From contig NZ_FWXY01000013.1 in the NCBI RefSeq assembly GCF_900176365.1, positions 62,001 to 126,000 of the forward strand: a DNA stretch of 64,000 nucleotides, written 5' to 3'. Shown one piece after another: positions 1 to 64,000 of this stretch. The notes below the pieces were generated by a model. That model saw nothing but the letters and a program-made list of their open reading frames with translations. It had not been told where the DNA came from and did not search any database. This stretch comes from Desulfocicer vacuolatum DSM 3385. Lineage in GTDB: Bacteria; Desulfobacterota; Desulfobacteria; Desulfobacterales; Desulfobacteraceae. Each line of letters begins with the position of its first letter. Position 1 is the stretch's first letter. The translations under genes and the position numbers were made by a program.

Positions 1-243
1 GTTCTGATAACTTATGACTCTGAAAAAATATAGAACAAAATAAAAATTTGCTAAGCTTGTAAAAAGTTTTGAGTTCGTTTTTTAACCACAATTTATGTGT
101 GTAAATTGGGATTAAAGCCAATATTATGATGTGGAGGGGTGCATTGGTGGTGTGCTCAATGTTGAAATTTGTAACCATAAAATATTATCAGGCATTTTGC
201 AAAATCACCTCAAATTTGCTGTTTCCCCATGGAGCTGAAGACC
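1..243. other. AT-rich leader before pylD
   Basis: No gene is visible in this stretch. I looked for the end of a preceding pyl gene and for tRNA-Pyl (CUA anticodon loop) and found neither. The sequence is AT-rich and probably carries the promoter of pylD, but I cannot pick a convincing -35/-10 pair. Confidence 0.5.
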
Positions 244-1083
244 ATGACTCGTTTAAAAACGTGTGATATTAATACTATTGTTAAAAATTTAGATAATTAC
301 AACAGAGAATTGATTGAAAAAACAGGGCATTCTCTTTTGGGAATTGCCTGCCATGCTTGTGGTCGGAAAAAAGCTGAAATTCTTAAACTAATTGATGATT
401 TTGCAGTCAGTGTGGTTCCTGTCACGGCGGGTCAGGGTATTATAACCACATTTTCCGATACTGTGGCGGCTATCATGAATTACCTTGGGTTTCAAGTGTC
501 TGTAACCACAGCAACGGACACCGCAGGGGTGGCAGAAGCCTTTGAAAACAAGGCCCATGGTATCATGATGTCCGATGATAACCGTTTTGTGGGTTTAAAC
601 CTTACACTTCAACAGGTGGCAGATAATTCTGAGTCCACGGGCAGAGGGTATGCGGCTGCTCTGGATCTCATGGCAGGGGGCTTAAAAGAGCAATCCGTGG
701 TGGTGGTGGGATGTGGCCCCGTGGGAACCGGAGCCGCCACATGGTTGAAACATACCGGTGCCCATGTGGTATTGTACGATGTTGATCCCGGTACTGCTCT
801 GGATTTGAAAAATACGTTGTGTAACGATGCCGCAATTGGCCCGGGTAGGGTGAGTATGGCAGATCAAACCCTGGAAGTTTTGCTTCACCGGGTAAGGTAT
901 GTTGTTGAGGCCACCCCTGTGGAGAATTCCATTCCTGGAAATGCTCTTTTTGACAATACTTATGTAGCTGCCCCGGGGGTTCCTCTGGGGGTTTCAAAAA
1001 ACGGGTGTGAGAGGATTTCCAGTCGTTTGATTCATGATAAACTGGAGATCGGTGTTGCCACCATGGCTGTGTCAATGCTGTAG
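244..1083 (+). CDS. pylD: Pyrrolysine biosynthesis protein PylD
   Basis: PylD makes pyrrolysine in the last step, oxidising and cyclising the PylC product 3-methylornithyl-lysine with NAD. The 279-residue protein has the length of the family. It carries a C-terminal Rossmann domain whose glycine loop reads VVVVGCGPVGTGAA, followed by an acidic strand end (VVLYDVD). I place the start at ATG 244 and not at the upstream in-frame ATG 229, because a GGAG at 231-234 sits 9 bases before 244 and nothing precedes 229. pylSc follows after 77 bases on the same strand. The stop codon is UAG, the codon that the Pyl system can decode. Readthrough would add Pyl-Phe-Gly-Phe before UAA at 1093-1095. The identification rests on recognition of the family from the protein sequence. 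Confidence 0.9.
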   Translation: MTRLKTCDINTIVKNLDNYNRELIEKTGHSLLGIACHACGRKKAEILKLIDDFAVSVVPVTAGQGIITTFSDTVAAIMNYLGFQVSVTTATDTAGVAEAFENKAHGIMMSDDNRFVGLNLTLQQVADNSESTGRGYAAALDLMAGGLKEQSVVVVGCGPVGTGAATWLKHTGAHVVLYDVDPGTALDLKNTLCNDAAIGPGRVSMADQTLEVLLHRVRYVVEATPVENSIPGNALFDNTYVAAPGVPLGVSKNGCERISSRLIHDKLEIGVATMAVSML

Positions 1084-1160
1084 TTTGGTTTTTAAAACAG
1101 TCCGGCCCTGTCTTTGGGGGGGATCCCCCGTTTAGGCGGGCCCAGAATAAGGATTCTAAT

Positions 1161-2009
1161 TTGAATGAGATAGTAACATGGACAGATACCCAGCTGTCCC
1201 GACTCAAAGAGCTGGAGGCAGGGGAAAACGATTTAATTTGTCCCTGTGCCGCCATGGAAGAGAGAAATCAATGTTTCCAGCGCATTGAAAAGCGTTTGGT
1301 GAAGCAACAGCAGCAAAAGTTAAGACAATTTCTCACCGTTGATTTGAAACCACGCTTGATTGAGCTGGAAGAACGCCTCACCGCAGTTCTTAATGAACTG
1401 GGATTTTCCCGGGTAACCACCCCTGTGATTATTTCCCGGGAGGCCCTTGACAGAATGACCGTGGACAGGGATCATCCCCTTTCAAAGCAGGTCTATTGGC
1501 TGGATGATAAGCATTGTCTGCGTCCCATGCTGGCCCCTAATTTATATCAATATATGGTGAGCCTGGGGCGCTTGAAGGCTCGACCCATCCGATTTTTTGA
1601 GATTGGCTCCTGTTTTAGAAAAGAATCCGACGGTGCCAGGCATAACAGCGAATTTACCATGCTCAATCTGGTGGAAATGGGGGTTCCCATGGATCAGCGG
1701 CAAAAACGTTTAAAGCAGTTGGCCAAGGTCGTGGCCGATGCCGCAGGTTTGAAGGAGTATGAATTTGAAACCGAAGAATCCGTGGTGTATGGAGAAACCC
1801 TGGATGTGGTGGCAGGCAGTGACGGCATTGAAGTGGCCTCGGGTGCCATGGGACCACATCCACTGGATGCTGCATGGCGAATCACCGACTCCTGGGTGGG
1901 GCTTGGTTTTGGTCTGGAACGTCTGGTCATGGTGGCCCAGGATTCCCAAAGCATTGGCAAATGGGGTAAAAGTGTTTCCTGGATAAATGGCATTCGATTG
2001 AACTTGTAA
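1161..2009 (+). CDS. pylSc: Pyrrolysyl-tRNA synthetase, catalytic domain (PylSc)
   Basis: This is the class II catalytic half of pyrrolysyl-tRNA synthetase, which charges tRNA-Pyl with pyrrolysine. At 282 residues it lacks the N-terminal tRNA-binding domain fused in methanogen PylS; in bacteria that part is a separate gene, pylSn. Motif 2 is visible as FEIGSCFRKESDGARHNSEF, followed by TMLNLVEMG, which holds the amide-recognising Asn. Motif 3 is GLGFGLERLVMV. The end, NGIRLNL, resembles the family C-terminus. The start is TTG 1161, with AAGGA at 1149-1153. The ATG at 1165 is out of frame. The gene follows pylD, whereas in Desulfitobacterium hafniense the reported order begins with pylSc and ends with pylSn. 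No pylSn or pylT is visible in the window. Confidence 0.9.
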   Translation: MNEIVTWTDTQLSRLKELEAGENDLICPCAAMEERNQCFQRIEKRLVKQQQQKLRQFLTVDLKPRLIELEERLTAVLNELGFSRVTTPVIISREALDRMTVDRDHPLSKQVYWLDDKHCLRPMLAPNLYQYMVSLGRLKARPIRFFEIGSCFRKESDGARHNSEFTMLNLVEMGVPMDQRQKRLKQLAKVVADAAGLKEYEFETEESVVYGETLDVVAGSDGIEVASGAMGPHPLDAAWRITDSWVGLGFGLERLVMVAQDSQSIGKWGKSVSWINGIRLNL

Positions 2010-2038
2010 GGTGCATTTTTGCCATGCTTCATTTTCCA

Positions 2039-2100
2039 GTTTGCACTTTTTAGAAAGAGATCCCCATTTTCCGGGAAAACTTGATCAAAAAGTGTAAACT
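2039..2100. repeat. R2 palindrome, copy 1 (after pylSc)
   Basis: AGTTTGCACTTTTT at 2039-2052 pairs with AAAAAGTGTAAACT at 2087-2100 with one G.T pair. A tail (acttttgaagctgtatgaaa) follows at 2101-2120. The same core and tail recur at 4459-4521, 8687-8744, 13851-13912 (inverted), 42369-42426 and, as core only, at 27775-27832 and 45281-45340. It lies 30 bases after the pylSc stop. Confidence 0.75.
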
Positions 2101-2241
2101 ACTTTTGAAGCTGTATGAAAGAGGCCCATTGTTTTAGGATTGCAGGTCAAAATGGGTGTTTAAAAGGGTAGGGACAAAAGACAGAAGCTGCCTTTTATCC
2201 CCGATTTTTTTAGATTAAAATATGGCTAATATGCCAAAGTT

Positions 2242-3969
2242 TCAGAAATTGAGGGTTTCCTGGAGCTCATCTGTGGAAAAACCCCAGTCCACATTGTGTG
2301 GGGGTAGTTTCTCATCAAACATATCTGGGAGCTGGTCATCTGCCTTGGTAAAGCCGGCCCGTTTATTGAACTCTTTTTCATCATTGAGGATGGATTTGCC
2401 AAGACTCACCACATCATCGGGGGTCAGGCTCAATCCGTATTGGGCATTGATCAAATCCACAATGGTCTGAACCCCGTCTTCATTGTCCAGAACTGCAAAG
2501 GCTACAAATAAACATAACCCTGCGGCATCAATGGCTGCGGTGGCAATCTGTAGATTTTGTGACAGCTCAATGTTTCCTTCTTTTTTCAGGGGATCAATGT
2601 CGCCCCCCACCTTGAGGATATTGGCGGTTACACCATAACCTGCGGTGTGATCTGCGCCCATGGGGGTGGTGGCGTAGGTGACCCCGACACCCTTGACGGC
2701 CCGGGGATCATAGGCGGGAAATGCCTGCCGTTTGACCACGGGAAGTCTATCCACGCCCAGGGCGTCACCCACAAATGCTGCGCCATTGCCCAGAATTTTG
2801 CCGTTGCCTGTGCCCTTGGCAACTTCTTTTATCAGCTCAATGGCAGCCTTGCCGTCACCCCATTCCAGAAGTCCGCCTTCCATGGCAATACCGATGGCCA
2901 CGCCGGTGTCTATGGTATCTAACCCATAATCATCACACAGGCGATCCATCATGGCAATGTCATCTATATCCTTTATGGTGGTGTGGGCACCAAAGGCCCA
3001 GAGGGTTTCATATTCAAATCCGGCGGTTAACTGCTTTCCATCTGCACTGTTGTACACCTGGGAACATTTGATAACACAGCCCGGGTGGCAGCCTTCAGCA
3101 ACAATACCGCCCCTTGCTTCTATGTTTTCCACCATTTTTTCGCCGCTGATATCCTGGGCGTGCTCAAATCGTCCATCTCTAAAATTTTTGGTGGGCAAAG
3201 AACCGGATTCATTGATAACATTGACCAGTACGGCTGTTCCCAATCCAGGCAGGCCCTGGCCGGTGACCGGGTGGTCGTTAAGCATTTTTACCCATTTTTT
3301 ATTGGCAGCTTTGAAGGCGTCCGGGTCTGCCATGGTGAGTCGATCGCATCCTTTATCATCCACCACAATGGCCTTTATTTTTTTAGACCCCATTACTGCG
3401 CCCAGCCCACCACGGCCCACGGCACGTCCCGGGGTTCCCTTGAGATCTGCCTGCTGGATGCTGGCGGCTTTGAGACGTTGTTCTCCTGCCTGGCCAATAC
3501 ACATGACGCCGGTTTTGGCACCATAGGTGGTCCATAGTTTTTCAATGGCTTCGTAATTGCCCATACCCACATATTCATCAGCCGGTAGAATTTCCACAGA
3601 GTCTTTTTTAATGACGATCATGCTGTAGGCATCTCCTGCGGGTTTGCCTTCCAGTACCACAGCTGCAATTCCCAGTCGGGCCAGCTTCTGGGAAACAAAT
3701 CCACCGGAGTTACTTTCTTTAATTCCGCCGGTGAGGGGGGATTTGGCGCCCACGGACAATCTGCCGGAGTTGGCGGCGGGTGAGCCTGAAAGAATGCCCG
3801 GGGCCATGATCAGCTTGTTGGCAGCCCCCAGGGGATGACAGGTGGCAGGTACTTCATTGAGTACCATTTTGGAGGTCAGGGCTCTGCCCCCCAGGCCCGC
3901 CAGTTCTGCTGGAATGTCTTCAAAATTAAAGGTAAGCTTTTCTGTGTTTATTCTAAGAATTTTACTCAT
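2242..3969 (-). CDS. aor: Aldehyde ferredoxin oxidoreductase (tungstopterin enzyme)
   Basis: The enzyme oxidises aldehydes to carboxylic acids with ferredoxin, or in reverse reduces acids, using a tungsten- or molybdenum-bis-pyranopterin and one [4Fe-4S] cluster in the cytoplasm. The 575-residue protein is close to the usual 600. Cluster ligands are seen in EGCHPGCVIKCS near residue 290 and in DAAGLCLF near residue 480. The N-terminal half holds the pterin-binding GRGGLGAVMGSKKIKA. The start is ATG 3969 (MSKILRIN), preceded by AAGGAG. The longer frame back to 3999 lacks a ribosome site. It stands alone and converges on pylSc. It may serve amino-acid or alcohol oxidation; the substrate cannot be read from sequence. 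Confidence 0.9.
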   Translation of the reverse strand: MSKILRINTEKLTFNFEDIPAELAGLGGRALTSKMVLNEVPATCHPLGAANKLIMAPGILSGSPAANSGRLSVGAKSPLTGGIKESNSGGFVSQKLARLGIAAVVLEGKPAGDAYSMIVIKKDSVEILPADEYVGMGNYEAIEKLWTTYGAKTGVMCIGQAGEQRLKAASIQQADLKGTPGRAVGRGGLGAVMGSKKIKAIVVDDKGCDRLTMADPDAFKAANKKWVKMLNDHPVTGQGLPGLGTAVLVNVINESGSLPTKNFRDGRFEHAQDISGEKMVENIEARGGIVAEGCHPGCVIKCSQVYNSADGKQLTAGFEYETLWAFGAHTTIKDIDDIAMMDRLCDDYGLDTIDTGVAIGIAMEGGLLEWGDGKAAIELIKEVAKGTGNGKILGNGAAFVGDALGVDRLPVVKRQAFPAYDPRAVKGVGVTYATTPMGADHTAGYGVTANILKVGGDIDPLKKEGNIELSQNLQIATAAIDAAGLCLFVAFAVLDNEDGVQTIVDLINAQYGLSLTPDDVVSLGKSILNDEKEFNKRAGFTKADDQLPDMFDEKLPPHNVDWGFSTDELQETLNF

Positions 3970-4571
3970 TTTAACTCCTTTTTGTCCCATGCCGGGCACA
4001 CCTGATTTAAACAGAGAGGGTGCAAACGGGCAGTTGCATTGGTAATGTGTGTATACACGACAATTACATTAATATTTTTCGGGTTGATGAAGTAGCGGGT
4101 TTGAAAAAAATATTTTTCTTGCAAGAAATGGGTTGACTTTTGAAAAATCAAACCGTTAAAAACCACAACGCACAAATATTTTGCATTATAGGCGAGAAAG
4201 GCAGATCTGTAAAGCCCATGAGTGTAAAAATATAAATGAAATTCAACTAAAATTGAGGAAGAATTGTTTCTGAATTTAAATAAAATTAATACTGTTTTTT
4301 CGTTTATTTTGGTTGTTCCTTTGGGTTAAAGCAAAAGGAGGAAAAGGATGAAGTTGTTCAACGGGTAAAACTGTGTTAAATTAACACTTGAAATTACATC
4401 GTTCTGACCTTACTTCCGTTGGAAGTAAACCATAAAAAATGGGCATGTTTCATTTTTCAGTTTACACTTTTTAGAAAGAGATACCCATTCCCCAAAAAAA
4501 TTTGATCGAAAAGTGTAAACTACTGTTGAAGTTGCATGAAAGATGTCAAAAAATGAAGGGATTTTAAATCC
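3970..4571. other. Divergent intergenic region, aor / DHH gene
   Basis: About 600 bases with no convincing gene. It holds the AAGGAG leader of aor (minus strand), an AT-rich stretch likely to carry both divergent promoters, and an R2 repeat copy at 4459-4521. At 4348-4368 a strong ribosome site precedes a six-codon frame (MKLFNG) that ends in TAA. It is too short to call a gene. Confidence 0.5.
4459..4521. repeat. R2 palindrome, copy 2
   Basis: AGTTTACACTTTT at 4459-4471 and AAAAGTGTAAACT at 4509-4521 pair perfectly. Copy 1 has a G.T pair where this copy has A-T. The shared tail (gttgaagttgcatgaaag) follows. It lies about 50 bases before the DHH gene. Confidence 0.75.
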
Positions 4572-5471
4572 ATGAGAATTGTAACCCGGCCCGATTTTGA
4601 CGGGGTGGTATGTGCTGTTTTTCTTTGTGAGGCAGAAAAAATAAATGAACCCATAAAATGGGTGGAACCCAGTCAAATACAAAATAGTTCCATTGAGATT
4701 CGGTCTGGAGATGTTTTGGCTAATTTACCCTATGATCCCCGCTGCTCCCTGTGGTTTGATCACCATGTGTCCAATTCCATGGAAAAGATGCCCCATGGCC
4801 TTTTTCGAATTGCCCCTTCTGCCGCCGGTCTGGTCCATGAGTATTATAAAAAAAAAGGAAAGCTGGATAAGGATTTTGATGAACTTGTGAGGTGGACGGA
4901 CATCATTGATGCAGCCCTGCTGGAAAAGGACCATGTGCTTTATCCTGAAAAATACCCTTATCTTTTGCTTTCCATGACCATCAAAAATCGAAATGGAGCA
5001 GATGCTTCATATTGGGATCATCTGGTTCAATTGCTTAGAAATCATCCCATTGAATTTGTGATGGAAGACCCGCAGGTAAAAGTCAGATGTGAACAGGTGG
5101 TGCAAGAGAATCGGACCTATGTGGATATTTTAAAAGCCCACACTGTTGTGAAGGGGGATGTCTCTGTGACGGATTTCCGGGAGCTTGACATTGTTCCTTC
5201 GGGAAATCGTTTTTCTGTTTATTGTATTTATCCAGATATCATGGCCAGCGTTAAAATACGATACCATGAGCAGGATCGGGATACCACCATTGTCAGCATA
5301 GGGCAGAGCATCTTCAAAAAAGGGCTAAAGGTGAATATCGGGCACTTGCTTTCACGATATGGTGGTGGGGGGCATGCTGGCGCCGGTGGCTGCAGTATGA
5401 AAAGTGATTTTGCGCCTGGCAATATCCGTGAAATCCTCACCATCCTGGAAACCAATGTCCCCTTGACTTAA
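4572..5471 (+). CDS. DHH-family phosphoesterase
   Basis: This is a metal-dependent phosphoesterase of the DHH/DHHA1 superfamily, which includes NrnA-like oligoribonucleases and exopolyphosphatases. Visible motifs are RPDFDGVVCAVFL at residues 5-17 (motif I, Asp ligands), WFDHHVSN near residue 60 (the DHH motif) and a C-terminal glycine-rich substrate loop, YGGGGHAGAGGCSM, near residue 275. The length (299 residues) fits a two-domain DHH-DHHA1 protein. It is cytoplasmic, with no signal peptide. It stands alone between an R2 repeat and the convergent ugpC. Whether it acts on short RNA, pAp, cyclic dinucleotides or another substrate cannot be told here. Confidence 0.8.
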   Translation: MRIVTRPDFDGVVCAVFLCEAEKINEPIKWVEPSQIQNSSIEIRSGDVLANLPYDPRCSLWFDHHVSNSMEKMPHGLFRIAPSAAGLVHEYYKKKGKLDKDFDELVRWTDIIDAALLEKDHVLYPEKYPYLLLSMTIKNRNGADASYWDHLVQLLRNHPIEFVMEDPQVKVRCEQVVQENRTYVDILKAHTVVKGDVSVTDFRELDIVPSGNRFSVYCIYPDIMASVKIRYHEQDRDTTIVSIGQSIFKKGLKVNIGHLLSRYGGGGHAGAGGCSMKSDFAPGNIREILTILETNVPLT

Positions 5472-5561
5472 CCCTGTAGAGACACCTTGTGTCTTGCATG
5501 AAATTACAGAGTGTTTTACCAACAATTAATAGTGATTCAGCCATAAAAAAGTCGAGAGTTG

Positions 5562-5646
5562 TTGATTTATCGTTTATAATTCCATGCAGCTGTTTTTTTG
5601 AGATTATCTTGAGCATACGGTAAGTTTAAATCAGCTCATTCCCTAA
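5562..5646. repeat. R6 palindromic repeat, copy 1 (downstream of ugpC)
   Basis: TTGATTTATCGTTTA at 5562-5576 and CGGTAAGTTTAAATCA at 5618-5633 form an imperfect inverted repeat, followed by ATTCCCTAA. The same arrangement occurs at 6918-7006, so two copies in the same orientation bracket ugpC. Confidence 0.5.
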
Positions 5647-5707
5647 GAAATCAGTTGGTATAAAGGTTTGAAGCCAAAGTCCACTGTGGTGCTGATGGTA
5701 CTGGAAA

Positions 5708-6805
5708 TTAATAGACCACCCGGGTGGACTTGGCATCAAAAATATGCATCTGGTTAAGATTCATGGTAATCTCAATGGTGTCCTGGTGGTTAACCACCAG
5801 GCGGCTTTCACACCGGGCAATGAATTTCACACCTTTTAAATCCACATGGATGTGGGTTTCATTGCCCAGCGGCTCCACTACATCCACGGTCCCCTGGAAC
5901 CGGGCCTCCCCCGGAGCCAGCGTCGTTCCCTCGGTGGGATGAATTTCTTCAGTTCGAATTCCCATGACAAGATTCTGGCCATCCGTTATGTTTCCTCCCT
6001 CCCTTGGGGGGACCGGGATCTCAAGCCCCTTTTCAAAGAGCAGCACAAAATCGTTTTCTTTTTTTGCAGCTTTACAGGGTAAAAGATTCATGGGAGGGGT
6101 TCCAATGAATCCTGCCACAAATGTGTTGGCCGGTTGGGAGAAAAGCTCCATGGGAGTTCCCACTTGTTCAATGTAACCATCCCTTAAAACCACAATGCGG
6201 TCAGCCAGTGTCATGGCCTCCACCTGGTCATGGGTTACATAGATAATGGTGGCGTTTACTCTATGGTGGAGGCGCTTGATTTCCGCCCGCATTTGAATGC
6301 GCAGCTTGGCATCCAGATTGGAAAGGGGCTCGTCAAATAGAAAAACCGATGGTTTGCGTACCATGGCCCGGCCCATGGCCACCCGTTGCCTCTGGCCTCC
6401 TGATAATTCATGGGGTTTTCGGTCCAGCAGATTTTCAAGGCCTAATATTTGAGCCACTTCCTGGACTCTTTCCTGGATTTCGGTTTTGGGTGTTTTGTTC
6501 AATTTTAGACCAAAGGACATATTGTTAAATACATTCATGTGGGGATACAGGGCATAGTTCTGGAATACCATGGCAAGGCCGCGGTCTTTGGGAGCCAGGT
6601 CATTAACCACCTTTCCACCAATGGAAATGGTTCCTTCTGAAATAACTTCAAGGCCTGCCACCATGCGTAGAAGTGTTGACTTTCCGCATCCAGAAGGACC
6701 CACCAGAACCAGAAATTCCTTGTCTTTTATATCCAGATTGATGCCATGTACCACCTCTGTTTTTCCATATTTTTTTACAACTTGATCAAGTTTAAGTTCT
6801 GTCAT
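5708..6805 (-). CDS. ugpC: ABC transporter ATPase of the MalK/UgpC type
   Basis: This is the ATP-hydrolysing subunit of a carbohydrate/glycerol-3-phosphate importer. Walker A is GPSGCGKST near residue 38, the signature is LSGGQRQRVAMGRAM near residue 135 and Walker B is VFLFDEP near residue 155. The D-loop SNLDAKLR and switch His (IYVTHDQVEAMTLADR) follow. The C-terminal 130 residues form the regulatory TOBE domain typical of MalK/UgpC. The 365-residue length is normal. It is transcribed away from ugpB-ugpA-ugpE but is the only ATPase beside these permeases, so it most likely completes that importer. Two R6 repeats flank it. Confidence 0.88.
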   Translation of the reverse strand: MTELKLDQVVKKYGKTEVVHGINLDIKDKEFLVLVGPSGCGKSTLLRMVAGLEVISEGTISIGGKVVNDLAPKDRGLAMVFQNYALYPHMNVFNNMSFGLKLNKTPKTEIQERVQEVAQILGLENLLDRKPHELSGGQRQRVAMGRAMVRKPSVFLFDEPLSNLDAKLRIQMRAEIKRLHHRVNATIIYVTHDQVEAMTLADRIVVLRDGYIEQVGTPMELFSQPANTFVAGFIGTPPMNLLPCKAAKKENDFVLLFEKGLEIPVPPREGGNITDGQNLVMGIRTEEIHPTEGTTLAPGEARFQGTVDVVEPLGNETHIHVDLKGVKFIARCESRLVVNHQDTIEITMNLNQMHIFDAKSTRVVY

Positions 6806-7282
6806 TAAAGTTTTCCGTTTAACGTTTAGGTGGTGGTGCTGTGATCTTTATCAGGTAAAATTTTTTGTTTTTTTATTCTCAAAGCAAAATTTCGATTAAT
6901 GAGGGACTCAGATCTTATTGATTTACCATTTAACCATACCAAAATTGATATGTTTTATGGATGAAATTTCGGGTAAACGGTAAATTGAAAACTGCTGATT
7001 CCCTAATAGCTTCCCTATGTGCATAAAAAAACAATAAATCAATTAATTATGCAACTCTTTTCTTGGATTTTTCATAATAATCTTGACGGGTATTGGTTAA
7101 AGCATTAAATCATGAAGAGGTGTTTTTTTTTAAGAAGTTTTATACTATTTATGGATAGTCATAGGTGGCGCAAAAATACCATGGCTGTCCATGGAAGTTG
7201 TCGGTGTTGTGCTTTTTTGCCATTGACGCGTTCTGTGGTAATGCTTTGAAGCATAAAATAGTTTTAATAAAAAGGGGGAAAC
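6806..7282. other. Divergent control region ugpC / ugpB
   Basis: A 477-base region without a gene. It carries R6 copy 2 (6918-7006) and a possible promoter with TTGACG at 7082-7087 and TAAATC 17 bases later. Before ugpB lie two CCATGG palindromes around 7180-7196 and a GGGGG ribosome site at about 7274. The -10 match is weak, so the promoter is only a suggestion. Confidence 0.4.
6918..7006. repeat. R6 palindromic repeat, copy 2 (upstream of ugpC)
   Basis: TTGATTTACCATTTA at 6918-6932 and TAAACGGTAAATTGA at 6974-6988 are inverted repeats, followed by ATTCCCTAA at 6998-7006. It matches copy 1 at 5562-5646 in order and spacing. Confidence 0.5.
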
Positions 7283-8611
7283 ATGGAAATGAGAAAAAGT
7301 TTGATTCTGGCCATTGTGGGCATCTGCTTGATATTCCCAGCATCTACCTTTGCTAAACCGGTGACCATTAATTGGTGGCATGCCATGAGAAGTGCCCGGG
7401 GCAAGGTGGTGGATACCATGATTGAAAAATTTAATGCCTCCCAGTCTGACTATGTGGTGGTGGGGACCAATAAAGGTAATTATGATGAAACCATGAATGC
7501 CGGTGTGGCAGCTTTCAGGGCAAAAAAACAACCACACCTTCTCCAGGTGTTTGAGGTGGGTACTCAAACCATGATGCTTTCTGGAGCCATTTATCCGGTG
7601 CATGAGCTCATGGCCAAAGCTGGGTTTGACATTGACTGGGACAATTATCTCCAGGCGGTTCTTTCCTATTACATGAACGCCGATGGAAAATTGATGTCCA
7701 TGCCCTTTAATTCTTCTACACCTATTATGTATTACAATGTGGATATGTTAAAAACAGCTGGCATTGTCCCTTTGTCAAAGTCGGAGCCCATTACCTGGGA
7801 TCAACTGGGGGAGATCACCAAAAAATTGGTGGATCAGGGTATTGCACCAGCAGGAATGGTAACTGCCTGGCAGTCCTGGACTCAAATTGAAAATTATAGT
7901 GCCATTCATAATCTTGAGTTTGCAGATAAGGCCAATGGGTACAAAGGGCTTGATTGTGAATTGAAAATCAATAACTCCAAAGTGGTGGACCACATCAGAC
8001 GTTTAAAAACCTGGATTTCCGACAAACGCTTTATGTATGGCGGTCAGAAATATCAAGGTCCCAAGGCTGAATTCATTGCGCAGAATGCCGCCTTTTACAT
8101 TGATTCCATCAGTGGCATTGCAAAGTTGAAAAAAGCTGTGAATGATTTTACCTGGGATGCGGCTCCCCTTCCTGTGGAGGTATGGATGAAAACTCCCCAG
8201 AACAGCATCATTGGCGGGGCTTCTTTGTGGGTGCTCCAGGGGCACAGCAAAAAAGAATATAAAGGGGTTGCCACATTTTTAAAATTTTTGGCCAGTAATG
8301 AGATGCAGGAATACTGGCACAAAGAAACCGGCTACTTCCCAATTACCTTAAATGCCTATGATGACCTTAAATCCAAAGGCTATTATACTGAAAATCCCCT
8401 CCAGGAAGTGGGTATTAAACAATTAAATCGTGCCGTACCCACAGAAATTTCCCGGGGATTGCGTTTGGGTTATTTTGTCCAGATCCGAAACATTATAAAT
8501 GAAGAGCTGGAACAGGTGTGGAATGGCGATAAAACCCCCCAGGAAGCCATGGATAATGCCGTTGCCAGAAGTAATATTCAGTTGAGAACTTTTGAGAAGA
8601 CCTACAAATGA
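7283..8611 (+). CDS. ugpB: ABC transporter periplasmic binding protein, UgpB type
   Basis: This is the extracytoplasmic solute receptor of an importer, most like UgpB for sn-glycerol-3-phosphate or its diesters. A signal peptide is clear: a basic start (MEMRKS), a hydrophobic core and a likely cut after PASTFA near residue 24. The mature start TINWWHAMRSARGKVVD has the WWHxM pattern of UgpB proteins. Length is 442 residues, against about 438 for E. coli UgpB. The ribosome site GGGGG lies a few bases before ATG 7283; ATG 7289 is an alternative. ugpA and ugpE follow on the same strand. The exact substrate is inferred from family likeness only. Confidence 0.85.
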   Translation: MEMRKSLILAIVGICLIFPASTFAKPVTINWWHAMRSARGKVVDTMIEKFNASQSDYVVVGTNKGNYDETMNAGVAAFRAKKQPHLLQVFEVGTQTMMLSGAIYPVHELMAKAGFDIDWDNYLQAVLSYYMNADGKLMSMPFNSSTPIMYYNVDMLKTAGIVPLSKSEPITWDQLGEITKKLVDQGIAPAGMVTAWQSWTQIENYSAIHNLEFADKANGYKGLDCELKINNSKVVDHIRRLKTWISDKRFMYGGQKYQGPKAEFIAQNAAFYIDSISGIAKLKKAVNDFTWDAAPLPVEVWMKTPQNSIIGGASLWVLQGHSKKEYKGVATFLKFLASNEMQEYWHKETGYFPITLNAYDDLKSKGYYTENPLQEVGIKQLNRAVPTEISRGLRLGYFVQIRNIINEELEQVWNGDKTPQEAMDNAVARSNIQLRTFEKTYK

Positions 8612-8686
8612 TTAATTAACTGCGACAATAATTTTACCAAATTAATTTAAAATTTGCGCCATCTTTCATACACTATTAAAAACAGG

Positions 8687-8744
8687 CTGCACTTTTTGAT
8701 GAAGGAATTCTGGAAAATTGGGTATGTTTTTTGAAAAGTGTAAG
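8687..8744. repeat. R2 palindrome, copy 3 (ugpB-ugpA gap)
   Basis: CTGCACTTTTTGAT at 8687-8700 and GAAAAGTGTAAG at 8733-8744 form the R2 core, with the same inner sequence as the inverted copy at 13851-13912 (GAAAATTGGGTATGTTTTTTG). It sits in the 266-base gap inside the ugp operon and could separate expression of the receptor from that of the permeases. Confidence 0.6.
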
Positions 8745-8877
8745 ATGGGAGATGGTGCATGTTACATTTTTTTGGCTCAATGAGCGATGTTGTGATCATG
8801 TTTTTTTATCAATAACCTTTGCGAGAAAAACTGGCATTTGTTTCAATCTAATGAAGCAGGTGGAAAATTTTTTACCA

Positions 8878-9768
8878 ATGATTAAACGATCTTTTTTTAA
8901 ATCAAAATACATTCCTTATCTGTTGATTTTACCTCAGCTGCTCATTACACTTACTTTTTTTTATTGGCCTGCCATCCAGGGTTTAATCCAGTCCTTTCTT
9001 CTCAGCGACCCCTTTGGCAGACGCAGTACCTTTGTATGGTTTTATAATTATATTGAGCTGTTCACAGATCCTCTGTATTTAAAATCCATCATGATCACAT
9101 TGATTTTCAGTGTGCTGGTGGCTGGGGTCTCACTTTTTTTGGGCCTGTTCATTGCCACTATGGCCAATCGAGCGCTTAAAGCCAAAGCGGTGGTGCGAAC
9201 TTTGCTCATTTGGCCCTACGCAGTGGCTCCTGCCATATCCGGTATATTGTGGCTTTTCCTTTTACACCCTTCCTATGGCATTGTGGCTCTTGGTATTAAA
9301 AACTGGCTGGGAATTGACTGGAATCCCGTGCTCAAGGGAAGTGATGCCATGATCATGGTTACCCTGGCCAGTGCCTGGAAGCAGATCAGTTATAATTTTG
9401 TTTTTTTTGTGGCAGGTATGCAGGCCATTCCAAAATCCCTGATAGAGGCAGCTGCCATTGACGGAGCAAGTCCCCTTCGCAGGTTCTGGTCCATCACCTT
9501 TCCCCTTTTATCGCCCACTTTTTTCTTTTTGTCGGTGATGAACATTATCTACTCCTTTTTTGAAACATTTGGTATTATTCACACCGTCACCCAGGGAGGG
9601 CCCGGAGGGTCCACCAATATAATGGTATACAAGGTGTATCAGGATGGATTTGTGGGCTTAAACATGGGGGCGTCCTCTGCTCAATCCGTGGTGCTCATGT
9701 CTCTTATCATCCTCATCACTGTGATTCAGTTTAAATTTGTTGAAAAAAAAGTACAATATACAGGTTAA
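8878..9768 (+). CDS. ugpA: ABC transporter permease, UgpA type
   Basis: This is one of the two membrane subunits of the Ugp-type importer. The frame is open back to 8731, but the family starts at MIKRSFFKSKYIPYLLILP. From ATG 8878 the protein is 296 residues, matching E. coli UgpA at 295. About six membrane segments are visible. The EAA loop that docks on the ATPase is EAAAIDGASPLRRFWSITFPLL near residue 200. An AGGTGG lies 15 bases upstream, farther than ideal, so the start is not certain. ugpE follows after four bases. Confidence 0.85.
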   Translation: MIKRSFFKSKYIPYLLILPQLLITLTFFYWPAIQGLIQSFLLSDPFGRRSTFVWFYNYIELFTDPLYLKSIMITLIFSVLVAGVSLFLGLFIATMANRALKAKAVVRTLLIWPYAVAPAISGILWLFLLHPSYGIVALGIKNWLGIDWNPVLKGSDAMIMVTLASAWKQISYNFVFFVAGMQAIPKSLIEAAAIDGASPLRRFWSITFPLLSPTFFFLSVMNIIYSFFETFGIIHTVTQGGPGGSTNIMVYKVYQDGFVGLNMGASSAQSVVLMSLIILITVIQFKFVEKKVQYTG

Positions 9769-9772
9769 TATT

Positions 9773-10693
9773 ATGGTTGAACGCACGCCGCTTCTGGATA
9801 TTTTTACCTATTTGTTTTTAATGGCAGGTATTCTCATAGTCGGGTTTCCCATTATTTACAGCCTCATTGCCGCCACTCAAACCCTGGAAGATGTTTCAAA
9901 GGTGCCCATGCCCCTGATTCCTGGGGATCAATTTTGGGTGAATATGCAGGAGGCCTGGTCACGGGGGGATCTTGGAACCCAGATCATGAACTCCTTTATC
10001 ATGGCAACGGGCATCACCATGGGAAAGATTACCATTTCAATTTTGGGCGCATTTTCCATTGTTTACTTTGATTACCGATTCCGGGCTGTGGCCTTTGCCT
10101 CGGTTTTCTGCACCTTGATGCTGCCGGTGGAAGTAAGAATCATGCCCACCTATGAGGTGGCTGCCAATGTGTTAGGGCCGTTGCAGGCTCTGTGGGATTT
10201 TTTACACCTTAATGCCGTGGTTTCCTGGTTTACCGCCAATGAATTTGAACTGGCTCTGGATTGGAGTTTGCTGGACAGCTATACAGGATTAATTCTCCCT
10301 CTGATTGCATCAGCCACCTGTACTTTTTTATTCCGACAATTTTTTTTAACGGTGCCAGAGGAACTGTGTGAGGCGGCAAAGATGGATGGAGCCTCCCCCA
10401 TGACTTTTTTTAGAAAAATTTTATTGCCCTTGTCCAAAACCAATATAGCAGCCCTGGTGGTTATTGAATTTGTGTATGGTTATAATCAGTATCTATGGCC
10501 CCTTCTCATCACCACCAACCCCAAAATGACAACAGCGGTCATTGGGCTTCAAAATCTTATTCCCCAGGCAGATGATTTACCAGAGTGGAACCTGGCCCTG
10601 GGGGCGGCCATTCTGGTTATGCTGCCACCGGTGCTTGTGGTACTTTTTATGCAACGCTGGTTTGTTAAGGGACTCATAGAGAAAGAAAAATAA
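9773..10693 (+). CDS. ugpE: ABC transporter permease, UgpE type
   Basis: This is the second membrane subunit of the Ugp-type importer. ATG 9773 (MVERTPLLDIF) follows the ugpA stop by four bases; the frame extends to 9737 inside ugpA but without support. The 306-residue protein is longer than E. coli UgpE (281), with an extra stretch around residues 140-165 (LNAVVSWFTANEFELALDWS) between membrane segments. The EAA loop is CEAAKMDGASPMTFFRKILLPL near residue 205. An R3 palindromic element lies directly downstream, before dctP. Confidence 0.85.
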   Translation: MVERTPLLDIFTYLFLMAGILIVGFPIIYSLIAATQTLEDVSKVPMPLIPGDQFWVNMQEAWSRGDLGTQIMNSFIMATGITMGKITISILGAFSIVYFDYRFRAVAFASVFCTLMLPVEVRIMPTYEVAANVLGPLQALWDFLHLNAVVSWFTANEFELALDWSLLDSYTGLILPLIASATCTFLFRQFFLTVPEELCEAAKMDGASPMTFFRKILLPLSKTNIAALVVIEFVYGYNQYLWPLLITTNPKMTTAVIGLQNLIPQADDLPEWNLALGAAILVMLPPVLVVLFMQRWFVKGLIEKEK

Positions 10694-10720
10694 TGGCGTT
10701 TGTAGCCGTTTTTATGAAAA

Positions 10721-10906
10721 ACTCAACTTTCGGTGTTCGCATTTCGTGGTGGGGTCAGGCTTTCGTTATTGACATTATCGAGGCTTTTTCCGTTGGCAAA
10801 GGCCTTGGTCGATAACATCAATAACAAAAGCCTGACCCCGTGGGCACACTGAGCCCATCGGTACATTTAAAAATGCTGGCTTTGAAATGAAGCCCGAAAG
10901 TTGAGT
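10721..10906. repeat. R3 long palindromic element, copy 1
   Basis: The 186-bp element is bounded by the inverted ends CTCAACTTTCGG and CCCGAAAGTTGAG. Inside, 10751-10839 folds into an 89-nt hairpin that pairs almost to its apex: GGGGTCAGGC at 10751-10760 with GCCTGACCCC at 10830-10839, then GTTATTGA with TCAATAAC. A copy lies at 55664-55850 with about eight differences, two of which form a compensatory pair. It carries no gene. Confidence 0.85.
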
Positions 10907-10928
10907 GAAAAAAAAAGGATGATCTATT

Positions 10929-11900
10929 TTGAAAAAAACATTGGTATTTTTGTTGATTGTATTATTTTTTGCCACCACAGCTTCGGCAAGTATGAAAATC
11001 AAGCTGGCTGTTGTGACAAAACCGGGTTCTGCCCAGAATATTGTGGCAGATAAATTTAAAGAACTCATTGAAGCCCGTTCCCAGGGAGAAATAACAGTTA
11101 AGGTGTTTCACTCTGCCTCACTGGGCAATGAAACAGAAATTCTTCAACAGATTCAGATGGGAACTGTGGAAATGGGCATCATCACCGCAGGCCCTTTTGA
11201 TACCTTTGACCCCATTGTCCGGGTTGTGAATTATCCTTTTTTATTTAAAGACAATGACCAGGCAGACTTGATTCTGGATGGCCCTTTGGGGCAGGAAATC
11301 CTTAAAAGTCTTGAAACATCAGGGTTTAAGGGGCTGCATTTTTCAGAAAACGGATTTCGGAATTTGACCAATAGTAAAAAAGCGGTGAAAACCCCCGATG
11401 ACATCAAAGGGCTTAAAATCCGGGTCATGGCATCTGCGCTTCATAAAACCATCTGGCAGACATTGGGTGCCAACCCCACGCCCATGCCCTGGCCCATTTA
11501 CACGGAGCTTGAACAAAGCGTCATTGACGGTCAGGAAAATCCTTTGTGGGTGATGGAGGTGTACAAGTTTTATGAGATTCAAAAGTACATGACCATGACC
11601 CGTCATGTCTATTCGTCCCACATTGATGTGGCTGGACTGAAATGGTGGAATGCCCTTTCTGATGACAACCGGGCCCTCATTGCCGGCGCAATAAAAGACG
11701 CAGCAATTTTTCAACGGACAGATAACCGGGCCAAGAATGCCGGTCGCATGGCTTTGCTTGGAAAAAAGGGGATGATCATTGAACAGCATCCTGATGTAAC
11801 CGCCTTCAGGGCCCGGGTGGCGGATTTGAAAAACATGGACCTTTACAGTGATCCCCGGGTGAATGCCCTGCTGATAAAAATGATTGAGGCCACCCGATAA
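10929..11900 (+). CDS. dctP: TRAP transporter substrate-binding protein DctP
   Basis: This is the periplasmic receptor of a tripartite ATP-independent transporter for an organic acid. The signal peptide runs from MKKTLVFLLIVLFF to a likely cut after TTASA near residue 21. The family arginine that binds the carboxylate is probably in GLKIRVMAS near residue 155. Length is 323 residues, normal for DctP. The start is TTG 10929, with AAAGGA 8 bases upstream. dctQ follows after 24 bases. Uptake uses an ion gradient, not ATP. The substrate (C4-dicarboxylate or another acid) is not readable from sequence. Confidence 0.88.
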   Translation: MKKTLVFLLIVLFFATTASASMKIKLAVVTKPGSAQNIVADKFKELIEARSQGEITVKVFHSASLGNETEILQQIQMGTVEMGIITAGPFDTFDPIVRVVNYPFLFKDNDQADLILDGPLGQEILKSLETSGFKGLHFSENGFRNLTNSKKAVKTPDDIKGLKIRVMASALHKTIWQTLGANPTPMPWPIYTELEQSVIDGQENPLWVMEVYKFYEIQKYMTMTRHVYSSHIDVAGLKWWNALSDDNRALIAGAIKDAAIFQRTDNRAKNAGRMALLGKKGMIIEQHPDVTAFRARVADLKNMDLYSDPRVNALLIKMIEATR

Positions 11901-11924
11901 GCCGGGAATGGCTGGAATCAAAAT

Positions 11925-12413
11925 ATGATAAGATTTTTTCAAACTCTCAGCGATGGCATAAACCGCAGGGTGGAAGCACTGCTTTTTGTCATGGGGGGCA
12001 CCATGACCTTGATTGTGGTGGTACAGGTGTTTTCCAGATATGTTCTTAATCACTCTCTATTCTGGTCCGAAGAGTTGGCCCGTTTTCTTCTGGTGTGGCT
12101 GACCTTTATGGGGGCTTGTGTGGGGTATCACAAGGGTGTGCATCCCGGTGTGGATGTCTGCTTTAAAAGATTTTCCCCCCGGGGGCAACAATGGGCCATG
12201 GTGGGAATTCATCTGGCTTCTCTGTTGCTGTTTGGGGTGATGGTGATCAAAGGAATCAGCTTTGCCTGGTTTATAAGGCTTCAGATTTCTCCGGCACTCT
12301 CCCTTCCCAAATGGATTCTCATGGGTATTGTTCCCCTGGCCGGAGTGGTGCTTATGATACATGGTGTGCGATTTCTGCTGGAGGCCCTCCATGGCCAAGA
12401 TTTGATGGATTAG
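11925..12413 (+). CDS. dctQ: TRAP transporter small membrane subunit DctQ
   Basis: This four-helix membrane subunit holds the receptor-facing side of the TRAP permease. The 162-residue protein has four hydrophobic segments and the family stretch ARFLLVWLTFMGACVGYHKGVHPGVD. It ends in UAG at 12411-12413. The next three codons and the GTG start of dctM are in the same frame with no other stop, so UAG decoding would give one DctQM fusion, a form known in other TRAP systems. A ribosome site (AGGA, 12412-12415) before GTG also allows ordinary separate translation, and this is the default reading. Confidence 0.85.
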   Translation: MIRFFQTLSDGINRRVEALLFVMGGTMTLIVVVQVFSRYVLNHSLFWSEELARFLLVWLTFMGACVGYHKGVHPGVDVCFKRFSPRGQQWAMVGIHLASLLLFGVMVIKGISFAWFIRLQISPALSLPKWILMGIVPLAGVVLMIHGVRFLLEALHGQDLMD

Positions 12414-12422
12414 GATGGTATT

Positions 12423-13700
12423 GTGACTGCGCCGCTGTTGATTATAACCCTGTTTTTTCTTTTTGCCATGAACACCCCCATTGCCATTGCCATTGGGGTT
12501 TCATCCCTGGTGAGCATTCTGGTTCAAGGGGACTATCCCCTGATGGTGATGATCCAGCGCATGGTGTCGGGTACCGATTCCTTTCATCTCATGGCGGTGC
12601 CGTTGTTCATGTATGCCGGGGTGATCATGGAGGCCGGCGGCATCAGCCAGAGACTCATTGATTTTGCCAATGCTTTGGCTGGCTGGCTGCCCGGGGGGCT
12701 GGCTGCTGTCACCATTGTTTCTGCCATGTTTTTTGCCGGAATTTCCGGTTCGGCTGCTGCTGATGCCGCTGCTGTGGGGGCTGTATTGATTCCAGCCATG
12801 AAGCGTTCCGGGTATGACTCTGATTTTGCAGCGGCAGTGCAGGCTTCAGGGGGCTCATTGGGGGTGGTGATTCCCCCCTCCATTCCCATGATTATCTTTG
12901 GATTCCTCACCGGTGCCTCCATTGGTCAGCTTTTTGCCGCCGGTATTTTGCCGGGCCTGCTCATTGCTGTCACGCTGATTGGTGTTTCCACCTTTGTTTC
13001 CCGGCGCAGGGGGTATGCCCCGGACACCCGGTTTTCGTTGAAAAATATTTTTATTACCTTCAGGCGCGCCTTTCTGGCCCTGGGGGCGCCTTTGATCATC
13101 CTGGGCGGAATTTTAACCGGCGTGTTTACAGCCACAGAATCGGCGGCCGTGGCCGTGGCCTATGCCCTGTTTGTTTCCATGGTGATTTACAGAAAAATTA
13201 GTATAGGCGATCTGTTTCATCTTTTCAGGGATGGGTCTGTCACCGCCTCCATCGTCATGTTTATCATTGCCACCGCCTCGGTGTTCAGCTGGATCGCCGC
13301 CATGGAGGATCTTCCCGGTGCCCTGGCAGGCAGTCTCATGGAAATAACCGATAATCCGGTGCTTCTTCTGCTTTTAATCAATGGAGTGCTTCTTGTGGCC
13401 GGTACCTTTGTGGAAACCACGGCCGCCTTAATTCTGCTGGTACCCATGATTACGGCCATGCTGCCTTCTCTGGGTATTGACATGGTTCAACTGGGGGTCA
13501 TTGTGGTGACCAACCTCTCCATTGGCATGCTCACCCCGCCCATGGGCATTTGCCTCATTGTGTCGTGCAGTATTTCCGGGGACTCCCTGGGGGCTGTGAG
13601 TCGACGGGTATTGCCTTTTTTGCTCGTCTTGATCATTGATCTTCTTATCATTACCTTTTATTCTCCAGTCACCATGTGGATGGCCCGCTTGGTTCGTTGA
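12423..13700 (+). CDS. dctM: TRAP transporter large permease subunit DctM
   Basis: DctM is the 12-helix transport channel of the TRAP system, driven by the sodium or proton gradient. The 425-residue length is normal. Typical stretches are GISGSAAADAAAVGAVLIPAM near residue 110, GGSLGVVIPPSIPMIIFG near residue 145 and LTPPMGICLIVSC near residue 365. The start GTG 12423 is four codons after the dctQ stop and in frame with it, with AGGA just upstream. An R2-type repeat with a 105-base insert follows the gene. Confidence 0.9.
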   Translation: MTAPLLIITLFFLFAMNTPIAIAIGVSSLVSILVQGDYPLMVMIQRMVSGTDSFHLMAVPLFMYAGVIMEAGGISQRLIDFANALAGWLPGGLAAVTIVSAMFFAGISGSAAADAAAVGAVLIPAMKRSGYDSDFAAAVQASGGSLGVVIPPSIPMIIFGFLTGASIGQLFAAGILPGLLIAVTLIGVSTFVSRRRGYAPDTRFSLKNIFITFRRAFLALGAPLIILGGILTGVFTATESAAVAVAYALFVSMVIYRKISIGDLFHLFRDGSVTASIVMFIIATASVFSWIAAMEDLPGALAGSLMEITDNPVLLLLLINGVLLVAGTFVETTAALILLVPMITAMLPSLGIDMVQLGVIVVTNLSIGMLTPPMGICLIVSCSISGDSLGAVSRRVLPFLLVLIIDLLIITFYSPVTMWMARLVR

Positions 13701-13725
13701 GCCTTTTCCGGAATTTTCAACACCT

Positions 13726-13912
13726 TTCATACAACTTCAAAAGTAGTGCTTTGTCATTTTTAATACTTAGAATCGCCGATTTTTAGAGATGCCGTGGTGT
13801 AATGTTGTGCGGTATGCACTATCCTAAATTTTAGCCTTGACCATGCAGTGGTCTGTATTTTTTGATCAAGTTTTCCCGGGAAATGGGTGTGTTTTTCTGA
13901 AAAGTGTGAACT
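13726..13912. repeat. R2 repeat, copy 4, inverted, with a ~105-bp insert
   Basis: The R2 tail (ttcatacaacttcaaaagtagt, 13726-13747) and core (13851-13912, ttgatcaagttttcccggg to gaaaagtgtgaact) lie in the orientation opposite to copy 1. About 105 bases separate them where copy 1 has none. A related insert is seen at 42263-42368. Shared parts include taatgttgtg/taatgctttgtg, aatcctaaat-like text and CTTGACCATGCAG. Confidence 0.6.
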
Positions 13913-14014
13913 TAAAAATGAAGCATGCCGAAATTTCTTATTAATTAATTGATTATGCTCAATGTTGGGTTTATAACACAAGGTGTGAGAATCCAAAAAC
14001 CACAGGAGGTGGGT

Positions 14015-15019
14015 ATGACCATAAAAATTGGTATTAACGGTTTCGGCAGAATCGGCAGAAACATTTTTCGTGCCATTGGTAAAGATAAAGCCTTTGCTGA
14101 TGTGGAAGTGGTTGCCATCAATGATTTAACAGATAATAAAACCCTGGCACATCTGCTTAAGTATGATTCGGTCATGGGAACCTTTGAAGGAGAGATCACC
14201 GGTGACGACACCGGTATCACCGTGGATGGACGTCACATTGCCGTGTCCGGCCATCGCTCCCCCGGTGATATTCCCTGGGGGGATCTTGGGGTGGCGTATG
14301 TGGCGGAGTGTACCGGTATTTTCCGGGATGGTGAGTCGGCCCAGGCCCATCTGGATGCCGGGGCCAAAAAGGTGGTGATTTCTGCCCCGGCCAAGGGAGG
14401 GGTTAAAACCCTGGTCATGGGGGTGAACGAGGAAGAGTATGACCCCACTCGGCACCATGTGGTGTCCAATGCCTCCTGTACCACCAATTGCCTGGCACCG
14501 GTGGCCCGGGTGATTCTGGATAATTTTGGTATAAAACGGGGCTTGATGACCACCATCCATGCCTACACCGGGGATCAGCGCCTTCTTGATTTTCCCCACA
14601 GTGATTTAAGGCGGGCAAGAGCTGCAGGACTTTCCATGATTCCCACCAAAACCGGTGCGGCCGCTGCCGTTTCCCTGGTTATTCCGGAGTTGAAAAATAA
14701 ATTTGACGGCCTTGCCGTGCGGGTTCCAACCCCCAATGTATCCTTGGTGGATGCGGTGATGGAGGTGGAAAAAGAGACAACGGTGCAGGAGGTGAACCAG
14801 GCACTGAAGGCGGCATCCGGGCGATATCTGGGATACTCTGATCTTCCCCTGGTTTCCATGGATTATCAGGGAGACCCCCATTCATCTGTGGTGGATGCGG
14901 ACTCCACAAAGGTCATTGGAACCACGGTGAAGGTGATGAGCTGGTATGACAATGAATGGGGCTACTCCAACCGGATGCTGGATTTGATTCTATACATGGA
15001 AGCCATGAAGCCTTTATGA
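14015..15019 (+). CDS. gap: Glyceraldehyde-3-phosphate dehydrogenase
   Basis: GAPDH interconverts glyceraldehyde-3-phosphate and 1,3-bisphosphoglycerate with NAD and phosphate. The NAD fold starts KIGINGFGRIGRN. The catalytic cysteine is in SNASCTTNCLAP near residue 155, and the phosphate-site RVPTPNVSLVD and the end SWYDNEWGYSNRM are standard. From ATG 14015, after the ribosome site AGGAGGTG at 14004-14011, the protein is 334 residues, the usual length. The frame is open back to 13949 without reason to use it. The large dikinase-like gene follows 22 bases later and is probably cotranscribed. Confidence 0.93.
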   Translation: MTIKIGINGFGRIGRNIFRAIGKDKAFADVEVVAINDLTDNKTLAHLLKYDSVMGTFEGEITGDDTGITVDGRHIAVSGHRSPGDIPWGDLGVAYVAECTGIFRDGESAQAHLDAGAKKVVISAPAKGGVKTLVMGVNEEEYDPTRHHVVSNASCTTNCLAPVARVILDNFGIKRGLMTTIHAYTGDQRLLDFPHSDLRRARAAGLSMIPTKTGAAAAVSLVIPELKNKFDGLAVRVPTPNVSLVDAVMEVEKETTVQEVNQALKAASGRYLGYSDLPLVSMDYQGDPHSSVVDADSTKVIGTTVKVMSWYDNEWGYSNRMLDLILYMEAMKPL

Positions 15020-15041
15020 TGGTATTTTGCGGGAGGGTGTG

Positions 15042-18000
15042 ATGGAGCGGGTGTCATTTTCTCAGTTTGTTGAATCATCGGATGCCCTCCGGGCCAATTT
15101 AATGGAGACCGCCCAGGAGGTGGTTGTTCGCAGGGAGTATCAACTTCTTCTGGATATTGTGGCGGATTTTCGCGGTATCCATAATCAGCTTGAGCTGCTG
15201 CTCACAGAGGTGTGTCATACGTATCGAAATTGGGAGTTGCTGTTACCCCAGTTGAGAAATTTTACCCTTAAAAACAGCAATTACTACAAGCGACATCCCA
15301 AAGGGCCTGAAGCCTTTGGGATTTTCAGCAGCATCTATCTGGATGCCTTGAAAGAATCCATCAGAAAAGAGGGGCTGCCCTCCCGTTTAATGGAATCCCT
15401 CTTTGCCTGGGTGGATAAATTTATCACTCTTTTTTCCGGGGAAGACTTAAGAGAATATCAAACCGTTCTCAGTGGTCTGTTTGATGATTTGATCAGCCTT
15501 GGTAAGGCCCATGACGGGCTTATAATTTTCATGGTACAGGGCCGGATACCCATGCAGCGGGTGGCCCGTCGCCTGCTGGCATTGCAAAAAGAGATATCCC
15601 CCACCCTTGATCATTGTTCCCTTGCGCGGCTTATGACCTTTATTCTGGACAATAATTACCGTTACTGGCTGGAAGAAGAGGACCCCATGTTGTGGTTCCA
15701 TGCCGAGTGCCGGGATCTTTGCCATGATATTCCCACCATGGAATTGTTTGAAGCCATATCCCATGAAGCCCTGGTAAAATATCGTACATCCCTTGCAGAC
15801 ATTGACCCGGAATCCAATGACAATAACGATTTGAACCGGTTGATGGACCTGCCTGCCCATGTGGATTTTGTCAAGGTTTACAAGGAGATTTCCACCCGCA
15901 TTACCCGGACAAAACCTGCCGGATCCCCATGTGAAGAACAGTCTTCCCATGGGGAAATTGTTCCGGATACAACCATGGTGTACGAACACCAGAAGCTCAT
16001 GTTTTTGTTCAGAATCATGGACACAAGCGGTCTTTATCTCATCCATGAAGAGACTCTGAGGACCATTAATCAAGGCCTTGTGAGGTTAATCCGGCAACAG
16101 CCCTTTGAGGATATTGAAGCTTTTTTGCTCACCACTTTTCAGTTGTTAAAGGTTAATGTCAGAAAATTTCCCCACACCTCCTTAAAATGCATTGAAATTT
16201 TGGGAGAAGAGGTTTTTAAACGGGGAAATTCCCGCATGGTGGAGGCTTTTTTGTGGGAGGCTGTGCGCTTTGGATTCCAACATGCCGGTGTCACCGGCAT
16301 TGACGAAGACTGGCAACCCATAACCAATCCGGCCCATTTGACCAATATCCGGGTGTGGTTGCACCTGATCACCCGGGAGCCCAAATGGTGTGCCACCCTT
16401 TTTTCTGCATTGATCATTCATCTCAAGCTTGCCGGTACCTGTGTGAAAGATACAGATCTGTTCCAGCGCGATATTTCTCATCTGTTAAATCATCCCATTG
16501 AACCGGTGTATAACCTGGTGAAGCAGTTTGCCAAATTAATGCCTGTTTTTTACAATGAAATCGGTGCTGAAGGGGAGTTGCGTTATGTTTCCACGGAGCT
16601 GGATGAGATTCATAAACGTAAGGATCGCCTTATCCATTTTCTGCGAAAACAGAGTCATGTGGAAAGTTCCAATCTCATTGTGGATTTTATCCAGGAAATA
16701 TTCATTTTCTGGAGAACCCGGGACAAGGCGCGGCTGGAACCCATCCTTCCCCAGGAGGTGCTGGAGGAGGTGGCCGTCACCGGCCCCTTTATTGACGAAC
16801 AGCATCTACTGGTTGGTCGTATTCAAAAAGAATTTAAATTTAATACCGTTGAAGACCTTCTGGCATGGCAAAAGAAGGATCGAAAAAAATACCTTGACCT
16901 TCAAAAGGATATTTCCCCGGGGGAACGGCGGCGATTTGACCTCATGGTTCAAATGTACAAGCTGCTTCATCAAAAATATAATTTAAGTTTCCAGGAACTT
17001 CGTTCGGAGCTTATGGATGCCCAGAAAGAGGGCTTTGACGGGATGTCGTCCCTGGCTGATACCCTTGAAAACGGGAATACGGAAAAATCCTTAAAAGCCT
17101 TGTTAACATGCCTGGAAGATCTTAAAGAGATTATTCTTTCCTCTGAAACCTTTCCTGCCAAGGAGGCCATTTATCACAAGCGCCACATTGCCGTGGATAT
17201 TCCTTCGGTGTACGGGCGGTACCAGGAACGAAAATTTGACAGCCTGAGCCTCACCTTTCGCATGGAAAATCTGGCCGGTGTGCTCCTTGAAAAATTACCG
17301 GCCACGGTGAACTTGTCTTTTATCACCCAAGCCACTTTTTTTCGCATTGTCTCCTGTCTGAAACTGTTCATGCGGGCCCTGGCCGTGGACGGCATCACTT
17401 CCCGACGTCTGGACACCTATCTTTCCATTTTGCAAAGTTCCCTGAAGATCCGGCGTTTTTCCTACACCCAGTACCTGGATATTTTCCGGGGACTGTCCGA
17501 AGGGGTAAAGGATGTTATCTATGCCCACTATACCAATATCCACCAGAATAATCTGTCCATCATCATTCCCCAGATAGGCCGGGACAATCTTTTGGGACGA
17601 TATCGTTCCAAATGGAGTGACGATGATATGGTGAACACCACCCACCGTCTTTCCGAAGATTTTTTCCGGGATCTTATCTCCTCCACCTTTGGACTTCAGC
17701 ACCTGGATAATTTCATCACCCGGATCATACAGACCCTGGAGCGCCAGCGGGATGTTCTGGATGAGCGTCTCCTGGATCTGCTCATGTCCTATAATCCGGA
17801 GAAAACAGTTTCCATGCTCCACGATGTGAATGTCCACACCCATGATCTTATTCATTTGAGCAATAAAGGCTATAACCTGGTGACACTTACCGGTTTGAAT
17901 TTGCCAGTGCCCCCGGCATTTATTATCACCACCGAGGTGTTCCGCTGTCGGGAGGTGATCCATGGGTTCAACAAGGCAAAAGTGGAGTTCATACGCCGGG

Positions 18001-19337
18001 TTCGCATGGCCCTTACCCGTTTGGAAGGACTCACCGGAAAGGTGTTTGGTGATCCTGAAAATCCATTACTTCTTTCGGTGAGGAGCGGGGCTGCCCTTTC
18101 CATGCCCGGTATGATGGCCACCATTCATAACGTGGGGCTCAATGATGAACTGGTGGAGGCCTATGTCAAGAATCACGGCCATGGTTACCTGGCATGGGAT
18201 AATTATCGACGGTTTGTCCAGGCCTGGGCCATGATTTCCGGGGTGGATCGGGAGAAGTTCCAGGAGTTGATGGATGATGCCAAAAAACGCCACAATGTGA
18301 AGTTCAAGTGGAAGTTTTCCCCGGATCAGATGCGGGAACTGGCCCTTGATTATCAGAAGCTGGCCCGGCGGCAGGGTATCAGTATTCCCGATGATCCCTG
18401 GTTGCAGCTCTCCCATGCTGTTGAAATGATTTTTGATTCCTGGAATACCCTAAAAGCCGTGGATTACCGTGAGATTATGGATCTGTCGGACAGTTGGGGG
18501 ACGGCTGTTATTGTGCAAAGTATGGTGTTTGGCAATAAAAGCAGCCAGTCCGGTTCCGGTGTTTTGTTCACGGCCCACCCCTATCGCAAGGTGCGGCGGG
18601 TGGCCCTGTGGGGGGATTATGCTTATGGGGACCAGGGAGAAGATATTGTGGCAGGACTTGTGACAAGCTATCCCATTTCCGTGGAACAGGCCCAGATTGA
18701 TGGCCGATCTGTGGAAAAGAGTCTGGAAAAAAGTTTTCCCCACATTTACAATGAGCTGCTCTCCATTGCAAGGGATCTGGTGTACGAAAAGCGCTGGAAT
18801 CCCCAGGAGATGGAGTTTACCTTTGAAGGACCCCGGGCCGCTGATCTTTACCTCCTTCAGACCCGGGACATGATCACCATTAAAAAACAAGAACAGTTTG
18901 ACGTGTTTGTTCATTCCGATGCCCTGAACACCGAGGGGCTGGGCAAAGGCATCGGGGTATCTGGCTCTGCATTGTCCGGCCGGGTGGTTTTTTCCGAGGG
19001 AAATATTAAACAATTACGCCGGGAGGATCCCGGCATGCCGCTGATTCTCATTCGTCCGGATACGGTTCCGGAAGATATCAAGGTGATTGATAAGGCCGAA
19101 GGGCTTCTCACCTCCCGGGGGGGGCAAACCTCCCATGCCTCTGTGGTGGCGGTGCGTCTGGAAAAAACCTGTGTGGTGGGCTTGCGGGATCTTAAAGTGC
19201 ATGAATCCCGTCAATATTGCGAAATCATGGGGCATCGCATTGCTTTTGGGGATCGCCTGTCCATTGACGGCCGAAGTGGACTGGTGCTACTGGGGCATCA
19301 TCCCACCCAGACGGAAAAACATATTTTGCCTTTGTAG
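15042..19337 (+). CDS. Large PPDK-like phosphotransferase (ATP-grasp plus phosphohistidine domain)
   Basis: The 1431-residue protein ends with two of the three domains of pyruvate phosphate dikinase. From about residue 930 an ATP-binding part is seen (KGYNLVTLTGLNLPVPPAF, then SVRSGAALSMPGMM). It is followed by the swivelling phosphohistidine domain with GGQTSHASVVAVR and His1365. The C-terminal PEP/pyruvate TIM barrel of PPDK and PEP synthase is absent; the protein stops 66 residues after the histidine. The first 900 residues, rich in helix-forming and charged residues, match nothing I recognise. ATG 15042 follows GGGAGG; the frame opens at TTG 15027. The gene lies 22 bases after gap. It should form a phosphohistidine from ATP, but its acceptor is unknown. 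The stop is UAG. Confidence 0.75.
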   Translation: MERVSFSQFVESSDALRANLMETAQEVVVRREYQLLLDIVADFRGIHNQLELLLTEVCHTYRNWELLLPQLRNFTLKNSNYYKRHPKGPEAFGIFSSIYLDALKESIRKEGLPSRLMESLFAWVDKFITLFSGEDLREYQTVLSGLFDDLISLGKAHDGLIIFMVQGRIPMQRVARRLLALQKEISPTLDHCSLARLMTFILDNNYRYWLEEEDPMLWFHAECRDLCHDIPTMELFEAISHEALVKYRTSLADIDPESNDNNDLNRLMDLPAHVDFVKVYKEISTRITRTKPAGSPCEEQSSHGEIVPDTTMVYEHQKLMFLFRIMDTSGLYLIHEETLRTINQGLVRLIRQQPFEDIEAFLLTTFQLLKVNVRKFPHTSLKCIEILGEEVFKRGNSRMVEAFLWEAVRFGFQHAGVTGIDEDWQPITNPAHLTNIRVWLHLITREPKWCATLFSALIIHLKLAGTCVKDTDLFQRDISHLLNHPIEPVYNLVKQFAKLMPVFYNEIGAEGELRYVSTELDEIHKRKDRLIHFLRKQSHVESSNLIVDFIQEIFIFWRTRDKARLEPILPQEVLEEVAVTGPFIDEQHLLVGRIQKEFKFNTVEDLLAWQKKDRKKYLDLQKDISPGERRRFDLMVQMYKLLHQKYNLSFQELRSELMDAQKEGFDGMSSLADTLENGNTEKSLKALLTCLEDLKEIILSSETFPAKEAIYHKRHIAVDIPSVYGRYQERKFDSLSLTFRMENLAGVLLEKLPATVNLSFITQATFFRIVSCLKLFMRALAVDGITSRRLDTYLSILQSSLKIRRFSYTQYLDIFRGLSEGVKDVIYAHYTNIHQNNLSIIIPQIGRDNLLGRYRSKWSDDDMVNTTHRLSEDFFRDLISSTFGLQHLDNFITRIIQTLERQRDVLDERLLDLLMSYNPEKTVSMLHDVNVHTHDLIHLSNKGYNLVTLTGLNLPVPPAFIITTEVFRCREVIHGFNKAKVEFIRRVRMALTRLEGLTGKVFGDPENPLLLSVRSGAALSMPGMMATIHNVGLNDELVEAYVKNHGHGYLAWDNYRRFVQAWAMISGVDREKFQELMDDAKKRHNVKFKWKFSPDQMRELALDYQKLARRQGISIPDDPWLQLSHAVEMIFDSWNTLKAVDYREIMDLSDSWGTAVIVQSMVFGNKSSQSGSGVLFTAHPYRKVRRVALWGDYAYGDQGEDIVAGLVTSYPISVEQAQIDGRSVEKSLEKSFPHIYNELLSIARDLVYEKRWNPQEMEFTFEGPRAADLYLLQTRDMITIKKQEQFDVFVHSDALNTEGLGKGIGVSGSALSGRVVFSEGNIKQLRREDPGMPLILIRPDTVPEDIKVIDKAEGLLTSRGGQTSHASVVAVRLEKTCVVGLRDLKVHESRQYCEIMGHRIAFGDRLSIDGRSGLVLLGHHPTQTEKHILPL

Positions 19338-19484
19338 TGCGCTGTCAAGACTAATATTCAGGGTTGAACACCACCAGCAAATGACAACCATGGGATATTT
19401 GAAAAATAGCAATCTTAAAATTAAGATTTGACGTTGCAGCAGGTTTCCGGGGCGTTTGTTTTTTTATATAGTGGGCATGGCCTG

Positions 19485-19605
19485 CCGGACACAACCAATA
19501 TTAAAAATGGTAGCATGCCCCTCCGATTGGCATTGGGCCCGCCCGGAACTGTAGGCGGTCCAAGTGGCCGGTTCCTATTGCTCCGTGGGGGCTTTGCTGA
19601 GGTTG
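19485..19605 (-). repeat. R5 GC-rich palindromic repeat, copy 1 (inverted, degraded)
   Basis: On the minus strand this reads like 49081-49235: CAACCTCAGC, AGAGCC-like text, CAATAGGAACCGG, CTACAGTTCCGG, ACCATTT and TTGTGTCCG follow in the same order. The inner stem is less perfect than in the 49-kb copy. Confidence 0.55.
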
Positions 19606-19629
19606 ATGCCTCTAAAACGCACATAAGTC

Positions 19630-19676
19630 AAAAAAAATGCACCACGGAATAGAAACATTCTCTTTCCGTGGTGCAT
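19630..19676 (-). terminator. Rho-independent terminator of ald
   Basis: ATGCACCACGGAA at 19637-19649 and TTCCGTGGTGCAT at 19664-19676 form a perfect 13-bp stem. Read on the minus strand, the stem is followed by seven T (19636-19630). It lies 37 bases after the ald stop. Confidence 0.9.
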
Positions 19677-19712
19677 TTAAATTATACGTATATCAGTAAA
19701 ACTGAATAAAGA

Positions 19713-20825
19713 TTAGATCAGCTCGTTGATATCTGTGTAGTCAAGGTTCCAGGCATCGGAAACACCCTTAAAGGTGATTTTGCCATCCACAACATTGACA
19801 CCTTTTTTCAGGGCTTCATTTTCCTGAACAGCTTTTTTCCAACCCTTGTTGGCGATTTCCAGGGCATATGGGAGGGTGGCGTTGGTCAGTGCCATGGTGG
19901 ATGTACGGGATACAGCACCGGGCATGTTGGCCACGCAGTAGTGGGTTACACCGTCCACAACAAATGTGGGATCTTCGTGGGTGGTGGCTTTGGATGTTTC
20001 AAAACAACCGCCCTGGTCAATGGCAACGTCCACGATTACAGAACCGTCTTTCATGTCTTTGAGCATATCTTTTGTCAGCAGTTTGGGAGCCTTGGCACCG
20101 GCAATAAGAACAGCACCGATAACCACGTCTGCCTGGAGAACCAGTTCACGAAGAACTGAAGGATTGGACATGACAGGGTAGCAGTTGGCAGGCATGATGT
20201 CATCAAGGTATCGCAGTCTGTCAAGGTTGGTATCCAGGATGTAAACCTTTGCACCAAGACCACAGGCCATTTTAGCTGCATTAACACCGACCACACCACC
20301 GCCGATAACAACAACAGTTGCGGGCTCAACACCGGTAACGCCGCCCAGAAGCACACCACGACCGCCCATGGGCATTTCAAGATATTTGGCACCTTCCTGG
20401 GTGGCCATGCGACCTGCCACTTCACTCATGGGAAGCAGGAGGGGCAGGGAACCGTCGGCTTTTTCCACTGTCTCGTAGGCGATGCAGATGGATTTGCTTT
20501 TCATCAGACCCATGGTCTGGGGCTCATCAGCTGCCAGGTGAAGGTAAGTAAAAACAATCTGTCCTTCCCGGATCATGTCATACTCAGAAGGCTGGGGCTC
20601 TTTTACATGCATTACCATATCTGCTTTGGCATAAACCTCTGCAGGGGTGTCCAGAATTGTGGCTCCGGCTTCAACGTAAAGTGCATCTTCAAAACCACTG
20701 CCGGCACCGGCATCTTTTTCCACAACTACTTCGTGTCCGTTCTGTACCATGGCAACAACGCCAGCGGGGGTCATGCAAACTCTTCTTTCCAGTACTTTGA
20801 TTTCTTTGAGGATACCTACGATCAT
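19713..20825 (-). CDS. ald: Alanine dehydrogenase
   Basis: The enzyme converts L-alanine, water and NAD to pyruvate, ammonium and NADH, or the reverse. The 370-residue protein starts MIVGILKEIKVLERRVCMTP, with the pyruvate-binding Arg and, further on, Lys and the catalytic His in FTYLHLAADEP near residue 95. The NAD fold is VVVIGGGVVGVNAAKMA near residue 170, and VIVDVAIDQGGC holds the late catalytic Asp. A sigma-54-type promoter lies upstream at 20954-20970 and a large hairpin sits in the leader. A sigma-54 activator gene with an ACT domain lies directly upstream on the same strand and probably controls it. Confidence 0.93.
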   Translation of the reverse strand: MIVGILKEIKVLERRVCMTPAGVVAMVQNGHEVVVEKDAGAGSGFEDALYVEAGATILDTPAEVYAKADMVMHVKEPQPSEYDMIREGQIVFTYLHLAADEPQTMGLMKSKSICIAYETVEKADGSLPLLLPMSEVAGRMATQEGAKYLEMPMGGRGVLLGGVTGVEPATVVVIGGGVVGVNAAKMACGLGAKVYILDTNLDRLRYLDDIMPANCYPVMSNPSVLRELVLQADVVIGAVLIAGAKAPKLLTKDMLKDMKDGSVIVDVAIDQGGCFETSKATTHEDPTFVVDGVTHYCVANMPGAVSRTSTMALTNATLPYALEIANKGWKKAVQENEALKKGVNVVDGKITFKGVSDAWNLDYTDINELI

Positions 20826-20884
20826 TTTTTAGTGCTCCTTGTTATTATTTAAATAAAAAATGTGTTTCATCATTTTTTTGATTC

Positions 20885-20930
20885 ATACTGCCTGTTTTCC
20901 AAATTAAAAGAATTGGGCAGCAGGCAGTAT
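20885..20930 (-). promoter_or_regulatory. Leader hairpin of ald
   Basis: ATACTGCCTG at 20885-20894 and CAGGCAGTAT at 20921-20930 are perfect inverted repeats, with further pairing of CCAAATT and AATTGGG inside. It lies between the predicted start of transcription (about 20943) and the ald start codon, so it could act in the mRNA leader or as an operator. Confidence 0.55.
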
Positions 20931-20953
20931 TAATAAATTTGATTTTATACTAA

Positions 20954-20970
20954 AGCAATATTCTTGCCAA
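20954..20970 (-). promoter_or_regulatory. Sigma-54 (-24/-12) promoter of ald
   Basis: The minus strand reads TTGGCAAG-AATA-TTGCT. It has the GG and GC dinucleotides ten bases apart, as sigma-54 RNA polymerase needs, and agrees with the consensus TGGCAyr-N4-TTGCw at nearly all positions. It points at ald, with a leader of about 118 bases. Confidence 0.75.
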
Positions 20971-21073
20971 CATGTTAATAAAAAAAATAAAAAAATGTGA
21001 TATCTGATGTATCTGATTTATAGGGGCTTTTTCACCCCGTTATGGAGGAATGAATTTTATTCAATGAAGATTT

Positions 21074-21117
21074 AAAACGCTCTTTTTGGTATTCTGGGTT
21101 ACCAAAAAGAGCGTTTT
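21074..21117. terminator. Perfect 17-bp hairpin between activator gene and ald
   Basis: AAAACGCTCTTTTTGGT at 21074-21090 and ACCAAAAAGAGCGTTTT at 21101-21117 pair perfectly around a 10-base loop. It lies 47 bases after the activator stop and about 110-150 bases upstream of the sigma-54 promoter. It is most likely a bidirectional terminator, but the distance also suits an activator binding site. Confidence 0.65.
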
Positions 21118-21163
21118 ATTTCTTAATATGCTAAAATAATTGTATAAGATAATTGTTTTAACT

Positions 21164-22765
21164 TTAGTTACCACTGGTAACTTTTTTATTAAAAATAATA
21201 TCGTATTTTTTCATTTTTTTTAACAGGGCAGGGTGGGAAATTCCAAGGATCATGGCTGCTTTTCTTACAGTCCCCATTTGCTCCAGTGCCTGCTTGACAA
21301 TTTTGTTTTCAAGGTCTGCCACTTGTTCCCGGATGGGACGGATGGATTTTCCGCCAGCATGCATGGTGGTATATTCCCCAGGCTGGTGCATTTCATGGCT
21401 GAAAAGAATACTGTCCTTGTCAATGGTTTCCCCGGTGCTTAAAAAAGCGGCCCGTTCAATGACATTTTTCAACTCCCGGACATTCCCCGGCCAGTCATGG
21501 AGGATCAGTTTTTCCAAGGCATCAGGGCTCAGCTGGGCCATTTTCTTTTTTAATTTGATCAACAGCTGAAATAAAAAATGTTCTGCCAGGATGGGAATGT
21601 CGCTGACCCGTTGGCGCAGGGGGGGGATGTGGATGGGCAATACATTTATACGGTAGTATAGGTCTTCTCTGAAGGTTTTTTTTTCAACAAGTTTCACCAG
21701 GTTCTTGTTGGTGGCAGTTATGATTCTGGTGTTAATGGGGATTTCCGTTGCCCCCCCAATGGGTCGCACCGCCTTTTCTTGGAGAAGTCTTAATAATTTG
21801 GCCTGGGATCCCAAAGGCATTTCAGCAATTTCATCCAGAAAGACTGTTCCCTGGGATGCCTTTTCAAACAGGCCGGTTTTCCCTTTTCTTTTTCCACCTG
21901 TGAAACTGCCCCCCAGGTATCCGAACAGCTCGCTTTCCAGAAGGTGTTCCGGCAGGGCTGCGCAATTGATGGGGATGTAAGGGCCCTGGCAGTTGGATGC
22001 GGTGTGGATGGCCTGGGCAAAGAGTTCTTTACCTGTGCCGCTGGCTCCCTGGATGGCAACGGTGACATCGCTGACGGCAATTTTCTGGGCAAAGGCAATG
22101 GCCTCTTTAATGGTGGGATGATCACCTATGATGTCACTAAAAGAGGTGTGGCCGGGTTCGGATAATGTCTGGGCAAGTTTTTTTATTTCCTGCATGTCTT
22201 TGGCAATTTCAACGGCCCCCACAATGTGATCCGAAGAATCCCGAATGGGTTTGCACGTGGAAATATACTGGTATCGTCGTCCCCCCGGAGTGATGATGCT
22301 TTGTTTCACATTGTCCAGGGTGGTTCCTTTCAGGCATTTAAGAATGGCATAGTCCGGCAGATCCAGCTGTTGAATGCTTTTTCCAAGAACTTTTTCTGCC
22401 ACACAGTTGAAAACCTGGCAGGCCACCTCATTGATGGTGGTGATGCGTCCTTCCCGGTCTATGGATATAACGCCGTCACGCATATTATCCAGAACCACCC
22501 GGAAACGGTTTGCCCGTTCCTCCTGGGGCAGGGAATCTATGAATTGGGCATCCTTTAAATCTTTAATGGTTCCCATGAAATTTAAAATTTTTTTTTTTGC
22601 CAGGGGCGTTTCTCGATTTTCGATTTCCAGGTATACATGGGCTTCTTTGGAACTTCTGATCACATCCATGGAGATGATATTGAATTTATGATTGGCAAGC
22701 AGGGTGGAAATGTCCGCCACAATGCCGATGCGTTCTTTAAAATTGAGTTTCAGCTTAAAAATCAA
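21164..22765 (-). CDS. Sigma-54-dependent activator with ACT and PAS domains, TyrR-like
   Basis: The protein activates sigma-54 promoters by ATP hydrolysis. Domains in order: an ACT ligand domain at residues 1-75 (FKERIGIVADISTLLANH), a PAS domain at about 90-195, an AAA+ domain at 205-440 with Walker A GASGTGKE (240-247), and a TyrR-type helix-turn-helix at the end (TVRKAAMILGISHPALLKKM). The sigma-contact loop reads GSFTGG at 286-291 where the consensus is GAFTGA. The start is TTG 22765, with AGGAGG 11 bases upstream. ald lies just downstream and has a sigma-54 promoter, so an amino acid bound by the ACT domain probably controls ald (inference). Confidence 0.88.
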   Translation of the reverse strand: MIFKLKLNFKERIGIVADISTLLANHKFNIISMDVIRSSKEAHVYLEIENRETPLAKKKILNFMGTIKDLKDAQFIDSLPQEERANRFRVVLDNMRDGVISIDREGRITTINEVACQVFNCVAEKVLGKSIQQLDLPDYAILKCLKGTTLDNVKQSIITPGGRRYQYISTCKPIRDSSDHIVGAVEIAKDMQEIKKLAQTLSEPGHTSFSDIIGDHPTIKEAIAFAQKIAVSDVTVAIQGASGTGKELFAQAIHTASNCQGPYIPINCAALPEHLLESELFGYLGGSFTGGKRKGKTGLFEKASQGTVFLDEIAEMPLGSQAKLLRLLQEKAVRPIGGATEIPINTRIITATNKNLVKLVEKKTFREDLYYRINVLPIHIPPLRQRVSDIPILAEHFLFQLLIKLKKKMAQLSPDALEKLILHDWPGNVRELKNVIERAAFLSTGETIDKDSILFSHEMHQPGEYTTMHAGGKSIRPIREQVADLENKIVKQALEQMGTVRKAAMILGISHPALLKKMKKYDIIFNKKVTSGN

Positions 22766-23204
22766 ATTTTATTGTTCCTCCTGGGTTTTATATCAAAGCC
22801 CTATTTTGTGTGTAGCTAATGTTTTGGCTGGTTGAATTCAACATCTCCCACCCATTTTATAATATGGGGCTGAACCATTTTTGGGACTTGGTCATAAGCT
22901 GGGCTATTATAGGTGAGATAAAATTTTATTATCCGCAAAATGCTGTAATTATAGATATTAACTTTTGTGGATAGGATTTTATCACAAAATGGCCCACGTT
23001 ATGGCCCCCCCCCATTCTTTTGTGCTTTGTCTTGGATAAAACGAGATCAGAATAAGGCCTGCCCGTGGCGGTTGTATAAAATGTTCCGCAAATCAGGGGG
23101 GTGTCTTTCAGGTTTTGTTGTGGGTGGAGCAAGGTCAGAATGAGTTCCGCCCATGGCGGTTATATATCAGTTGGGAGGAGGAAGAACAAATTAAAAACAT
23201 AAAT
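22766..23204. other. Intergenic with R1 repeat array
   Basis: No gene in this 439-base stretch. It holds the leader of the activator gene and, from 23025 to 23168, an R1 copy. Confidence 0.5.
23025..23168 (+). repeat. R1 hairpin array, locus a
   Basis: Two alpha units with a beta unit between. The first alpha (around 23033-23062) is decayed on its left arm. The second, GGGTGGA ... TCCGCCC (23132-23153), pairs with one G.T. The beta unit is AAATGTTCCGCAAATCAGGGGGGTGTCTTTC. Units are joined by TTGTTGTGGG and CGTGGCGGTT, as at the other loci. Confidence 0.7.
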
Positions 23205-23927
23205 CTAATCGTTTCTGGAGGGCATTAAAAGATGACGCAGCCAGCCAAACACGGTATTGCCCTTGAGAAGTGCCTGCTCATGGAGATCAAGGTTCATGGA
23301 AATGGTGTCAGTATCTCCAAATCTGTCTTTGCGTGTGATGATTTTTCTGTCAGGATCAAGGGATTTGATGATTTTTGCCGGATTGCCCGCAGCAATGACA
23401 TTGGCAGGGATATCTCCTGTGACCACACTGCCGGCTCCGATAACACTGTTTTTACCAATATTTACCCCTTTGCACACAATGGCACTGTCACCGATCCATA
23501 CATTGGGGGCAAGGGTTACAGGGTGGGCTGTGGTCGGTGGCAGACTGCGGTCATAAATACCATGCCAGTCCGAGTCCGTGATATAGGCATTGCTTGCAAT
23601 CATGCAATTATCCCCGATGGTAATGCCCTGGGCCGCACTGATGCGAACCCCCGGGGAGATGAGCACATGATCGCCAATGGTGATGCCGGGAATATCTTTT
23701 TTATCTGTCCATACGGTGAGCCGGGTTTTTTTGTCCGATGAGGCCAGAAGGGTGATGTTGTCACCAATGCTCACCGGCCCCCCAAACACCTCCACATGCC
23801 AGGGTTTTACCACAAAGGCGTTTTTTCCCAGATATTCCATCTGGGGTTTTAGAAAATGGCTGAGATGAAATTTCTGGATACCAAACCAGATTTTTTTGAT
23901 GAAATAGGGTCTGTGATCTCTTCTCAT
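23205..23927 (-). CDS. Hexapeptide-repeat acyltransferase (left-handed beta-helix)
   Basis: This is an acetyl- or acyl-transferase of the LbH family, which includes WcaF- and NodL-type O-acetyltransferases of surface polysaccharides. Hexad repeats such as ITIGDHVLISPGVRISAAQGITIGD and VWIGDSAIVCKGVNIGKNSVIGAGSVVTGDIP run over residues 75-190. The catalytic His is probably in DSDWHGIYDR. I place the start at ATG 23927 (MRRDHRPYF), which overlaps the stop of the upstream gene as ATGA and indicates translational coupling. A longer frame opens at 23948. The protein has 240 residues, and the stop is UAG. Confidence 0.75.
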   Translation of the reverse strand: MRRDHRPYFIKKIWFGIQKFHLSHFLKPQMEYLGKNAFVVKPWHVEVFGGPVSIGDNITLLASSDKKTRLTVWTDKKDIPGITIGDHVLISPGVRISAAQGITIGDNCMIASNAYITDSDWHGIYDRSLPPTTAHPVTLAPNVWIGDSAIVCKGVNIGKNSVIGAGSVVTGDIPANVIAAGNPAKIIKSLDPDRKIITRKDRFGDTDTISMNLDLHEQALLKGNTVFGWLRHLLMPSRND

Positions 23928-24985
23928 GCCGGGGTTTCCCCGGTGCATTCTTTAAAAAGAAAGCCGTCCCAGGCGTTGTGATCAAAGAGCCGGGCCGCCG
24001 GGGTCAGTCCATAAAGGGCATCTGCCGCCATGAGCACCACCCCGTTGGTCCAGGAGATTTTTTCTTCGGGCCAGATGGTCATATCCGGAAATGTATACCC
24101 GCACCAGAAGGTGCCGTCTTCATAGGTGCGTTCCTGTATCCAGGAAAAAACAATGCGGGCAAGATTTACATTGCCCATGGCAAACAAGGTGAGCACAAAT
24201 TCCGATGTCTCGGCCATGGTGACCCAGGGACGGTCTGACACGCACCGCACGCCCTGTCCCTCAATAATATATTTTTTCCAATATTTTTCTATGCGCCGGG
24301 TGGCAGCGTCTCCGGTGAGCGCCCCACTTAAAACCGGGTAAAACCAGTACATGGAAAACCGGGATTTACTGATATTATAAATGGAGATGTCTTCTTTCAG
24401 GGAGCGGCCCAGCTTGTGAAAAGCCTTTTCCCACAGTGGCTTTTTTTTGTTGAGAAGTCGGGCAATGGTCAGTGCACATTTTAAACTCATGTAAATGGAG
24501 CTGCACCCGGTTAAAAGGGCCATGGGATCAACCTTTCCTTCGGGACTTTTTGCCCAGTATATTTCGCCGCTGTCCGTCTGGAGGCTGATGCTGAAATCCA
24601 TGGCCTTTTCCAGGCAGTTCCACATTTTTTTAAGGAACGGGGTGTCCCGGGTGATGAGCCAGGTGTGCAGCAATCCCGTTGCAATATAGGCCGCCATGTT
24701 GGTTTCCATGGTTCGATCTTTGGGAATACCTTTTATATAAGATGAGTACCAGGAGCCATTGCTGTTTTGGTTTCTGGCCATCCATTCAAATGCCTGTTTT
24801 GAGGGGTCGTAAAAACCGCCGATGTTCAACCCCATGGCAGACTCCACAAGGTCCCAGGGGTCTGTTTTGCCGTCAATGTGCCAGGGGATTTCTCCAGATT
24901 GATATTGTAACCGGCTGATGAACCGTGCCACTGAGTCTATGTTCATAGATAGGCTTGGGCGTGGGCCGCGGTTTTTAAAATCCAT
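23924..24985 (-). CDS. Alpha/alpha-toroid protein (prenyltransferase/six-hairpin glycosidase-like)
   Basis: I do not recognise a precise function. The 353-residue protein has repeated helix pairs and aromatic motifs (QYQSGEIPWHIDGKTDPWDLVESAMGL near residue 30, NGSWYSSYIKG near 80, DGTFWCGYTFPDMTIWPEE near 300). This pattern is that of alpha/alpha-toroid folds, as in glucoamylases, GH88-like lyases and squalene-hopene cyclases. No signal peptide is seen. A GGGAG ribosome site precedes ATG 24985. Its stop overlaps the start of the hexapeptide acyltransferase, so the pair should act together, perhaps on a polysaccharide or glycolipid. Confidence 0.6.
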   Translation of the reverse strand: MDFKNRGPRPSLSMNIDSVARFISRLQYQSGEIPWHIDGKTDPWDLVESAMGLNIGGFYDPSKQAFEWMARNQNSNGSWYSSYIKGIPKDRTMETNMAAYIATGLLHTWLITRDTPFLKKMWNCLEKAMDFSISLQTDSGEIYWAKSPEGKVDPMALLTGCSSIYMSLKCALTIARLLNKKKPLWEKAFHKLGRSLKEDISIYNISKSRFSMYWFYPVLSGALTGDAATRRIEKYWKKYIIEGQGVRCVSDRPWVTMAETSEFVLTLFAMGNVNLARIVFSWIQERTYEDGTFWCGYTFPDMTIWPEEKISWTNGVVLMAADALYGLTPAARLFDHNAWDGFLFKECTGETPA

Positions 24986-25249
24986 TCAATTCTCCCATTA
25001 CATTTGAAGTGTAATGCATTGTTATGTTAAATAAGCGTTTGACCTTTTTGAATAAACTTCTTTTATCAGAACGGGCATGGATTGGCAAGGAGGTAAGCTT
25101 AAAAACATTTATGAATTTATATTCATGATATTTGCATTGGATATTTAAAAGGTCGGATTGTTGTTATGTGTGTTGCTGTCTTAGTTTAAATAATTATAAT
25201 TATTGTATATAATAAAATAATCTTTCTTGGAAAAAAATTATTAAATTCC

Positions 25250-25278
25250 TTGACATTCAGCGGGCTTCTCTGTTACTT
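25250..25278 (+). promoter_or_regulatory. Candidate sigma-70 promoter of fadN
   Basis: TTGACA at 25250-25255 is followed, 17 bases later, by TTACTT at 25273-25278. The -35 matches the consensus fully and the -10 is partial. The start codon of fadN is 64 bases downstream. Confidence 0.5.
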
Positions 25279-25282
25279 AGAA

Positions 25283-25298
25283 ATGAATAGATATTCAT
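25283..25298. promoter_or_regulatory. Palindromic operator candidate before fadN
   Basis: ATGAATA-GA-TATTCAT is a perfect 7-2-7 palindrome just after the -10 element, at about the start of transcription. It resembles the TGAAT...ATTCA operators of TetR-type fatty-acid regulators such as Bacillus FadR. The link to a FadR-like repressor is inference. Confidence 0.45.
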
Positions 25299-25341
25299 AG
25301 TTAGCGGATTATGTGATAAATAATATATATAGGAGGTCGTC

Positions 25342-27750
25342 ATGAGTAGAAAGATCAGAAAGGCAGCGGTGATCGGTTCCGGTATAATGGGTGGAGGTAT
25401 TGCCGCTCTTCTTGCCGGTGCCGGCGTGGATGTGCTTTTGCTGGATATTGTTCCGTTTGATTTGACGGATGAAGAAAAAAAAGATCCCACAGCACGAAAT
25501 CGCATGGTTAAAGCGGGCATGGATGCGGCCCTTGCTTCTTTTCCATCCCTGTTCATGACCAAAAAAGATGCCACATTGATTAAAATCGGTAACCTTGATG
25601 ATGATTTTGATAAATTGGCAGAGTGTGACTGGATTGTTGAGGTGGTGGTTGAGAATCTTAAAATCAAACAAGATCTTTTCGGTCGCATTGAAGGCGTCAG
25701 AAAGCCAGGCGCCATTATCAGTTCTAACACTTCCGGTATCCCTTTAAAAGACATGTCCCAGGGCTTGAGTTCTGATTTTAAACAACATTTTCTGGGGACC
25801 CATTTTTTTAACCCCGTTCGCTATATGCATCTTCTGGAGCTCATCCCCGGAGAGGAAACCCTTCCTGAAGTTCTTAATTTTATTGCCGGTTTTGGTGAGA
25901 AGAATCTGGGTAAGGGTATTGTCTGGGCCAAGGATACCCCCAATTTTGTGGGAAATCGCATCGGTGTCCATGGTATCGGGGCCGTGATGTCCTCCATGCT
26001 GGAAGATGGATTGAGCATTCCTGAAGTGGATGCCCTGTTTGGTCCGGCCCTGGGTCGGCCCAAGACAGCTATTTTTAAAACCACAGATCTTGTGGGTCTG
26101 GATACCATGGCCCATGTGTGTCAAAACTCCTATGACCTTTGTCCTGATGATGAACAGCGGGATGCCTTTGTGGTTCCTGAGTTCGTCAAACAGATGATTG
26201 ACAAAAAACTTCTTGGCAATAAAACAAAGGCCGGTTTTTATAAAACAGATCTGACACCGGAGTGGAAAAAAGTTCGAAAAGTGCTCAATCCTGCCACATT
26301 GGAATATGAAGATCTCATCCGTCCCACCTTTCCCTGTCTGGATGCCGCCAAAAAACTGCCCACCCTTCCCGAAAAAATTAAATGTGTTCTTACAGGGGAT
26401 GACAAGGGGGCAAAATTTGCCTGGAAAATGGCAGTGAAAAGCTTTCAGTATGCGGCCAACAGAATCCCTGAAATTTCCGACACCGTCATAGAAATTGATA
26501 ACTCCATGAAATGGGGATATAATTTTGAAATGGGTCCCTTTGAAATGTGGGATACCTATGGCGTTGCAGAGGCTGTTGAGAGAATGAAGGCCGAAGGCTA
26601 TGATGTTCCGGAAAATGTCGCTGCCATGCTGGCTGCGGGTCATACCTGTTTTTACAAACTGGAACAGGGTAAAAATTACTTTTATGATTTTGCATCAGCC
26701 GCCTACAAAGTGGTTCCCATGAGTGACACCATGGTTTCCCTTGCCGCTGCCCGGGGTAACGATAAAGTGGTTCAGGAAAACAGTTCTGCAAGCCTCATTG
26801 ACATTGGGGACGGTGTGTTCTGTCTTGAGTTTCACACCAAAATGAACGCTTTGAACGCTGAAATCATTGACTCCATTGACGGAGCACTTGACTACGTGGA
26901 TGCCAATGGGGCAGGGCTTGTTATTGGTAACCAGGCCGGTGGCATGCCCGGTGCTTTTTCTGCCGGTGCTGATCTTTCCCTGGTGTCCCGTCTGGCCCAT
27001 GATAAAAAATATGCAGAATTAACCACTTTCCTTGAAAGAGCCCAGACCGGTATCCAGAAGGCAAAATACGCTCCCTTTCCTGTGGTGGCAGCGCCCTATG
27101 GCATGACCTTGGGCGGTGGATGTGAAACCTGCCTGGGTGCCGACCGCATTGTGGCCCATGCAGAGCTTTACATGGGGCTTGTGGAAATCGGTGTGGGGCT
27201 GTTGCCCGCCGGTGGCGGTTGCATGAATATCTGGAAAAAATTTATTGATGCCCTTCCGGCAGGGGTTGCCAAAGATACGGATCTTGCTAAACTCTTTATT
27301 CCCGCTTTTATGAATGTGGCCATGGCCAAGGTTTCCATGTCCGCAGCCGAGGCCCGGGCCAATGGATTTTTGGGGCTTGCTGATCGCATCGTATTTAACC
27401 GGGATAACCTGGTGGGTGAAGCCAAAAAAGAGGTCTTGAAAATGGTGGATGATGCCTATGCTCCCCCCATGAAAAAGCCCCTGCGGGTTATGGGAAATGC
27501 TGCCCAGGGTATGATCAATGCGGAAATTTATAATATGCTCAATGGTAAATTCATGAGTGAGTATGATGCGTTTCTGGCCAAACGCATAGCCTATGTCATG
27601 AGCGGTGGGGAAGCCAATAAAAACAGCATGCTGCCTGAAGAAGCTATTCTTAAACTGGAAAGAGACACCTTTGTGGATCTTGTTAAAGAGGAAAAATCAC
27701 TTGCCAGGATTGACCACATGCTTAAAACCGGTAAACCCCTGAGAAACTAA
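25342..27750 (+). CDS. fadN: 3-hydroxyacyl-CoA dehydrogenase / enoyl-CoA hydratase (FadN type)
   Basis: The bifunctional beta-oxidation enzyme hydrates enoyl-CoA and oxidises the 3-hydroxyacyl-CoA with NAD. The dehydrogenase comes first: Rossmann loop GSGIMGGGIAALLAG at residues 12-26 and the HFFNPVRYMHLLELIPG stretch near residue 155. The hydratase/crotonase part follows at about 485-700, with GMTLGGGCETCLGADRIV near 595 and GLVEIGVGLLPAGGG near 615. This order and the length of 802 are those of Bacillus FadN, not of FadB or FadJ. The ribosome site AGGAGGT lies just before ATG 25342. fadA follows after 123 bases, with an R2 palindrome between them. Confidence 0.92.
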   Translation: MSRKIRKAAVIGSGIMGGGIAALLAGAGVDVLLLDIVPFDLTDEEKKDPTARNRMVKAGMDAALASFPSLFMTKKDATLIKIGNLDDDFDKLAECDWIVEVVVENLKIKQDLFGRIEGVRKPGAIISSNTSGIPLKDMSQGLSSDFKQHFLGTHFFNPVRYMHLLELIPGEETLPEVLNFIAGFGEKNLGKGIVWAKDTPNFVGNRIGVHGIGAVMSSMLEDGLSIPEVDALFGPALGRPKTAIFKTTDLVGLDTMAHVCQNSYDLCPDDEQRDAFVVPEFVKQMIDKKLLGNKTKAGFYKTDLTPEWKKVRKVLNPATLEYEDLIRPTFPCLDAAKKLPTLPEKIKCVLTGDDKGAKFAWKMAVKSFQYAANRIPEISDTVIEIDNSMKWGYNFEMGPFEMWDTYGVAEAVERMKAEGYDVPENVAAMLAAGHTCFYKLEQGKNYFYDFASAAYKVVPMSDTMVSLAAARGNDKVVQENSSASLIDIGDGVFCLEFHTKMNALNAEIIDSIDGALDYVDANGAGLVIGNQAGGMPGAFSAGADLSLVSRLAHDKKYAELTTFLERAQTGIQKAKYAPFPVVAAPYGMTLGGGCETCLGADRIVAHAELYMGLVEIGVGLLPAGGGCMNIWKKFIDALPAGVAKDTDLAKLFIPAFMNVAMAKVSMSAAEARANGFLGLADRIVFNRDNLVGEAKKEVLKMVDDAYAPPMKKPLRVMGNAAQGMINAEIYNMLNGKFMSEYDAFLAKRIAYVMSGGEANKNSMLPEEAILKLERDTFVDLVKEEKSLARIDHMLKTGKPLRN

Positions 27751-27774
27751 AACTAACCGTGTACTCTTAATTTG

Positions 27775-27832
27775 CCGGTTCGCATTTTTTAAAATAAATT
27801 TTTTTAGAAAATTCTAAAAAAGTGTGAATCGG
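27775..27832. repeat. R2-type palindrome, copy 5 (fadN-fadA gap)
   Basis: CCGGTTCGCATTTTTT at 27775-27790 and AAAAAAGTGTGAATCGG at 27816-27832 form an imperfect stem like the R2 core. The inner TTTTTTTAGAAAATTCTAAAAAA also pairs with itself. It could reduce or set off fadA expression from fadN. Confidence 0.5.
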
Positions 27833-27873
27833 TCAAAATGATATACAGATCACAGGAATAGAGAGGAATATCC

Positions 27874-29052
27874 ATGAAAGACGCATATATAGTACAATCT
27901 GTAAGAACCCCCGGCTGCAAACAGAGAAGGGGACTGTTTAAAGAGACCCGGCCCGAAGAGCTCCTTTCTTTTATCATGAAAGAGGCTGTGGACAGAACAG
28001 ATAATTTAAAGGCCCAAGACCTTGAAGATGTGATGTGCGGATGTGCCTTTCCCGAGGCAGAGCAAGGATTGAACATTGGTCGGGTGGCATCCAAGATGGC
28101 TGGATTTCCCGACCATGTATCCGGTGCCACGGTGAATCGATTTTGTGCTTCAGGTCTGGAAGCCATTGCCCTGGCATCGGCCCGGGTGCAGATGGGGTGG
28201 TCCGAGATCACCATGGGAGCCGGTGTGGAATCCATGACCTTTGTGCCCATGGGCGGCAATGTGCCCCGACCCCATCCTGAATATTCAAAAACCAATCCTG
28301 AAAATTATATTTCCATGGGTATCACTGCAGAAAATGTGGCCAATCGCTACAACATCAGCAGGGAGGAGCAGGATATTTTTGCTTCCAAATCCCAAGCCAA
28401 GGCAGCCAAGGCCCGGGACAATGGTCTATTTACAGAAATTGTACCCACTCCTGCCTATAAATTTGTTCCCCAGGCCGATGGCACCATGAAAAAAGAAACC
28501 TTTATGGTTGAGCATGATGACGGCATTCGTGAGTCCACGCCAGAGGGGCTTGGAAAGCTTAGAACCGTTTTTGCCGTGAACGGATCTGTTACAGCTGGCA
28601 ACTCTTCCCAGACCACGGATGGCGCTGCCGCCACCATCATTGCTTCCAAGGAAAAATGTGAGGAACTGGGGTTAAAACCCATTGCCCGTCTGGTGGCTTA
28701 CACCAGTGTTGGTTGTAAATCAGATGAAATGGGTGTGGGACCCCGGTATGCCATTCCCAAAGCTTTGGAGCTTGCCGGTCTCACCATTGATGACATTGAT
28801 ATTTATGAGATCAACGAAGCCTTTGCCTCCCAGGCCCTTTATTGCATAAAAGAACTCAATCTTGAACAGTACATGGATAAAATTAACATCCATGGCGGTG
28901 CCATTGCATTGGGGCATCCCCTGGGATGCACCGGTGCCAAATTGACTGCCACCTGCCTTGCCAACCTTAAAGAAGTCAATGGTAAATATGGGGTGGTTTC
29001 CATGTGCATTGGCGGTGGTATGGGATCTGCTGCTGTTTTTGAGAGGCTTTAA
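27874..29052 (+). CDS. fadA: Acetyl-CoA acyltransferase (3-ketoacyl-CoA thiolase)
   Basis: The thiolase cleaves 3-ketoacyl-CoA with CoA in the last step of beta-oxidation. The nucleophilic cysteine is in TVNRFCASGLEAIA near residue 90. The His of GGAIALGHPLGCTGAKL near residue 350 and the second Cys in VVSMCIGGGMGSA near residue 380 complete the active site. The 392-residue length is standard. AGAGGA lies before ATG 27874. It pairs with fadN, as in Bacillus fadNAE, while the matching acyl-CoA dehydrogenase lies at 53.7 kb. Two terminators follow. Confidence 0.93.
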   Translation: MKDAYIVQSVRTPGCKQRRGLFKETRPEELLSFIMKEAVDRTDNLKAQDLEDVMCGCAFPEAEQGLNIGRVASKMAGFPDHVSGATVNRFCASGLEAIALASARVQMGWSEITMGAGVESMTFVPMGGNVPRPHPEYSKTNPENYISMGITAENVANRYNISREEQDIFASKSQAKAAKARDNGLFTEIVPTPAYKFVPQADGTMKKETFMVEHDDGIRESTPEGLGKLRTVFAVNGSVTAGNSSQTTDGAAATIIASKEKCEELGLKPIARLVAYTSVGCKSDEMGVGPRYAIPKALELAGLTIDDIDIYEINEAFASQALYCIKELNLEQYMDKINIHGGAIALGHPLGCTGAKLTATCLANLKEVNGKYGVVSMCIGGGMGSAAVFERL

Positions 29053-29108
29053 TGCTTTTGGATTGAAATTCGATTTTTTTTACATAACCATCATGATTTG
29101 ACAAAAAA

Positions 29109-29142
29109 TAAAAGGCCACTCAATTTTTTGTGTGGCCTTTTA
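29109..29142 (+). terminator. Terminator after fadA
   Basis: AAAAGGCCAC and GTGGCCTTTT pair around a T-rich loop and end in a short T run. It lies about 56 bases after the fadA stop. Confidence 0.8.
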
Positions 29143-29159
29143 AGGTTTTGTAGAGTAAA

Positions 29160-29200
29160 AAACCGCTGCAAAATTATTGTATTTCGCAGCGGTTTTTTTT
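29160..29200. terminator. Bidirectional terminator, fadA / Fe-S selenoprotein
   Basis: AACCGCTGC and GCAGCGGTT form a 9-bp GC-rich stem followed on the plus strand by eight T. On the minus strand the preceding A run (aaaaaacc) gives a T tail. It serves the two convergent genes. Confidence 0.85.
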
Positions 29201-29229
29201 ATGGTTAGTAAATGCTATATAATTTAAAA

Positions 29230-30549
29230 TTACATGGCTGATTCCGGATGGAACACATCCACTTCTTTTAAATCGTCTCCCAGATATTCCCGCTCATTGG
29301 GACCCAGAATACCAAGGGAGAGGCACAGCATGGTCCAGAGATGGACAGTTTGCCATGCATGGTCATTGACATCGCTCAGGTCATGCACCTGGGCATGGCA
29401 ATTGTGGCAGGGGGTGATGCAATAGTCTGCCTTTGTTGCCAGGATCTGGTTTGTCTTTGTCTGGCCATAGGATCGTCGCGCCTCGGTGAAGCCAGACTGG
29501 AGAAAACCACCGCCGCCGCCGCAGCAGAAGTTGTTGGATTTGTTGGGGGTCATGTCAATGAAGTTCTCTTCCCCCACCACGGCCTTGACCACAAATCTCA
29601 GGTCATCGGCAACGGGATCTCCCAATGTTTTTCTTACCAGCTGACATGGATCCTGGACAGTGAATTTAATTTTTCTGTCCTTGTTCCAGTCACTACTGGG
29701 TTTGAGTTTTCCTTCTTTGATCCATTTTGCGTAGAGTTGAATAATGCTCAGGATTTCAAACTTGTGCTCAATCTTGAATTTTTTCAGTCCTGCCAGGACT
29801 GCGAATAGTTCGTGCCCTCACTCGGTGTTGAGCCAGTACTTGGCCCCCAGATCGTCCACTGCCTTGGCTTTGGTGCGGACAATTTTTTCCCAGGTCTCAT
29901 CTTCGGCCATGAACATGCAGTAGTTTTCTGCGGCAAAACCTTTGGAGCTGTATGTCCAGTCAGCACCTGCAAGGTGGAGGATTTTCCACAGGGGCACCAT
30001 CTCATCGGGCTCGGTCACCGGTTCCCTGGAGTTCTGGTTTAATACATACATGGCCCCTTCCCGGTTGACGTCGGCTGTCATTTCAGCAAACTCAGGCTGG
30101 GCCTCCTGGTACTCTTCCAGGACATCCTCCACCACAAATTCAAAATCCTCTTCTGTGGCACCCATGGCGCTGCAGGTGTCATTTCGAAGGGCCATATCAC
30201 AGGAACCCACAATACCCTTGGGTTTGTCTTCCCTGGCCCAGGACTGTCTGGCATAAAACACCAGCTGGGGAATATTGATTTCCATGGGGCAGACATATAT
30301 GCATCGCTGACACATGGAACACATCCAGACCCAGTCCGATGTCAGGATCTCTTCATCCATTCCCAGGGCCGCCATTCTCAGAAATTTTCTGGGATCCATG
30401 CCTTCAAGGCCCGTGGCCGGACACCCCGAAGCACATGCACCGCATGTGAGACAGGCATTGAGATTGCCACCGTCAGGCAGAATCTCCATGACCTTGTTTT
30501 TGAAAACACTTTTGTGTTTTCTTCCAATTTTAACCGCTGCTTCACCCAT
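29230..30549 (-). CDS. HdrD/GlpC-like Fe-S oxidoreductase with in-frame UGA (probable selenoprotein)
   Basis: One reading frame runs from ATG 30549 to TAA 29230, broken only by UGA at 29820-29818. Read as selenocysteine (residue 244), it gives a 439-residue soluble Fe-S protein. The N-terminus carries two [4Fe-4S] motifs, CLTCGACASGCP near residue 33 and CSMCQRCIYVCP near residue 77. The C-terminal half has a CCG domain: DPCQLVRK, NNFCCGGGGGF, CITPCHNC. The UGA stands in TE-U-GHELF, where relatives have Cys (TECGH type), a probable ligand of the noncubane cluster. A 6-bp hairpin with loop TGGCA starts 17 bases after UGA, as a bacterial SECIS does. GGAGG precedes ATG 30549. The gene converges on fadA and may carry electrons for acyl-CoA oxidation (inference). 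A conventional caller would report two fragments or a truncated protein. Confidence 0.88.
29785..29801 (-). promoter_or_regulatory. SECIS-like hairpin downstream of UGA
   Basis: On the minus strand CAGTCC-TGGCA-GGACTG forms a perfect 6-bp stem with a five-base loop having G at positions 2 and 3. The loop begins 23 bases after the UGA, within the range in which SelB needs the bacterial SECIS. The hairpin lies inside the reading frame. Confidence 0.8.
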
Positions 30550-30679
30550 GCTTTACGTTCCTCCGTATCCTATTTGTCATTCAAGTGGGTCAAAAGTTTG
30601 GGCGTTTGACGACACTTTTTCCTTGGGCATTTTTATGATTTTTGAAAGGGGTATTCATGGTCGGGCTTTTGGGGAAATA

Positions 30680-30704
30680 GCATAACCGTATAAAGTGGTT
30701 ATGC
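30680..30704. promoter_or_regulatory. Inverted repeat upstream of the selenoprotein gene
   Basis: GCATAACC at 30680-30687 and GGTTATGC at 30697-30704 pair perfectly across nine bases, about 130 bases before ATG 30549. It could be an operator; no T run supports a terminator. Confidence 0.35.
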
Positions 30705-31106
30705 AAATTATCCTTGATATCAATCCTTACAGACGCATGTATGGTAAGGGATTAAAATCAATGAACCCTTTGGGCGCCATGTCCACAGCTTTCAGTTAAT
30801 AATTAATTTGTTTCTGCTATAACTCGTCACTCATAAGTTCTCCAGTTTGATGCCACATAATGTGATTCTTTGAAATTGAACATATCCCATGTGGTATGAA
30901 AAATGAGAATTTCGGACTCATGAGTGCCATAAGTATATCGTATTATTTTTCTCTTATTGACAGCATGTTGTCAACCTATTTAAGAAAAAACTGTATTTAT
31001 GCACTCTTTTTGAGCTTATACTCTATATTCAGACTCCTGACTCTGATTTTTACGTTATTTGGGGAAGAGAAGCAAAAAGCCTTTTTGATTTTGGCTTGTC
31101 TAAGGT

Positions 31107-31135
31107 TTGACATTTTATCAAGGTGCCCTTAATAT
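31107..31135 (+). promoter_or_regulatory. Sigma-70 promoter of hrpA
   Basis: TTGACA at 31107-31112, a 17-base spacer and TAATAT at 31130-31135 make a near-consensus promoter. Transcription would start near 31142, only about three bases before the ATG of hrpA. Confidence 0.7.
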
Positions 31136-31144
31136 TTCTTCCCT

Positions 31145-34100
31145 ATGAAAGAGATAAAAAAAATAGAAAAATTACTGAATCGGGTGATGTGCGTGGACCG
31201 GCCCCACTTAATCCGGGGGCTTCGCGGTTTGAAAAAAAAAGGGGCCGGAAATGCCGGGAAAAGAGATGCCGGGGAAAAGGAAAAACAGGCAGCCCGGCTT
31301 TATAACAGAGCCCTTCGTTCCGCTGCTCTTCGCACAGCCCGGGCCAAATCTATACCCAGGATTGTAGATTTTCCTGATCTGCCCATCACCCATAAAAAAG
31401 ATGAAATTATCCATGCTCTGAAGCATCATCGGGTGGTGATCATTGCCGGGGAGACCGGTTCCGGTAAAACCACCCAGATTCCCAAATTCTGCATGGAGGC
31501 GGGCAGGGGGGCTGCCGGCAGGATCGGGTGCACCCAGCCCCGGCGTATTGCAGCTATCACTGTGGCCAAACGTCTGGCAGAAGAGCTGAGAGAAGAGCTG
31601 GGAAGGAGCGTGGGGTATAAAATTCGTTTTGATGATCGCTCCAGCCAAAAGTCCATTATTAAAGTGATGACTGATGGAATCCTTTTGGCCGAAACCCAGA
31701 AAGATCCCTTTTTAAATGAGTATGATACACTCATTGTGGATGAGGCCCATGAACGGAGCCTCAACATTGATTTTACCCTGGGAATTCTTCGGGATCTGGT
31801 GCAAAAACGCCGGGATTTAAAACTTGTCATCACCTCTGCCACCATTGACACGGAAAAATTTTCCAAAGCCTTTGATGGCGCGCCGGTGATAGAGGTGTCC
31901 GGCAGAATGTACCCGGTGGAGCTGCGCTATATGCCGGTGCAAAACCATGATGATCCAGACCAGGATGACCAAGGGTATGTGGAGGCCGCTGTGGATGCTG
32001 TGGATATGATCCACAGGGAGTCACGCCAGGGTGATATCCTCATGTTCATGCCCACGGAGCAGGATATCACCGAGGCCATAGAGTTGTTGCGGGGTCGCCA
32101 ATACCCTGGAGTAACGGTGTTACCATTATATGCCAGGCTGTCGGCCCATGAACAGGCCAAGGTATTTTCCCGGGGACCGGGACGTAAAATTATTGTTTCC
32201 ACCAATGTGGCTGAAACATCTTTGACCATTCCCGGTATTAAATATGTGGTGGATTCCGGCCTTGCAAGAATCCCCCATTACTCCCCCAGAACCCGCACCA
32301 CAGCCTTGCCGGTGTCCCCCATTTCACGCAGCAGTGCAGACCAGAGAAAGGGGCGTTGCGGCCGGGTGTCCAACGGAGTGTGTATTCGGCTTTATGATGA
32401 GGCCGATTATGGGGCAAGGGCATTGTTTACTTCCCCTGAAATTTTAAGGAGCAACCTTGCCGAGGTTATTTTGCGGATGATATCCCTGGGACTGGGGGAT
32501 GTTGCATCATTTCCCTTTATTGATGCACCTGCGTCTAAATCCATCAAGGACGGATTTGATACCTTGATGGAGCTCGGGGCCATCTGTACCACCCAAAAAA
32601 GAGGGAAAAAGAGCTACACATTGACCCGGAAAGGGCGGGTCATGGCGGGTATCCCTGTGGACCCCAAGCTTTCCAGAATTCTCATTGAAGCTGAAGAAAG
32701 GGGCTGCCTTGAAGAGGCATCCGTTATTGCCTCGGCCCTGTCCATTGCAGATTTAAGGCAGCGGCCCCAGGATAAAACCCAGCAGGCAGACCAGAAACAC
32801 GCCCTTTTCAAGGATCCGGCATCGGATTTTATCACATTGTTAAATATCTGGAAGGCGTGTCACGGGGCGGAAAAGAGATTAAAGTCCCGCAATGGTCTTA
32901 GAAAGTTCTGCAAAGAACACTATCTTTCCTTTAAGCGTCTTCGGGAGTGGAAGGATATCCATGGACAAATCATGTCCGTACTCCGGGAACACGGCATCAC
33001 CGGGAAAAATAAAATATCATTAACAACGGGTACCAAGGGACTTAAAGCCAAAGAATTTGATATTGGGGGGCCTTTGTACATTGAACTTCATAAATCCCTT
33101 TTATGCGGTTATCTTGCCAACATTGCCCATAAAAAAGAGAAACATATCTTCCAGGCGGCCAAGGGGCAAAAGGCCATGATTTTTCCGGGGTCCGGGATTT
33201 TTAACAAGGCCGGTAACTGGATCGTGGCGGCTGAGTTTGTGGAAACCAGCCAGCTCTTTGCCAGAACCGCCGCCAATATTGATCCTGACTGGCTGGAAGA
33301 GCTGGCAGGCCCCCTTTGCACCCGCACCCATGCGTCTCCCCATTGGGAAAAGAAACGGGGGGAGGTGGTGGCAACGGAGCAGGTGTCTCTTTTTGGTCTG
33401 GTCATTGTTCCGGAAAGAAGGGTTTCCTATGGCGCCATAAATCCCGAAGAAGCCGGTGATATTTTTATAAGATCTGCCCTGGTGGAGGGGGAAGTACCCC
33501 GGCGGTTTCCTTTCATGGACCACAACCAGGAACTCATGGATGGATTGAGTAAACTGGAGGAAAAGATACGAAAACGTGATATTCTGGCCTCGGATGATGA
33601 AATTTTTTTCTTTTATAAAGAACGCCTGGAAATGCCCTTTTATAATTTGAAAACCTTTGCCAGGTATCTTAAGAAACGTCGGGAAGATACCTTTTTGCGC
33701 ATGACCCTTGGGGATCTTCAAAAAAATCAGCCGGATGAAGATCATCTTGCATCCTTACCTGACAGTCTTGAAATGGGGATGACCCGTTTTGATCTTGAAT
33801 ATGGTTTTGACCCCGGTGCCGAACATGACGGTGTTACTTTAAAGGTGCCGGCCATGTCTGCAGGGTCAGTGAAAAATGCTTCCCTTGAATATTTAGTACC
33901 GGGCCTTTTCAAAGAAAAAATAACGGCACTGATCAAAAATCTTCCCAAAAAATACCGGGTGCTGCTCATGCCGGTGTCCACCAAAGCCCAGATCATCGTA
34001 AAAGAGATGTCCCACCGGGACCGGCCTCTTTTTTCTGAACTCAGTCAATTTATTAACCGCCGGTTTGGTGTGAATGTACCGGCCTCTGCCTGGTCCGATA

Positions 34101-35140
34101 AGGGGCTTGAAGACCATTTAAAGATGCGCATATCCATCCGGGATGAAAAGGACCGGGAAATTGCAGCTTCCCGGGACAAAGGGGTTTTAAAGAATTTTTC
34201 TGACACCATGTTTCCCAGGGAAGATGCCTTTGAAAAGGTGTGCGCCGCATATGAAAAGGAAAATATTGTCTCCTGGACCCTGGGGGATCTGCCGGTTTCT
34301 GTACCTGTTGAGGCCGCAGAAGGCTATACCTATGGTGTTTACCCGGCACTGACCCGGGAGGGAGACCGGGTGGATCTTCGTCTTTTTAAAAAACAAGGTG
34401 CGGCCCGGGCATCCCACCGGGAGGGGGTGAAAAAGCTTTATGAACTCGTCTATGAGTCAGATATCAATGCCCTTAAAAAAGATTTAAAGCGTACCCGAAA
34501 GCTTAAAAAATACGCTGTTTTGGTGGGTGGGGAACTTTCCTTTGACAGGGCATTGTTTAACTGTGTGATGCGGCATCTGTTTTTAAAAGAAATTCGTACC
34601 CGGCACGATTTTGAAAGCCATGCCGGGGATACCATTCCCCAGCTGTATGACATTGGTCAAAAACTGGTTTCCGGGGTGGAACAATTGTGTGAAGCCCATG
34701 ATAAAACAATGGAAACATTAAAACAGATTCAGTTAAAAAATATAAGTCGTCCCCAGATATCACAATGGGTGGGCCGACTTGAATCTGCTGTCACAGCGCT
34801 TATTCCCAATGGATTTCTGGAAATCTACACCCTGGAAAGAATTCCCCATCTCAGGCGATATGTCATGGCCATTGGTATCCGTGCCCAGCGGGGAATGGTG
34901 GACTTTAACCGGGATCAGCAAAAGGCCGCTGCTGTGGAGAAATACACCACCCGGTTGAACGAAATGCTCAACTCGCTTTCCGTGGATTCTTCCCGGGAAA
35001 AGGCCGATGCCATTGAGGAATTTTTCTGGATGATCGAGGAGTATAAGGTCTCCCAGTTTGCCCAGGAATTGAAAACCCCGGTGAAAATATCCCCCAAACG
35101 GCTGGAGGAGCGGTGCCGGGCCATATCCCTTATGGTGTAA
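31145..35140 (+). CDS. hrpA: ATP-dependent RNA helicase HrpA
   Basis: HrpA is a DEAH-box RNA helicase involved in mRNA processing and rescue of stalled ribosomes in other bacteria. Walker A is GETGSGKTTQIPK near residue 100, the box is DEAHERS near residue 198 and SATIDTEKFS follows. The C-terminal helicase part holds STNVAETSLTIPGI and QRKGRCGRVSNGVCIRLY. The length of 1331 is close to the 1300 of E. coli HrpA. The N-terminus from ATG 31145 aligns with the start of the family (LLNRVMCVDRPHLIRGLRGL), yet no ribosome site precedes it and the promoter -10 lies 10 bases upstream, so the mRNA may be leaderless. An R1-derived terminator follows the stop. Confidence 0.92.
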   Translation: MKEIKKIEKLLNRVMCVDRPHLIRGLRGLKKKGAGNAGKRDAGEKEKQAARLYNRALRSAALRTARAKSIPRIVDFPDLPITHKKDEIIHALKHHRVVIIAGETGSGKTTQIPKFCMEAGRGAAGRIGCTQPRRIAAITVAKRLAEELREELGRSVGYKIRFDDRSSQKSIIKVMTDGILLAETQKDPFLNEYDTLIVDEAHERSLNIDFTLGILRDLVQKRRDLKLVITSATIDTEKFSKAFDGAPVIEVSGRMYPVELRYMPVQNHDDPDQDDQGYVEAAVDAVDMIHRESRQGDILMFMPTEQDITEAIELLRGRQYPGVTVLPLYARLSAHEQAKVFSRGPGRKIIVSTNVAETSLTIPGIKYVVDSGLARIPHYSPRTRTTALPVSPISRSSADQRKGRCGRVSNGVCIRLYDEADYGARALFTSPEILRSNLAEVILRMISLGLGDVASFPFIDAPASKSIKDGFDTLMELGAICTTQKRGKKSYTLTRKGRVMAGIPVDPKLSRILIEAEERGCLEEASVIASALSIADLRQRPQDKTQQADQKHALFKDPASDFITLLNIWKACHGAEKRLKSRNGLRKFCKEHYLSFKRLREWKDIHGQIMSVLREHGITGKNKISLTTGTKGLKAKEFDIGGPLYIELHKSLLCGYLANIAHKKEKHIFQAAKGQKAMIFPGSGIFNKAGNWIVAAEFVETSQLFARTAANIDPDWLEELAGPLCTRTHASPHWEKKRGEVVATEQVSLFGLVIVPERRVSYGAINPEEAGDIFIRSALVEGEVPRRFPFMDHNQELMDGLSKLEEKIRKRDILASDDEIFFFYKERLEMPFYNLKTFARYLKKRREDTFLRMTLGDLQKNQPDEDHLASLPDSLEMGMTRFDLEYGFDPGAEHDGVTLKVPAMSAGSVKNASLEYLVPGLFKEKITALIKNLPKKYRVLLMPVSTKAQIIVKEMSHRDRPLFSELSQFINRRFGVNVPASAWSDKGLEDHLKMRISIRDEKDREIAASRDKGVLKNFSDTMFPREDAFEKVCAAYEKENIVSWTLGDLPVSVPVEAAEGYTYGVYPALTREGDRVDLRLFKKQGAARASHREGVKKLYELVYESDINALKKDLKRTRKLKKYAVLVGGELSFDRALFNCVMRHLFLKEIRTRHDFESHAGDTIPQLYDIGQKLVSGVEQLCEAHDKTMETLKQIQLKNISRPQISQWVGRLESAVTALIPNGFLEIYTLERIPHLRRYVMAIGIRAQRGMVDFNRDQQKAAAVEKYTTRLNEMLNSLSVDSSREKADAIEEFFWMIEEYKVSQFAQELKTPVKISPKRLEERCRAISLMV

Positions 35141-35180
35141 ACTGCCACGGTCAGAATATTGTCTGCCCGTGGCGGTTTTT
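35141..35180 (+). terminator. Terminator of hrpA built from an R1 unit
   Basis: ACTGCCACGG at 35141-35150 and CCGTGGCGGT at 35167-35176 form a 10-bp stem with one G.T, followed by TTTTT. It begins right after the hrpA stop. The sequence is that of the R1 linker and alpha unit with the inner stem partly lost. Confidence 0.75.
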
Positions 35181-35189
35181 ATTATGAAA

Positions 35190-35300
35190 AGGCAGTCTCC
35201 AAGTTTACCTCGGCAGAGCCCCCGGCCCATCGAGCTGTCCACAGTTCCGGGCCGGGACCATTACCCCTCGGGGGGGGCGGCATCATACCATTTTTCAAGC
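35190..35300 (+). repeat. R5 GC-rich palindromic repeat, copy 2
   Basis: This matches the 49-kb copy in order: TACCTCGGCAGAGCC, GAGCTGTCCACAGTTCCGG, CCATTACCCCTCGGGGGGGGCGG, ACCATTT. The outer stem is decayed. It lies between two R1 pieces. Confidence 0.6.
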
Positions 35301-35350
35301 TTCGTTATGGGCAGAGTCGGATCAAAATAAGGTCTGCCCATGGCAGTTCC
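35296..35350 (+). repeat. R1 alpha hairpin, locus b
   Basis: GGGCAGA at 35309-35315 and TCTGCCC at 35333-35339 pair perfectly around the usual GTCGGATCAAAATAAGG. Other loci have GGGCGGA/TCCGCCC, so both arms have changed together. Confidence 0.75.
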
Positions 35351-35361
35351 AAAGAGAAGAT

Positions 35362-36213
35362 TTAATGTGGATATCGCTTTGCCAGGGCCGTTTCCCGTTC
35401 AAAACAATGTTGACCCTCATCCAGTTTTCCCCTCTTGATACATCCCTGGCCGTAAATGAGATATTTTTTCCGGAGTACCGCAACAGCGGCTCTTTGCTGG
35501 GAAGGGGTGAGAGCATGGGTTTTTAAAAGCCCCTCAATGGACTGTATTCTGTATTTGTCCAAGGAATGGGACGATGACAGTTGGTCACCATGTCCCCCAT
35601 GCTTGATGGTGCAAGGCTGATCAACCAGGTAAATGGGCATATCCGTAGCTGTTCTCAACCAGAGGTCATAATCTTCACAGGCGGGCAGGGTTTCATCAAA
35701 ATACCCTTTAATCTCAAAAAAATCCCGCCGCATCATCACCGCCGAAGGGCTTACAAGGCACAATTTAAGAGAAGGCTCAAATATCATTCCCGACGGTTTT
35801 TTGTGTTTGAATTTGGGATTGACCCTTTTGCCTTTGCGTATCCATATCTCCTCGGTCTGGCAGATCATGGCCCGGGAGTGGTGTTGGAAAAAATCCACCT
35901 GGCATGCTGTTTTATCCGGTGTCCAGAGATCATCGGAGTCCAGAAAAGCCAGAAAATCACCGGTGCTGTGTTTGATTCCAAGGTTTCGTGCCGCACTGAC
36001 CCCTTTGTTTTCCTGGTGCAGGAGGGTGATGCTGTCCATGTAAGGTTCCAGGAGCTTTAAAGTATTGTCCGTTGAACCGTCATCCACCACAATAATTTCC
36101 ATGGCAGGGTACTTTTGATTTATCACTGAAGTCACTGCCTCGGCAAGGCACCATCCCCTGTTAAATGTGGGTATGATGGCGGTGACAAGGGGTGTTTTTT
36201 TTATGGGTTTCAT
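35362..36213 (-). CDS. Family 2 glycosyltransferase
   Basis: This is a GT-A-fold glycosyltransferase that would transfer a sugar from a nucleotide donor to a surface glycan or lipid. The N-terminus VTAIIPTFNRGWCLAEAV, the first Asp region EIIVVDDGSTDNTL near residue 40 and the metal-binding DFLAFLDSDDLWTPDK near residue 90 are typical. The catalytic region ACEDYDLWLR lies near residue 180. It has no membrane segment and a length of 283. AGGACC precedes ATG 36213. It stands alone between repeats and the divergent kor operon. Confidence 0.85.
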   Translation of the reverse strand: MKPIKKTPLVTAIIPTFNRGWCLAEAVTSVINQKYPAMEIIVVDDGSTDNTLKLLEPYMDSITLLHQENKGVSAARNLGIKHSTGDFLAFLDSDDLWTPDKTACQVDFFQHHSRAMICQTEEIWIRKGKRVNPKFKHKKPSGMIFEPSLKLCLVSPSAVMMRRDFFEIKGYFDETLPACEDYDLWLRTATDMPIYLVDQPCTIKHGGHGDQLSSSHSLDKYRIQSIEGLLKTHALTPSQQRAAVAVLRKKYLIYGQGCIKRGKLDEGQHCFERETALAKRYPH

Positions 36214-36547
36214 GGTCCTTGTCCTATCACAAATCGTATACTTTTTCCAATAAATTCAGGTAATCCTTGACTTGGTAACTAAAATAAAATATGCATCACA
36301 AAAAGTGGAAAATGTGATTATTTATTTTATGAATCATATTTTTTTTCTGGCCGAAAAAAAGGTTGAATATCACCATTGTGGGCACGGTTTTTGATTCAGC
36401 CTTTTTCGGTATTTTTAAATTCAGTGTGAAAGCATTTTTATGGTGATCCCGTTCAAACGGTTGAGTGGGATTTCGGGAACAGCGTGGTTCCGGCTTTCAT
36501 ACCTATTAATGCCTTAAAAGGGCATGGACAGACACTAAGAGGAGTGT
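36214..36547. other. Control region of korDABC
   Basis: A 334-base region without a gene. It includes an imperfect inverted repeat at 36351-36409 and the GAGGAG ribosome site of korD. A TTGACT at about 36270 may be a -35 element, but the -10 is unclear. Confidence 0.4.
36351..36409. promoter_or_regulatory. Inverted repeat upstream of korD
   Basis: CCGAAAAAAAGGTTGAAT and ATTCAGCCTTTTTCGG pair with few gaps around a 25-base loop and are followed by TATTTTT. It could be an attenuator of the kor operon or a terminator. Confidence 0.45.
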
Positions 36548-36769
36548 ATGGCAAGGCTTAAACTAAAGGAACATGTCATAAATAGAGACTGGTGCAAGGG
36601 CTGCGGAATATGCGTGGATTTCTGCCCCAAACAGGTTCTTGAACTTGATTCCAAGGAAAAAGTTATTGCAGCAAGACCAGAGGATTGCATCTGCTGTAAA
36701 TTATGTGAACTAAGGTGCCCTGATCTTGCAATTGAGGTGCTTACAGACCGGGATGATAAAAATGACTGA
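36548..36769 (+). CDS. korD: 2-oxoacid:ferredoxin oxidoreductase, ferredoxin-like subunit
   Basis: This is the electron-carrying subunit of the Kor complex. The 73-residue protein has two [4Fe-4S] motifs, CKGCGICVDFCP near residue 19 and CICCKLCELRCP near residue 48. GAGGAG precedes ATG 36548. Its stop overlaps the start of korA by eight bases, so the two are translationally coupled. The operon continues korA-korB-korC. Confidence 0.9.
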   Translation: MARLKLKEHVINRDWCKGCGICVDFCPKQVLELDSKEKVIAARPEDCICCKLCELRCPDLAIEVLTDRDDKND

Positions 36770-37910
36770 AAAAATAAAATTTGTCCAGGGAAATGAGGCA
36801 TGTGTAGAAGGGGCTTTGTATGCAGGTGTTGATTTTTTTGCAGGCTACCCCATTACCCCGTCCACGGAGATTGCCGAAGTGTTATCCAAGCGTCTTCCGG
36901 AAAAAGGGGGAAAATTTATCCAGATGGAGGATGAAATTGCCTCCATGTGCGCCATCATCGGCGCATCTTTAACCGGACACAAGGTCATGACCGCCACCAG
37001 TGGGCCCGGGTTTTCCCTGAAACAGGAAGCCCTTGGTTATGCCTGCATGGCAGAAATTCCCTGCGTCATTGTCAATGTCCAGCGGGGGGGACCATCCACG
37101 GGTAATCCCACCCATGTCAGCCAGGGAGACATAAATCAGGCCAGATGGGGAACCCACGGGGATCACTCCATCATTGCCCTGACTGCCTCAAACCACCAGG
37201 ATGTGTTTGCCATGACCGTGGATGCATTTAACCTGGCGGAAACCTATCGAACCCCTGTGGTTCTCCTCTTTGATGAGGCGGTGGGCCACATGCGAGAGAA
37301 ACTCATTGTTCCCGAAGCCGGTGAGATTGCCCGGGTGGACCGCCTGAGAACTTCCCTGGGCAAGGGCGTTGATTATCATCCCTATCTTCCCCGGGAAGAC
37401 GGACGTCTTCCCATGTCTGATTTTGGTGGGGATCATCGATACAACGTCACAGGGCTTTTCCATGACATGTGGGGATTTCCCTCCAACAATCCCAAGGTGG
37501 TCAGCGGATTACTCCACCATCTCAACGATAAAATTGAAAATAATGTGCACAATATCACCCGGTACAAAGAGCATTTCATGGATGATGCCGAGTATATCCT
37601 CATCTCCTATGGCTCCTCTGCCCGGTCTGCCATTCACATTGCCACCAACCGCCGTGCCCGGGGGGAAAAAATGGGGGTTCTGGAGTTACAGTCCCTGTGG
37701 CCCTTTCCCGAAGCCATGATCAGGGAAAAATGTGCCAATGCCAAAGCAGTCCTGGTGGTGGAGATGAACATGGGGCAGGTGATGCGCCATGTGAAGGCCG
37801 CCGTGGACCGCCCTGAAAATGTATTTCTTGTGAACCGCATAGACGGAAAATTGATCACACCGACGGATATTAAATCACTCCTTCGGGTTATCCAGGGAAG
37901 GGGGGTATAA
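36762..37910 (+). CDS. korA: 2-oxoacid:ferredoxin oxidoreductase subunit alpha
   Basis: KorA provides the pyrimidine-domain side of the TPP enzyme that interconverts 2-oxoglutarate (or a similar 2-oxoacid), CoA and ferredoxin with succinyl-CoA and CO2. Typical stretches are GYPITPSTEIAE near residue 27, FIQMEDEIASMCAIIGAS near residue 50 and TATSGPGFSLKQEALGYA near residue 77. From ATG 36762 it has 382 residues; the frame opens upstream at 36726 inside korD. It is cytoplasmic. The preference for 2-oxoglutarate is inferred from the family and the operon order. Confidence 0.9.
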   Translation: MTEKIKFVQGNEACVEGALYAGVDFFAGYPITPSTEIAEVLSKRLPEKGGKFIQMEDEIASMCAIIGASLTGHKVMTATSGPGFSLKQEALGYACMAEIPCVIVNVQRGGPSTGNPTHVSQGDINQARWGTHGDHSIIALTASNHQDVFAMTVDAFNLAETYRTPVVLLFDEAVGHMREKLIVPEAGEIARVDRLRTSLGKGVDYHPYLPREDGRLPMSDFGGDHRYNVTGLFHDMWGFPSNNPKVVSGLLHHLNDKIENNVHNITRYKEHFMDDAEYILISYGSSARSAIHIATNRRARGEKMGVLELQSLWPFPEAMIREKCANAKAVLVVEMNMGQVMRHVKAAVDRPENVFLVNRIDGKLITPTDIKSLLRVIQGRGV

Positions 37911-37911
37911 G

Positions 37912-38721
37912 ATGAGTGTAAAAGAGTATATCAGGGAACGGTATTTTCCCCATATGTGGTGTCCCGGATGTGGACATGGAACCATTTTAAATTCCCTTTT
38001 GCATGCTGTTGATCAACTGCAGCTGGACAAAAAAGATCTGGTCATGACTTCCGGTATTGGTTGTTCTGCCCGGATTTCAGGATATGTGGATTTTCATTCC
38101 CTGCACACAATACATGGACGGGCCCTTGCCTTTGCCACGGGAGTCAAGCTGAGCAAGCCGGAACTGAAGCTCATCGTTCCCATGGGGGACGGAGATGCCC
38201 TGGCCATTGGCGGTAACCATTTTATCCATGCGGCAAGACGAAATATTGACATCACTGCCATTGTCATGAACAATCGGATTTATGGTATGACAGGCGGACA
38301 GTTTTCCCCATTGTCCGGAGCCGGTAAAAAAGCCACCACAGCCCCCTATTCCACCATTGACAGCGCATTTGATGTGGTGAAACTGGCAACGGCTGCCGGT
38401 GCTTCTTTTGTGGCGCGATCCACGGCTTATCACGTTCTTGAGACCATTGATATCCTGAAAAAGGCCATTAATCACAAAGGGTTTTCCGTGGTGGAAATTC
38501 TTTCCCAGTGCCCCACCCATTATGGGCGTAAAAACAAGGAGGGCAATGCCTCCCAGATGCTGAAATTTCAGAAAGATACCACGGCAAAAATCGGTTCCAA
38601 GGCCCTGGAAAAAAATCCTTTGCTGATTCCCCGGGGTATTTTTGTGGATAATGACGTGCCTGAATATTGCCAGGCCTATGATGAAGTGATTGAAAGAGCC
38701 ATGAAGGGGAGAAAAGCATGA
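37912..38721 (+). CDS. korB: 2-oxoacid:ferredoxin oxidoreductase subunit beta
   Basis: KorB binds the TPP diphosphate. WCPGCGHGT near residue 17 and SGIGCSARISGY near residue 44 hold cysteines, and GDGDALAIGGNHFIHAARRN near residue 90 is the TPP-binding motif, ending in IVMNNRIYGMTGGQ. The length is 269. It begins one base after the korA stop, and its own stop overlaps korC by four bases. Confidence 0.92.
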   Translation: MSVKEYIRERYFPHMWCPGCGHGTILNSLLHAVDQLQLDKKDLVMTSGIGCSARISGYVDFHSLHTIHGRALAFATGVKLSKPELKLIVPMGDGDALAIGGNHFIHAARRNIDITAIVMNNRIYGMTGGQFSPLSGAGKKATTAPYSTIDSAFDVVKLATAAGASFVARSTAYHVLETIDILKKAINHKGFSVVEILSQCPTHYGRKNKEGNASQMLKFQKDTTAKIGSKALEKNPLLIPRGIFVDNDVPEYCQAYDEVIERAMKGRKA

Positions 38722-39263
38722 AACGAACCAGACTGATTTTTTCAGGGTCCGGAGGGCAGGGGGTGATCACCGCCGCCATTATTCTGGCCGAAGCCGCCGT
38801 GATCCACGAAGGAAAGAACGCCACACAGTCCCAGTCCTATGGGGCTGCAGCCAGGGGCGGTTCCACCCGGAGTGATGTGATCATATCCGATGAAGATATT
38901 ATGTTTCCTGAAGTGAATCAGGCCAATACCCTGGTGTGCCTCACCCAGGAGTCTTACAATACTTATAAAGAGCTGGTTCGACCGGGGGGTATCGTCATCA
39001 CAGATTCCCGTTTTGTGACAACCACCAAAAAAGTGGATGCCAAGCAGATTGAACTGCCCATGTACCAGACCGTGATGGATAAAATCGGTAAGCCCATTGT
39101 GTTTAATGTATGCATGCTGGGGGCCGTGCTCGGGGTGACTGAAATTCTCAAGCCACCGTCAGTGATGGATGTCCTTAAATCTCGGGTTCCCGAGGATTTC
39201 ATTGAGATGAACCGGAAAGCCCTGGATCTTGGCATGGATCTTGGCGCCCTGCGAGCGGTTTGA
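38718..39263 (+). CDS. korC: 2-oxoacid:ferredoxin oxidoreductase subunit gamma
   Basis: This is the gamma subunit of the Kor complex. The N-terminus reads FSGSGGQGVITAAIILAEAAV, the family signature, followed by QSYGAAARGGSTRSDVIIS. The length is 181 residues. It overlaps korB (ATGA), and its stop overlaps the TTG start of the MFS gene. In Desulfobacter-type organisms this enzyme closes an oxidative or reductive citric acid cycle. Confidence 0.92.
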   Translation: MKRTRLIFSGSGGQGVITAAIILAEAAVIHEGKNATQSQSYGAAARGGSTRSDVIISDEDIMFPEVNQANTLVCLTQESYNTYKELVRPGGIVITDSRFVTTTKKVDAKQIELPMYQTVMDKIGKPIVFNVCMLGAVLGVTEILKPPSVMDVLKSRVPEDFIEMNRKALDLGMDLGALRAV

Positions 39264-40402
39264 ATCCCTTAAAATTAATATTGGGGTCCCATTATTTTGT
39301 CTATTTTGGGACCCTGGGAATTTTTCTTCCCTATTTTAACCTGTTTTGCCATCACCTTGGTTTTTCAGGCCTGGAGATTGGTGTTCTCTCCACCGTGAAA
39401 ACAGCCGGGGTGGTGGTTTTTCCTGTGTTATGGGCCATGGCTGCGGACAGGCTCAATGCCCGCAAATCCATTTTGCTGTTCTGTTCCCTTGCCAGTGCCC
39501 TTGTGTGGTCCCTTCTTTTCTTTTCCCGGGAATTTATTCCCATCCTCATAATCCTTGCCCTTCATTCCATTTTTTATTCACCCATTATTTCTTTTATAGA
39601 AGCCTCTGCCATGGATATTCTGGGCCCTGAAAAGAAAAAATACGGCGCTTCCCGGGCCTGGGGATCCTTTGCCTTTATCTTAATGGCTGTGGGGCTGGGC
39701 CGCATATTGTCTGATACCTCAACAATGTTTATCATTCCCCTGATTCTTGGCGGTAGCTGTCTTCAGTTTGTTCTGGGACTGGGCATGCCAAAGGCAAAGA
39801 AAAAAATGCGAAAAGCCCCCTCTGAATCAGGGTTAATTTCTTTTTTTTCGCTTAATACCGGTTTGTTTCTTTTGGCAGCCTTTTTCATGTTGGTGAGCCA
39901 TGGGGCCTATTATGGTTTTTTTTCCATCTATCTGGAAGAGATGGGGCTTTCCACGGGTTTTATCGGTATGGCATGGGGGCTGGCATCCTTTGCCGAGATT
40001 GGTGTCATGGCTGGCTCGGATCGCATTTTCAGGCATTTTAAAATTCGCACTGTTCTGCTTTTTTCCTTTATCGTCGCCATGCTCCGCTGGTGGATATTGT
40101 TTATGACCTCATCTGCCTTGGTGATTCTATTTTCCCAGTTGCTCCATGCCTTTACCTATGGAGCCTTTCATGTGGCAAGTATTCTTGCCATTGAAAAGCT
40201 CTCACCCCGGGGGGGCAAAACCGTTGGACAGGCAGTGAACAATGCCGTGACCTATGGGGCGGGCATGATGGTGGGATTTTTTTTCAGTGGCATGTTTTAC
40301 GATGCCTGGAAGGGATACCTTTTTCTGGCAAGCAGCGGCATTGCCATGTCAGGGGGAATGTTGATGCTTTTTCTTTATTGGAAAAATGCGTTTGTTGAGT
40401 AA
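39260..40402 (+). CDS. Major facilitator transporter, HcaT/nucleoside-symporter-like
   Basis: This is a 12-helix membrane transporter of the MFS_1-like group. The early loop PVLWAMAADRLNARKSIL near residue 55 is the group equivalent of the MFS A-motif. Helices are evenly distributed over 380 residues, with a central loop near residue 185 (MPKAKKKMRKAPSES). TTG 39260 overlaps the korC stop, so it is part of the kor operon. It might carry a carboxylate or aromatic acid related to the Kor reaction, but the substrate is unknown. Confidence 0.75.
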   Translation: MNPLKLILGSHYFVYFGTLGIFLPYFNLFCHHLGFSGLEIGVLSTVKTAGVVVFPVLWAMAADRLNARKSILLFCSLASALVWSLLFFSREFIPILIILALHSIFYSPIISFIEASAMDILGPEKKKYGASRAWGSFAFILMAVGLGRILSDTSTMFIIPLILGGSCLQFVLGLGMPKAKKKMRKAPSESGLISFFSLNTGLFLLAAFFMLVSHGAYYGFFSIYLEEMGLSTGFIGMAWGLASFAEIGVMAGSDRIFRHFKIRTVLLFSFIVAMLRWWILFMTSSALVILFSQLLHAFTYGAFHVASILAIEKLSPRGGKTVGQAVNNAVTYGAGMMVGFFFSGMFYDAWKGYLFLASSGIAMSGGMLMLFLYWKNAFVE

Positions 40403-40798
40403 ATTTTACCTGGCTTCCTGGCTGTGCGATTGTTCTTAGCATTTTAACGGGATAACCAAAAGTTCATCTGCATGCGAGGCGTGTTTGTTGCAACTTTTGG
40501 TTGGAAGGTGAGCGCAGCGATTCCTTCCAACCTATTGATAAAAAACGTATTGATAAGATAAGACTGGAACCCCTTAAAGGGTAAATATTCGGTGAGCCCC
40601 CTCATCGCCTGTTTTGGCCTGCTCACATAGCAATTGTATGCTACGCAGTCCCAAACAGGCAAATATGAGGCTCTGCCTAAACCTTTACATTGCCAAGCCG
40701 AATATTTACCATATAACGAAGCAGGCTCCAGTCAGTACTATTAAAGTCAAAGTATCATATGATTTTATGTTTGCCACCCTTGCCGGGATGGGAAAAAA
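40403..40798. other. Convergent intergenic holding the R4 hairpin cluster
   Basis: 396 bases without a gene between the MFS gene and a lipoprotein gene. Most of it is the R4 structure described separately. Confidence 0.5.
40454..40732. repeat. R4 nested inverted-repeat cluster
   Basis: Three structures in a row. H1: AACCAAAAGTT (40454-40464) with AACTTTTGGTT (40492-40502), perfect 11 bp. H2: GGTTGGAAGG (40499-40508) with CCTTCCAACC (40523-40532), perfect 10 bp and sharing GGTT with H1, so the two compete. H3: ACTGGA (40563), GGTAAATATTCGG (40580), GCCTGTTTTGG (40607) and TAGC (40628) pair in order with GCTA, CCCAAACAGGC (40650), CCGAATATTTACC (40698) and TCCAGT (40727). Confidence 0.75.
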
Positions 40799-41947
40799 CT
40801 ACATGTTTCGTACTATTTTGAGACTTTCCAGGGTCTCGTAGGTTATGTTACCCACGGCCAGACCTTTCTCTTTTTGATACGCTTTCAATGCTTTTGTGGT
40901 TCTCCACCCCATGACACCATCTATAAAAACAGGATCATGTCCATTATTTCTTAATGCGGTTTGTAATCTTGTAATAATGTCCTCACCCATATTGGTCTCG
41001 CACAACACCCTGCGCCATTCCAGCTTACCGTCGGTGAGTTTTTCTGTCCGTTCAATGGTGGTGTATTCAGCGGGTATAGTGATGCGTTCCTCTCTTGGAG
41101 GGGTAATCATTTCTTTTACTTTCACAGTTTTGTACTCCGCAGGAATGACAATTTTTTTCACTGTGGCAGGTGATATCAGGACTTTTCTTTTCACTGTTTT
41201 GTATTGGGCTGGGATTTCAATTCTCTTGGAGGTTGCCGCTGTTTTAAGGGTCTTCTTTTTAACGGTTTTATAAGTTGCGGGCACCTCCACAAGGCACATG
41301 ATTTCACCGGTATTATTGTCCACCTTTTCCACCAAACCCTCACCTTTTTTCCAGATAGTGTGGGCAGGTTTTAACAAAATGGTTTCTTCCTCCCAGGTGT
41401 ATTGTGCAGGAACATTAACCATTTTGTAAGAGGCTTCTTTTACCAACACCTTTTCTGTTTCCCATCCATATTGGGCTGGTATGACCTGGAGCCTTTCAGA
41501 CGATTCTTTAACAAGCACCTCTTTTTCCTTGTATCCATATTCTGCGGGTATGATTTTTACATATTCGGATGCTTGTTTTTTGAGTACCGTTTCCTTTGTT
41601 TTTTGATAGGTGGGGTTTACAAAGACCCTTGCATAACATTCCCCCACCTTTGGGTTGGGCGGAAGAAGGGGGGCTGTGCTCATTAATCTTGCTTCATCAG
41701 CCTTTCGTTGCTGTTCTTCCAGTTCAAATTGAATCTGTTCAGCGCTTTTTTCTGTCATGGACAGTTTTTTTTCTGCTGTTTCAAGTTCGGTGTTAAGGCT
41801 GGATATTGTTTTGTCTTTTTCCGCCAGTTGAGTTTGAAGTGATTTGACTTGATCCGGAGTAGATGTCATTTGAGATGCACAACCACCAAGGGCAAATACA
41901 ATGAGAACACCGGCTAAGAAGCACACCATCCTGATAAATTTTTTCAT
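40799..41947 (-). CDS. Lipoprotein with tandem PA(E/Q)Y repeats and peptidoglycan-binding domain
   Basis: The 382-residue protein is an outer-membrane or periplasmic lipoprotein with a lipobox, LGGCAS, at residues 20-25. A coiled coil (SLQTQLAEKDKTISSLNTEL) spans about 38-85. Then at least seven repeats of about 20-35 residues follow, each built around IPAEY or VPAQY and a KxxLxxxA stretch, up to residue 300. A PG_binding_1 domain near 315-375 (TRLQTALRNNGHDPVFIDGVMG) closes it. The start is ATG 41947 after AAGGAGG; the frame opens at 41983. The stop is UAG. It probably links the envelope to peptidoglycan; the repeat function is unknown. Confidence 0.75.
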   Translation of the reverse strand: MKKFIRMVCFLAGVLIVFALGGCASQMTSTPDQVKSLQTQLAEKDKTISSLNTELETAEKKLSMTEKSAEQIQFELEEQQRKADEARLMSTAPLLPPNPKVGECYARVFVNPTYQKTKETVLKKQASEYVKIIPAEYGYKEKEVLVKESSERLQVIPAQYGWETEKVLVKEASYKMVNVPAQYTWEEETILLKPAHTIWKKGEGLVEKVDNNTGEIMCLVEVPATYKTVKKKTLKTAATSKRIEIPAQYKTVKRKVLISPATVKKIVIPAEYKTVKVKEMITPPREERITIPAEYTTIERTEKLTDGKLEWRRVLCETNMGEDIITRLQTALRNNGHDPVFIDGVMGWRTTKALKAYQKEKGLAVGNITYETLESLKIVRNM

Positions 41948-42748
41948 ATTACGCCTCCTTTTTAATGTTGCAATTTCTGGCACATGTACGAAATGGATAT
42001 GGAATCGTTATTTCGTCTGGTGCACCAATGTGGACACGGGATAGTCTAAAAATTATGCAATGTGTTGGTAAGAAAAGTATTATTAAGAACAATTTTATGT
42101 TTTGGGGTAAGTCTTCTCTGTTTGAGAAACAATTTGTCCAAAATTATCTTTCTGACATCATGCGAACGGTTGTTAGAATAATGAGCTGAACTGTTATGTA
42201 AAGAGGATTTGAATTAAAATATTAAGGATTTTTAGCGTCTTTCATATCACCACAAAAGCAGTGCATTGTCATCACTTAATCTCAGGATTGCCGGTTTTCA
42301 AATATACCAAGATGTAATGCTTTGTGGCATGTTCAATCCTAAATATTAACCTTGACCATGCAGGGGGCCACATTTTTTTGGAGGAATCCCTTGAAAAACG
42401 GCGATATGGTTTTAAAAAATGTAAAGTAGTTGTGAAGAACGCTGAATCTTTTTAAATAATGTTAATAATTGTAAAGCGCTGGGGCAAATTGTCAAGAAAA
42501 AAATAAAGGGATGGCAAAAGATTTCATGATTTTGTATTTCCGGCAGTTAATGATTATGATTTGGAGTAAATAATTGAGTTGAGTTTTTTGGTGAAAAATG
42601 ATCTGTATGGATTTCCTTGTTATTGATTAATATTTTTCACTGACTGGATTTCCGGGAAATCTGGGTTGGTTAGATGGGGGATTGTGTTGAGTGCTGTACT
42701 TCAGGGCGTCAGCAATTTTCAATCTACCGTTTATTCGGGGTCTCATTA
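41948..42748. other. Long intergenic region before panP
   Basis: 800 bases without a confident gene. It holds the leader of the lipoprotein gene, an R2 copy with insert (42241-42426) and a perfect palindrome GATTTCC-G-GGAAATC at 42647-42661 that could be an operator. A 74-codon frame at 41965-42189 lacks a ribosome site. Confidence 0.45.
42241..42426. repeat. R2 repeat, copy 6, with a ~105-bp insert
   Basis: The tail ttcatatcaccacaaaagcagt (42241-42262), an insert (42263-42368, ending in CTTGACCATGCAGGGGGCC) and the core (42369-42426, CACATTTTTTT to AAAAAATGTAAAG) follow the same plan as copy 4 at 13726-13912. Confidence 0.55.
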
Positions 42749-42943
42749 ATGGAAAATAGTAAGCAGAGATTGTTAAATGGTAAACCAATAAGGTCTGAGT
42801 CCCTTATCAGTGGATACAAAGAAGGCTTCACCATGAACAAGGGAAGCATTGAGTGCGGTGGATGTTTTTCAAATGATGAATCTAAATTTGAGCGTGAAAT
42901 AAAATATGGAAAAACAATATATAAAAAAAGATCTGGTGGCTGA
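42749..42943 (+). CDS. Possible small protein upstream of panP
   Basis: A 64-codon frame (MENSKQRLLNGK ...) overlaps the start of panP by 38 bases. A GGGGTC about seven bases before its ATG could act as a ribosome site. It has a cysteine pair (SIECGGCFSND) and a basic end, and resembles no family I know. It may be a small gene coupled to panP or a chance frame. Confidence 0.25.
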   Translation: MENSKQRLLNGKPIRSESLISGYKEGFTMNKGSIECGGCFSNDESKFEREIKYGKTIYKKRSGG

Positions 42944-44543
42944 CTGGGAATCATTGCAGCGAATATTTATAAGACCCGAAGACGACGCTTCGCGTGAAAC
43001 CCTGATTAAATATATGGAGCAGATTCTTTTTGGACTTCATGATTTTTTAAATAAAAATGTGGGGGTCACCGAGGCCATCAGTCTCAAGGCGTTAACCGAT
43101 CTTTATAAAGAGACCGTGATCAGTCCCCATCCTGAAAAAAAACTGGCTGATGTTATCTCAGACATTATCCAGGGCATCGCCCCCCGGGCTGTTAATGTGG
43201 CATCACCCTATTTCGTGGGACATATGACAGCTGCCATTCCTTTTTTCATGGTTCATTTAAAGGCCATAGTGGCGGCCTTGAACCAGAACGTTATCAAGCT
43301 TGAAACCTCCAAGGTTTTGTCTGTGCTGGAAAAACAGGTTCTGGCAAAGATTCATCGTTTGATTTATAAAAACAGCGAAATTTTTTATCATACCCACGTC
43401 CAGAGCACAGATACCACACTTGGTTCTTTCACAACCGGTGGGACAACGGCCAACTTAACAGCCCTGTGGGTGGCACGGAACCTTTTATTGAAACCATTTG
43501 ACCGTTTTCAAGGGGTGGAGGCCCAGGGCATGGCAGAGGCTCTCAAAGCCTATTCTTTGGATAAAGCAGTTATCCTGGCATCCCCCAGGGGGCATTTTTC
43601 CCTGAAAAAGGCCGGGGGGATTCTTGGCATCGGGCATAAAAATGTCATTCCCGTTGATGTGGATGCCCACCATCGTGTGGATGTGTTAAAACTGAACCGG
43701 AGGATTGTTGATCTTAAGAAAAACGGTAAAATCGGTATTATGGCGGTGGTGGGAATTGCCGGTGCCACAGAAACAGGCATTGTGGATCCCCTGGATGCCA
43801 TTGCCGATGTGTGTGAAGATCATGGCCTTCATTTCCATGTGGATGCGGCATGGGGAGGCCCGGTGATGCTGTCTGAACGGTATGCCTTTAAATTAAAGGG
43901 TATTGAACGGGGGGATTCTGTGACCATTGACGGGCATAAACAGTTTTTTATGCCCATGACCTGCGGTATGGTTTATTTTAGAGATCCCCTGGCCATGGAC
44001 GCCATCGCCTACCATGCCAACTATGTGAACAGAGAGGGCAGTGTGGACCTTGGTATTAAAACTTTGGAAGGTTCCAGGGAGGCCAACTCTTTGATTCTGG
44101 ACAGTTCCCTGAAAATCATGGGAACCCGTGGGTATGGCTTAATGGTGGATCATGGCATTGAAACGGCCCAGGGCTTCAGCCGGGCCATCCATGCCCGGGA
44201 ATTGTTTGAAATGGTCACAGAGCCAGAACTTAATATTTTAACCTACAGAATTTTGCCCCCCAAAATTAAGGAACAGATCCTTTCCGCCTCCCCAGGGGAG
44301 AAGGAAAAACTGGAGGACAGGGTAAATCAGCTCAACATTAAAGTTCAGCGGGAACAGAGGGAAGCCGGCAAAAGTTTTGTGTCAAGGACCCGCATCCGTC
44401 AGGGCACCAAAGACACGGAAGGGCAGGTGGTGTTGCGGGCGGTGATCATGAATCCCATGACAGACATGGATATTCTAAATGAGGTGCTGGATGAACAGGA
44501 GGAGATTGCAAAAAAAATTTTGCAATCTCCTGAACCGTTTTGA
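42906..44543 (+). CDS. panP: PLP-dependent aspartate 1-decarboxylase, PanP type
   Basis: The enzyme belongs to the glutamate/aromatic amino acid decarboxylase group II. The subfamily resembles Vibrio PanP, which makes beta-alanine from aspartate for pantothenate. Typical parts are YFVGHMTAAIPFFMVHLKAI near residue 100, TTGGTTANLTALWVARN near residue 180, FHVDAAWGGPVML near residue 310 and the PLP lysine in SVTIDGHKQFFMPMTCG near residue 345. The 545-residue length matches the subfamily. No clear ribosome site precedes ATG 42906; coupling to the small upstream frame is possible. Aspartate specificity is inferred from family resemblance. Confidence 0.82.
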   Translation: MEKQYIKKDLVADWESLQRIFIRPEDDASRETLIKYMEQILFGLHDFLNKNVGVTEAISLKALTDLYKETVISPHPEKKLADVISDIIQGIAPRAVNVASPYFVGHMTAAIPFFMVHLKAIVAALNQNVIKLETSKVLSVLEKQVLAKIHRLIYKNSEIFYHTHVQSTDTTLGSFTTGGTTANLTALWVARNLLLKPFDRFQGVEAQGMAEALKAYSLDKAVILASPRGHFSLKKAGGILGIGHKNVIPVDVDAHHRVDVLKLNRRIVDLKKNGKIGIMAVVGIAGATETGIVDPLDAIADVCEDHGLHFHVDAAWGGPVMLSERYAFKLKGIERGDSVTIDGHKQFFMPMTCGMVYFRDPLAMDAIAYHANYVNREGSVDLGIKTLEGSREANSLILDSSLKIMGTRGYGLMVDHGIETAQGFSRAIHARELFEMVTEPELNILTYRILPPKIKEQILSASPGEKEKLEDRVNQLNIKVQREQREAGKSFVSRTRIRQGTKDTEGQVVLRAVIMNPMTDMDILNEVLDEQEEIAKKILQSPEPF

Positions 44544-44594
44544 TTTATGACAGGGGTGGGCAGGCGCATTTTGCCTGTTTAAAAAGGCCTTGGC

Positions 44595-45233
44595 TTAAGC
44601 TTCCAAAGGAATGATAACTATGTTCACCCTTCTGTTGTCTGCATCGCTGGAAGAGACCGGTTGAGATTCCCCAAATCCCATGACCTGCATCCGTGCGGGA
44701 TCAACATTGCGCTGGACCAGGGCATCGGCAACGGCCTGGGCTCTTCTTTCCGAAAGGGTCATGTTGTATGCTGCGGCCCCTTTGCTGTCGGTGTGTCCTT
44801 CCACGCGGATTCTGGTCTGGGGGTAATCCCGGAGAACCTTTGCCACCCGGTCAAGCTCTGAATAGGCCCCGGGTTTTAATGTAGATGAGTTGGTGTCAAA
44901 GAACATATTGGATTTAAAGGTTGCTGTGAGAACGTTTTGGGATCTTGACACACTGGCTGCCTGGGATGCTGACACCACATTTCTCAGGTCAGCCTCCTGG
45001 CGGTCCATGTAGGCACCAATCTGATTTCCGGCAATGCCACCCAGTGCAGCGCCAATGCCTGCACCGATCAGGGTTCCTTCGGTATCCCCGCCAATGACCT
45101 GGCCCAAAATAGCCCCCACCCCGGCCCCCACCATGGCCCCTTCTTTGGTTTTACTCTCTTGGTTTGTGGTTCCTGCGCAGGATACGATGAAAAGAGAAAG
45201 GGTGATGAGAACAGTTAATCGCATTTTTTTCAT
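44595..45233 (-). CDS. OmpA-family lipoprotein with glycine zipper
   Basis: This 212-residue lipoprotein is anchored in the outer membrane and binds peptidoglycan. The lipobox FIVSCAG lies at residues 15-21. A glycine-zipper segment (GAGVGAILGQVIGG, GAGIGAALGGIAGNQIG) spans about 35-75. The OmpA domain at 105-210 has MFFDTNSSTLKPGAYSEL and VEGHTDSKGAAAYNMTLSERRAQAV, with the Asp/Arg that hold diaminopimelate. AGGAG precedes ATG 45233. It resembles YiaD-type proteins. It converges on panP and stands alone. Confidence 0.88.
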   Translation of the reverse strand: MKKMRLTVLITLSLFIVSCAGTTNQESKTKEGAMVGAGVGAILGQVIGGDTEGTLIGAGIGAALGGIAGNQIGAYMDRQEADLRNVVSASQAASVSRSQNVLTATFKSNMFFDTNSSTLKPGAYSELDRVAKVLRDYPQTRIRVEGHTDSKGAAAYNMTLSERRAQAVADALVQRNVDPARMQVMGFGESQPVSSSDADNRRVNIVIIPLEA

Positions 45234-45280
45234 GTTAAACTCCTGAATTTTTTAATAAGCAATAATTACGCCTCATTGCC

Positions 45281-45340
45281 GGTTTGCACTTTGTCGATCC
45301 ATATTTCCGTTTTCGGACAACTTTAAAAAAAGTGCAAACT
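45281..45340. repeat. R2 palindrome, copy 7
   Basis: GGTTTGCACTTT at 45281-45292 pairs with AAAGTGCAAACT at 45329-45340 with one G.T. It lies about 48 bases upstream of the ompA-like start codon, on that gene's leader side. Confidence 0.6.
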
Positions 45341-45562
45341 GCTTTTAGGCATACGTATGGATGGCAAACAATGCAATCTCATTAAAAATAAGAGATAAAT
45401 TGCATCCGCACCTCTTTTGATAACTCTAATTGTTGCTGTGGGTTTTATCAAGGAATAAATATGGAAAACAGCAAGAACTTTACAAATGGTTAGCCGTGGC
45501 GTATATCTTTTGGGGGAATTTGAATTGGGTAAATTTTCTGTTTTTTACCCATAACGAAGCTT

Positions 45563-45678
45563 GAAATACACCCCTGATTTGGGGAGTATTTCATATAATC
45601 GCCACGGGCGGACCTTATTTTGACCCGGTTCCGCCCACAACAAAACTTGAAATATACCCCTGATTTGAGGAGTATTTC
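45563..45678 (-). repeat. R1 hairpin array, locus c (rdgB leader)
   Basis: beta-alpha-beta. Beta 45563-45592 (GAAATACACCCC ... GGGGAGTATTTC), alpha with GGGCGGA at 45606-45612 and TCCGCCC at 45630-45636, and beta 45649-45678. The two beta units are exactly 86 bases apart. TATAAAAAAATA follows, then rdgB 39 bases on. Confidence 0.85.
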
Positions 45679-45717
45679 ATATAAAAAAATATATATCTGA
45701 AATAGAGAGGTTATTTT

Positions 45718-46356
45718 ATGAATATTATTGTTCTTGCAACAAGAAATAAGGGTAAAACCAGGGAAATTCGGGAGTTGTTAAAATCATTTCCCATTGAGAT
45801 TAAAAACTTGGATGACTTTGGCCCCATTCCAGAAGTGGAGGAAGACGGAGAAACCTTTGATGACAATGCCTACAAAAAAGCGGCATTTGCAGCCAGAGTA
45901 TTGGGGTATCCGGCCATGTCCGATGACTCGGGACTGGTGGTCACAGCCCTTGGGGGAAAACCCGGGGTGCGTTCGGCCCGTTATGCGGGAGAAACAGCCA
46001 CCGATGCTGACAACTGTGAAAAACTTCTCAGGGAAATGAAGGGAAAAGAGGATAGAAGTGCTGCTTTTGAATGCGTCATATCCATTGCCATTCCAACGGG
46101 GGCGGCCCTGACCTATGAAGGTCGATGTGAAGGGGAGATCCTTGAATCTCCCCAGGGAGAGAACGGTTTCGGGTATGATCCGCTTTTCTTTTTTCCAGAG
46201 TTTGGGAAAAGTTTTGCAGAAGTCTCCATGGCGGAAAAAAGCCGGGTAAGCCACCGTGGAAAAGCTTTGCAGGAGGTGGCCCAGGAATTTGACAAGATAT
46301 TGGACTGGCTGGATATCAACATGCCACGCATGGAGACATTTACCTGTAAATCTTGA
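45718..46356 (+). CDS. rdgB: XTP/dITP diphosphatase (RdgB/HAM1)
   Basis: The enzyme hydrolyses non-canonical purine triphosphates (XTP, dITP) to monophosphates and keeps them out of nucleic acids. Visible are the start VLATRNKGKTREIREL, the acidic EEDGETFDDNAYKKA near residue 40, AMSDDSGLVVTALGGKPGVRSARYAG near residue 65, GFGYDPLFFFPE near residue 147 and the end MAEKSRVSHRGKA. The length is 212. GAGAGG precedes ATG 45718. Its leader is an R1 array. Confidence 0.93.
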   Translation: MNIIVLATRNKGKTREIRELLKSFPIEIKNLDDFGPIPEVEEDGETFDDNAYKKAAFAARVLGYPAMSDDSGLVVTALGGKPGVRSARYAGETATDADNCEKLLREMKGKEDRSAAFECVISIAIPTGAALTYEGRCEGEILESPQGENGFGYDPLFFFPEFGKSFAEVSMAEKSRVSHRGKALQEVAQEFDKILDWLDINMPRMETFTCKS

Positions 46357-46425
46357 TCAACAGCCCTGTGGTTTTTCTTATCAGCTTGCTGGTATCCTTT
46401 ATCTTTTGCTTGAATAATTGCCACA

Positions 46426-46583
46426 GGTAGACCTTATTTTGACCTCGGCCTACCCACAACAAAATTTGAAATACACCCCCGGTTTGCGGAGTATTACATA
46501 TAACCGCCACGGGCGGACCGTATTCTGATCCGGCTCTGCCCACAACAAAGGTAGAAATACTCCACAGATTTACGGAGTATTTC
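46426..46583 (-). repeat. R1 hairpin array, locus d (nitroreductase leader)
   Basis: alpha-beta-alpha-beta with beta units at 46468-46497 and 46554-46583, 86 bases apart. The first alpha reads GGTAG (46426-46430) / CTACC (46450-46454), the second GGGCGGA (46511) / TCTGCCC (46535). TATAAAAAAATA follows. The nitroreductase ATG is 28 bases on. Confidence 0.85.
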
Positions 46584-46611
46584 ATATAAAAAAATAAAAC
46601 AGGGTAAAATA

Positions 46612-47199
46612 ATGGAAAAAAAATCAGTCCATGAGCTGGTCATGGGAAATCGAAGCTACAGGCGCTTTGATGCTTCCATGAGAGTGGAAATAAAGACATT
46701 AAAGGGACTTGTTGATCTGGCAAGGAACACTGCTTCGGCAGGAAATCTCCAGCCGTTGAAATACATTCTTTCTGCCTCTGAAGAGAAAAACAGGGAAATT
46801 TTTTCCTGTCTTGCCTGGGCCGCTTATCTTCCAAAGTGGAAAGGACCGGAACCCGGGGAGCGTCCCAGTGGCTACATTGTGATCATGGGCGATAAAAATA
46901 TCACTGAAAATTTTCGCTGTGACCATGGCATTGCGGCCCAGACCATCCTTTTGGGAGCCAGGGAGCAGGGACTTGGCGGATGTATTTTTGCGGCCATTAA
47001 TCATAAAAAAATTCGACAATATTTATCCATTTCCCCAAGCCATGAAGTGTTGCTGGTGATTGCCCTGGGAAAACCTGTGGAAAATGTGGTTCTGGAGCAG
47101 GTGGGCGAAGATGGCAACATACGTTATTGGCGTGACCGGGAATCGGTGCACCATGTGCCCAAACGCAAACTTGAAGAGATCATTGTGGCAGCCCATTGA
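46612..47199 (+). CDS. Nitroreductase family FMN flavoprotein
   Basis: This is a 195-residue FMN-binding reductase of the nitroreductase fold. The start ELVMGNRSYRRFD and the phosphate-binding LARNTASAGNLQPLKYIL near residue 38 are typical, as is the central glycine region ILLGAREQGLGGCIFAAI near residue 105 and the end VIALGKPVENVVL. It is soluble and probably dimeric. The electron acceptor is unknown. It is short, like the minimal members of the family. Its leader is an R1 array. Confidence 0.82.
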   Translation: MEKKSVHELVMGNRSYRRFDASMRVEIKTLKGLVDLARNTASAGNLQPLKYILSASEEKNREIFSCLAWAAYLPKWKGPEPGERPSGYIVIMGDKNITENFRCDHGIAAQTILLGAREQGLGGCIFAAINHKKIRQYLSISPSHEVLLVIALGKPVENVVLEQVGEDGNIRYWRDRESVHHVPKRKLEEIIVAAH

Positions 47200-47355
47200 A
47201 AGGTTGTGATCCAATCAATATGGTTGTTAGCCGGATTTTTTCAGACCGGACAAATTCTTAAAGCCTGTTTAAAAATAGATCAATCGCCTGCAATCTCATG
47301 AGATTGCACTTCGATTTCCTGATTTTTAAATAAGCTCTTAAAAGGAATAAATTCA

Positions 47356-49035
47356 TTGCATATTTTTCTGATCAATCCCGCCTGCCTGGACCGTCGCATC
47401 ACCGATGAGGATGCCTTGGCCGTTCCCATGGGACTTTATTATCTGGGGGCGCTTCTGAAGGATAAGGGGATTGAAGTTACCCTGGTGAACCTTGCCGCTG
47501 TACCAGAGCCCCTGGCCCATCTGGAAAATCTTTTAAAACAGCATCAACCCGATATTGTGGGTTTTTCTCTGCTCAATGCCAGCCGCCATTGTGCCATGGA
47601 CGGTGCCGCCCTGGCAAAAAAAATAAATCCCCATGTCACGGTGGTGTTTGGCGGCCCGGGTGCCACCTTTCTTGCCGGGCATCTGTTTTCGGTGTGCCCG
47701 GCCCTTGATTATATTGTGAAAGGGGAGGGGGAGCGCAGTTTTTGTGAACTGGTGGATCATATTATTTCCACAAATATCAGCCCCCCCCATCACATCAAGG
47801 GGCTTGTCTTTTTCCGTGATAAAAATATTGTGGACACCGGAGATTCCGTTCTTATTGAGGATCTGGATTCACTTGCCCATCCTGCCCGCTATTTTGATTA
47901 TCAGCACATCAGTCTTTCCCGGGGATGCCCCGGCCGGTGTCGATTTTGCGGGTCTCCCCAATTTTGGGGTAAATCCCGTGTGAGGTTTCACTCGGTGACC
48001 TGGTTTGTGGATGAAATGGCATTACTCATCCAGCGGGGCATAACCCATTTTTTTATTTCCGATGATACCTTTACCATGGATAAGGCCCGGGTGATGGGGG
48101 TATGTCGTGAAATTGTCCAACGAAAACTGGCATGCACCTGGGTGGCCATTTCCCGGATGGATTTTCTGGATGAAGAGATTCTTTTTTACATGCGAAGGGC
48201 AGGGTGCATTCAAATCAGTTTCGGGGTGGAAAGCGGATCTGAAACCATTCGAAAAACCCTTGGTAAACCTTTTAAAACCGGTCGTATTGTCAAAGCGTTT
48301 GAGATGACACGTTCTTTTGGTATTCTGCCCCGGGCTTACATCATATACGGTTCCCCCGGAGAAACCACGGCCACCATCCAGGAAACAGTTGATCTCATTG
48401 AAAAAATTAAACCTTTGAGTCTTGTTTCTTACATTTTGGTCCTCTTTCCCGGCACCGGGCTGTACAATGATCTTCTGTCCCGGAAAAAAATCTCTCCCCA
48501 TGTCTGGAAACAGAAAATAGAGGATATTCCCTGGTTCCAGCTGGACCCGAATCTTACTCTTGAACAGGTGACCGATTTTGGAAAAAAAATTCGGAATACA
48601 TTTTTTTCCCGGATTGAGCAATATGCCCTTGAAATAGCGTTGGTGGACAACAGGGCGCTTTATCCTTTTCATGCCGATTTTCTGTCCAGACTGGCCATGA
48701 CCTTCAGTCATGGGGATTACAGCAACCATCCCCGGGTGAAAGAACCTTTAAAAACAGCGGCTTTGCTTTATGAACGTTCCCTTTCCTATGCACCGGATGC
48801 CAGGGCGTATCTGGGACTTGGCATGCTTCATCAGAAACAGCGCCGTTTTGACAGGGCTGTGGCATTGATGGAAAAAGCCTTGATTCATTTTGGAAATGAT
48901 AAATCTTTGAATATCTGCATGGCTGTGAGTTTGATGAATCTTGGCCGCTTCAGTGATGCCCTGTCCTTTCTTGAAAAATTTAAATCCCATGATGATATTC
49001 AGCCCTATGTTAATGCCTGTAAATCCAAATTATAG
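47356..49035 (+). CDS. B12-binding radical SAM protein with C-terminal TPR
   Basis: The 559-residue protein has a cobalamin-binding domain at residues 1-145 (PDIVGFSLLNASRHC, VVFGGPGATFLAGHLF). The radical SAM domain follows at 180-400, with the cluster motif CPGRCRFC near residue 190. The last 100 residues look like tetratricopeptide repeats (ARAYLGLGMLHQKQRRFDRAVALMEKAL). Proteins of this class methylate or rearrange unactivated carbons; the substrate is unknown. TTG 47356 follows AAAGGA by nine bases. The stop is UAG. No neighbour indicates a pathway. Confidence 0.85.
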   Translation: MHIFLINPACLDRRITDEDALAVPMGLYYLGALLKDKGIEVTLVNLAAVPEPLAHLENLLKQHQPDIVGFSLLNASRHCAMDGAALAKKINPHVTVVFGGPGATFLAGHLFSVCPALDYIVKGEGERSFCELVDHIISTNISPPHHIKGLVFFRDKNIVDTGDSVLIEDLDSLAHPARYFDYQHISLSRGCPGRCRFCGSPQFWGKSRVRFHSVTWFVDEMALLIQRGITHFFISDDTFTMDKARVMGVCREIVQRKLACTWVAISRMDFLDEEILFYMRRAGCIQISFGVESGSETIRKTLGKPFKTGRIVKAFEMTRSFGILPRAYIIYGSPGETTATIQETVDLIEKIKPLSLVSYILVLFPGTGLYNDLLSRKKISPHVWKQKIEDIPWFQLDPNLTLEQVTDFGKKIRNTFFSRIEQYALEIALVDNRALYPFHADFLSRLAMTFSHGDYSNHPRVKEPLKTAALLYERSLSYAPDARAYLGLGMLHQKQRRFDRAVALMEKALIHFGNDKSLNICMAVSLMNLGRFSDALSFLEKFKSHDDIQPYVNACKSKL

Positions 49036-49080
49036 TCCAAAAGCTCAGGCTGATCTGCCATGGTAGTTTTTATATATAAG

Positions 49081-49235
49081 GCAACCTCAGCAGAGCCGCC
49101 CCCCGACGGGCAATAGGAACCGGACAATTGAGTTGTCTACAGTTCCGGTCCGGCCCATTGCCCGTCGGGGGGCGGCGGTATATTACCATTTGGCTTCGCG
49201 TCTACGACCCTATATTTGTTGTGTCCGCCGGGAGA
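49081..49235 (+). repeat. R5 GC-rich palindromic repeat, copy 3 (most complete)
   Basis: CCGCCCCCCGACGGGCAAT at 49096-49114 pairs perfectly with ATTGCCCGTCGGGGGGCGG at 49157-49175 (19 bp). The apex includes AGGAACCGGAC and GTTCCGGTCCGG. Degraded relatives lie at 19485-19605 (inverted) and 35190-35300. Confidence 0.75.
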
Positions 49236-49248
49236 TGCCCGTTGATAT

Positions 49249-49408
49249 GAAATACTCCATCAATCTGTTGGAGTATTTCTACTTTTGTTGTGGGCGGAAC
49301 GAGATCAGAATAAGATCCGCCCGTGGCGGTTATATGAAATATTCCGCAAATCAGGGGTGTATTTCAAGCTTTGCTGTGGGCAGGCCGAGGCCAGAATACG
49401 GTCTGCCC
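49249..49408 (+). repeat. R1 hairpin array, locus e
   Basis: beta 49249-49279, alpha GGGCGGA 49292-49298 / TCCGCCC 49316-49322, beta 49336-49365, alpha GGGCAG 49378-49383 / CTGCCC 49403-49408. The period is 86-87 bases. The orientation is opposite to the rdgB and nitroreductase leaders, yet it also stands directly before a gene. Confidence 0.85.
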
Positions 49409-49452
49409 GTGGCGGTTATAAAAAATCATGAATGTCAAAGGAGCCTTTAAAT

Positions 49453-50703
49453 ATGGTCCCAGATGAATCTCAACCCACTGATGTACCCATAATAAAGCAG
49501 ATTCTCAGCCGAAAAATGACGGTGGCCCTGATCATGGGATTTTCCTGTGGTGTACCCCTGCTGCTAACCATTTCTGTGCTCCAGGCCTGGATGAAAAAAG
49601 CCGGGGTTGATTTAACCGTGATTGGCACCTTTTCCCTGGTGGGGCTGCCCTATACCTTGAAATTTGTCTGGGCGCCTCTGTTTGATCGTTTTACCCTGCC
49701 GTTTCTGGGCAGAAGAAAGGGGTGGCTTTTAGTGGCCCAGGTGGCCCTGCTACTCTCCATTGTTCTTTTGGGTTTAATGAATCCTGCCAAATCCCCATGG
49801 ATGGTTGCCTTTGCTGCATTTCTGGTTACCTTTTGCAGCGCCTCCCAGGATATTGTGGTGGATGCCTACCGCCGGGAGGACCTCACTGACAAAGAGCTGG
49901 GATTGGGCTCATCTTTGTATATTTACGGATACCGGGCTGGCATGTTGCTGGCATCGGGGGGCGGCCTTATCCTTGCGGATCACATCTCCTTTTCCATGGT
50001 GTATCTGATCATGGCAGCTTCCCTTATTCCCGGCATGGTGGCAACCGTGATGACACCGGAGCCGGAAAAAGTGTCTGGACAGCCTGACACCCTTGCCCAG
50101 GCTGTTGTTGAACCCCTGCGGGAATATTTTTCCCGGGAAGGTGCTTTGCTCATTCTTTTGTTTGTCATGTTCTATAAAATCGGGGACACCATGGCTTCGG
50201 CCATGACCACCCCTTTTTACCTGGATGTGGGTTTTTCCATGACCGAGGTGGGGGCGGTGGTTAAAATTTTTGGCTTCTGGGCCACCTTGCTCGGTACCTT
50301 TTCCGGTGGAATATTGATGCTGAAAATAGGCATTAACAGAAGTTTGTGGGTATTTGGTTTTCTCCAGGCCCTTTCCACCGCAGGGTTTGCCTGGCTTGCC
50401 GTGGTGGGACACAGCATTGGATGGCTCTCCGGGGTGATTGCCTTTGAAAATCTGTCTTCCGGCATGGGAACGGCTGCCTATGTGGCATTTATGGCGGCCT
50501 TAACCGATAAACGCTTCACTGCCACCCAGTATGCACTGCTCTCCAGCCTCATGGGAATTCCCAGGGTGCTGGCTGCGGCCCCCACGGGATTTTTTGCAAA
50601 GCACCTGGGATGGGAAAGTTTTTTTATCTGCTGCACACTTGCGGCCCTGCCCGGTATGTTGCTTTTGATGAAATGTGCGCCCTGGAACGGTGCAAGGCAT
50701 TGA
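49453..50703 (+). CDS. Major facilitator transporter, AmpG-like
   Basis: This 12-helix MFS protein resembles AmpG muropeptide permeases and related acetyl-CoA-type transporters: GFSCGVPLLLTISVLQAWMKKAGVDLTVIG near residue 25, KFVWAPLFDRFTLPFLGRRKGW near residue 65 and SASQDIVVDAYRREDLTDKELG near residue 120. The length from ATG 49453 is 416 residues. AAGGAG lies nine bases before it; an earlier ATG at 49432 has no site. It may import cell-wall muropeptides for recycling. An R1 array precedes it and an R1 remnant follows. Confidence 0.78.
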   Translation: MVPDESQPTDVPIIKQILSRKMTVALIMGFSCGVPLLLTISVLQAWMKKAGVDLTVIGTFSLVGLPYTLKFVWAPLFDRFTLPFLGRRKGWLLVAQVALLLSIVLLGLMNPAKSPWMVAFAAFLVTFCSASQDIVVDAYRREDLTDKELGLGSSLYIYGYRAGMLLASGGGLILADHISFSMVYLIMAASLIPGMVATVMTPEPEKVSGQPDTLAQAVVEPLREYFSREGALLILLFVMFYKIGDTMASAMTTPFYLDVGFSMTEVGAVVKIFGFWATLLGTFSGGILMLKIGINRSLWVFGFLQALSTAGFAWLAVVGHSIGWLSGVIAFENLSSGMGTAAYVAFMAALTDKRFTATQYALLSSLMGIPRVLAAAPTGFFAKHLGWESFFICCTLAALPGMLLLMKCAPWNGARH

Positions 50704-50724
50704 CACTGTGAAACCCTGTTCTAT

Positions 50725-50790
50725 CTTTCAAGCTTTGTTGTGGATGGAGCCGGATCAGAATTCGATCCCCCCGTGGCGGTTTATATGTCC
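50725..50790 (+). repeat. R1 alpha hairpin, locus f
   Basis: TTTCAAGCTTTGTTGTGGATGGAGCCGGATCAGAATTCGATCCCCCCGTGGCGG is a single alpha unit with the usual linkers. The stem GGATGGA/TCCCCCC is partly decayed. It lies 35 bases before the DUF6178 gene. Confidence 0.6.
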
Positions 50791-50824
50791 CATTTATTCC
50801 CTTGGTTGTAAATAGGAAGTACGC

Positions 50825-52624
50825 ATGCAAATGACAGATTACCAGCTGGCAAATGCCATTAGAAAAGAAAAAGCGCTTTTAAAAGAAAGGTCACAGATCC
50901 TTGCCGGGGACTCCCAGCAGGCCCTTGATGATATACTGAGTTCAAATCAACCGGCCACATTGATTCAATCCTTTCCTGATCAGGATCTTTATTATCTCAT
51001 GCATCACATCGGTGTGGACGATTTTATTCCTGTTCTTTCCCTTGCAACCTCCCGACAATGGGAGTACTTCCTGGATATGGATGTGTGGCAGGGGGACAGA
51101 CTGGATCTTCCCTGCATGACCCGGACACTGGAGATGCTTTTTAAAGCCGATCCCCAGCGTCTGCTTCGATGGATCATCAAGGAAAAACCGGATTTTCTGG
51201 AATACTATTTTTTTAAGAGCATGGAAATCCGTATCCTTGAACATGATGAGAATCCATCGGACTTTGGAGATGATTTCACCACATTGGACCATCAGTTTTA
51301 TTTTAGATTTCCTGAAATTTCTCTGGAGGTCAAAGATGTGGTCAATGAAGTATCGCTTCTGGCAATAGGGGATGAAGGAGATGCCGATCCCGCAGGTGAG
51401 CTGGAAAAAAACCGGGAACGGGCAGAGTCTCTGATCACCGGAATGCTCAATGCCCTGGCACAGATGGACCTTTCAATATGCCAGGCTGTGCTCATGGAAA
51501 GTACGGCTGTTATCCCCTCTGAAACAGAAGAAGAGCAATATCGTTTAAGAAATGTAAGGCTGGCTGAAAAGGGATTTTTACCCCATTACGAAGCCGTTGG
51601 TGTGTATCAACCCATGGCGCTGAAGGATATCAAACCCCGGGCATCGTCATGGCTCACACGTCCCTGGCTGGGAACGGATTTACCGATTTTCCCCTGCTTT
51701 ACAGACAGCCTCATGCCCAGGGAAAGCCTTTTTGCCAGGGCGCTTGCGGGCGTGGCGGACGAGACGGCTCTGATGAACCTCCAGGCTGAACTGGCTTCAT
51801 TAGTAAATCATGTCATTTCTGCTGATCAAGTAACCATTCGATCCCGGAAAGATATGGAGGGTGCGGTTAAAAAAACCTGTGCGTATCTTTCCCTGGGGAT
51901 GGAAATAATCCATGGACAGACGGACACGTGCCTTGCCCCCCATGGGGTGGGTATTATTATGACCTATTCCCTTGAAACGATTTTCCACATGGCTTCAGGT
52001 GCCGGTATTCGGCTTAAAACCGCTGCAAGACAATGGTATGAGACAAGCTGGATTTCTTCCCGGGATCTTTCCTTGTCCTTTCTCGGGGAGAACTGGCTGG
52101 GTGTCGCCGGAGGGCTTTTCCTGGCAAGACCGTTATATTTTGATAATTATGTTACAGGTGTATTGTATCGACCTTTTGCCGGTTTGTCTGATTTGATGGA
52201 AAGTGCCCGGCAGCTGGCAATCATCCAGGAAGTGGATGCACTCATGGCCGTCATGGATCCGGAAATAGCCCTTGATACTTCAGGTCTGCTTACCTGGAAA
52301 TCGCTTTTGTTGACCTTGTGGGCCCGATCCTGTCTGGGGATGGATATGGTGGTTAAATCCATTCCTTTGCCCGGTTTCCAGCCTTTTTTTCAGGCACTGT
52401 TTTCAAAGGATGATAAGAACATAAAGAAAAGATGCATTACCCTTGACAAAAGAGCTGATTTTCTTTTGTGGCTGGCCCGGACCGCAGGGGAAAAAACGTT
52501 GAGTGAAAATATCAAAGATGCGGTAACCGTTTTATTTGATGAACTTGAGGATGAGTACGGCGGTGTGATGGAAATGGACATTGAGCCGGAATTGATGGCC
52601 ACCCATTTTTTCATTGGTGAATGA
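50825..52624 (+). CDS. DUF6178 family protein
   Basis: The 599-residue soluble protein belongs to a family of unknown function that I associate with deltaproteobacteria. It starts MQMTDYQLANAIRKEKALL and has a conserved-looking region FPDQDLYYLMHHIGVDDFIPVLSLATSRQWEYFLDMDVW near residue 50. It is mostly helical with no signal peptide or membrane segment. AGGAAG lies before ATG 50825. It converges on a metallo-beta-lactamase-fold gene. I cannot assign a function. Confidence 0.7.
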   Translation: MQMTDYQLANAIRKEKALLKERSQILAGDSQQALDDILSSNQPATLIQSFPDQDLYYLMHHIGVDDFIPVLSLATSRQWEYFLDMDVWQGDRLDLPCMTRTLEMLFKADPQRLLRWIIKEKPDFLEYYFFKSMEIRILEHDENPSDFGDDFTTLDHQFYFRFPEISLEVKDVVNEVSLLAIGDEGDADPAGELEKNRERAESLITGMLNALAQMDLSICQAVLMESTAVIPSETEEEQYRLRNVRLAEKGFLPHYEAVGVYQPMALKDIKPRASSWLTRPWLGTDLPIFPCFTDSLMPRESLFARALAGVADETALMNLQAELASLVNHVISADQVTIRSRKDMEGAVKKTCAYLSLGMEIIHGQTDTCLAPHGVGIIMTYSLETIFHMASGAGIRLKTAARQWYETSWISSRDLSLSFLGENWLGVAGGLFLARPLYFDNYVTGVLYRPFAGLSDLMESARQLAIIQEVDALMAVMDPEIALDTSGLLTWKSLLLTLWARSCLGMDMVVKSIPLPGFQPFFQALFSKDDKNIKKRCITLDKRADFLLWLARTAGEKTLSENIKDAVTVLFDELEDEYGGVMEMDIEPELMATHFFIGE

Positions 52625-52634
52625 TTTGAAAAAA

Positions 52635-53474
52635 TTAAAGATTAAATTCCATGTTGCAGGCAACACCCAGACATGCCATGCTCTCTCCACGATCCTTTAT
52701 GATCCGGCGGCAATGGTCCACGATTTTATCCATCTGGATGTCTGTTCTTTCCTGGTTAAGGTGAAATAATCCCAGTTCTTTTACCCGGGCTTTTATGGCA
52801 AGCTCAATCACATCTGTATATGCAGAGTGTCCCCATCCTGTTTTTGAAGGGTATTCGTCGGGGGTGAACTCTGCATCATGGAAAAGAAGATCTGCATTGC
52901 TGCAAAAACGTTCATACGCTTCATTTTCCAACCCCTTAGGGTGCCGGTAACCCAATTCGTTATCTGTGAGAAACACAAAGGATTTTCCATTTTCCGTAAA
53001 TTTATAGCCCAGTCCGCCCCCGGGGTGATTCAGGGCAATGGTGGAGATGGAAAGAGACCCAATGGTAAACTGATCTTTCATGTGGTCTTTGTACCGGATG
53101 TTGGCTTCAAGGTCCTTCATGGTGATGGGGAAAAAAGGCGGTTGGATGAGACTTTTAAAAATTTCTTCAACAGTGGTGTTTGAAAATGAGCTGTTTTGAA
53201 CTGTCAGGGTTACCCCGGGGTCCTGCAGGGGCTTAAAGAAAGTAAAACCGGAAATATGATCCCAGTGGGCATGGGTAAGAAAAAGATACAGTTCCTGCCG
53301 GGGGGCTGCAACAAGATCAATTCCCAGTTTTCGTATACCGGTACCCGCATCTATGATTAAATTTTCCCCAGATCCGGCAATGACCTGAATACAGGTGGTT
53401 TCCCCTCCAAATTTACAGTATTCATTGCCGGCAACGGCGATGGATCCTCTGGATCCCCAGCATTTAATCTTCAT
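52635..53474 (-). CDS. Metallo-beta-lactamase-fold hydrolase
   Basis: This is a two-metal hydrolase of the RNase Z / class II cyclic phosphodiesterase-like branch. The metal motif is FLTHAHWDHISGF near residue 87, DNELGYRHP near residue 172 and FHDAEFTPDEYPSKTGWGHS near residue 200 supply further ligands, and LFHLNQERTD ends the site. The N-terminus MKIKCWGSRGS is typical of this branch. The length is 279. It lies alone, divergent from fadE. The substrate is unknown; a cyclic nucleotide or phosphonate is possible. Confidence 0.8.
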   Translation of the reverse strand: MKIKCWGSRGSIAVAGNEYCKFGGETTCIQVIAGSGENLIIDAGTGIRKLGIDLVAAPRQELYLFLTHAHWDHISGFTFFKPLQDPGVTLTVQNSSFSNTTVEEIFKSLIQPPFFPITMKDLEANIRYKDHMKDQFTIGSLSISTIALNHPGGGLGYKFTENGKSFVFLTDNELGYRHPKGLENEAYERFCSNADLLFHDAEFTPDEYPSKTGWGHSAYTDVIELAIKARVKELGLFHLNQERTDIQMDKIVDHCRRIIKDRGESMACLGVACNMEFNL

Positions 53475-53567
53475 GCTAATTTCCTATTCAAAAATTGACA
53501 TTGGACCTTAATATTTGGCTATCACATCATACTCTTATAGTCCATAAAAAAATGAATCAACCATATG

Positions 53568-53596
53568 TTGACATTCCGCTTTTCTTGGCTTAGGAC
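53568..53596 (+). promoter_or_regulatory. Candidate promoter of fadE
   Basis: TTGACA at 53568-53573 is followed 17 bases later by TAGGAC. The -35 lies in a small palindrome TCAAC-CATAT-GTTGA (53557-53571), a possible operator. The fadN promoter also begins TTGACATTC. The -10 is weak. Confidence 0.35.
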
Positions 53597-53655
53597 ATTA
53601 CTATCAGTAGTGAAAAAAATAAACGAGAAAAATGTAAAAAAAGGGAGATGAACTT

Positions 53656-55503
53656 ATGGCGCAGTTGATTTCAGACCGTAGAGACATTGATTTTGTACTC
53701 CATGAACAACTTGGTTTGGTTGAAGATGAATTGTTTGCGGAATTTAATAAGAAAACCGTGGATCTCATTGTGTCTGAGGCAAGAAATCTTGCGATAAAGG
53801 AAATTCTTCCCACACAGAAACCGGGAGATGAAGAAGGGTGTGTCCTGGAAGACGGCAAAGTAACCGTACCGGAATGCTTTAAACGGCCCTGGAAGCTTTA
53901 TTGTGAAGGGGAATGGCTGGCCATGTGCGATGATCCGGAAGTGGGTGGACAGGGAATGCCCAAGCTGGTGGGATTGGCTGCCAATGAATATCTGGTGGGT
54001 GCAAATCCTTCGTTCATGCTTTACAGCGGCATGACCCACGGTGCAGCCAAGCTGGTGGAAGAGTTTGGAACAGATGAGCAAAAAGCCCTTTACATGGAAA
54101 AAATGTTTTCCGGTGAATGGGGCGGTACCATGCTGCTCACCGAACCTGAAGCTGGCTCCGATGTGGGGGCCTTGACATCCACAGCCACCCTTAATGAAGA
54201 TGGGACATACAGCATCAAGGGCACCAAAATATTTATATCCGCAGGGGAGCATGACCTGGTTGATAATATTATTCATCCGGTATTGGCCAGAATTGAAGGC
54301 TCTCCAGAGGGTACAAAGGGTATCTCTCTGTTTCTGGTTCCCAAATATTTTGTCAACAAGGACGGCAGCCTTGGGGATTTCAACAATGTGGTGTGCACCG
54401 GTATTGAAGAAAAAATGGGTATCCACGGCAATGCCACCTGTACCCTTACACTGGGTGAAAAGGGCGAAAGCATCGGCACTCTTTTGGGAGAAGTTAACAA
54501 AGGAATGCCGGAAATGTTCCGCATGATGAACGAAGCCAGGGCCTTTGTGGGACTCCAGGCCTTTGGTGTGGCCACAGCCTCCTATATGTACGCACTTGAT
54601 TATGCCCGCACCAGGGTTCAGGGAAGAAATATGGTCTCCGGTCGGGAACCCGGGGCAAAAAATGTACCCATCATCCAGCACCCGGATGTCCGTCGTCAAT
54701 TGCTGAACATGAAATCCCTGGTGGAGGGCATGAGAAGCCTGCTGTACCTCAATGCCAAGTGCGCTGATCTTAAAGCCACTGCCACTTCGGATGAAGACCG
54801 TGAGAAATACAGCGACCTCATTGAAGTATTAACCCCCATTGTAAAGGGGTATGTCACTGACAAGGCCCTGGAAGTATGCAGTCATGGGGTCCAGGTGTTT
54901 GGTGGATATGGTTATATCAAAGAGCTGCCCGTGGAACAGCTCATGCGAGATTCCAGAATTTTTATGATCTATGAAGGGACCAACGGTATTCAGGCCATGG
55001 ATCTTCTGGGGCGGAAACTGGCCATGAAAAAGGGTAAATCCTTTGGATATTTCCTTGAGATGATGGCAGACACCGTAAAGGAAGCAAAGGCAACTGAAGG
55101 TGTTGAAGCGTTGGCCCTCAAGGTGGAAGCTGCCATGGAAAAGTATACATCCACAGCGGAAATTATTGGCAAAAGAGCCCGCTCCAGTGAGGTTTTGAAC
55201 GCCTATTCCTTTGCCCATCCCTTCCTGGAAATCACCGGTGATCTCACCATGGCATGGATGCTTTTATGGCGGGCCTGTGTGGCTGCTCCCAAACTTGCAA
55301 AAAAAGCAGGGGGGCTTGATCCTGAAGTGGTTGCTGCCAAAGCCGGAAAGAATAAAGATGCTGCTTATTATGCCGGACAAATTCAGACAGCGGCTTTTTT
55401 CATTAACACGTTGCTGCCTTCAGCCCTGGCAAAAATGGATGCCATTGCCGAGGCTGACACCAGCGTTGAAGACATGCATGAAGCCTCTTTTGGTTCCAAA
55501 TAA
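53656..55503 (+). CDS. fadE: Acyl-CoA dehydrogenase
   Basis: This FAD enzyme makes trans-2-enoyl-CoA from acyl-CoA and passes electrons to ETF. The 615-residue length and the C-terminal extension fit the large dehydrogenases found with FadN and FadA. Visible are LTEPEAGSDVGALTSTA near residue 158, IKGTKIFISAGEHD near residue 185, ARTRVQGR near residue 315 and the region VFGGYGYIKELPVEQLMRDSRIFMIYEGTNGIQAMDLLGRK near residue 415, which contains the likely catalytic Glu. GGGAG precedes ATG 53656. It would complete the fadN-fadA pathway although it lies 26 kb away. A strong terminator follows. Confidence 0.92.
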   Translation: MAQLISDRRDIDFVLHEQLGLVEDELFAEFNKKTVDLIVSEARNLAIKEILPTQKPGDEEGCVLEDGKVTVPECFKRPWKLYCEGEWLAMCDDPEVGGQGMPKLVGLAANEYLVGANPSFMLYSGMTHGAAKLVEEFGTDEQKALYMEKMFSGEWGGTMLLTEPEAGSDVGALTSTATLNEDGTYSIKGTKIFISAGEHDLVDNIIHPVLARIEGSPEGTKGISLFLVPKYFVNKDGSLGDFNNVVCTGIEEKMGIHGNATCTLTLGEKGESIGTLLGEVNKGMPEMFRMMNEARAFVGLQAFGVATASYMYALDYARTRVQGRNMVSGREPGAKNVPIIQHPDVRRQLLNMKSLVEGMRSLLYLNAKCADLKATATSDEDREKYSDLIEVLTPIVKGYVTDKALEVCSHGVQVFGGYGYIKELPVEQLMRDSRIFMIYEGTNGIQAMDLLGRKLAMKKGKSFGYFLEMMADTVKEAKATEGVEALALKVEAAMEKYTSTAEIIGKRARSSEVLNAYSFAHPFLEITGDLTMAWMLLWRACVAAPKLAKKAGGLDPEVVAAKAGKNKDAAYYAGQIQTAAFFINTLLPSALAKMDAIAEADTSVEDMHEASFGSK

Positions 55504-55506
55504 CTG

Positions 55507-55590
55507 CCATGGGCAGACCGTCTTCTGATTCGGTTTTGCCCATAATGAAACATGAAAGAGTGTTGAACTTTTCTACTCTTTTTTAGTAAA
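55507..55590 (-). repeat. R1 hairpin, locus g (after fadE)
   Basis: Directly after the fadE stop, CTGCCATGGGCAGACCGTCTTCTGATTCGGTTTTGCCC is an alpha unit. GAAAGAGT ... ACTCTTTT is a diverged beta unit whose two arms have changed together. Confidence 0.6.
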
Positions 55591-55619
55591 AAACAATAAT
55601 ATCATTTTTAAATAAATTG

Positions 55620-55659
55620 CCCGATGCCTTCCTTGTCTCAGGAAGGCGTCGGGTTTTTT
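55620..55659 (+). terminator. Terminator of fadE
   Basis: CCCGATGCCTTCC and GGAAGGCGTCGGG form a 13-bp stem with one T.G, loop TTGTCTCA, followed by TTTTTT. It lies 117 bases after the fadE stop. Confidence 0.9.
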
Positions 55660-55663
55660 ATGG

Positions 55664-55850
55664 TCTCAACTTTCGGTGTTCGCATTTCGTGATGGGGTCA
55701 GACTTTCGTTATTGACATTATCGAGGCTTTTTTCGTTGGCAAAGGCCTTGGTCGATAACATCAATAACAAAAGTCTGACCCCGTTGGCACACTGAGCCCA
55801 TCGGTACATTTAAAAATGCCGGCTTTGAAATGAAGCTCGAAAGTTGAGTT
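55664..55850. repeat. R3 long palindromic element, copy 2
   Basis: It is nearly identical to 10721-10906. The stem GGGGTCAGAC (55694-55703) / GTCTGACCCC (55773-55782) differs from copy 1 by one base on each arm, and pairing is kept. The ends are again CTCAACTTTCG and CGAAAGTTGAG. Confidence 0.85.
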
Positions 55851-56328
55851 ATGGTATAATGCACTGGACAAAGGGTCACAAAAAATGTAGACATATTTAA
55901 TCCTTGATGATTCAGATTGGCTAAGGATGGCTACAATAAAACTATATTCTTAAGCTTTTTGTCAGTCATAAGTTCTCTGTCTGTTTTGTCTATATATCTG
56001 TTTTGTCTATACATATAAGTTCTCAATGACCTGGGGTCATAAAACCAGTTAAAACTTTAAACGCTGAATGCTATTTAAAATAATTTCTGAATGCCCTGCA
56101 TTATATGGATTTTAAAATTTTAATTTTGTAGGGATTAGTGGTGTCAATGGGGTATGATAGATTAGGAATTTTGAGTAAGCTTGGCTCGTTTGGTTGAAAA
56201 ATGAAACATGTGCCTGTGGTTGTATGTTTTTATAAAAAATGGATTGTTGAGTATTTTGCAGATAATGTGTAAGAATTTTTTTCGTGGGATAAACTTGGGT
56301 TAATGTTGTGGATTAAAAGAGGTACTGC

Positions 56329-56949
56329 ATGAAAATTACGGATACAAAGGTGATACAGTCCGGAGAAAAAGCATTTTTTGATGCTGTCAAGGACCACCTT
56401 GACTGGAATGCCATCAGGGAGGTGGTGACAAAGAAAATGAAACATTGCTCCATCGAGTCAAAGGACGGAGAGATTGTTTTCCATGAGAACAGTGTGGCCT
56501 TTAAAATAAATTTACACTGTGCCATGGATGTGAGCATTCTGGTTGATCGAAACGGAAATATGGTGTCTGGTGAAAAGGAGCCGATTGATTCTTCCACTAT
56601 CGCCGCTTCGACCAAAACTATAATTGAAACAGAAAAAAAATACATGGCACAGCCCTCTTCCAGAGAGTCTAAAATGAAACAAGACATGAAGAAACCAGAT
56701 TCGACGGTTTCTTCCATTGAGGAAGAGTTTGATGCTAATAATACTGGTGTTTTGGAGCTTAACGATCTTTTAGATGAGTTGCCTCCAGAACAAGATACCT
56801 CTTCTTCTGTCATCAAAAAGGAAGGTTGGGCCGATGACGATGGGGACGATGTGGATCTTGAAACCTTGTTTTTTAAGGATAAGGTGGATGATGAAGAATT
56901 TGATGAGCAGACAGATGAACGCGGCGCTTTTTGGGAAGATAAAAAATAA
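56329..56949 (+). CDS. Hypothetical acidic protein
   Basis: I do not recognise this 206-residue protein. Residues 1-85 look like a compact alpha/beta domain (WNAIREVVTKKMKHCSIESKDGEIVFHENSVAFKINLHCAMDVSILVD). The rest is low-complexity and strongly acidic, with EEEFDANNTG, EGWADDDGDDVDLETLFF and DDEEFDEQTDE. No signal peptide or membrane segment is seen. ATG 56329 follows AGAGGTACTGC. An Hpt gene follows after 129 bases, so a role in a phosphorelay is possible but unproven. Confidence 0.6.
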   Translation: MKITDTKVIQSGEKAFFDAVKDHLDWNAIREVVTKKMKHCSIESKDGEIVFHENSVAFKINLHCAMDVSILVDRNGNMVSGEKEPIDSSTIAASTKTIIETEKKYMAQPSSRESKMKQDMKKPDSTVSSIEEEFDANNTGVLELNDLLDELPPEQDTSSSVIKKEGWADDDGDDVDLETLFFKDKVDDEEFDEQTDERGAFWEDKK

Positions 56950-56999
56950 GTTCTCCGGTGGCTTTGGATATTGGCGGTCTCAAAACACAATCTTTTGTA

Positions 57000-57085
57000 A
57001 TATGGTATGCCTAAGCTTACCTTTATGTTTTGTTGGGTGTAATCCGGTCTCAGAATAGGGGTGGCCCGTGGGGGATATATGGAAA
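57000..57085 (+). repeat. R1 hairpin remnant, locus h (Hpt leader)
   Basis: CTTTATGTTTTGTTGGGTGTAATCCGGTCTCAGAATAGGGGTGGCCCGTGGGGG is a decayed alpha unit with its linkers. Its GTGGGGG end serves as the ribosome site of the Hpt gene that starts at 57079. Confidence 0.55.
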
Positions 57086-57441
57086 AATGGCAGTGTGGTG
57101 CATCTGATGTGATTGATATAAAAGAGCTCATGGAAATTATGGACAACGACATGGCGCTTTTGGACGACTGCTTTGCTGTTTTTGTTGAGACTTGGTCTGA
57201 GTTTTTTAAGGAGATAGAGTCAGCTGTGCTGGCACGGGATGCAACTGCCCTTGACCGAGCAGCCCACAGCTTTAAGGGAACCTTGCAATATCTGGCTGCA
57301 ATGCCCGCTGTGGATGTGGTAAAGCGTCTTGAGCTTGCCGGTAAATCAGGTGATTTTACCACAGTTGATGAAGACCTTGACTCCCTGAATATGGCGTGCC
57401 AGGCCCTGGTGCGGTTTATGATGTCACGAAAAAAGTGTTAA
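57079..57441 (+). CDS. Hpt-domain phosphotransfer protein
   Basis: This single-domain histidine phosphotransfer protein of 120 residues would pass phosphate between response-regulator receivers. The phospho-accepting His is in DRAAHSFKGTLQYLAA near residue 63, with the usual Lys and Gly three and four residues on. The domain is a helical bundle with the YxxxxxxWSEFFKEIESAV pattern. ATG 57079 is preferred, with GGGGG before it; GTG 57061 is in frame upstream and lies in the R1 repeat. No histidine kinase or receiver gene is nearby, so its partners are elsewhere. Confidence 0.82.
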   Translation: MEKWQCGASDVIDIKELMEIMDNDMALLDDCFAVFVETWSEFFKEIESAVLARDATALDRAAHSFKGTLQYLAAMPAVDVVKRLELAGKSGDFTTVDEDLDSLNMACQALVRFMMSRKKC

Positions 57442-57532
57442 CATTCAGTTGGGGATAACCCTGAATTCGATTTTCTAAAATAAATTTATTAATGAGTAAT
57501 GCGCCAAAAAATAAATGGATGAGTTGTAAGTT

Positions 57533-58528
57533 ATGACAAATAAGTGTGTGCGTGCATTGGGGCTGTCCAGCGGTGGGCTTGACAGCATCCTTGCGGCCCT
57601 GATTTTAAAAGATCAGGGAATTGATGTGACCTGGATAACGTTTAAAACCCCTTTCTTTTCCCCAAAATCAGCCATACAGGCATCAAAACAGAACAATATT
57701 CCCATTCAGGTTGAAGACATCACGGATATTTACATGGAAATGTTGAAAAATCCACCGGCAGGCTATGGTAAAAACATGAATCCCTGTATGGATTGCCATG
57801 CATTGATGTTCGCCCAGGCTGGCGCTGTCATGGAAAAAGAGGGCTTTGATTTTCTGTTCAGCGGTGAGGTGGCAGGGCAACGGCCCATGTCACAGACCAA
57901 AAATTCCATGAATTATGTGGCAAAAAATTCCGGATTTAAGGGCCATATCCTTCGTCCGTTAAGTGCCCGGCTTTTTCCGGAAACCCCCATGGAAAAAGAA
58001 GGGCTGGTGGACCGGGAAAGATTACTGGACATCTCCGGCCGTTCCAGAAAAACACAAATTGCCCTGGCAGAAAAAATGGGAGTCACCAGATATCCGGCCC
58101 CGGCCGGGGGGTGTCTGTTGACAGATAAAGGATTCTCCAAACGGCTCAGGGATTTGATGGATGTGCAAAAAAAGTATGACACCCGGGATCTTTATCTGCT
58201 AAGCCATGGCCGCCATCTGCGCCTGGCTCCGGATACCCGTATTGTTGTGGGCAGAACAAAGGCTGAAAATCATGAAATTTCCAAACTGTATGATTCCCAA
58301 AAGGATATCCGACTGCGCCATGCCCGTTTGCCGGGGCCTTTGACCATCATGCCCGGCGGAGGGAATGAGGAGATGGTACGTCTGGCTGCCTCCATCTGTG
58401 CTGGATACACCAAGGCTGATCCGGGGCTGCCCACCCAGGTGGTGGTGCAGTTCCGGAAAAAAGAGGAGATAATCACGGTTCCCGTGTTAAAGGCCGTAGA
58501 TTTGAAAGATCGGATTTCTTATCTTTGA
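57533..58528 (+). CDS. PP-loop ATPase, tRNA thiolation-like
   Basis: This is an N-type ATP-pyrophosphatase related to ThiI and MnmA that would activate a substrate by adenylation. The PP-loop is GLSSGGLDSILAALIL at residues 10-25. Cysteines are in MNPCMDCHALMF near residue 85 and APAGGCLLTDKGFSKRLRDLMD near residue 195, as in tRNA thiouridylases. A further domain of about 120 residues follows, possibly for RNA. The length is 331. Its end overlaps the convergent rlmN by ten bases. A role in tRNA 2- or 4-thiouridine formation is inferred. Confidence 0.7.
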   Translation: MTNKCVRALGLSSGGLDSILAALILKDQGIDVTWITFKTPFFSPKSAIQASKQNNIPIQVEDITDIYMEMLKNPPAGYGKNMNPCMDCHALMFAQAGAVMEKEGFDFLFSGEVAGQRPMSQTKNSMNYVAKNSGFKGHILRPLSARLFPETPMEKEGLVDRERLLDISGRSRKTQIALAEKMGVTRYPAPAGGCLLTDKGFSKRLRDLMDVQKKYDTRDLYLLSHGRHLRLAPDTRIVVGRTKAENHEISKLYDSQKDIRLRHARLPGPLTIMPGGGNEEMVRLAASICAGYTKADPGLPTQVVVQFRKKEEIITVPVLKAVDLKDRISYL

Positions 58529-59592
58529 CAGCACTCACCCATTTTGGCTTTTAATTGGCCACAGGCCGCAGAGATGTCATCACCTTTGCTTTTTCGCACA
58601 ATGGCAGTGACCTGGCGGTCCAGAAGAATCTGCATGAATCGGCTGACATCCCCGGGGGAAGGGCGCTGAAATTCACTCTTTTCATGGGGATTGAAGGGAA
58701 TTAAATTCACCTTGGCCTTGATGGGTGCCAGCAGTCGCACCAAGCGATGGGCATCGGCATCTGAATCGTTGATTCCTTTGATGAGAATATATTCAAATGT
58801 GATTTTATTGCGGGGTTTCATGTGGTAGCGGCCACAGGCATCCAGCAATTTTGCCATGGGATATCGACGGTTTACAGGCATGAGGGCTGTTCGGGTGCTG
58901 TCTTGGGTGGCATTGAGTGATATGGCCAGATTGGCCTCGGTGTCAAGGCCCAGACGAAGGATTTCCGGCACCAGACCACAGGTGGATACGGTCACCCGGC
59001 GGGGGGAAAATTTCAAGCCGTAATCACTGTCTGTGATGATTGAAAGGGCTTTGATCACAGCTTCATAGTTATCCAGGGGTTCCCCCATGCCCATGAAAAC
59101 AATATTGGACAGCGGGGCTGTGCCATTTTTCAATGCCAGGTGTTGTCTGGCATCCCGCACCTGGGAGACAATCTCGGCACAGGTGAGATTTCGGTGAAAT
59201 CCGCCTTTGGCCGTGAGGCAGAATTTGCATGCCTGGCGGCAGCCTGCCTGGGAGGAAATGCACAGGGTGTAATGATCCTTCTGGGGAATAAGCACCGATT
59301 CAATGTAATTTCCGTCTGTCAGACGGAACAACAGTTTTTCTGTGCCGTCCTTTGACACTTCGGATCGTTCAAGTTCCAGGCGGGGGATGGAGAAATGAGA
59401 GGCAAGGGTTTGTCTCAATACCTTGCCAAGGTCGGTCATCTCCTCAAACGAGTCTGCCTGGCGAAGATAAATCCATTTAAAAATCTGACCTGCCCGAAAA
59501 GATCGCATGCCCTGGTTTTCAAACCATTTTTCCAGGGCTTTGCGACTGTAATTTTTTATATCTTCCATAATGTATTGTTTTATCCCTTTCAT
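58519..59592 (-). CDS. rlmN: 23S rRNA (A2503-C2)/tRNA (A37-C2) methyltransferase RlmN
   Basis: RlmN is a radical SAM enzyme that methylates C2 of adenine in 23S rRNA and some tRNAs. The cluster motif is CRQACKFC near residue 118. Earlier parts are AGQIFKWIYLRQADSFEEMTDLGKVLRQ near residue 35 and VLIPQKDHYTLCISSQAGC near residue 100. SNIVFMGMGEPLDNYEAV near 165, FSPRRVTVSTCGLVPEI near 195 and the late Cys in ISAACGQLK complete it. The length is 357 from ATG 59592; ATG 59568 (MEDIKNYSRK) is an equally possible start. Confidence 0.93.
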   Translation of the reverse strand: MKGIKQYIMEDIKNYSRKALEKWFENQGMRSFRAGQIFKWIYLRQADSFEEMTDLGKVLRQTLASHFSIPRLELERSEVSKDGTEKLLFRLTDGNYIESVLIPQKDHYTLCISSQAGCRQACKFCLTAKGGFHRNLTCAEIVSQVRDARQHLALKNGTAPLSNIVFMGMGEPLDNYEAVIKALSIITDSDYGLKFSPRRVTVSTCGLVPEILRLGLDTEANLAISLNATQDSTRTALMPVNRRYPMAKLLDACGRYHMKPRNKITFEYILIKGINDSDADAHRLVRLLAPIKAKVNLIPFNPHEKSEFQRPSPGDVSRFMQILLDRQVTAIVRKSKGDDISAACGQLKAKMGECCQR

Positions 59593-59613
59593 TTATTGTG
59601 TACTGATTTTCCC

Positions 59614-59642
59614 TTGACTTATCACGGGATTCATACTAAATT
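59614..59642 (+). promoter_or_regulatory. Candidate promoter of the ffh-rplS cluster
   Basis: TTGACT at 59614-59619 and TAAATT at 59637-59642 are separated by 17 bases, 41 bases before the ffh start codon. Each element has one or two mismatches to consensus. Confidence 0.4.
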
Positions 59643-59682
59643 CAAGAATTTTTAATCAATGCTTGAGGTGTGACTTTAATTC

Positions 59683-61008
59683 ATGTTTGACAACTTAAGT
59701 GACAAGTTGAATTCGGCGTTCAAGAAGCTCAAAGGTCGCGGGACCCTGACCGAGAAGAATATTGAGGAGGGGTTAAAGCAGGTCCGCATGGCGCTTCTTG
59801 AGGCAGATGTTAATTACAGGGTTGCAAAAAAAGTTATATCCGATATAAAAGAGAGAGCTCTGGGGCAGGAGGTGATGGACAGCCTCACTCCCGGGCAGCA
59901 GGTTATCAAGATTGTGTTTGATGAGTTCACCCGGATGATGGGGGATTCACACAAGGGGCTTAATCTTGAAGGTCGTAAGCCTGCTGCTGTCATGCTTGTG
60001 GGACTACAGGGGTCGGGTAAAACCACCACTGCCGGTAAGCTTGGGCTTTATCTTAGAAAAAAGGGTAAAAAACCTTTTCTTGTGCCTGTGGATGTATACA
60101 GACCCGCTGCCATCGATCAATTGAAAAAAATTGGTAAACAGCTGGATCTTCCCGTGTTTCCCTCAACCACGGATATGGAGCCCCTTGCCATTTGCGAACA
60201 GGCCGTTGCCATGGGCAGGGAAAAAGGGTATGATACCCTTATTCTGGATACTGCCGGACGGCTTCATGTGGATGAGGCCCTCATGGCGGAACTTCAAGGG
60301 ATAAGAAAAGGGGTTCATCCGTCGGAAATTCTGTTGGTGGCAGATGCCATGACTGGTCAGGATGCCGTTAATATTGCCGGTTCCTTTGATGAAACCGTGG
60401 GATTGGACGGTATTGTTTTAACCAAAATGGATGGGGATGCCAGGGGCGGTGCGGCACTTTCCATCAAGGCGGTGACAGGAAAACCGCTGAAATTCATCGG
60501 TATGGGTGAAAAATCAACAGACCTGGAACCCTTTCATCCCGAGCGAATGGCGTCACGGATTCTGGGCATGGGAGATACACTTTCTTTCATTGAAAAGGCC
60601 CAGGAAGCTGTGGATATCAAGGGTGCCGAGGCCCTTGAAAAAAAGTTGAGAAAAAATCAGTTTACCCTGGAAGATTTCCGGGATCAGATGGCTTCTGTTA
60701 AAAAAATGGGTTCCATCAAAGATCTCATTGGTATGCTTCCCGGTGTGAATACCAAGCAGCTCAAAGATATGAACATTGATGAGCGGGAGTTTGTGAGAAT
60801 TGAAGCTATTATCAATTCCATGACCCCGGATGAACGAAGAAATCATGGCATTATCAAGAGTAGCAGAAAAAAACGAATTGCAAAGGGAAGCGGGGTCACG
60901 GTGCAGGATGTGAACAAGCTTCTCAAAAGTTATACCCAAACAATGAAAATGGTGAAGAAGTTTAATAAAGGCGGCATGCGCTCATTAAAGAACATGCTGC
61001 CGTTTTAA
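59683..61008 (+). CDS. ffh: Signal recognition particle protein Ffh
   Basis: Ffh is the GTPase that binds signal peptides and 4.5S RNA and delivers ribosomes to FtsY. The NG domain carries GLQGSGKTTTAGKLG near residue 107, DTAGRLHVDEALM near residue 190, TKMDGDARGGAALS near residue 247 and FIGMGEKSTDLEPF near residue 270. The methionine-rich M domain (SVKKMGSIKDLIGMLPG, NSMTPDERRN, MRSLKNMLPF) follows to residue 441. It is slightly short but complete. GAGGTG lies 13 bases before ATG 59683. rpsP follows after 15 bases. Confidence 0.95.
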   Translation: MFDNLSDKLNSAFKKLKGRGTLTEKNIEEGLKQVRMALLEADVNYRVAKKVISDIKERALGQEVMDSLTPGQQVIKIVFDEFTRMMGDSHKGLNLEGRKPAAVMLVGLQGSGKTTTAGKLGLYLRKKGKKPFLVPVDVYRPAAIDQLKKIGKQLDLPVFPSTTDMEPLAICEQAVAMGREKGYDTLILDTAGRLHVDEALMAELQGIRKGVHPSEILLVADAMTGQDAVNIAGSFDETVGLDGIVLTKMDGDARGGAALSIKAVTGKPLKFIGMGEKSTDLEPFHPERMASRILGMGDTLSFIEKAQEAVDIKGAEALEKKLRKNQFTLEDFRDQMASVKKMGSIKDLIGMLPGVNTKQLKDMNIDEREFVRIEAIINSMTPDERRNHGIIKSSRKKRIAKGSGVTVQDVNKLLKSYTQTMKMVKKFNKGGMRSLKNMLPF

Positions 61009-61023
61009 GGAGAAAAGAAAGAT

Positions 61024-61278
61024 ATGTCGGTAAAGATTAGATTGGCAAGGCGTGGTGCAAAAAAGAAGCCTTTTTACAGAATTGTGGCAGCAGATTCCGA
61101 GTTTCCCAGAGACGGTAGATTCCTTGAAATGCTTGGAACCTATGATCCCATGGTGGAGCCTGCTGCGGTTACTTTGAAGGAAGATAGAATCAAATACTGG
61201 ATGGGAGAAGGCGCACAGCCCACAACCACCGTAAAAAGCCTGTTGAAAAAACAGGGTTTTGGTTCCAATCCTGCCTGA
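61024..61278 (+). CDS. rpsP: 30S ribosomal protein S16
   Basis: S16 is needed for assembly of the 30S subunit. The 84-residue protein starts [25 protein letters not shown], the standard sequence, with [28 protein letters not shown] in the middle. AAGGAG in the ffh-rpsP gap is the ribosome site. It is part of the ffh-to-rplS cluster. Confidence 0.96.
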
Positions 61279-61331
61279 TAAGTTGTGTGAATCGCCCAAA
61301 TTCTCAACACCCCAATAAAGGAGATGGATTT

Positions 61332-61562
61332 ATGAAGGATCTGATTGAATACATTGCAAAGGCGCTGGTTGATAATCCTGAGGCTGTGGAAGTTTCTGAG
61401 GTAGAGGGGACCAAAACATCTGTTCTGGAGTTGAAGGTGGCAAAAGAGGATTTGGGAAAGGTGATTGGAAAACAGGGCAGATCTGCCCGGGCCATGAGGA
61501 CAATTTTAAGTGCGGCCTCGGCAAAACTCAAAAAACGTACCGTGCTGGAAATTGTGGAGTAA
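61332..61562 (+). CDS. khpA: KH-domain RNA-binding protein KhpA
   Basis: This small KH-domain protein, formerly called YlqC, binds RNA and in other bacteria works with KhpB in control of cell division and sRNA. The 76-residue protein starts at ATG 61332 ([19 protein letters not shown]), eight bases after AAGGAG. The KH loop is [20 protein letters not shown] near residue 43. A longer GTG frame from 61287 is unlikely. Its position between rpsP and rimM is conserved in many bacteria. Confidence 0.93.
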
Positions 61563-61565
61563 GTA

Positions 61566-62072
61566 ATGGATAAGGCGGATCTGCTGATCATGGGACATGT
61601 TACCGGTGTCCACGGGTTAAAGGGGTATATCAAGGTAAAATCCCATGCAGCGTCCAGCAATACATTTGACAGCGGTGTCCGTATTTTTGTGGGCCCGTCG
61701 GTGTCCCGGGGAAAATGGCATACTATTGTTAAAACAGCTTCCCACAAAAAGGGACTTCGCATGTTGCTGGCGGATGTGGATATCAATGCGGCGCAAACCC
61801 TTGTGGGCATGGATATTTTCATTCCAAGGGCAGATCTGCCGGATCTGGACGATGATACCTATTACTGGAATGATCTCATTGGCATGACAGTCAACGATAT
61901 TAACCAGGGTGTTCTTGGAACCATTGAACATGTCATGGCAACAGGAAGTAATGATGTGTTTGTGGTCACCGGAGGCACCCGGGAAGTGCTGGTGCCTTCC
62001 CTTGCCCATGTGGTGCTTTCTGTGGACCTTGAAAGCCGTACCATGACCGTTGATCTTCCCGAAGGTCTGTGA
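61566..62072 (+). CDS. rimM: Ribosome maturation factor RimM
   Basis: RimM helps 30S head assembly and binds S19. The 168-residue protein has the N-terminal motif MGHVTGVHGLKGYIKVKS and the PRC-barrel part YYWNDLIGMTVNDINQGVLGTIEHVMATGSNDVFVV near residue 100. It ends IPS-like in VLVPSLAHVVLSVDLESRTMTVDLPEGL. It starts three bases after khpA, and its stop overlaps the trmD start as TGATG. Confidence 0.94.
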   Translation: MDKADLLIMGHVTGVHGLKGYIKVKSHAASSNTFDSGVRIFVGPSVSRGKWHTIVKTASHKKGLRMLLADVDINAAQTLVGMDIFIPRADLPDLDDDTYYWNDLIGMTVNDINQGVLGTIEHVMATGSNDVFVVTGGTREVLVPSLAHVVLSVDLESRTMTVDLPEGL

Positions 62073-62881
62073 TGGTTCTGGATAATAGTGCTGTGAAACA
62101 AGAAAAAAAAACCGGAATTCCCAATGGCATGGGGTTCACTGTATTGACCCTGTTTCCGGAGCTTATTACCTCTTTTTTCAATCACGGTATCATTGGCCGG
62201 GCCATGGAAAAAAAGCTAATTGTCGGAGATACCATTAATATTCGGGACTTTACCCTGGATCGTCACAAGAGTGTGGATGACAAACCCTATGGTGGTGGAT
62301 GCGGTATGGTCATGACACCGGAACCGCTGTTCCGGGCCATTGATGAAGCCAGAAGCAGACGCGGTAATGCACGGGTATTGCTGATGTCTCCCCAGGGGAA
62401 GCCCTTTGATCAAAGTCGAGCCCGGGAGTTTGCCGCCGCCGGTGAAAATCTTATTTTTGTGTGTGGGAGATATGAAGGTATAGATGAGCGTGTCTACCAC
62501 GGTGAGGTGGACGAGGAAATTTCCATCGGCGATTATGTGATGACAGGTGGGGAGCTTGCCGCCATGGTTATTGTGGATGCAGTGACAAGACTTCTCCCCG
62601 GTGTGCTTGGGGGGGAATCTTCAGCCGAGCTGGATTCCTTTGAGAACCATCGCCTGGAGCATGCCCATTACACCCGTCCTTTTGAGTTTGAGGGAATGAC
62701 GGTGCCTGAGGTACTTTTGTCCGGAAATCATGGTGAGATAGAAAAATGGCGTCGCTCTTCTTCTTTGAAGCGAACGTTTATTAAAAGACCTGATCTTTTT
62801 CATAAAGAGACGTTATCAGCAGAGGAAAAAGCGTGTTTAAAAATATGGTGCAGGGAGCTTGAAGCACTTGTCAAAGAATAA
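62072..62881 (+). CDS. trmD: tRNA (guanine37-N1)-methyltransferase TrmD
   Basis: TrmD methylates G37 of tRNA with SAM and prevents frameshifting. It is a knotted SPOUT enzyme: FTVLTLFPELITSFF, YGGGCGMVMTPEPLFRAI near residue 72, FVCGRYEGIDERV near residue 130 and SIGDYVMTGGELAAMVIVDAVTRLLPGVLG near residue 150. I choose ATG 62072, with GAAGGT five bases upstream and overlap with rimM; this adds about 19 residues before the usual start MGFTVLTLF at 62129. The length is 269. Confidence 0.93.
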   Translation: MVLDNSAVKQEKKTGIPNGMGFTVLTLFPELITSFFNHGIIGRAMEKKLIVGDTINIRDFTLDRHKSVDDKPYGGGCGMVMTPEPLFRAIDEARSRRGNARVLLMSPQGKPFDQSRAREFAAAGENLIFVCGRYEGIDERVYHGEVDEEISIGDYVMTGGELAAMVIVDAVTRLLPGVLGGESSAELDSFENHRLEHAHYTRPFEFEGMTVPEVLLSGNHGEIEKWRRSSSLKRTFIKRPDLFHKETLSAEEKACLKIWCRELEALVKE

Positions 62882-63446
62882 TCTATATCTGGCACTGATT
62901 CATTATCCGGTATCCAATAAAAAAGGTAATACCATTGCCTCGGCCCTGACCACCATTGATATGCATGACATTGCAAGGGCCGCCATTACCTTTGGGGTCA
63001 GGGGTTTTTATGTGGTGACGCCGCTGATGGACCAGCAGGTACTGGCCCACGAAGTCATTGCTCACTGGACCGAGGGGATGGGGGGTGTTTTAAATCCCTT
63101 TCGGAAACAGGCCCTGGAATTAATTCGGGTGGTTTCAACCTTTGAAGATGCTGTGGAAGAGATTAAAAATGAGCGTCGTGCCCAGGTGGTAACCATTGCC
63201 ACCACGGCAGCTTCCCATGAAAATGCCGTAACTATCAAGCAAATGGCCCACCGGCTTGAAAGTGATGCATCCCATGTCATTGCCTTTGGTACTGCCTGGG
63301 GAATGTCATTGGAGTTCATAGAAAATTGTGATTTTGTCATGGAGCCGGTGCAGGGTATCAATGGCTATAATCATCTTTCGGTGCGATCTGCGGTTTCCAT
63401 TATTCTGGATCGGATCTGCCATGATAGACAATGTCTGGGTTCATAA
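62868..63446 (+). CDS. SPOUT-family RNA methyltransferase (TM1570-like)
   Basis: This is a small SPOUT methylase of the family represented by Thermotoga TM1570 (Methyltrn_RNA_4), which commonly follows trmD. It starts LYLALIHYPVSNKKGNTIASALTTIDMHDIARAAITFGV, and the SAM-knot region is VIAFGTAWGMSLEFIENCDFVMEPVQGINGYNHLSVRSAVSIILDRI near residue 135. TTG 62868 lies about ten bases after AGGGAG; TTG 62859 is possible. Either start overlaps the end of trmD, so the two are coupled. The RNA target is not known to me. Confidence 0.82.
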   Translation: MSKNNLYLALIHYPVSNKKGNTIASALTTIDMHDIARAAITFGVRGFYVVTPLMDQQVLAHEVIAHWTEGMGGVLNPFRKQALELIRVVSTFEDAVEEIKNERRAQVVTIATTAASHENAVTIKQMAHRLESDASHVIAFGTAWGMSLEFIENCDFVMEPVQGINGYNHLSVRSAVSIILDRICHDRQCLGS

Positions 63447-63464
63447 GAGCCTGGATGAATACCA

Positions 63465-63624
63465 CGGGCAAACCTTATTTTGATCCGGTTCTGCCCACAA
63501 CAAAGATAGAAACTTTCTCTGGATTTACAGAGAGTTTCATATAACCGCCACGGGCGGACCGTATTCTGACCTTGGTCAGCCCACAACAAAGCTTGAAATA
63601 CGCTCCTGATTTGAGGAGTATTTC
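63465..63624 (-). repeat. R1 hairpin array, locus i (rplS leader)
   Basis: alpha-beta-alpha-beta. Beta units lie at 63509-63538 and 63595-63624, 86 bases apart. The first beta reads GAAACT ... AGTTTC instead of GAAATAC ... GTATTTC, changed on both arms. TATAAAAAAATA follows, and rplS starts 41 bases on. Confidence 0.85.
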
Positions 63625-63665
63625 ATATAAAAAAATAGAAATCGTGTTTGGAGGATAGTTTAAAA

Positions 63666-64000
63666 ATGGATGTATTACAACGTTTGGAAATGGAACAGTT
63701 GCGTCTTGATATGCCTGATTTTAGAGCAGGGGACACCATCAAGGTTCATGCAAAAATAAAAGAGGGCGAGAAGGAACGTATTCAGATATTCCAGGGTGTT
63801 GTTATTAAAAAAACCAAAGGAATGGCCGGTGCCCGTTTCACTGTGAGAAAAATTTCAGGCGGGGTGGGTGTGGAGAGAATTTTCCCTCTGAATTCACCTG
63901 CCATTGATAAAATTGAAGTGGTAACCCGCGGTCGTGTTCGGCGCTCCAAGATTTACTATCTGAGAAATCTGCGGGGCAAGGCTGCCAGAATTAAAGAAAG
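63666..64000 (+). CDS. rplS: 50S ribosomal protein L19 (partial, cut by window end)
   Basis: L19 lies at the 30S-50S interface. The visible 111 residues start [19 protein letters not shown], with [28 protein letters not shown] and [24 protein letters not shown]. Only the last few residues are missing. GGAGG lies 12 bases before ATG 63666. An R1 array separates it from the rest of the cluster. Confidence 0.95.

Follow-up and report, generated by a model that had tools for sequence, protein, structure and literature searches.

Standard open reading frame (ORF) calling with translation table 11 places two ORFs, of 243 and 131 amino acids (aa), at 29230-30549 on the minus strand of the window (the whole 64-kb stretch of Desulfocicer vacuolatum DNA analyzed here), which raises the question of whether this locus holds two proteins, a disrupted gene, or a single gene whose internal UGA codon is read as selenocysteine (Sec). 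The original prediction held that the two apparent genes are one frame with UGA as its sole break, and read-through translation bore this out, giving a 439-residue frame whose one TGA is codon 244, in the context LNTE-U-GHELF. The features of this frame are:

29230-30549, minus strand: selenoprotein coding sequence of 439 residues, ATG at 30549 and TAA at 29232-29230 (read-through translation; full-length homologues across the UGA)
29818-29820, minus strand: UGA codon 244, in NTE-U-GH, read as Sec (114 UGA and 10 Cys in 124 distinct rows)
30560-30564, minus strand: GGAGG, inferred ribosome-binding site 5' of the ATG (direct sequence reading)

We then scanned the 64-kb window by script for frames broken once by TGA, with 40 or more codons 5' of the TGA, 60 or more 3' of it and no larger overlapping ORF. 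This returned two frames, the Sec gene and 49285-50700; since the latter has 48 codons 5' of its TGA and an ATG directly 3' of it, it looks like an ordinary gene start and a spurious candidate.

Selenocysteine machinery and conservation of codon 244

The 5.04-Mb genome was searched for the genes of Sec synthesis and insertion, and all four that the original prediction had asked for scored above their curated cut-offs: selA (609.4 bits; cut-off 267.9), selB (380.2 bits; cut-off 242.25), selD (362.6 bits; cut-off 125), which has one in-frame TGA of its own, and tRNA-Sec (selC; 75.8 bits; gathering score 47). In an order-level sample, the family was found at E<=1e-60 in 191 of 242 genomes and 106 of 132 genera; every family member among the matches listed in that search carries a TGA, and a few have a further stop. 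For the comparison of codon 244 we assembled 124 distinct rows from 173 loci (residues 40 to 400 covered, E<=1e-60, identical proteins dropped), a set in which near relatives are overrepresented, since the searches retained their best loci. Codon 244 is UGA in 114 of these rows, UGC in nine, UGU in one and nothing else in any, so that each of the 10 rows without UGA has Cys at this position, as had been expected of a selenoprotein. Four of the 124 rows contain an additional stop (L123, L154, L150, and L151). The Sec/Cys state requires no fewer than two changes when mapped on a tree built from the 124 rows with FastTree.

A hairpin downstream of the UGA

A 6-bp hairpin had been noted 17 bases after the UGA. 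It is present, and has 7 bp when the inner T-A pair is counted: the first base of the stem CAGTCC...GGACTG is the 17th past the UGA, and with the added pair the loop is GGC.

29785-29801, minus strand: bacterial SECIS (bSECIS) hairpin, 7-bp stem, loop GGC at 29794-29792 (covariation, loop pattern, minimum free energy (MFE), published model)

The bSECIS model, as set out in the accessible part of its source, calls for a loop of 3-9 nt, a stem of 4-16 bp, a G in the first two loop positions, a distance of 16-37 nt from the UGA and an MFE <= -7.5 kcal/mol (PMC13188914). When these limits are applied directly, the hairpin lies within them (3-nt loop, 7 bp, UGA-to-loop distance of 23 nt, MFE -10.5 kcal/mol). 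The loop pattern given there for bacterial SECIS elements, N1-G-[G/U]-N-N2 (PMC13188914), occurs in 71 of 71 UGA rows with N1 and N2 paired (three as G-U), and G comes first in the loop in all 71. We discarded the folding energy of the single sequence as proof of a SECIS element, given that an equal or better fold arises in 14 of 200 shuffles (z -1.68). The energy of the lone hairpin is unremarkable; the evidence for the SECIS element is comparative.

Covariation was quantified over the 42 bases from the UGA onward in 71 distinct UGA rows, which align without gaps. Stem columns 20-26 paired with 30-36 in 98.0% of cells, against a shuffle mean of 91.2%, and both sides of a pair had changed in 25 cells, against a shuffle mean of 5.5 (18 at 26-30, 6 at 21-35, and 1 at 22-34). 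None of 500 shuffles matched the percentage paired, the number of both-side cells or the covariation score, while 7 of 500 matched the number of pairs with both-side changes and 6 of 500 the pair types; sliding the stem partners against each other gave at most 42.1% pairing. Since shuffles ignore relatedness, the Cys rows are the better control: all seven stem pairs form in 101 of the 114 UGA rows and six of seven in the other 13, as opposed to 1, 2, 3 or 5 of seven in the 10 Cys rows. One Cys row, L159, retains five pairs, above the other nine, and could be a recent change from Sec to Cys. RNAalifold alone predicted just the inner four pairs, and the seven-pair stem was therefore counted explicitly. 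A search of the window against Rfam returned no match above the gathering score.

Were UGA 244 a true stop, the locus would hold a disrupted gene or two separate proteins, which is how the ORF finder splits it. We consider this very improbable: the five cysteines 302, 342, 343, 381, and 384, all 3' of the UGA, are invariant in 51 aligned rows, the identical UGA recurs in 114 of 124 rows, the hairpin covaries and the genome carries the sel genes. Reading of the UGA as some other amino acid, through a reassigned code or near-cognate read-through, would account for the open frame and for nothing more, and it is hardly conceivable in view of the Cys aligned with the UGA in 10 of 10 rows without it and of a full hairpin that goes with the UGA rows; moreover, UGA is not generally reassigned here, since the scan of the 64-kb window gave one other, spurious-looking, TGA-broken frame. 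Taken together, the sel genes, the Cys alignment and the SECIS-like hairpin all support the selenoprotein call, and 29230-30549 very probably encodes one Fe-S protein in which UGA 244 is read as Sec.

Protein architecture

Pfam assigns a Fer4 dicluster region (residues ~29-92) and one CCG domain (297-388) to the 439-residue protein, whose mass is estimated at ~48 kDa, with Fer4_8 and CCG above cut-off. Two parts with complete cluster motifs can be recognized:

30289-30453, minus strand: HdrC-like part with two CxxCxxCx3C motifs, C33, C36, C39, C43 and C77, C80, C83, C87 (Fer4 and HdrC PDB matches)
29398-29646, minus strand: complete second CCG motif, C302, C342-C343, C381xxC384 (Pfam CCG, HdrB second-half alignment, invariance)

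All eight Cys of the HdrC-like part are invariant in 51 rows, as are Cys117, Cys211, residue 244 (Sec or Cys) and the five Cys of the second CCG motif. From these motifs, the HdrC-like part is predicted to hold two [4Fe-4S] cubanes and the second CCG motif a noncubane [4Fe-4S] cluster. The double noncubane arrangement of the HdrB/HdrD type, with two complete CCG motifs, is not what we found: the second motif alone is complete.

The best NCBIfam matches, HmcF (NF045711; 153.3 bits, cut-off 750), TmcB (NF045724; 136 bits, cut-off 735) and DsrK (NF045796; 109.5 bits, cut-off 400), are nevertheless far below their equivalog cut-offs. The protein had been described as HdrD/GlpC-like. It is indeed an HdrD-like Fe-S oxidoreductase of the group that the literature calls GlpC; GlpC as a functional name was rejected, the GlpC model (TIGR03379) giving 34.1 bits where its cut-off is 279.9, and since this is so far below cut-off the traditional name should not be taken as a function.

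The AlphaFold model (pLDDT 86.7; pTM 0.86) was compared with solved structures. VIA-align placed Mycobacterium smegmatis EtfD (9ojn) first, at Z 23.6 and rmsd 2.9 over 370 residues, and HdrB chains reached Z 19.2 to 19.8 over ~250 residues; Foldseek ranked HdrB chains first (E 3.5e-5), with 9ojn absent from its best 50 rows. The same fold was also matched by the Helicobacter pylori protein 3kwl (Z 19.3) and LutA (9a6l; Z 18.5). EtfD has the fold of its soluble part and the Fer4 and CCG parts in common with the window protein, and has Cys where the latter has Sec. Unlike EtfD, whose N-terminal membrane part binds heme b, the window protein has no membrane part before the fold, and there is no room for one because residues 14-436 of the model match EtfD 284-751. 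HdrB and HdrC of HdrABC (5odc) are likewise among the best fold matches, but HdrB has two CCG motifs as opposed to one complete motif here. Judged by the model, the window protein is a soluble fusion of the HdrC-HdrB type whose nearest folds are EtfD and HdrB.

The selenocysteine site

The remaining part of the protein includes the UGA codon:

29812-29919, minus strand: degenerate first CCG half, C211 to H246, with Sec244 and His246 (invariance; alignment with EtfD Cys581-Pro-His583)

Within it, C211 and the run N241-T242-E243-C/U244-G245-H246 are invariant in 51 rows. According to the available text on the EtfD structure, the first CCG cluster of EtfD (D1), a linear [3Fe-4S] cluster, is bound by Cys503, 538, 581, and 584, and its noncubane cluster (D2) by Cys637, 672, 673, 709, and 712 together with His583 (PMC13083937). 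A profile alignment to 9ojn, itself a weak match (24.1 bits, E 1.5e-4), places 244-G-H246 on Cys581-Pro-His583, and the same alignment places residue 163 on Cys503, W198 on Cys538, and residue 247 on Cys584. Across the 51 rows, position 163 holds K, R or Q, position 198 W, and position 247 one of E, S, V and D. Because none of these three positions has Cys, residue 244 is the sole surviving D1 ligand. By this alignment, Sec244 appears to occupy a former ligand position in the first CCG half, two residues from His246, and H246 would be expected to cap the noncubane cluster that remains, as His583 does in EtfD. The earlier description of this site needs correction. Sec was said to stand at a cluster-ligand position, and it does align with the ligand Cys581, but the other three D1 ligand positions are non-Cys; it was also assigned to the CCG half of the noncubane cluster, whereas it lies in the degenerate first half and the complete motif, C302-C384, is in the other.

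Conservation is equally high in the two halves (mean top-residue frequency 0.820 in the first and 0.808 in the second; columns at >=98%: 32 of 97 and 52 of 140), and the conserved blocks of the first half include NQNSREPVTEPDE, WTY, and NTE-U-GH. Such conservation is more in keeping with an active or binding site that has been kept than with one in decay. The block NQNSREPVTEPDE at residues 171-183, nearly invariant in the family, differs at the tested residues in the genome's own TmcB-like protein. That protein shares with the window family all 13 cluster Cys, W198, T199, C211, E243, G245, and H246; it differs in having Cys rather than Sec at 244 and in lacking the tested residues of the block.

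It could be argued that Sec244 is itself a direct Fe-S ligand, either of the noncubane cluster or of what remains of a first-half cluster that C211 and non-Cys residues would help to hold, since the aligned residue in EtfD is the D1 ligand Cys581 and both C211 and residue 244 are invariant in the 51 rows. We regard this as doubtful, because EtfD Cys503, Cys538, and Cys584 of D1 pair with non-Cys residues and the noncubane cluster would, by homology, already have five Cys and a His.

Genomic neighborhood

The window copy is convergent with a thiolase gene and divergent from a gene for an HrpA-type helicase (DUF3418). Folding revealed a structure that a simple scan had missed:

29157-29198, minus strand: terminator-like hairpin between the Sec gene and the convergent thiolase gene (MFE -24.6 kcal/mol, z -9.14, 0 of 200 shuffles)

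A promoter scan near the gene found 4 candidates against 3.4 expected. As judged from this layout, the window copy looks monocistronic. The position of the gene beside fadA had been taken as relevant, and we therefore searched the flanks of 79 relatives for the neighboring proteins: the fadB-like and fadA-like proteins had no match there at E<=1e-20, and the divergent hrpA-type helicase did. With the thiolase gene convergent, a terminator-like hairpin in between and neither fad protein in the 79 flanks, fadA was set aside as a functional partner. An hrpA cluster lies 5' on the other strand in 20 of the 79 loci, 30 have at least one of hdrA, metF, and metV within reach in the flank, hrpA being present as well in one of these, 4 have parA alone, and 26 have none of hdrA, metF, metV, hrpA, or parA; these neighbor counts are lower bounds because many contigs end inside the flank. 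In operon-type members, the gene stands with hdrA-like, mvhD-like, metV (DUF5981), and metF genes. Such an arrangement is found for a Sec paralogue in the same genome (C75) and for part of the relatives; among the eight neighbors scanned around the window copy, there were no hdrA, mvhD or met genes.

Paralogues in the same genome

Three Sec and two Cys members of the family, at ~51% identity or more, are present in the genome. One Sec copy, on another contig, is ~70% identical to the window protein; C75 is 59% identical, and 3' of it lie an HdrA-like gene (1478 aa), an mvhD-like Sec gene, metV, and metF. The mvhD-like gene (L141:3728-4150) has an in-frame TGA in the motif CCQYU and is a probable second selenoprotein of the hdrA-mvhD-metV-metF cluster. 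Just 5' of the C75 Sec copy, at L141:10052-10972, we observed a second, more distant gene of the MTHFR family (PF02219, 63.1 bits). Of the Cys copies, C18 stands 3' of an HdrA-like gene that ends in a VhuD-like part; neither assignment reaches its curated cut-off. Past one unassigned ORF 3' of the other, C54, lie a double-cubane reductase gene (NF040772, above cut-off) and an acyl-CoA dehydratase activase gene (L140:13176-17067); the Cys branch perhaps uses another electron acceptor. Elsewhere, Sec copies occur in tandem: in Desulfamplus magnetovallimortis (L058:3223-4539 and 5001-6317), their identities to the window protein are 75% and 92%, and in locus L059, 74% and 87%. The homologue of Desulfospira joergensenii (L062) is 89% identical.

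Because C75 is a Sec paralogue encoded with hdrA, mvhD, metV, and metF, operon-type members can be placed where HdrBC would be, and they probably replace HdrBC in a complex of these proteins. The window copy is a stand-alone version outside the hdrA/met operon, and the type of its partner is read from the 59% identical paralogue because its own eight neighbors include no hdrA, mvhD or met gene.

Relation to known systems

In the available portion of a 2026 catalogue, an Fe-S oxidoreductase-like selenoprotein family, PTHR43551, is described with the motif UGH (PMC13188914), and GlpC/UGH selenoproteins are reported from Deltaproteobacteria in operons with hdrA and frhD/G/A (PMC1794560; PMC13188914, both in excerpt). 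The window protein resembles this GlpC family in its UGH motif, its Fe-S oxidoreductase character and its Sec, the match being by motif and description. It differs from the reported operons, as far as these excerpts describe them, in that its gene stands alone, divergent from the helicase gene. The protein family is thus already catalogued, and the window protein is a further, well-supported member. HdrD4 of Desulfobacterium autotrophicum HRM2, a selenoprotein with domains homologous to HdrC and HdrB and no transmembrane part in the excerpted account (PMC2702500), is by this description probably a member of the same family. For Desulfococcus multivorans, the accessible part of the source lists five Sec genes, the GlpC/UGH family not being among them (PMC5109826).

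A methylenetetrahydrofolate reductase complex of the type MetFV-HdrABC-MvhD, with separate HdrB and HdrC, is tabulated in an excerpted source that cites Mock 2014 (PMC6085437). As far as that excerpt describes the complex, its separate HdrB and HdrC contrast with the single fused Sec protein that the paralogue and relatives have alongside hdrA, mvhD, metV, and metF. The organism of the MetFV-HdrABC-MvhD complex is reportedly Moorella. In the literature searched, which was seen partly in excerpt, we noticed no biochemical study of the Sec family and no paper linking it to metF/metV or to the lost-cluster site, and we claim no priority.

Proposed function and significance

We think it likely that the window protein is a soluble HdrC-/HdrB-like fusion with two cubanes and a noncubane cluster, acting in electron transfer, in which Sec244 is inserted by way of SelB and the hairpin and serves as a selenolate. 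SelB and tRNA-Sec would decode UGA 244 as directed by the hairpin, with its loop 23 nt downstream. Judging from the invariant motifs and the solved relatives, the protein would carry three [4Fe-4S] clusters, two of them cubane and the third noncubane, and electrons may pass between a flavoprotein partner (of the HdrA type in operon-borne members), the cubanes and the noncubane cluster, the far end of the path perhaps being a thiol/disulfide or cofactor site beside the latter. Sec244, left on its own where the first CCG cluster has been lost, would most likely act as a redox-active selenolate next to the noncubane cluster; the corresponding residue of TmcB is Cys. A bolder proposal, which we offer as tentative, is that Sec made the lost cluster site a catalytic selenolate on or bound to the noncubane cluster, in the HdrBC-equivalent of methylenetetrahydrofolate-reductase bifurcating complexes, with the window copy serving another partner.

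A gene split in two by standard ORF calling is made whole again, and a selenoprotein family widespread in sulfate reducers gains a cleanly supported member. The comparison with EtfD raises the question of why selenium stands exactly where the first CCG cluster found in heterodisulfide-reductase-type proteins is missing, and a second question is whether, in complexes of one-carbon metabolism, the Sec fusions fill the place of HdrBC. If the proposal is true, sulfate reducers would possess a selenium-tuned active site of the heterodisulfide-reductase type.
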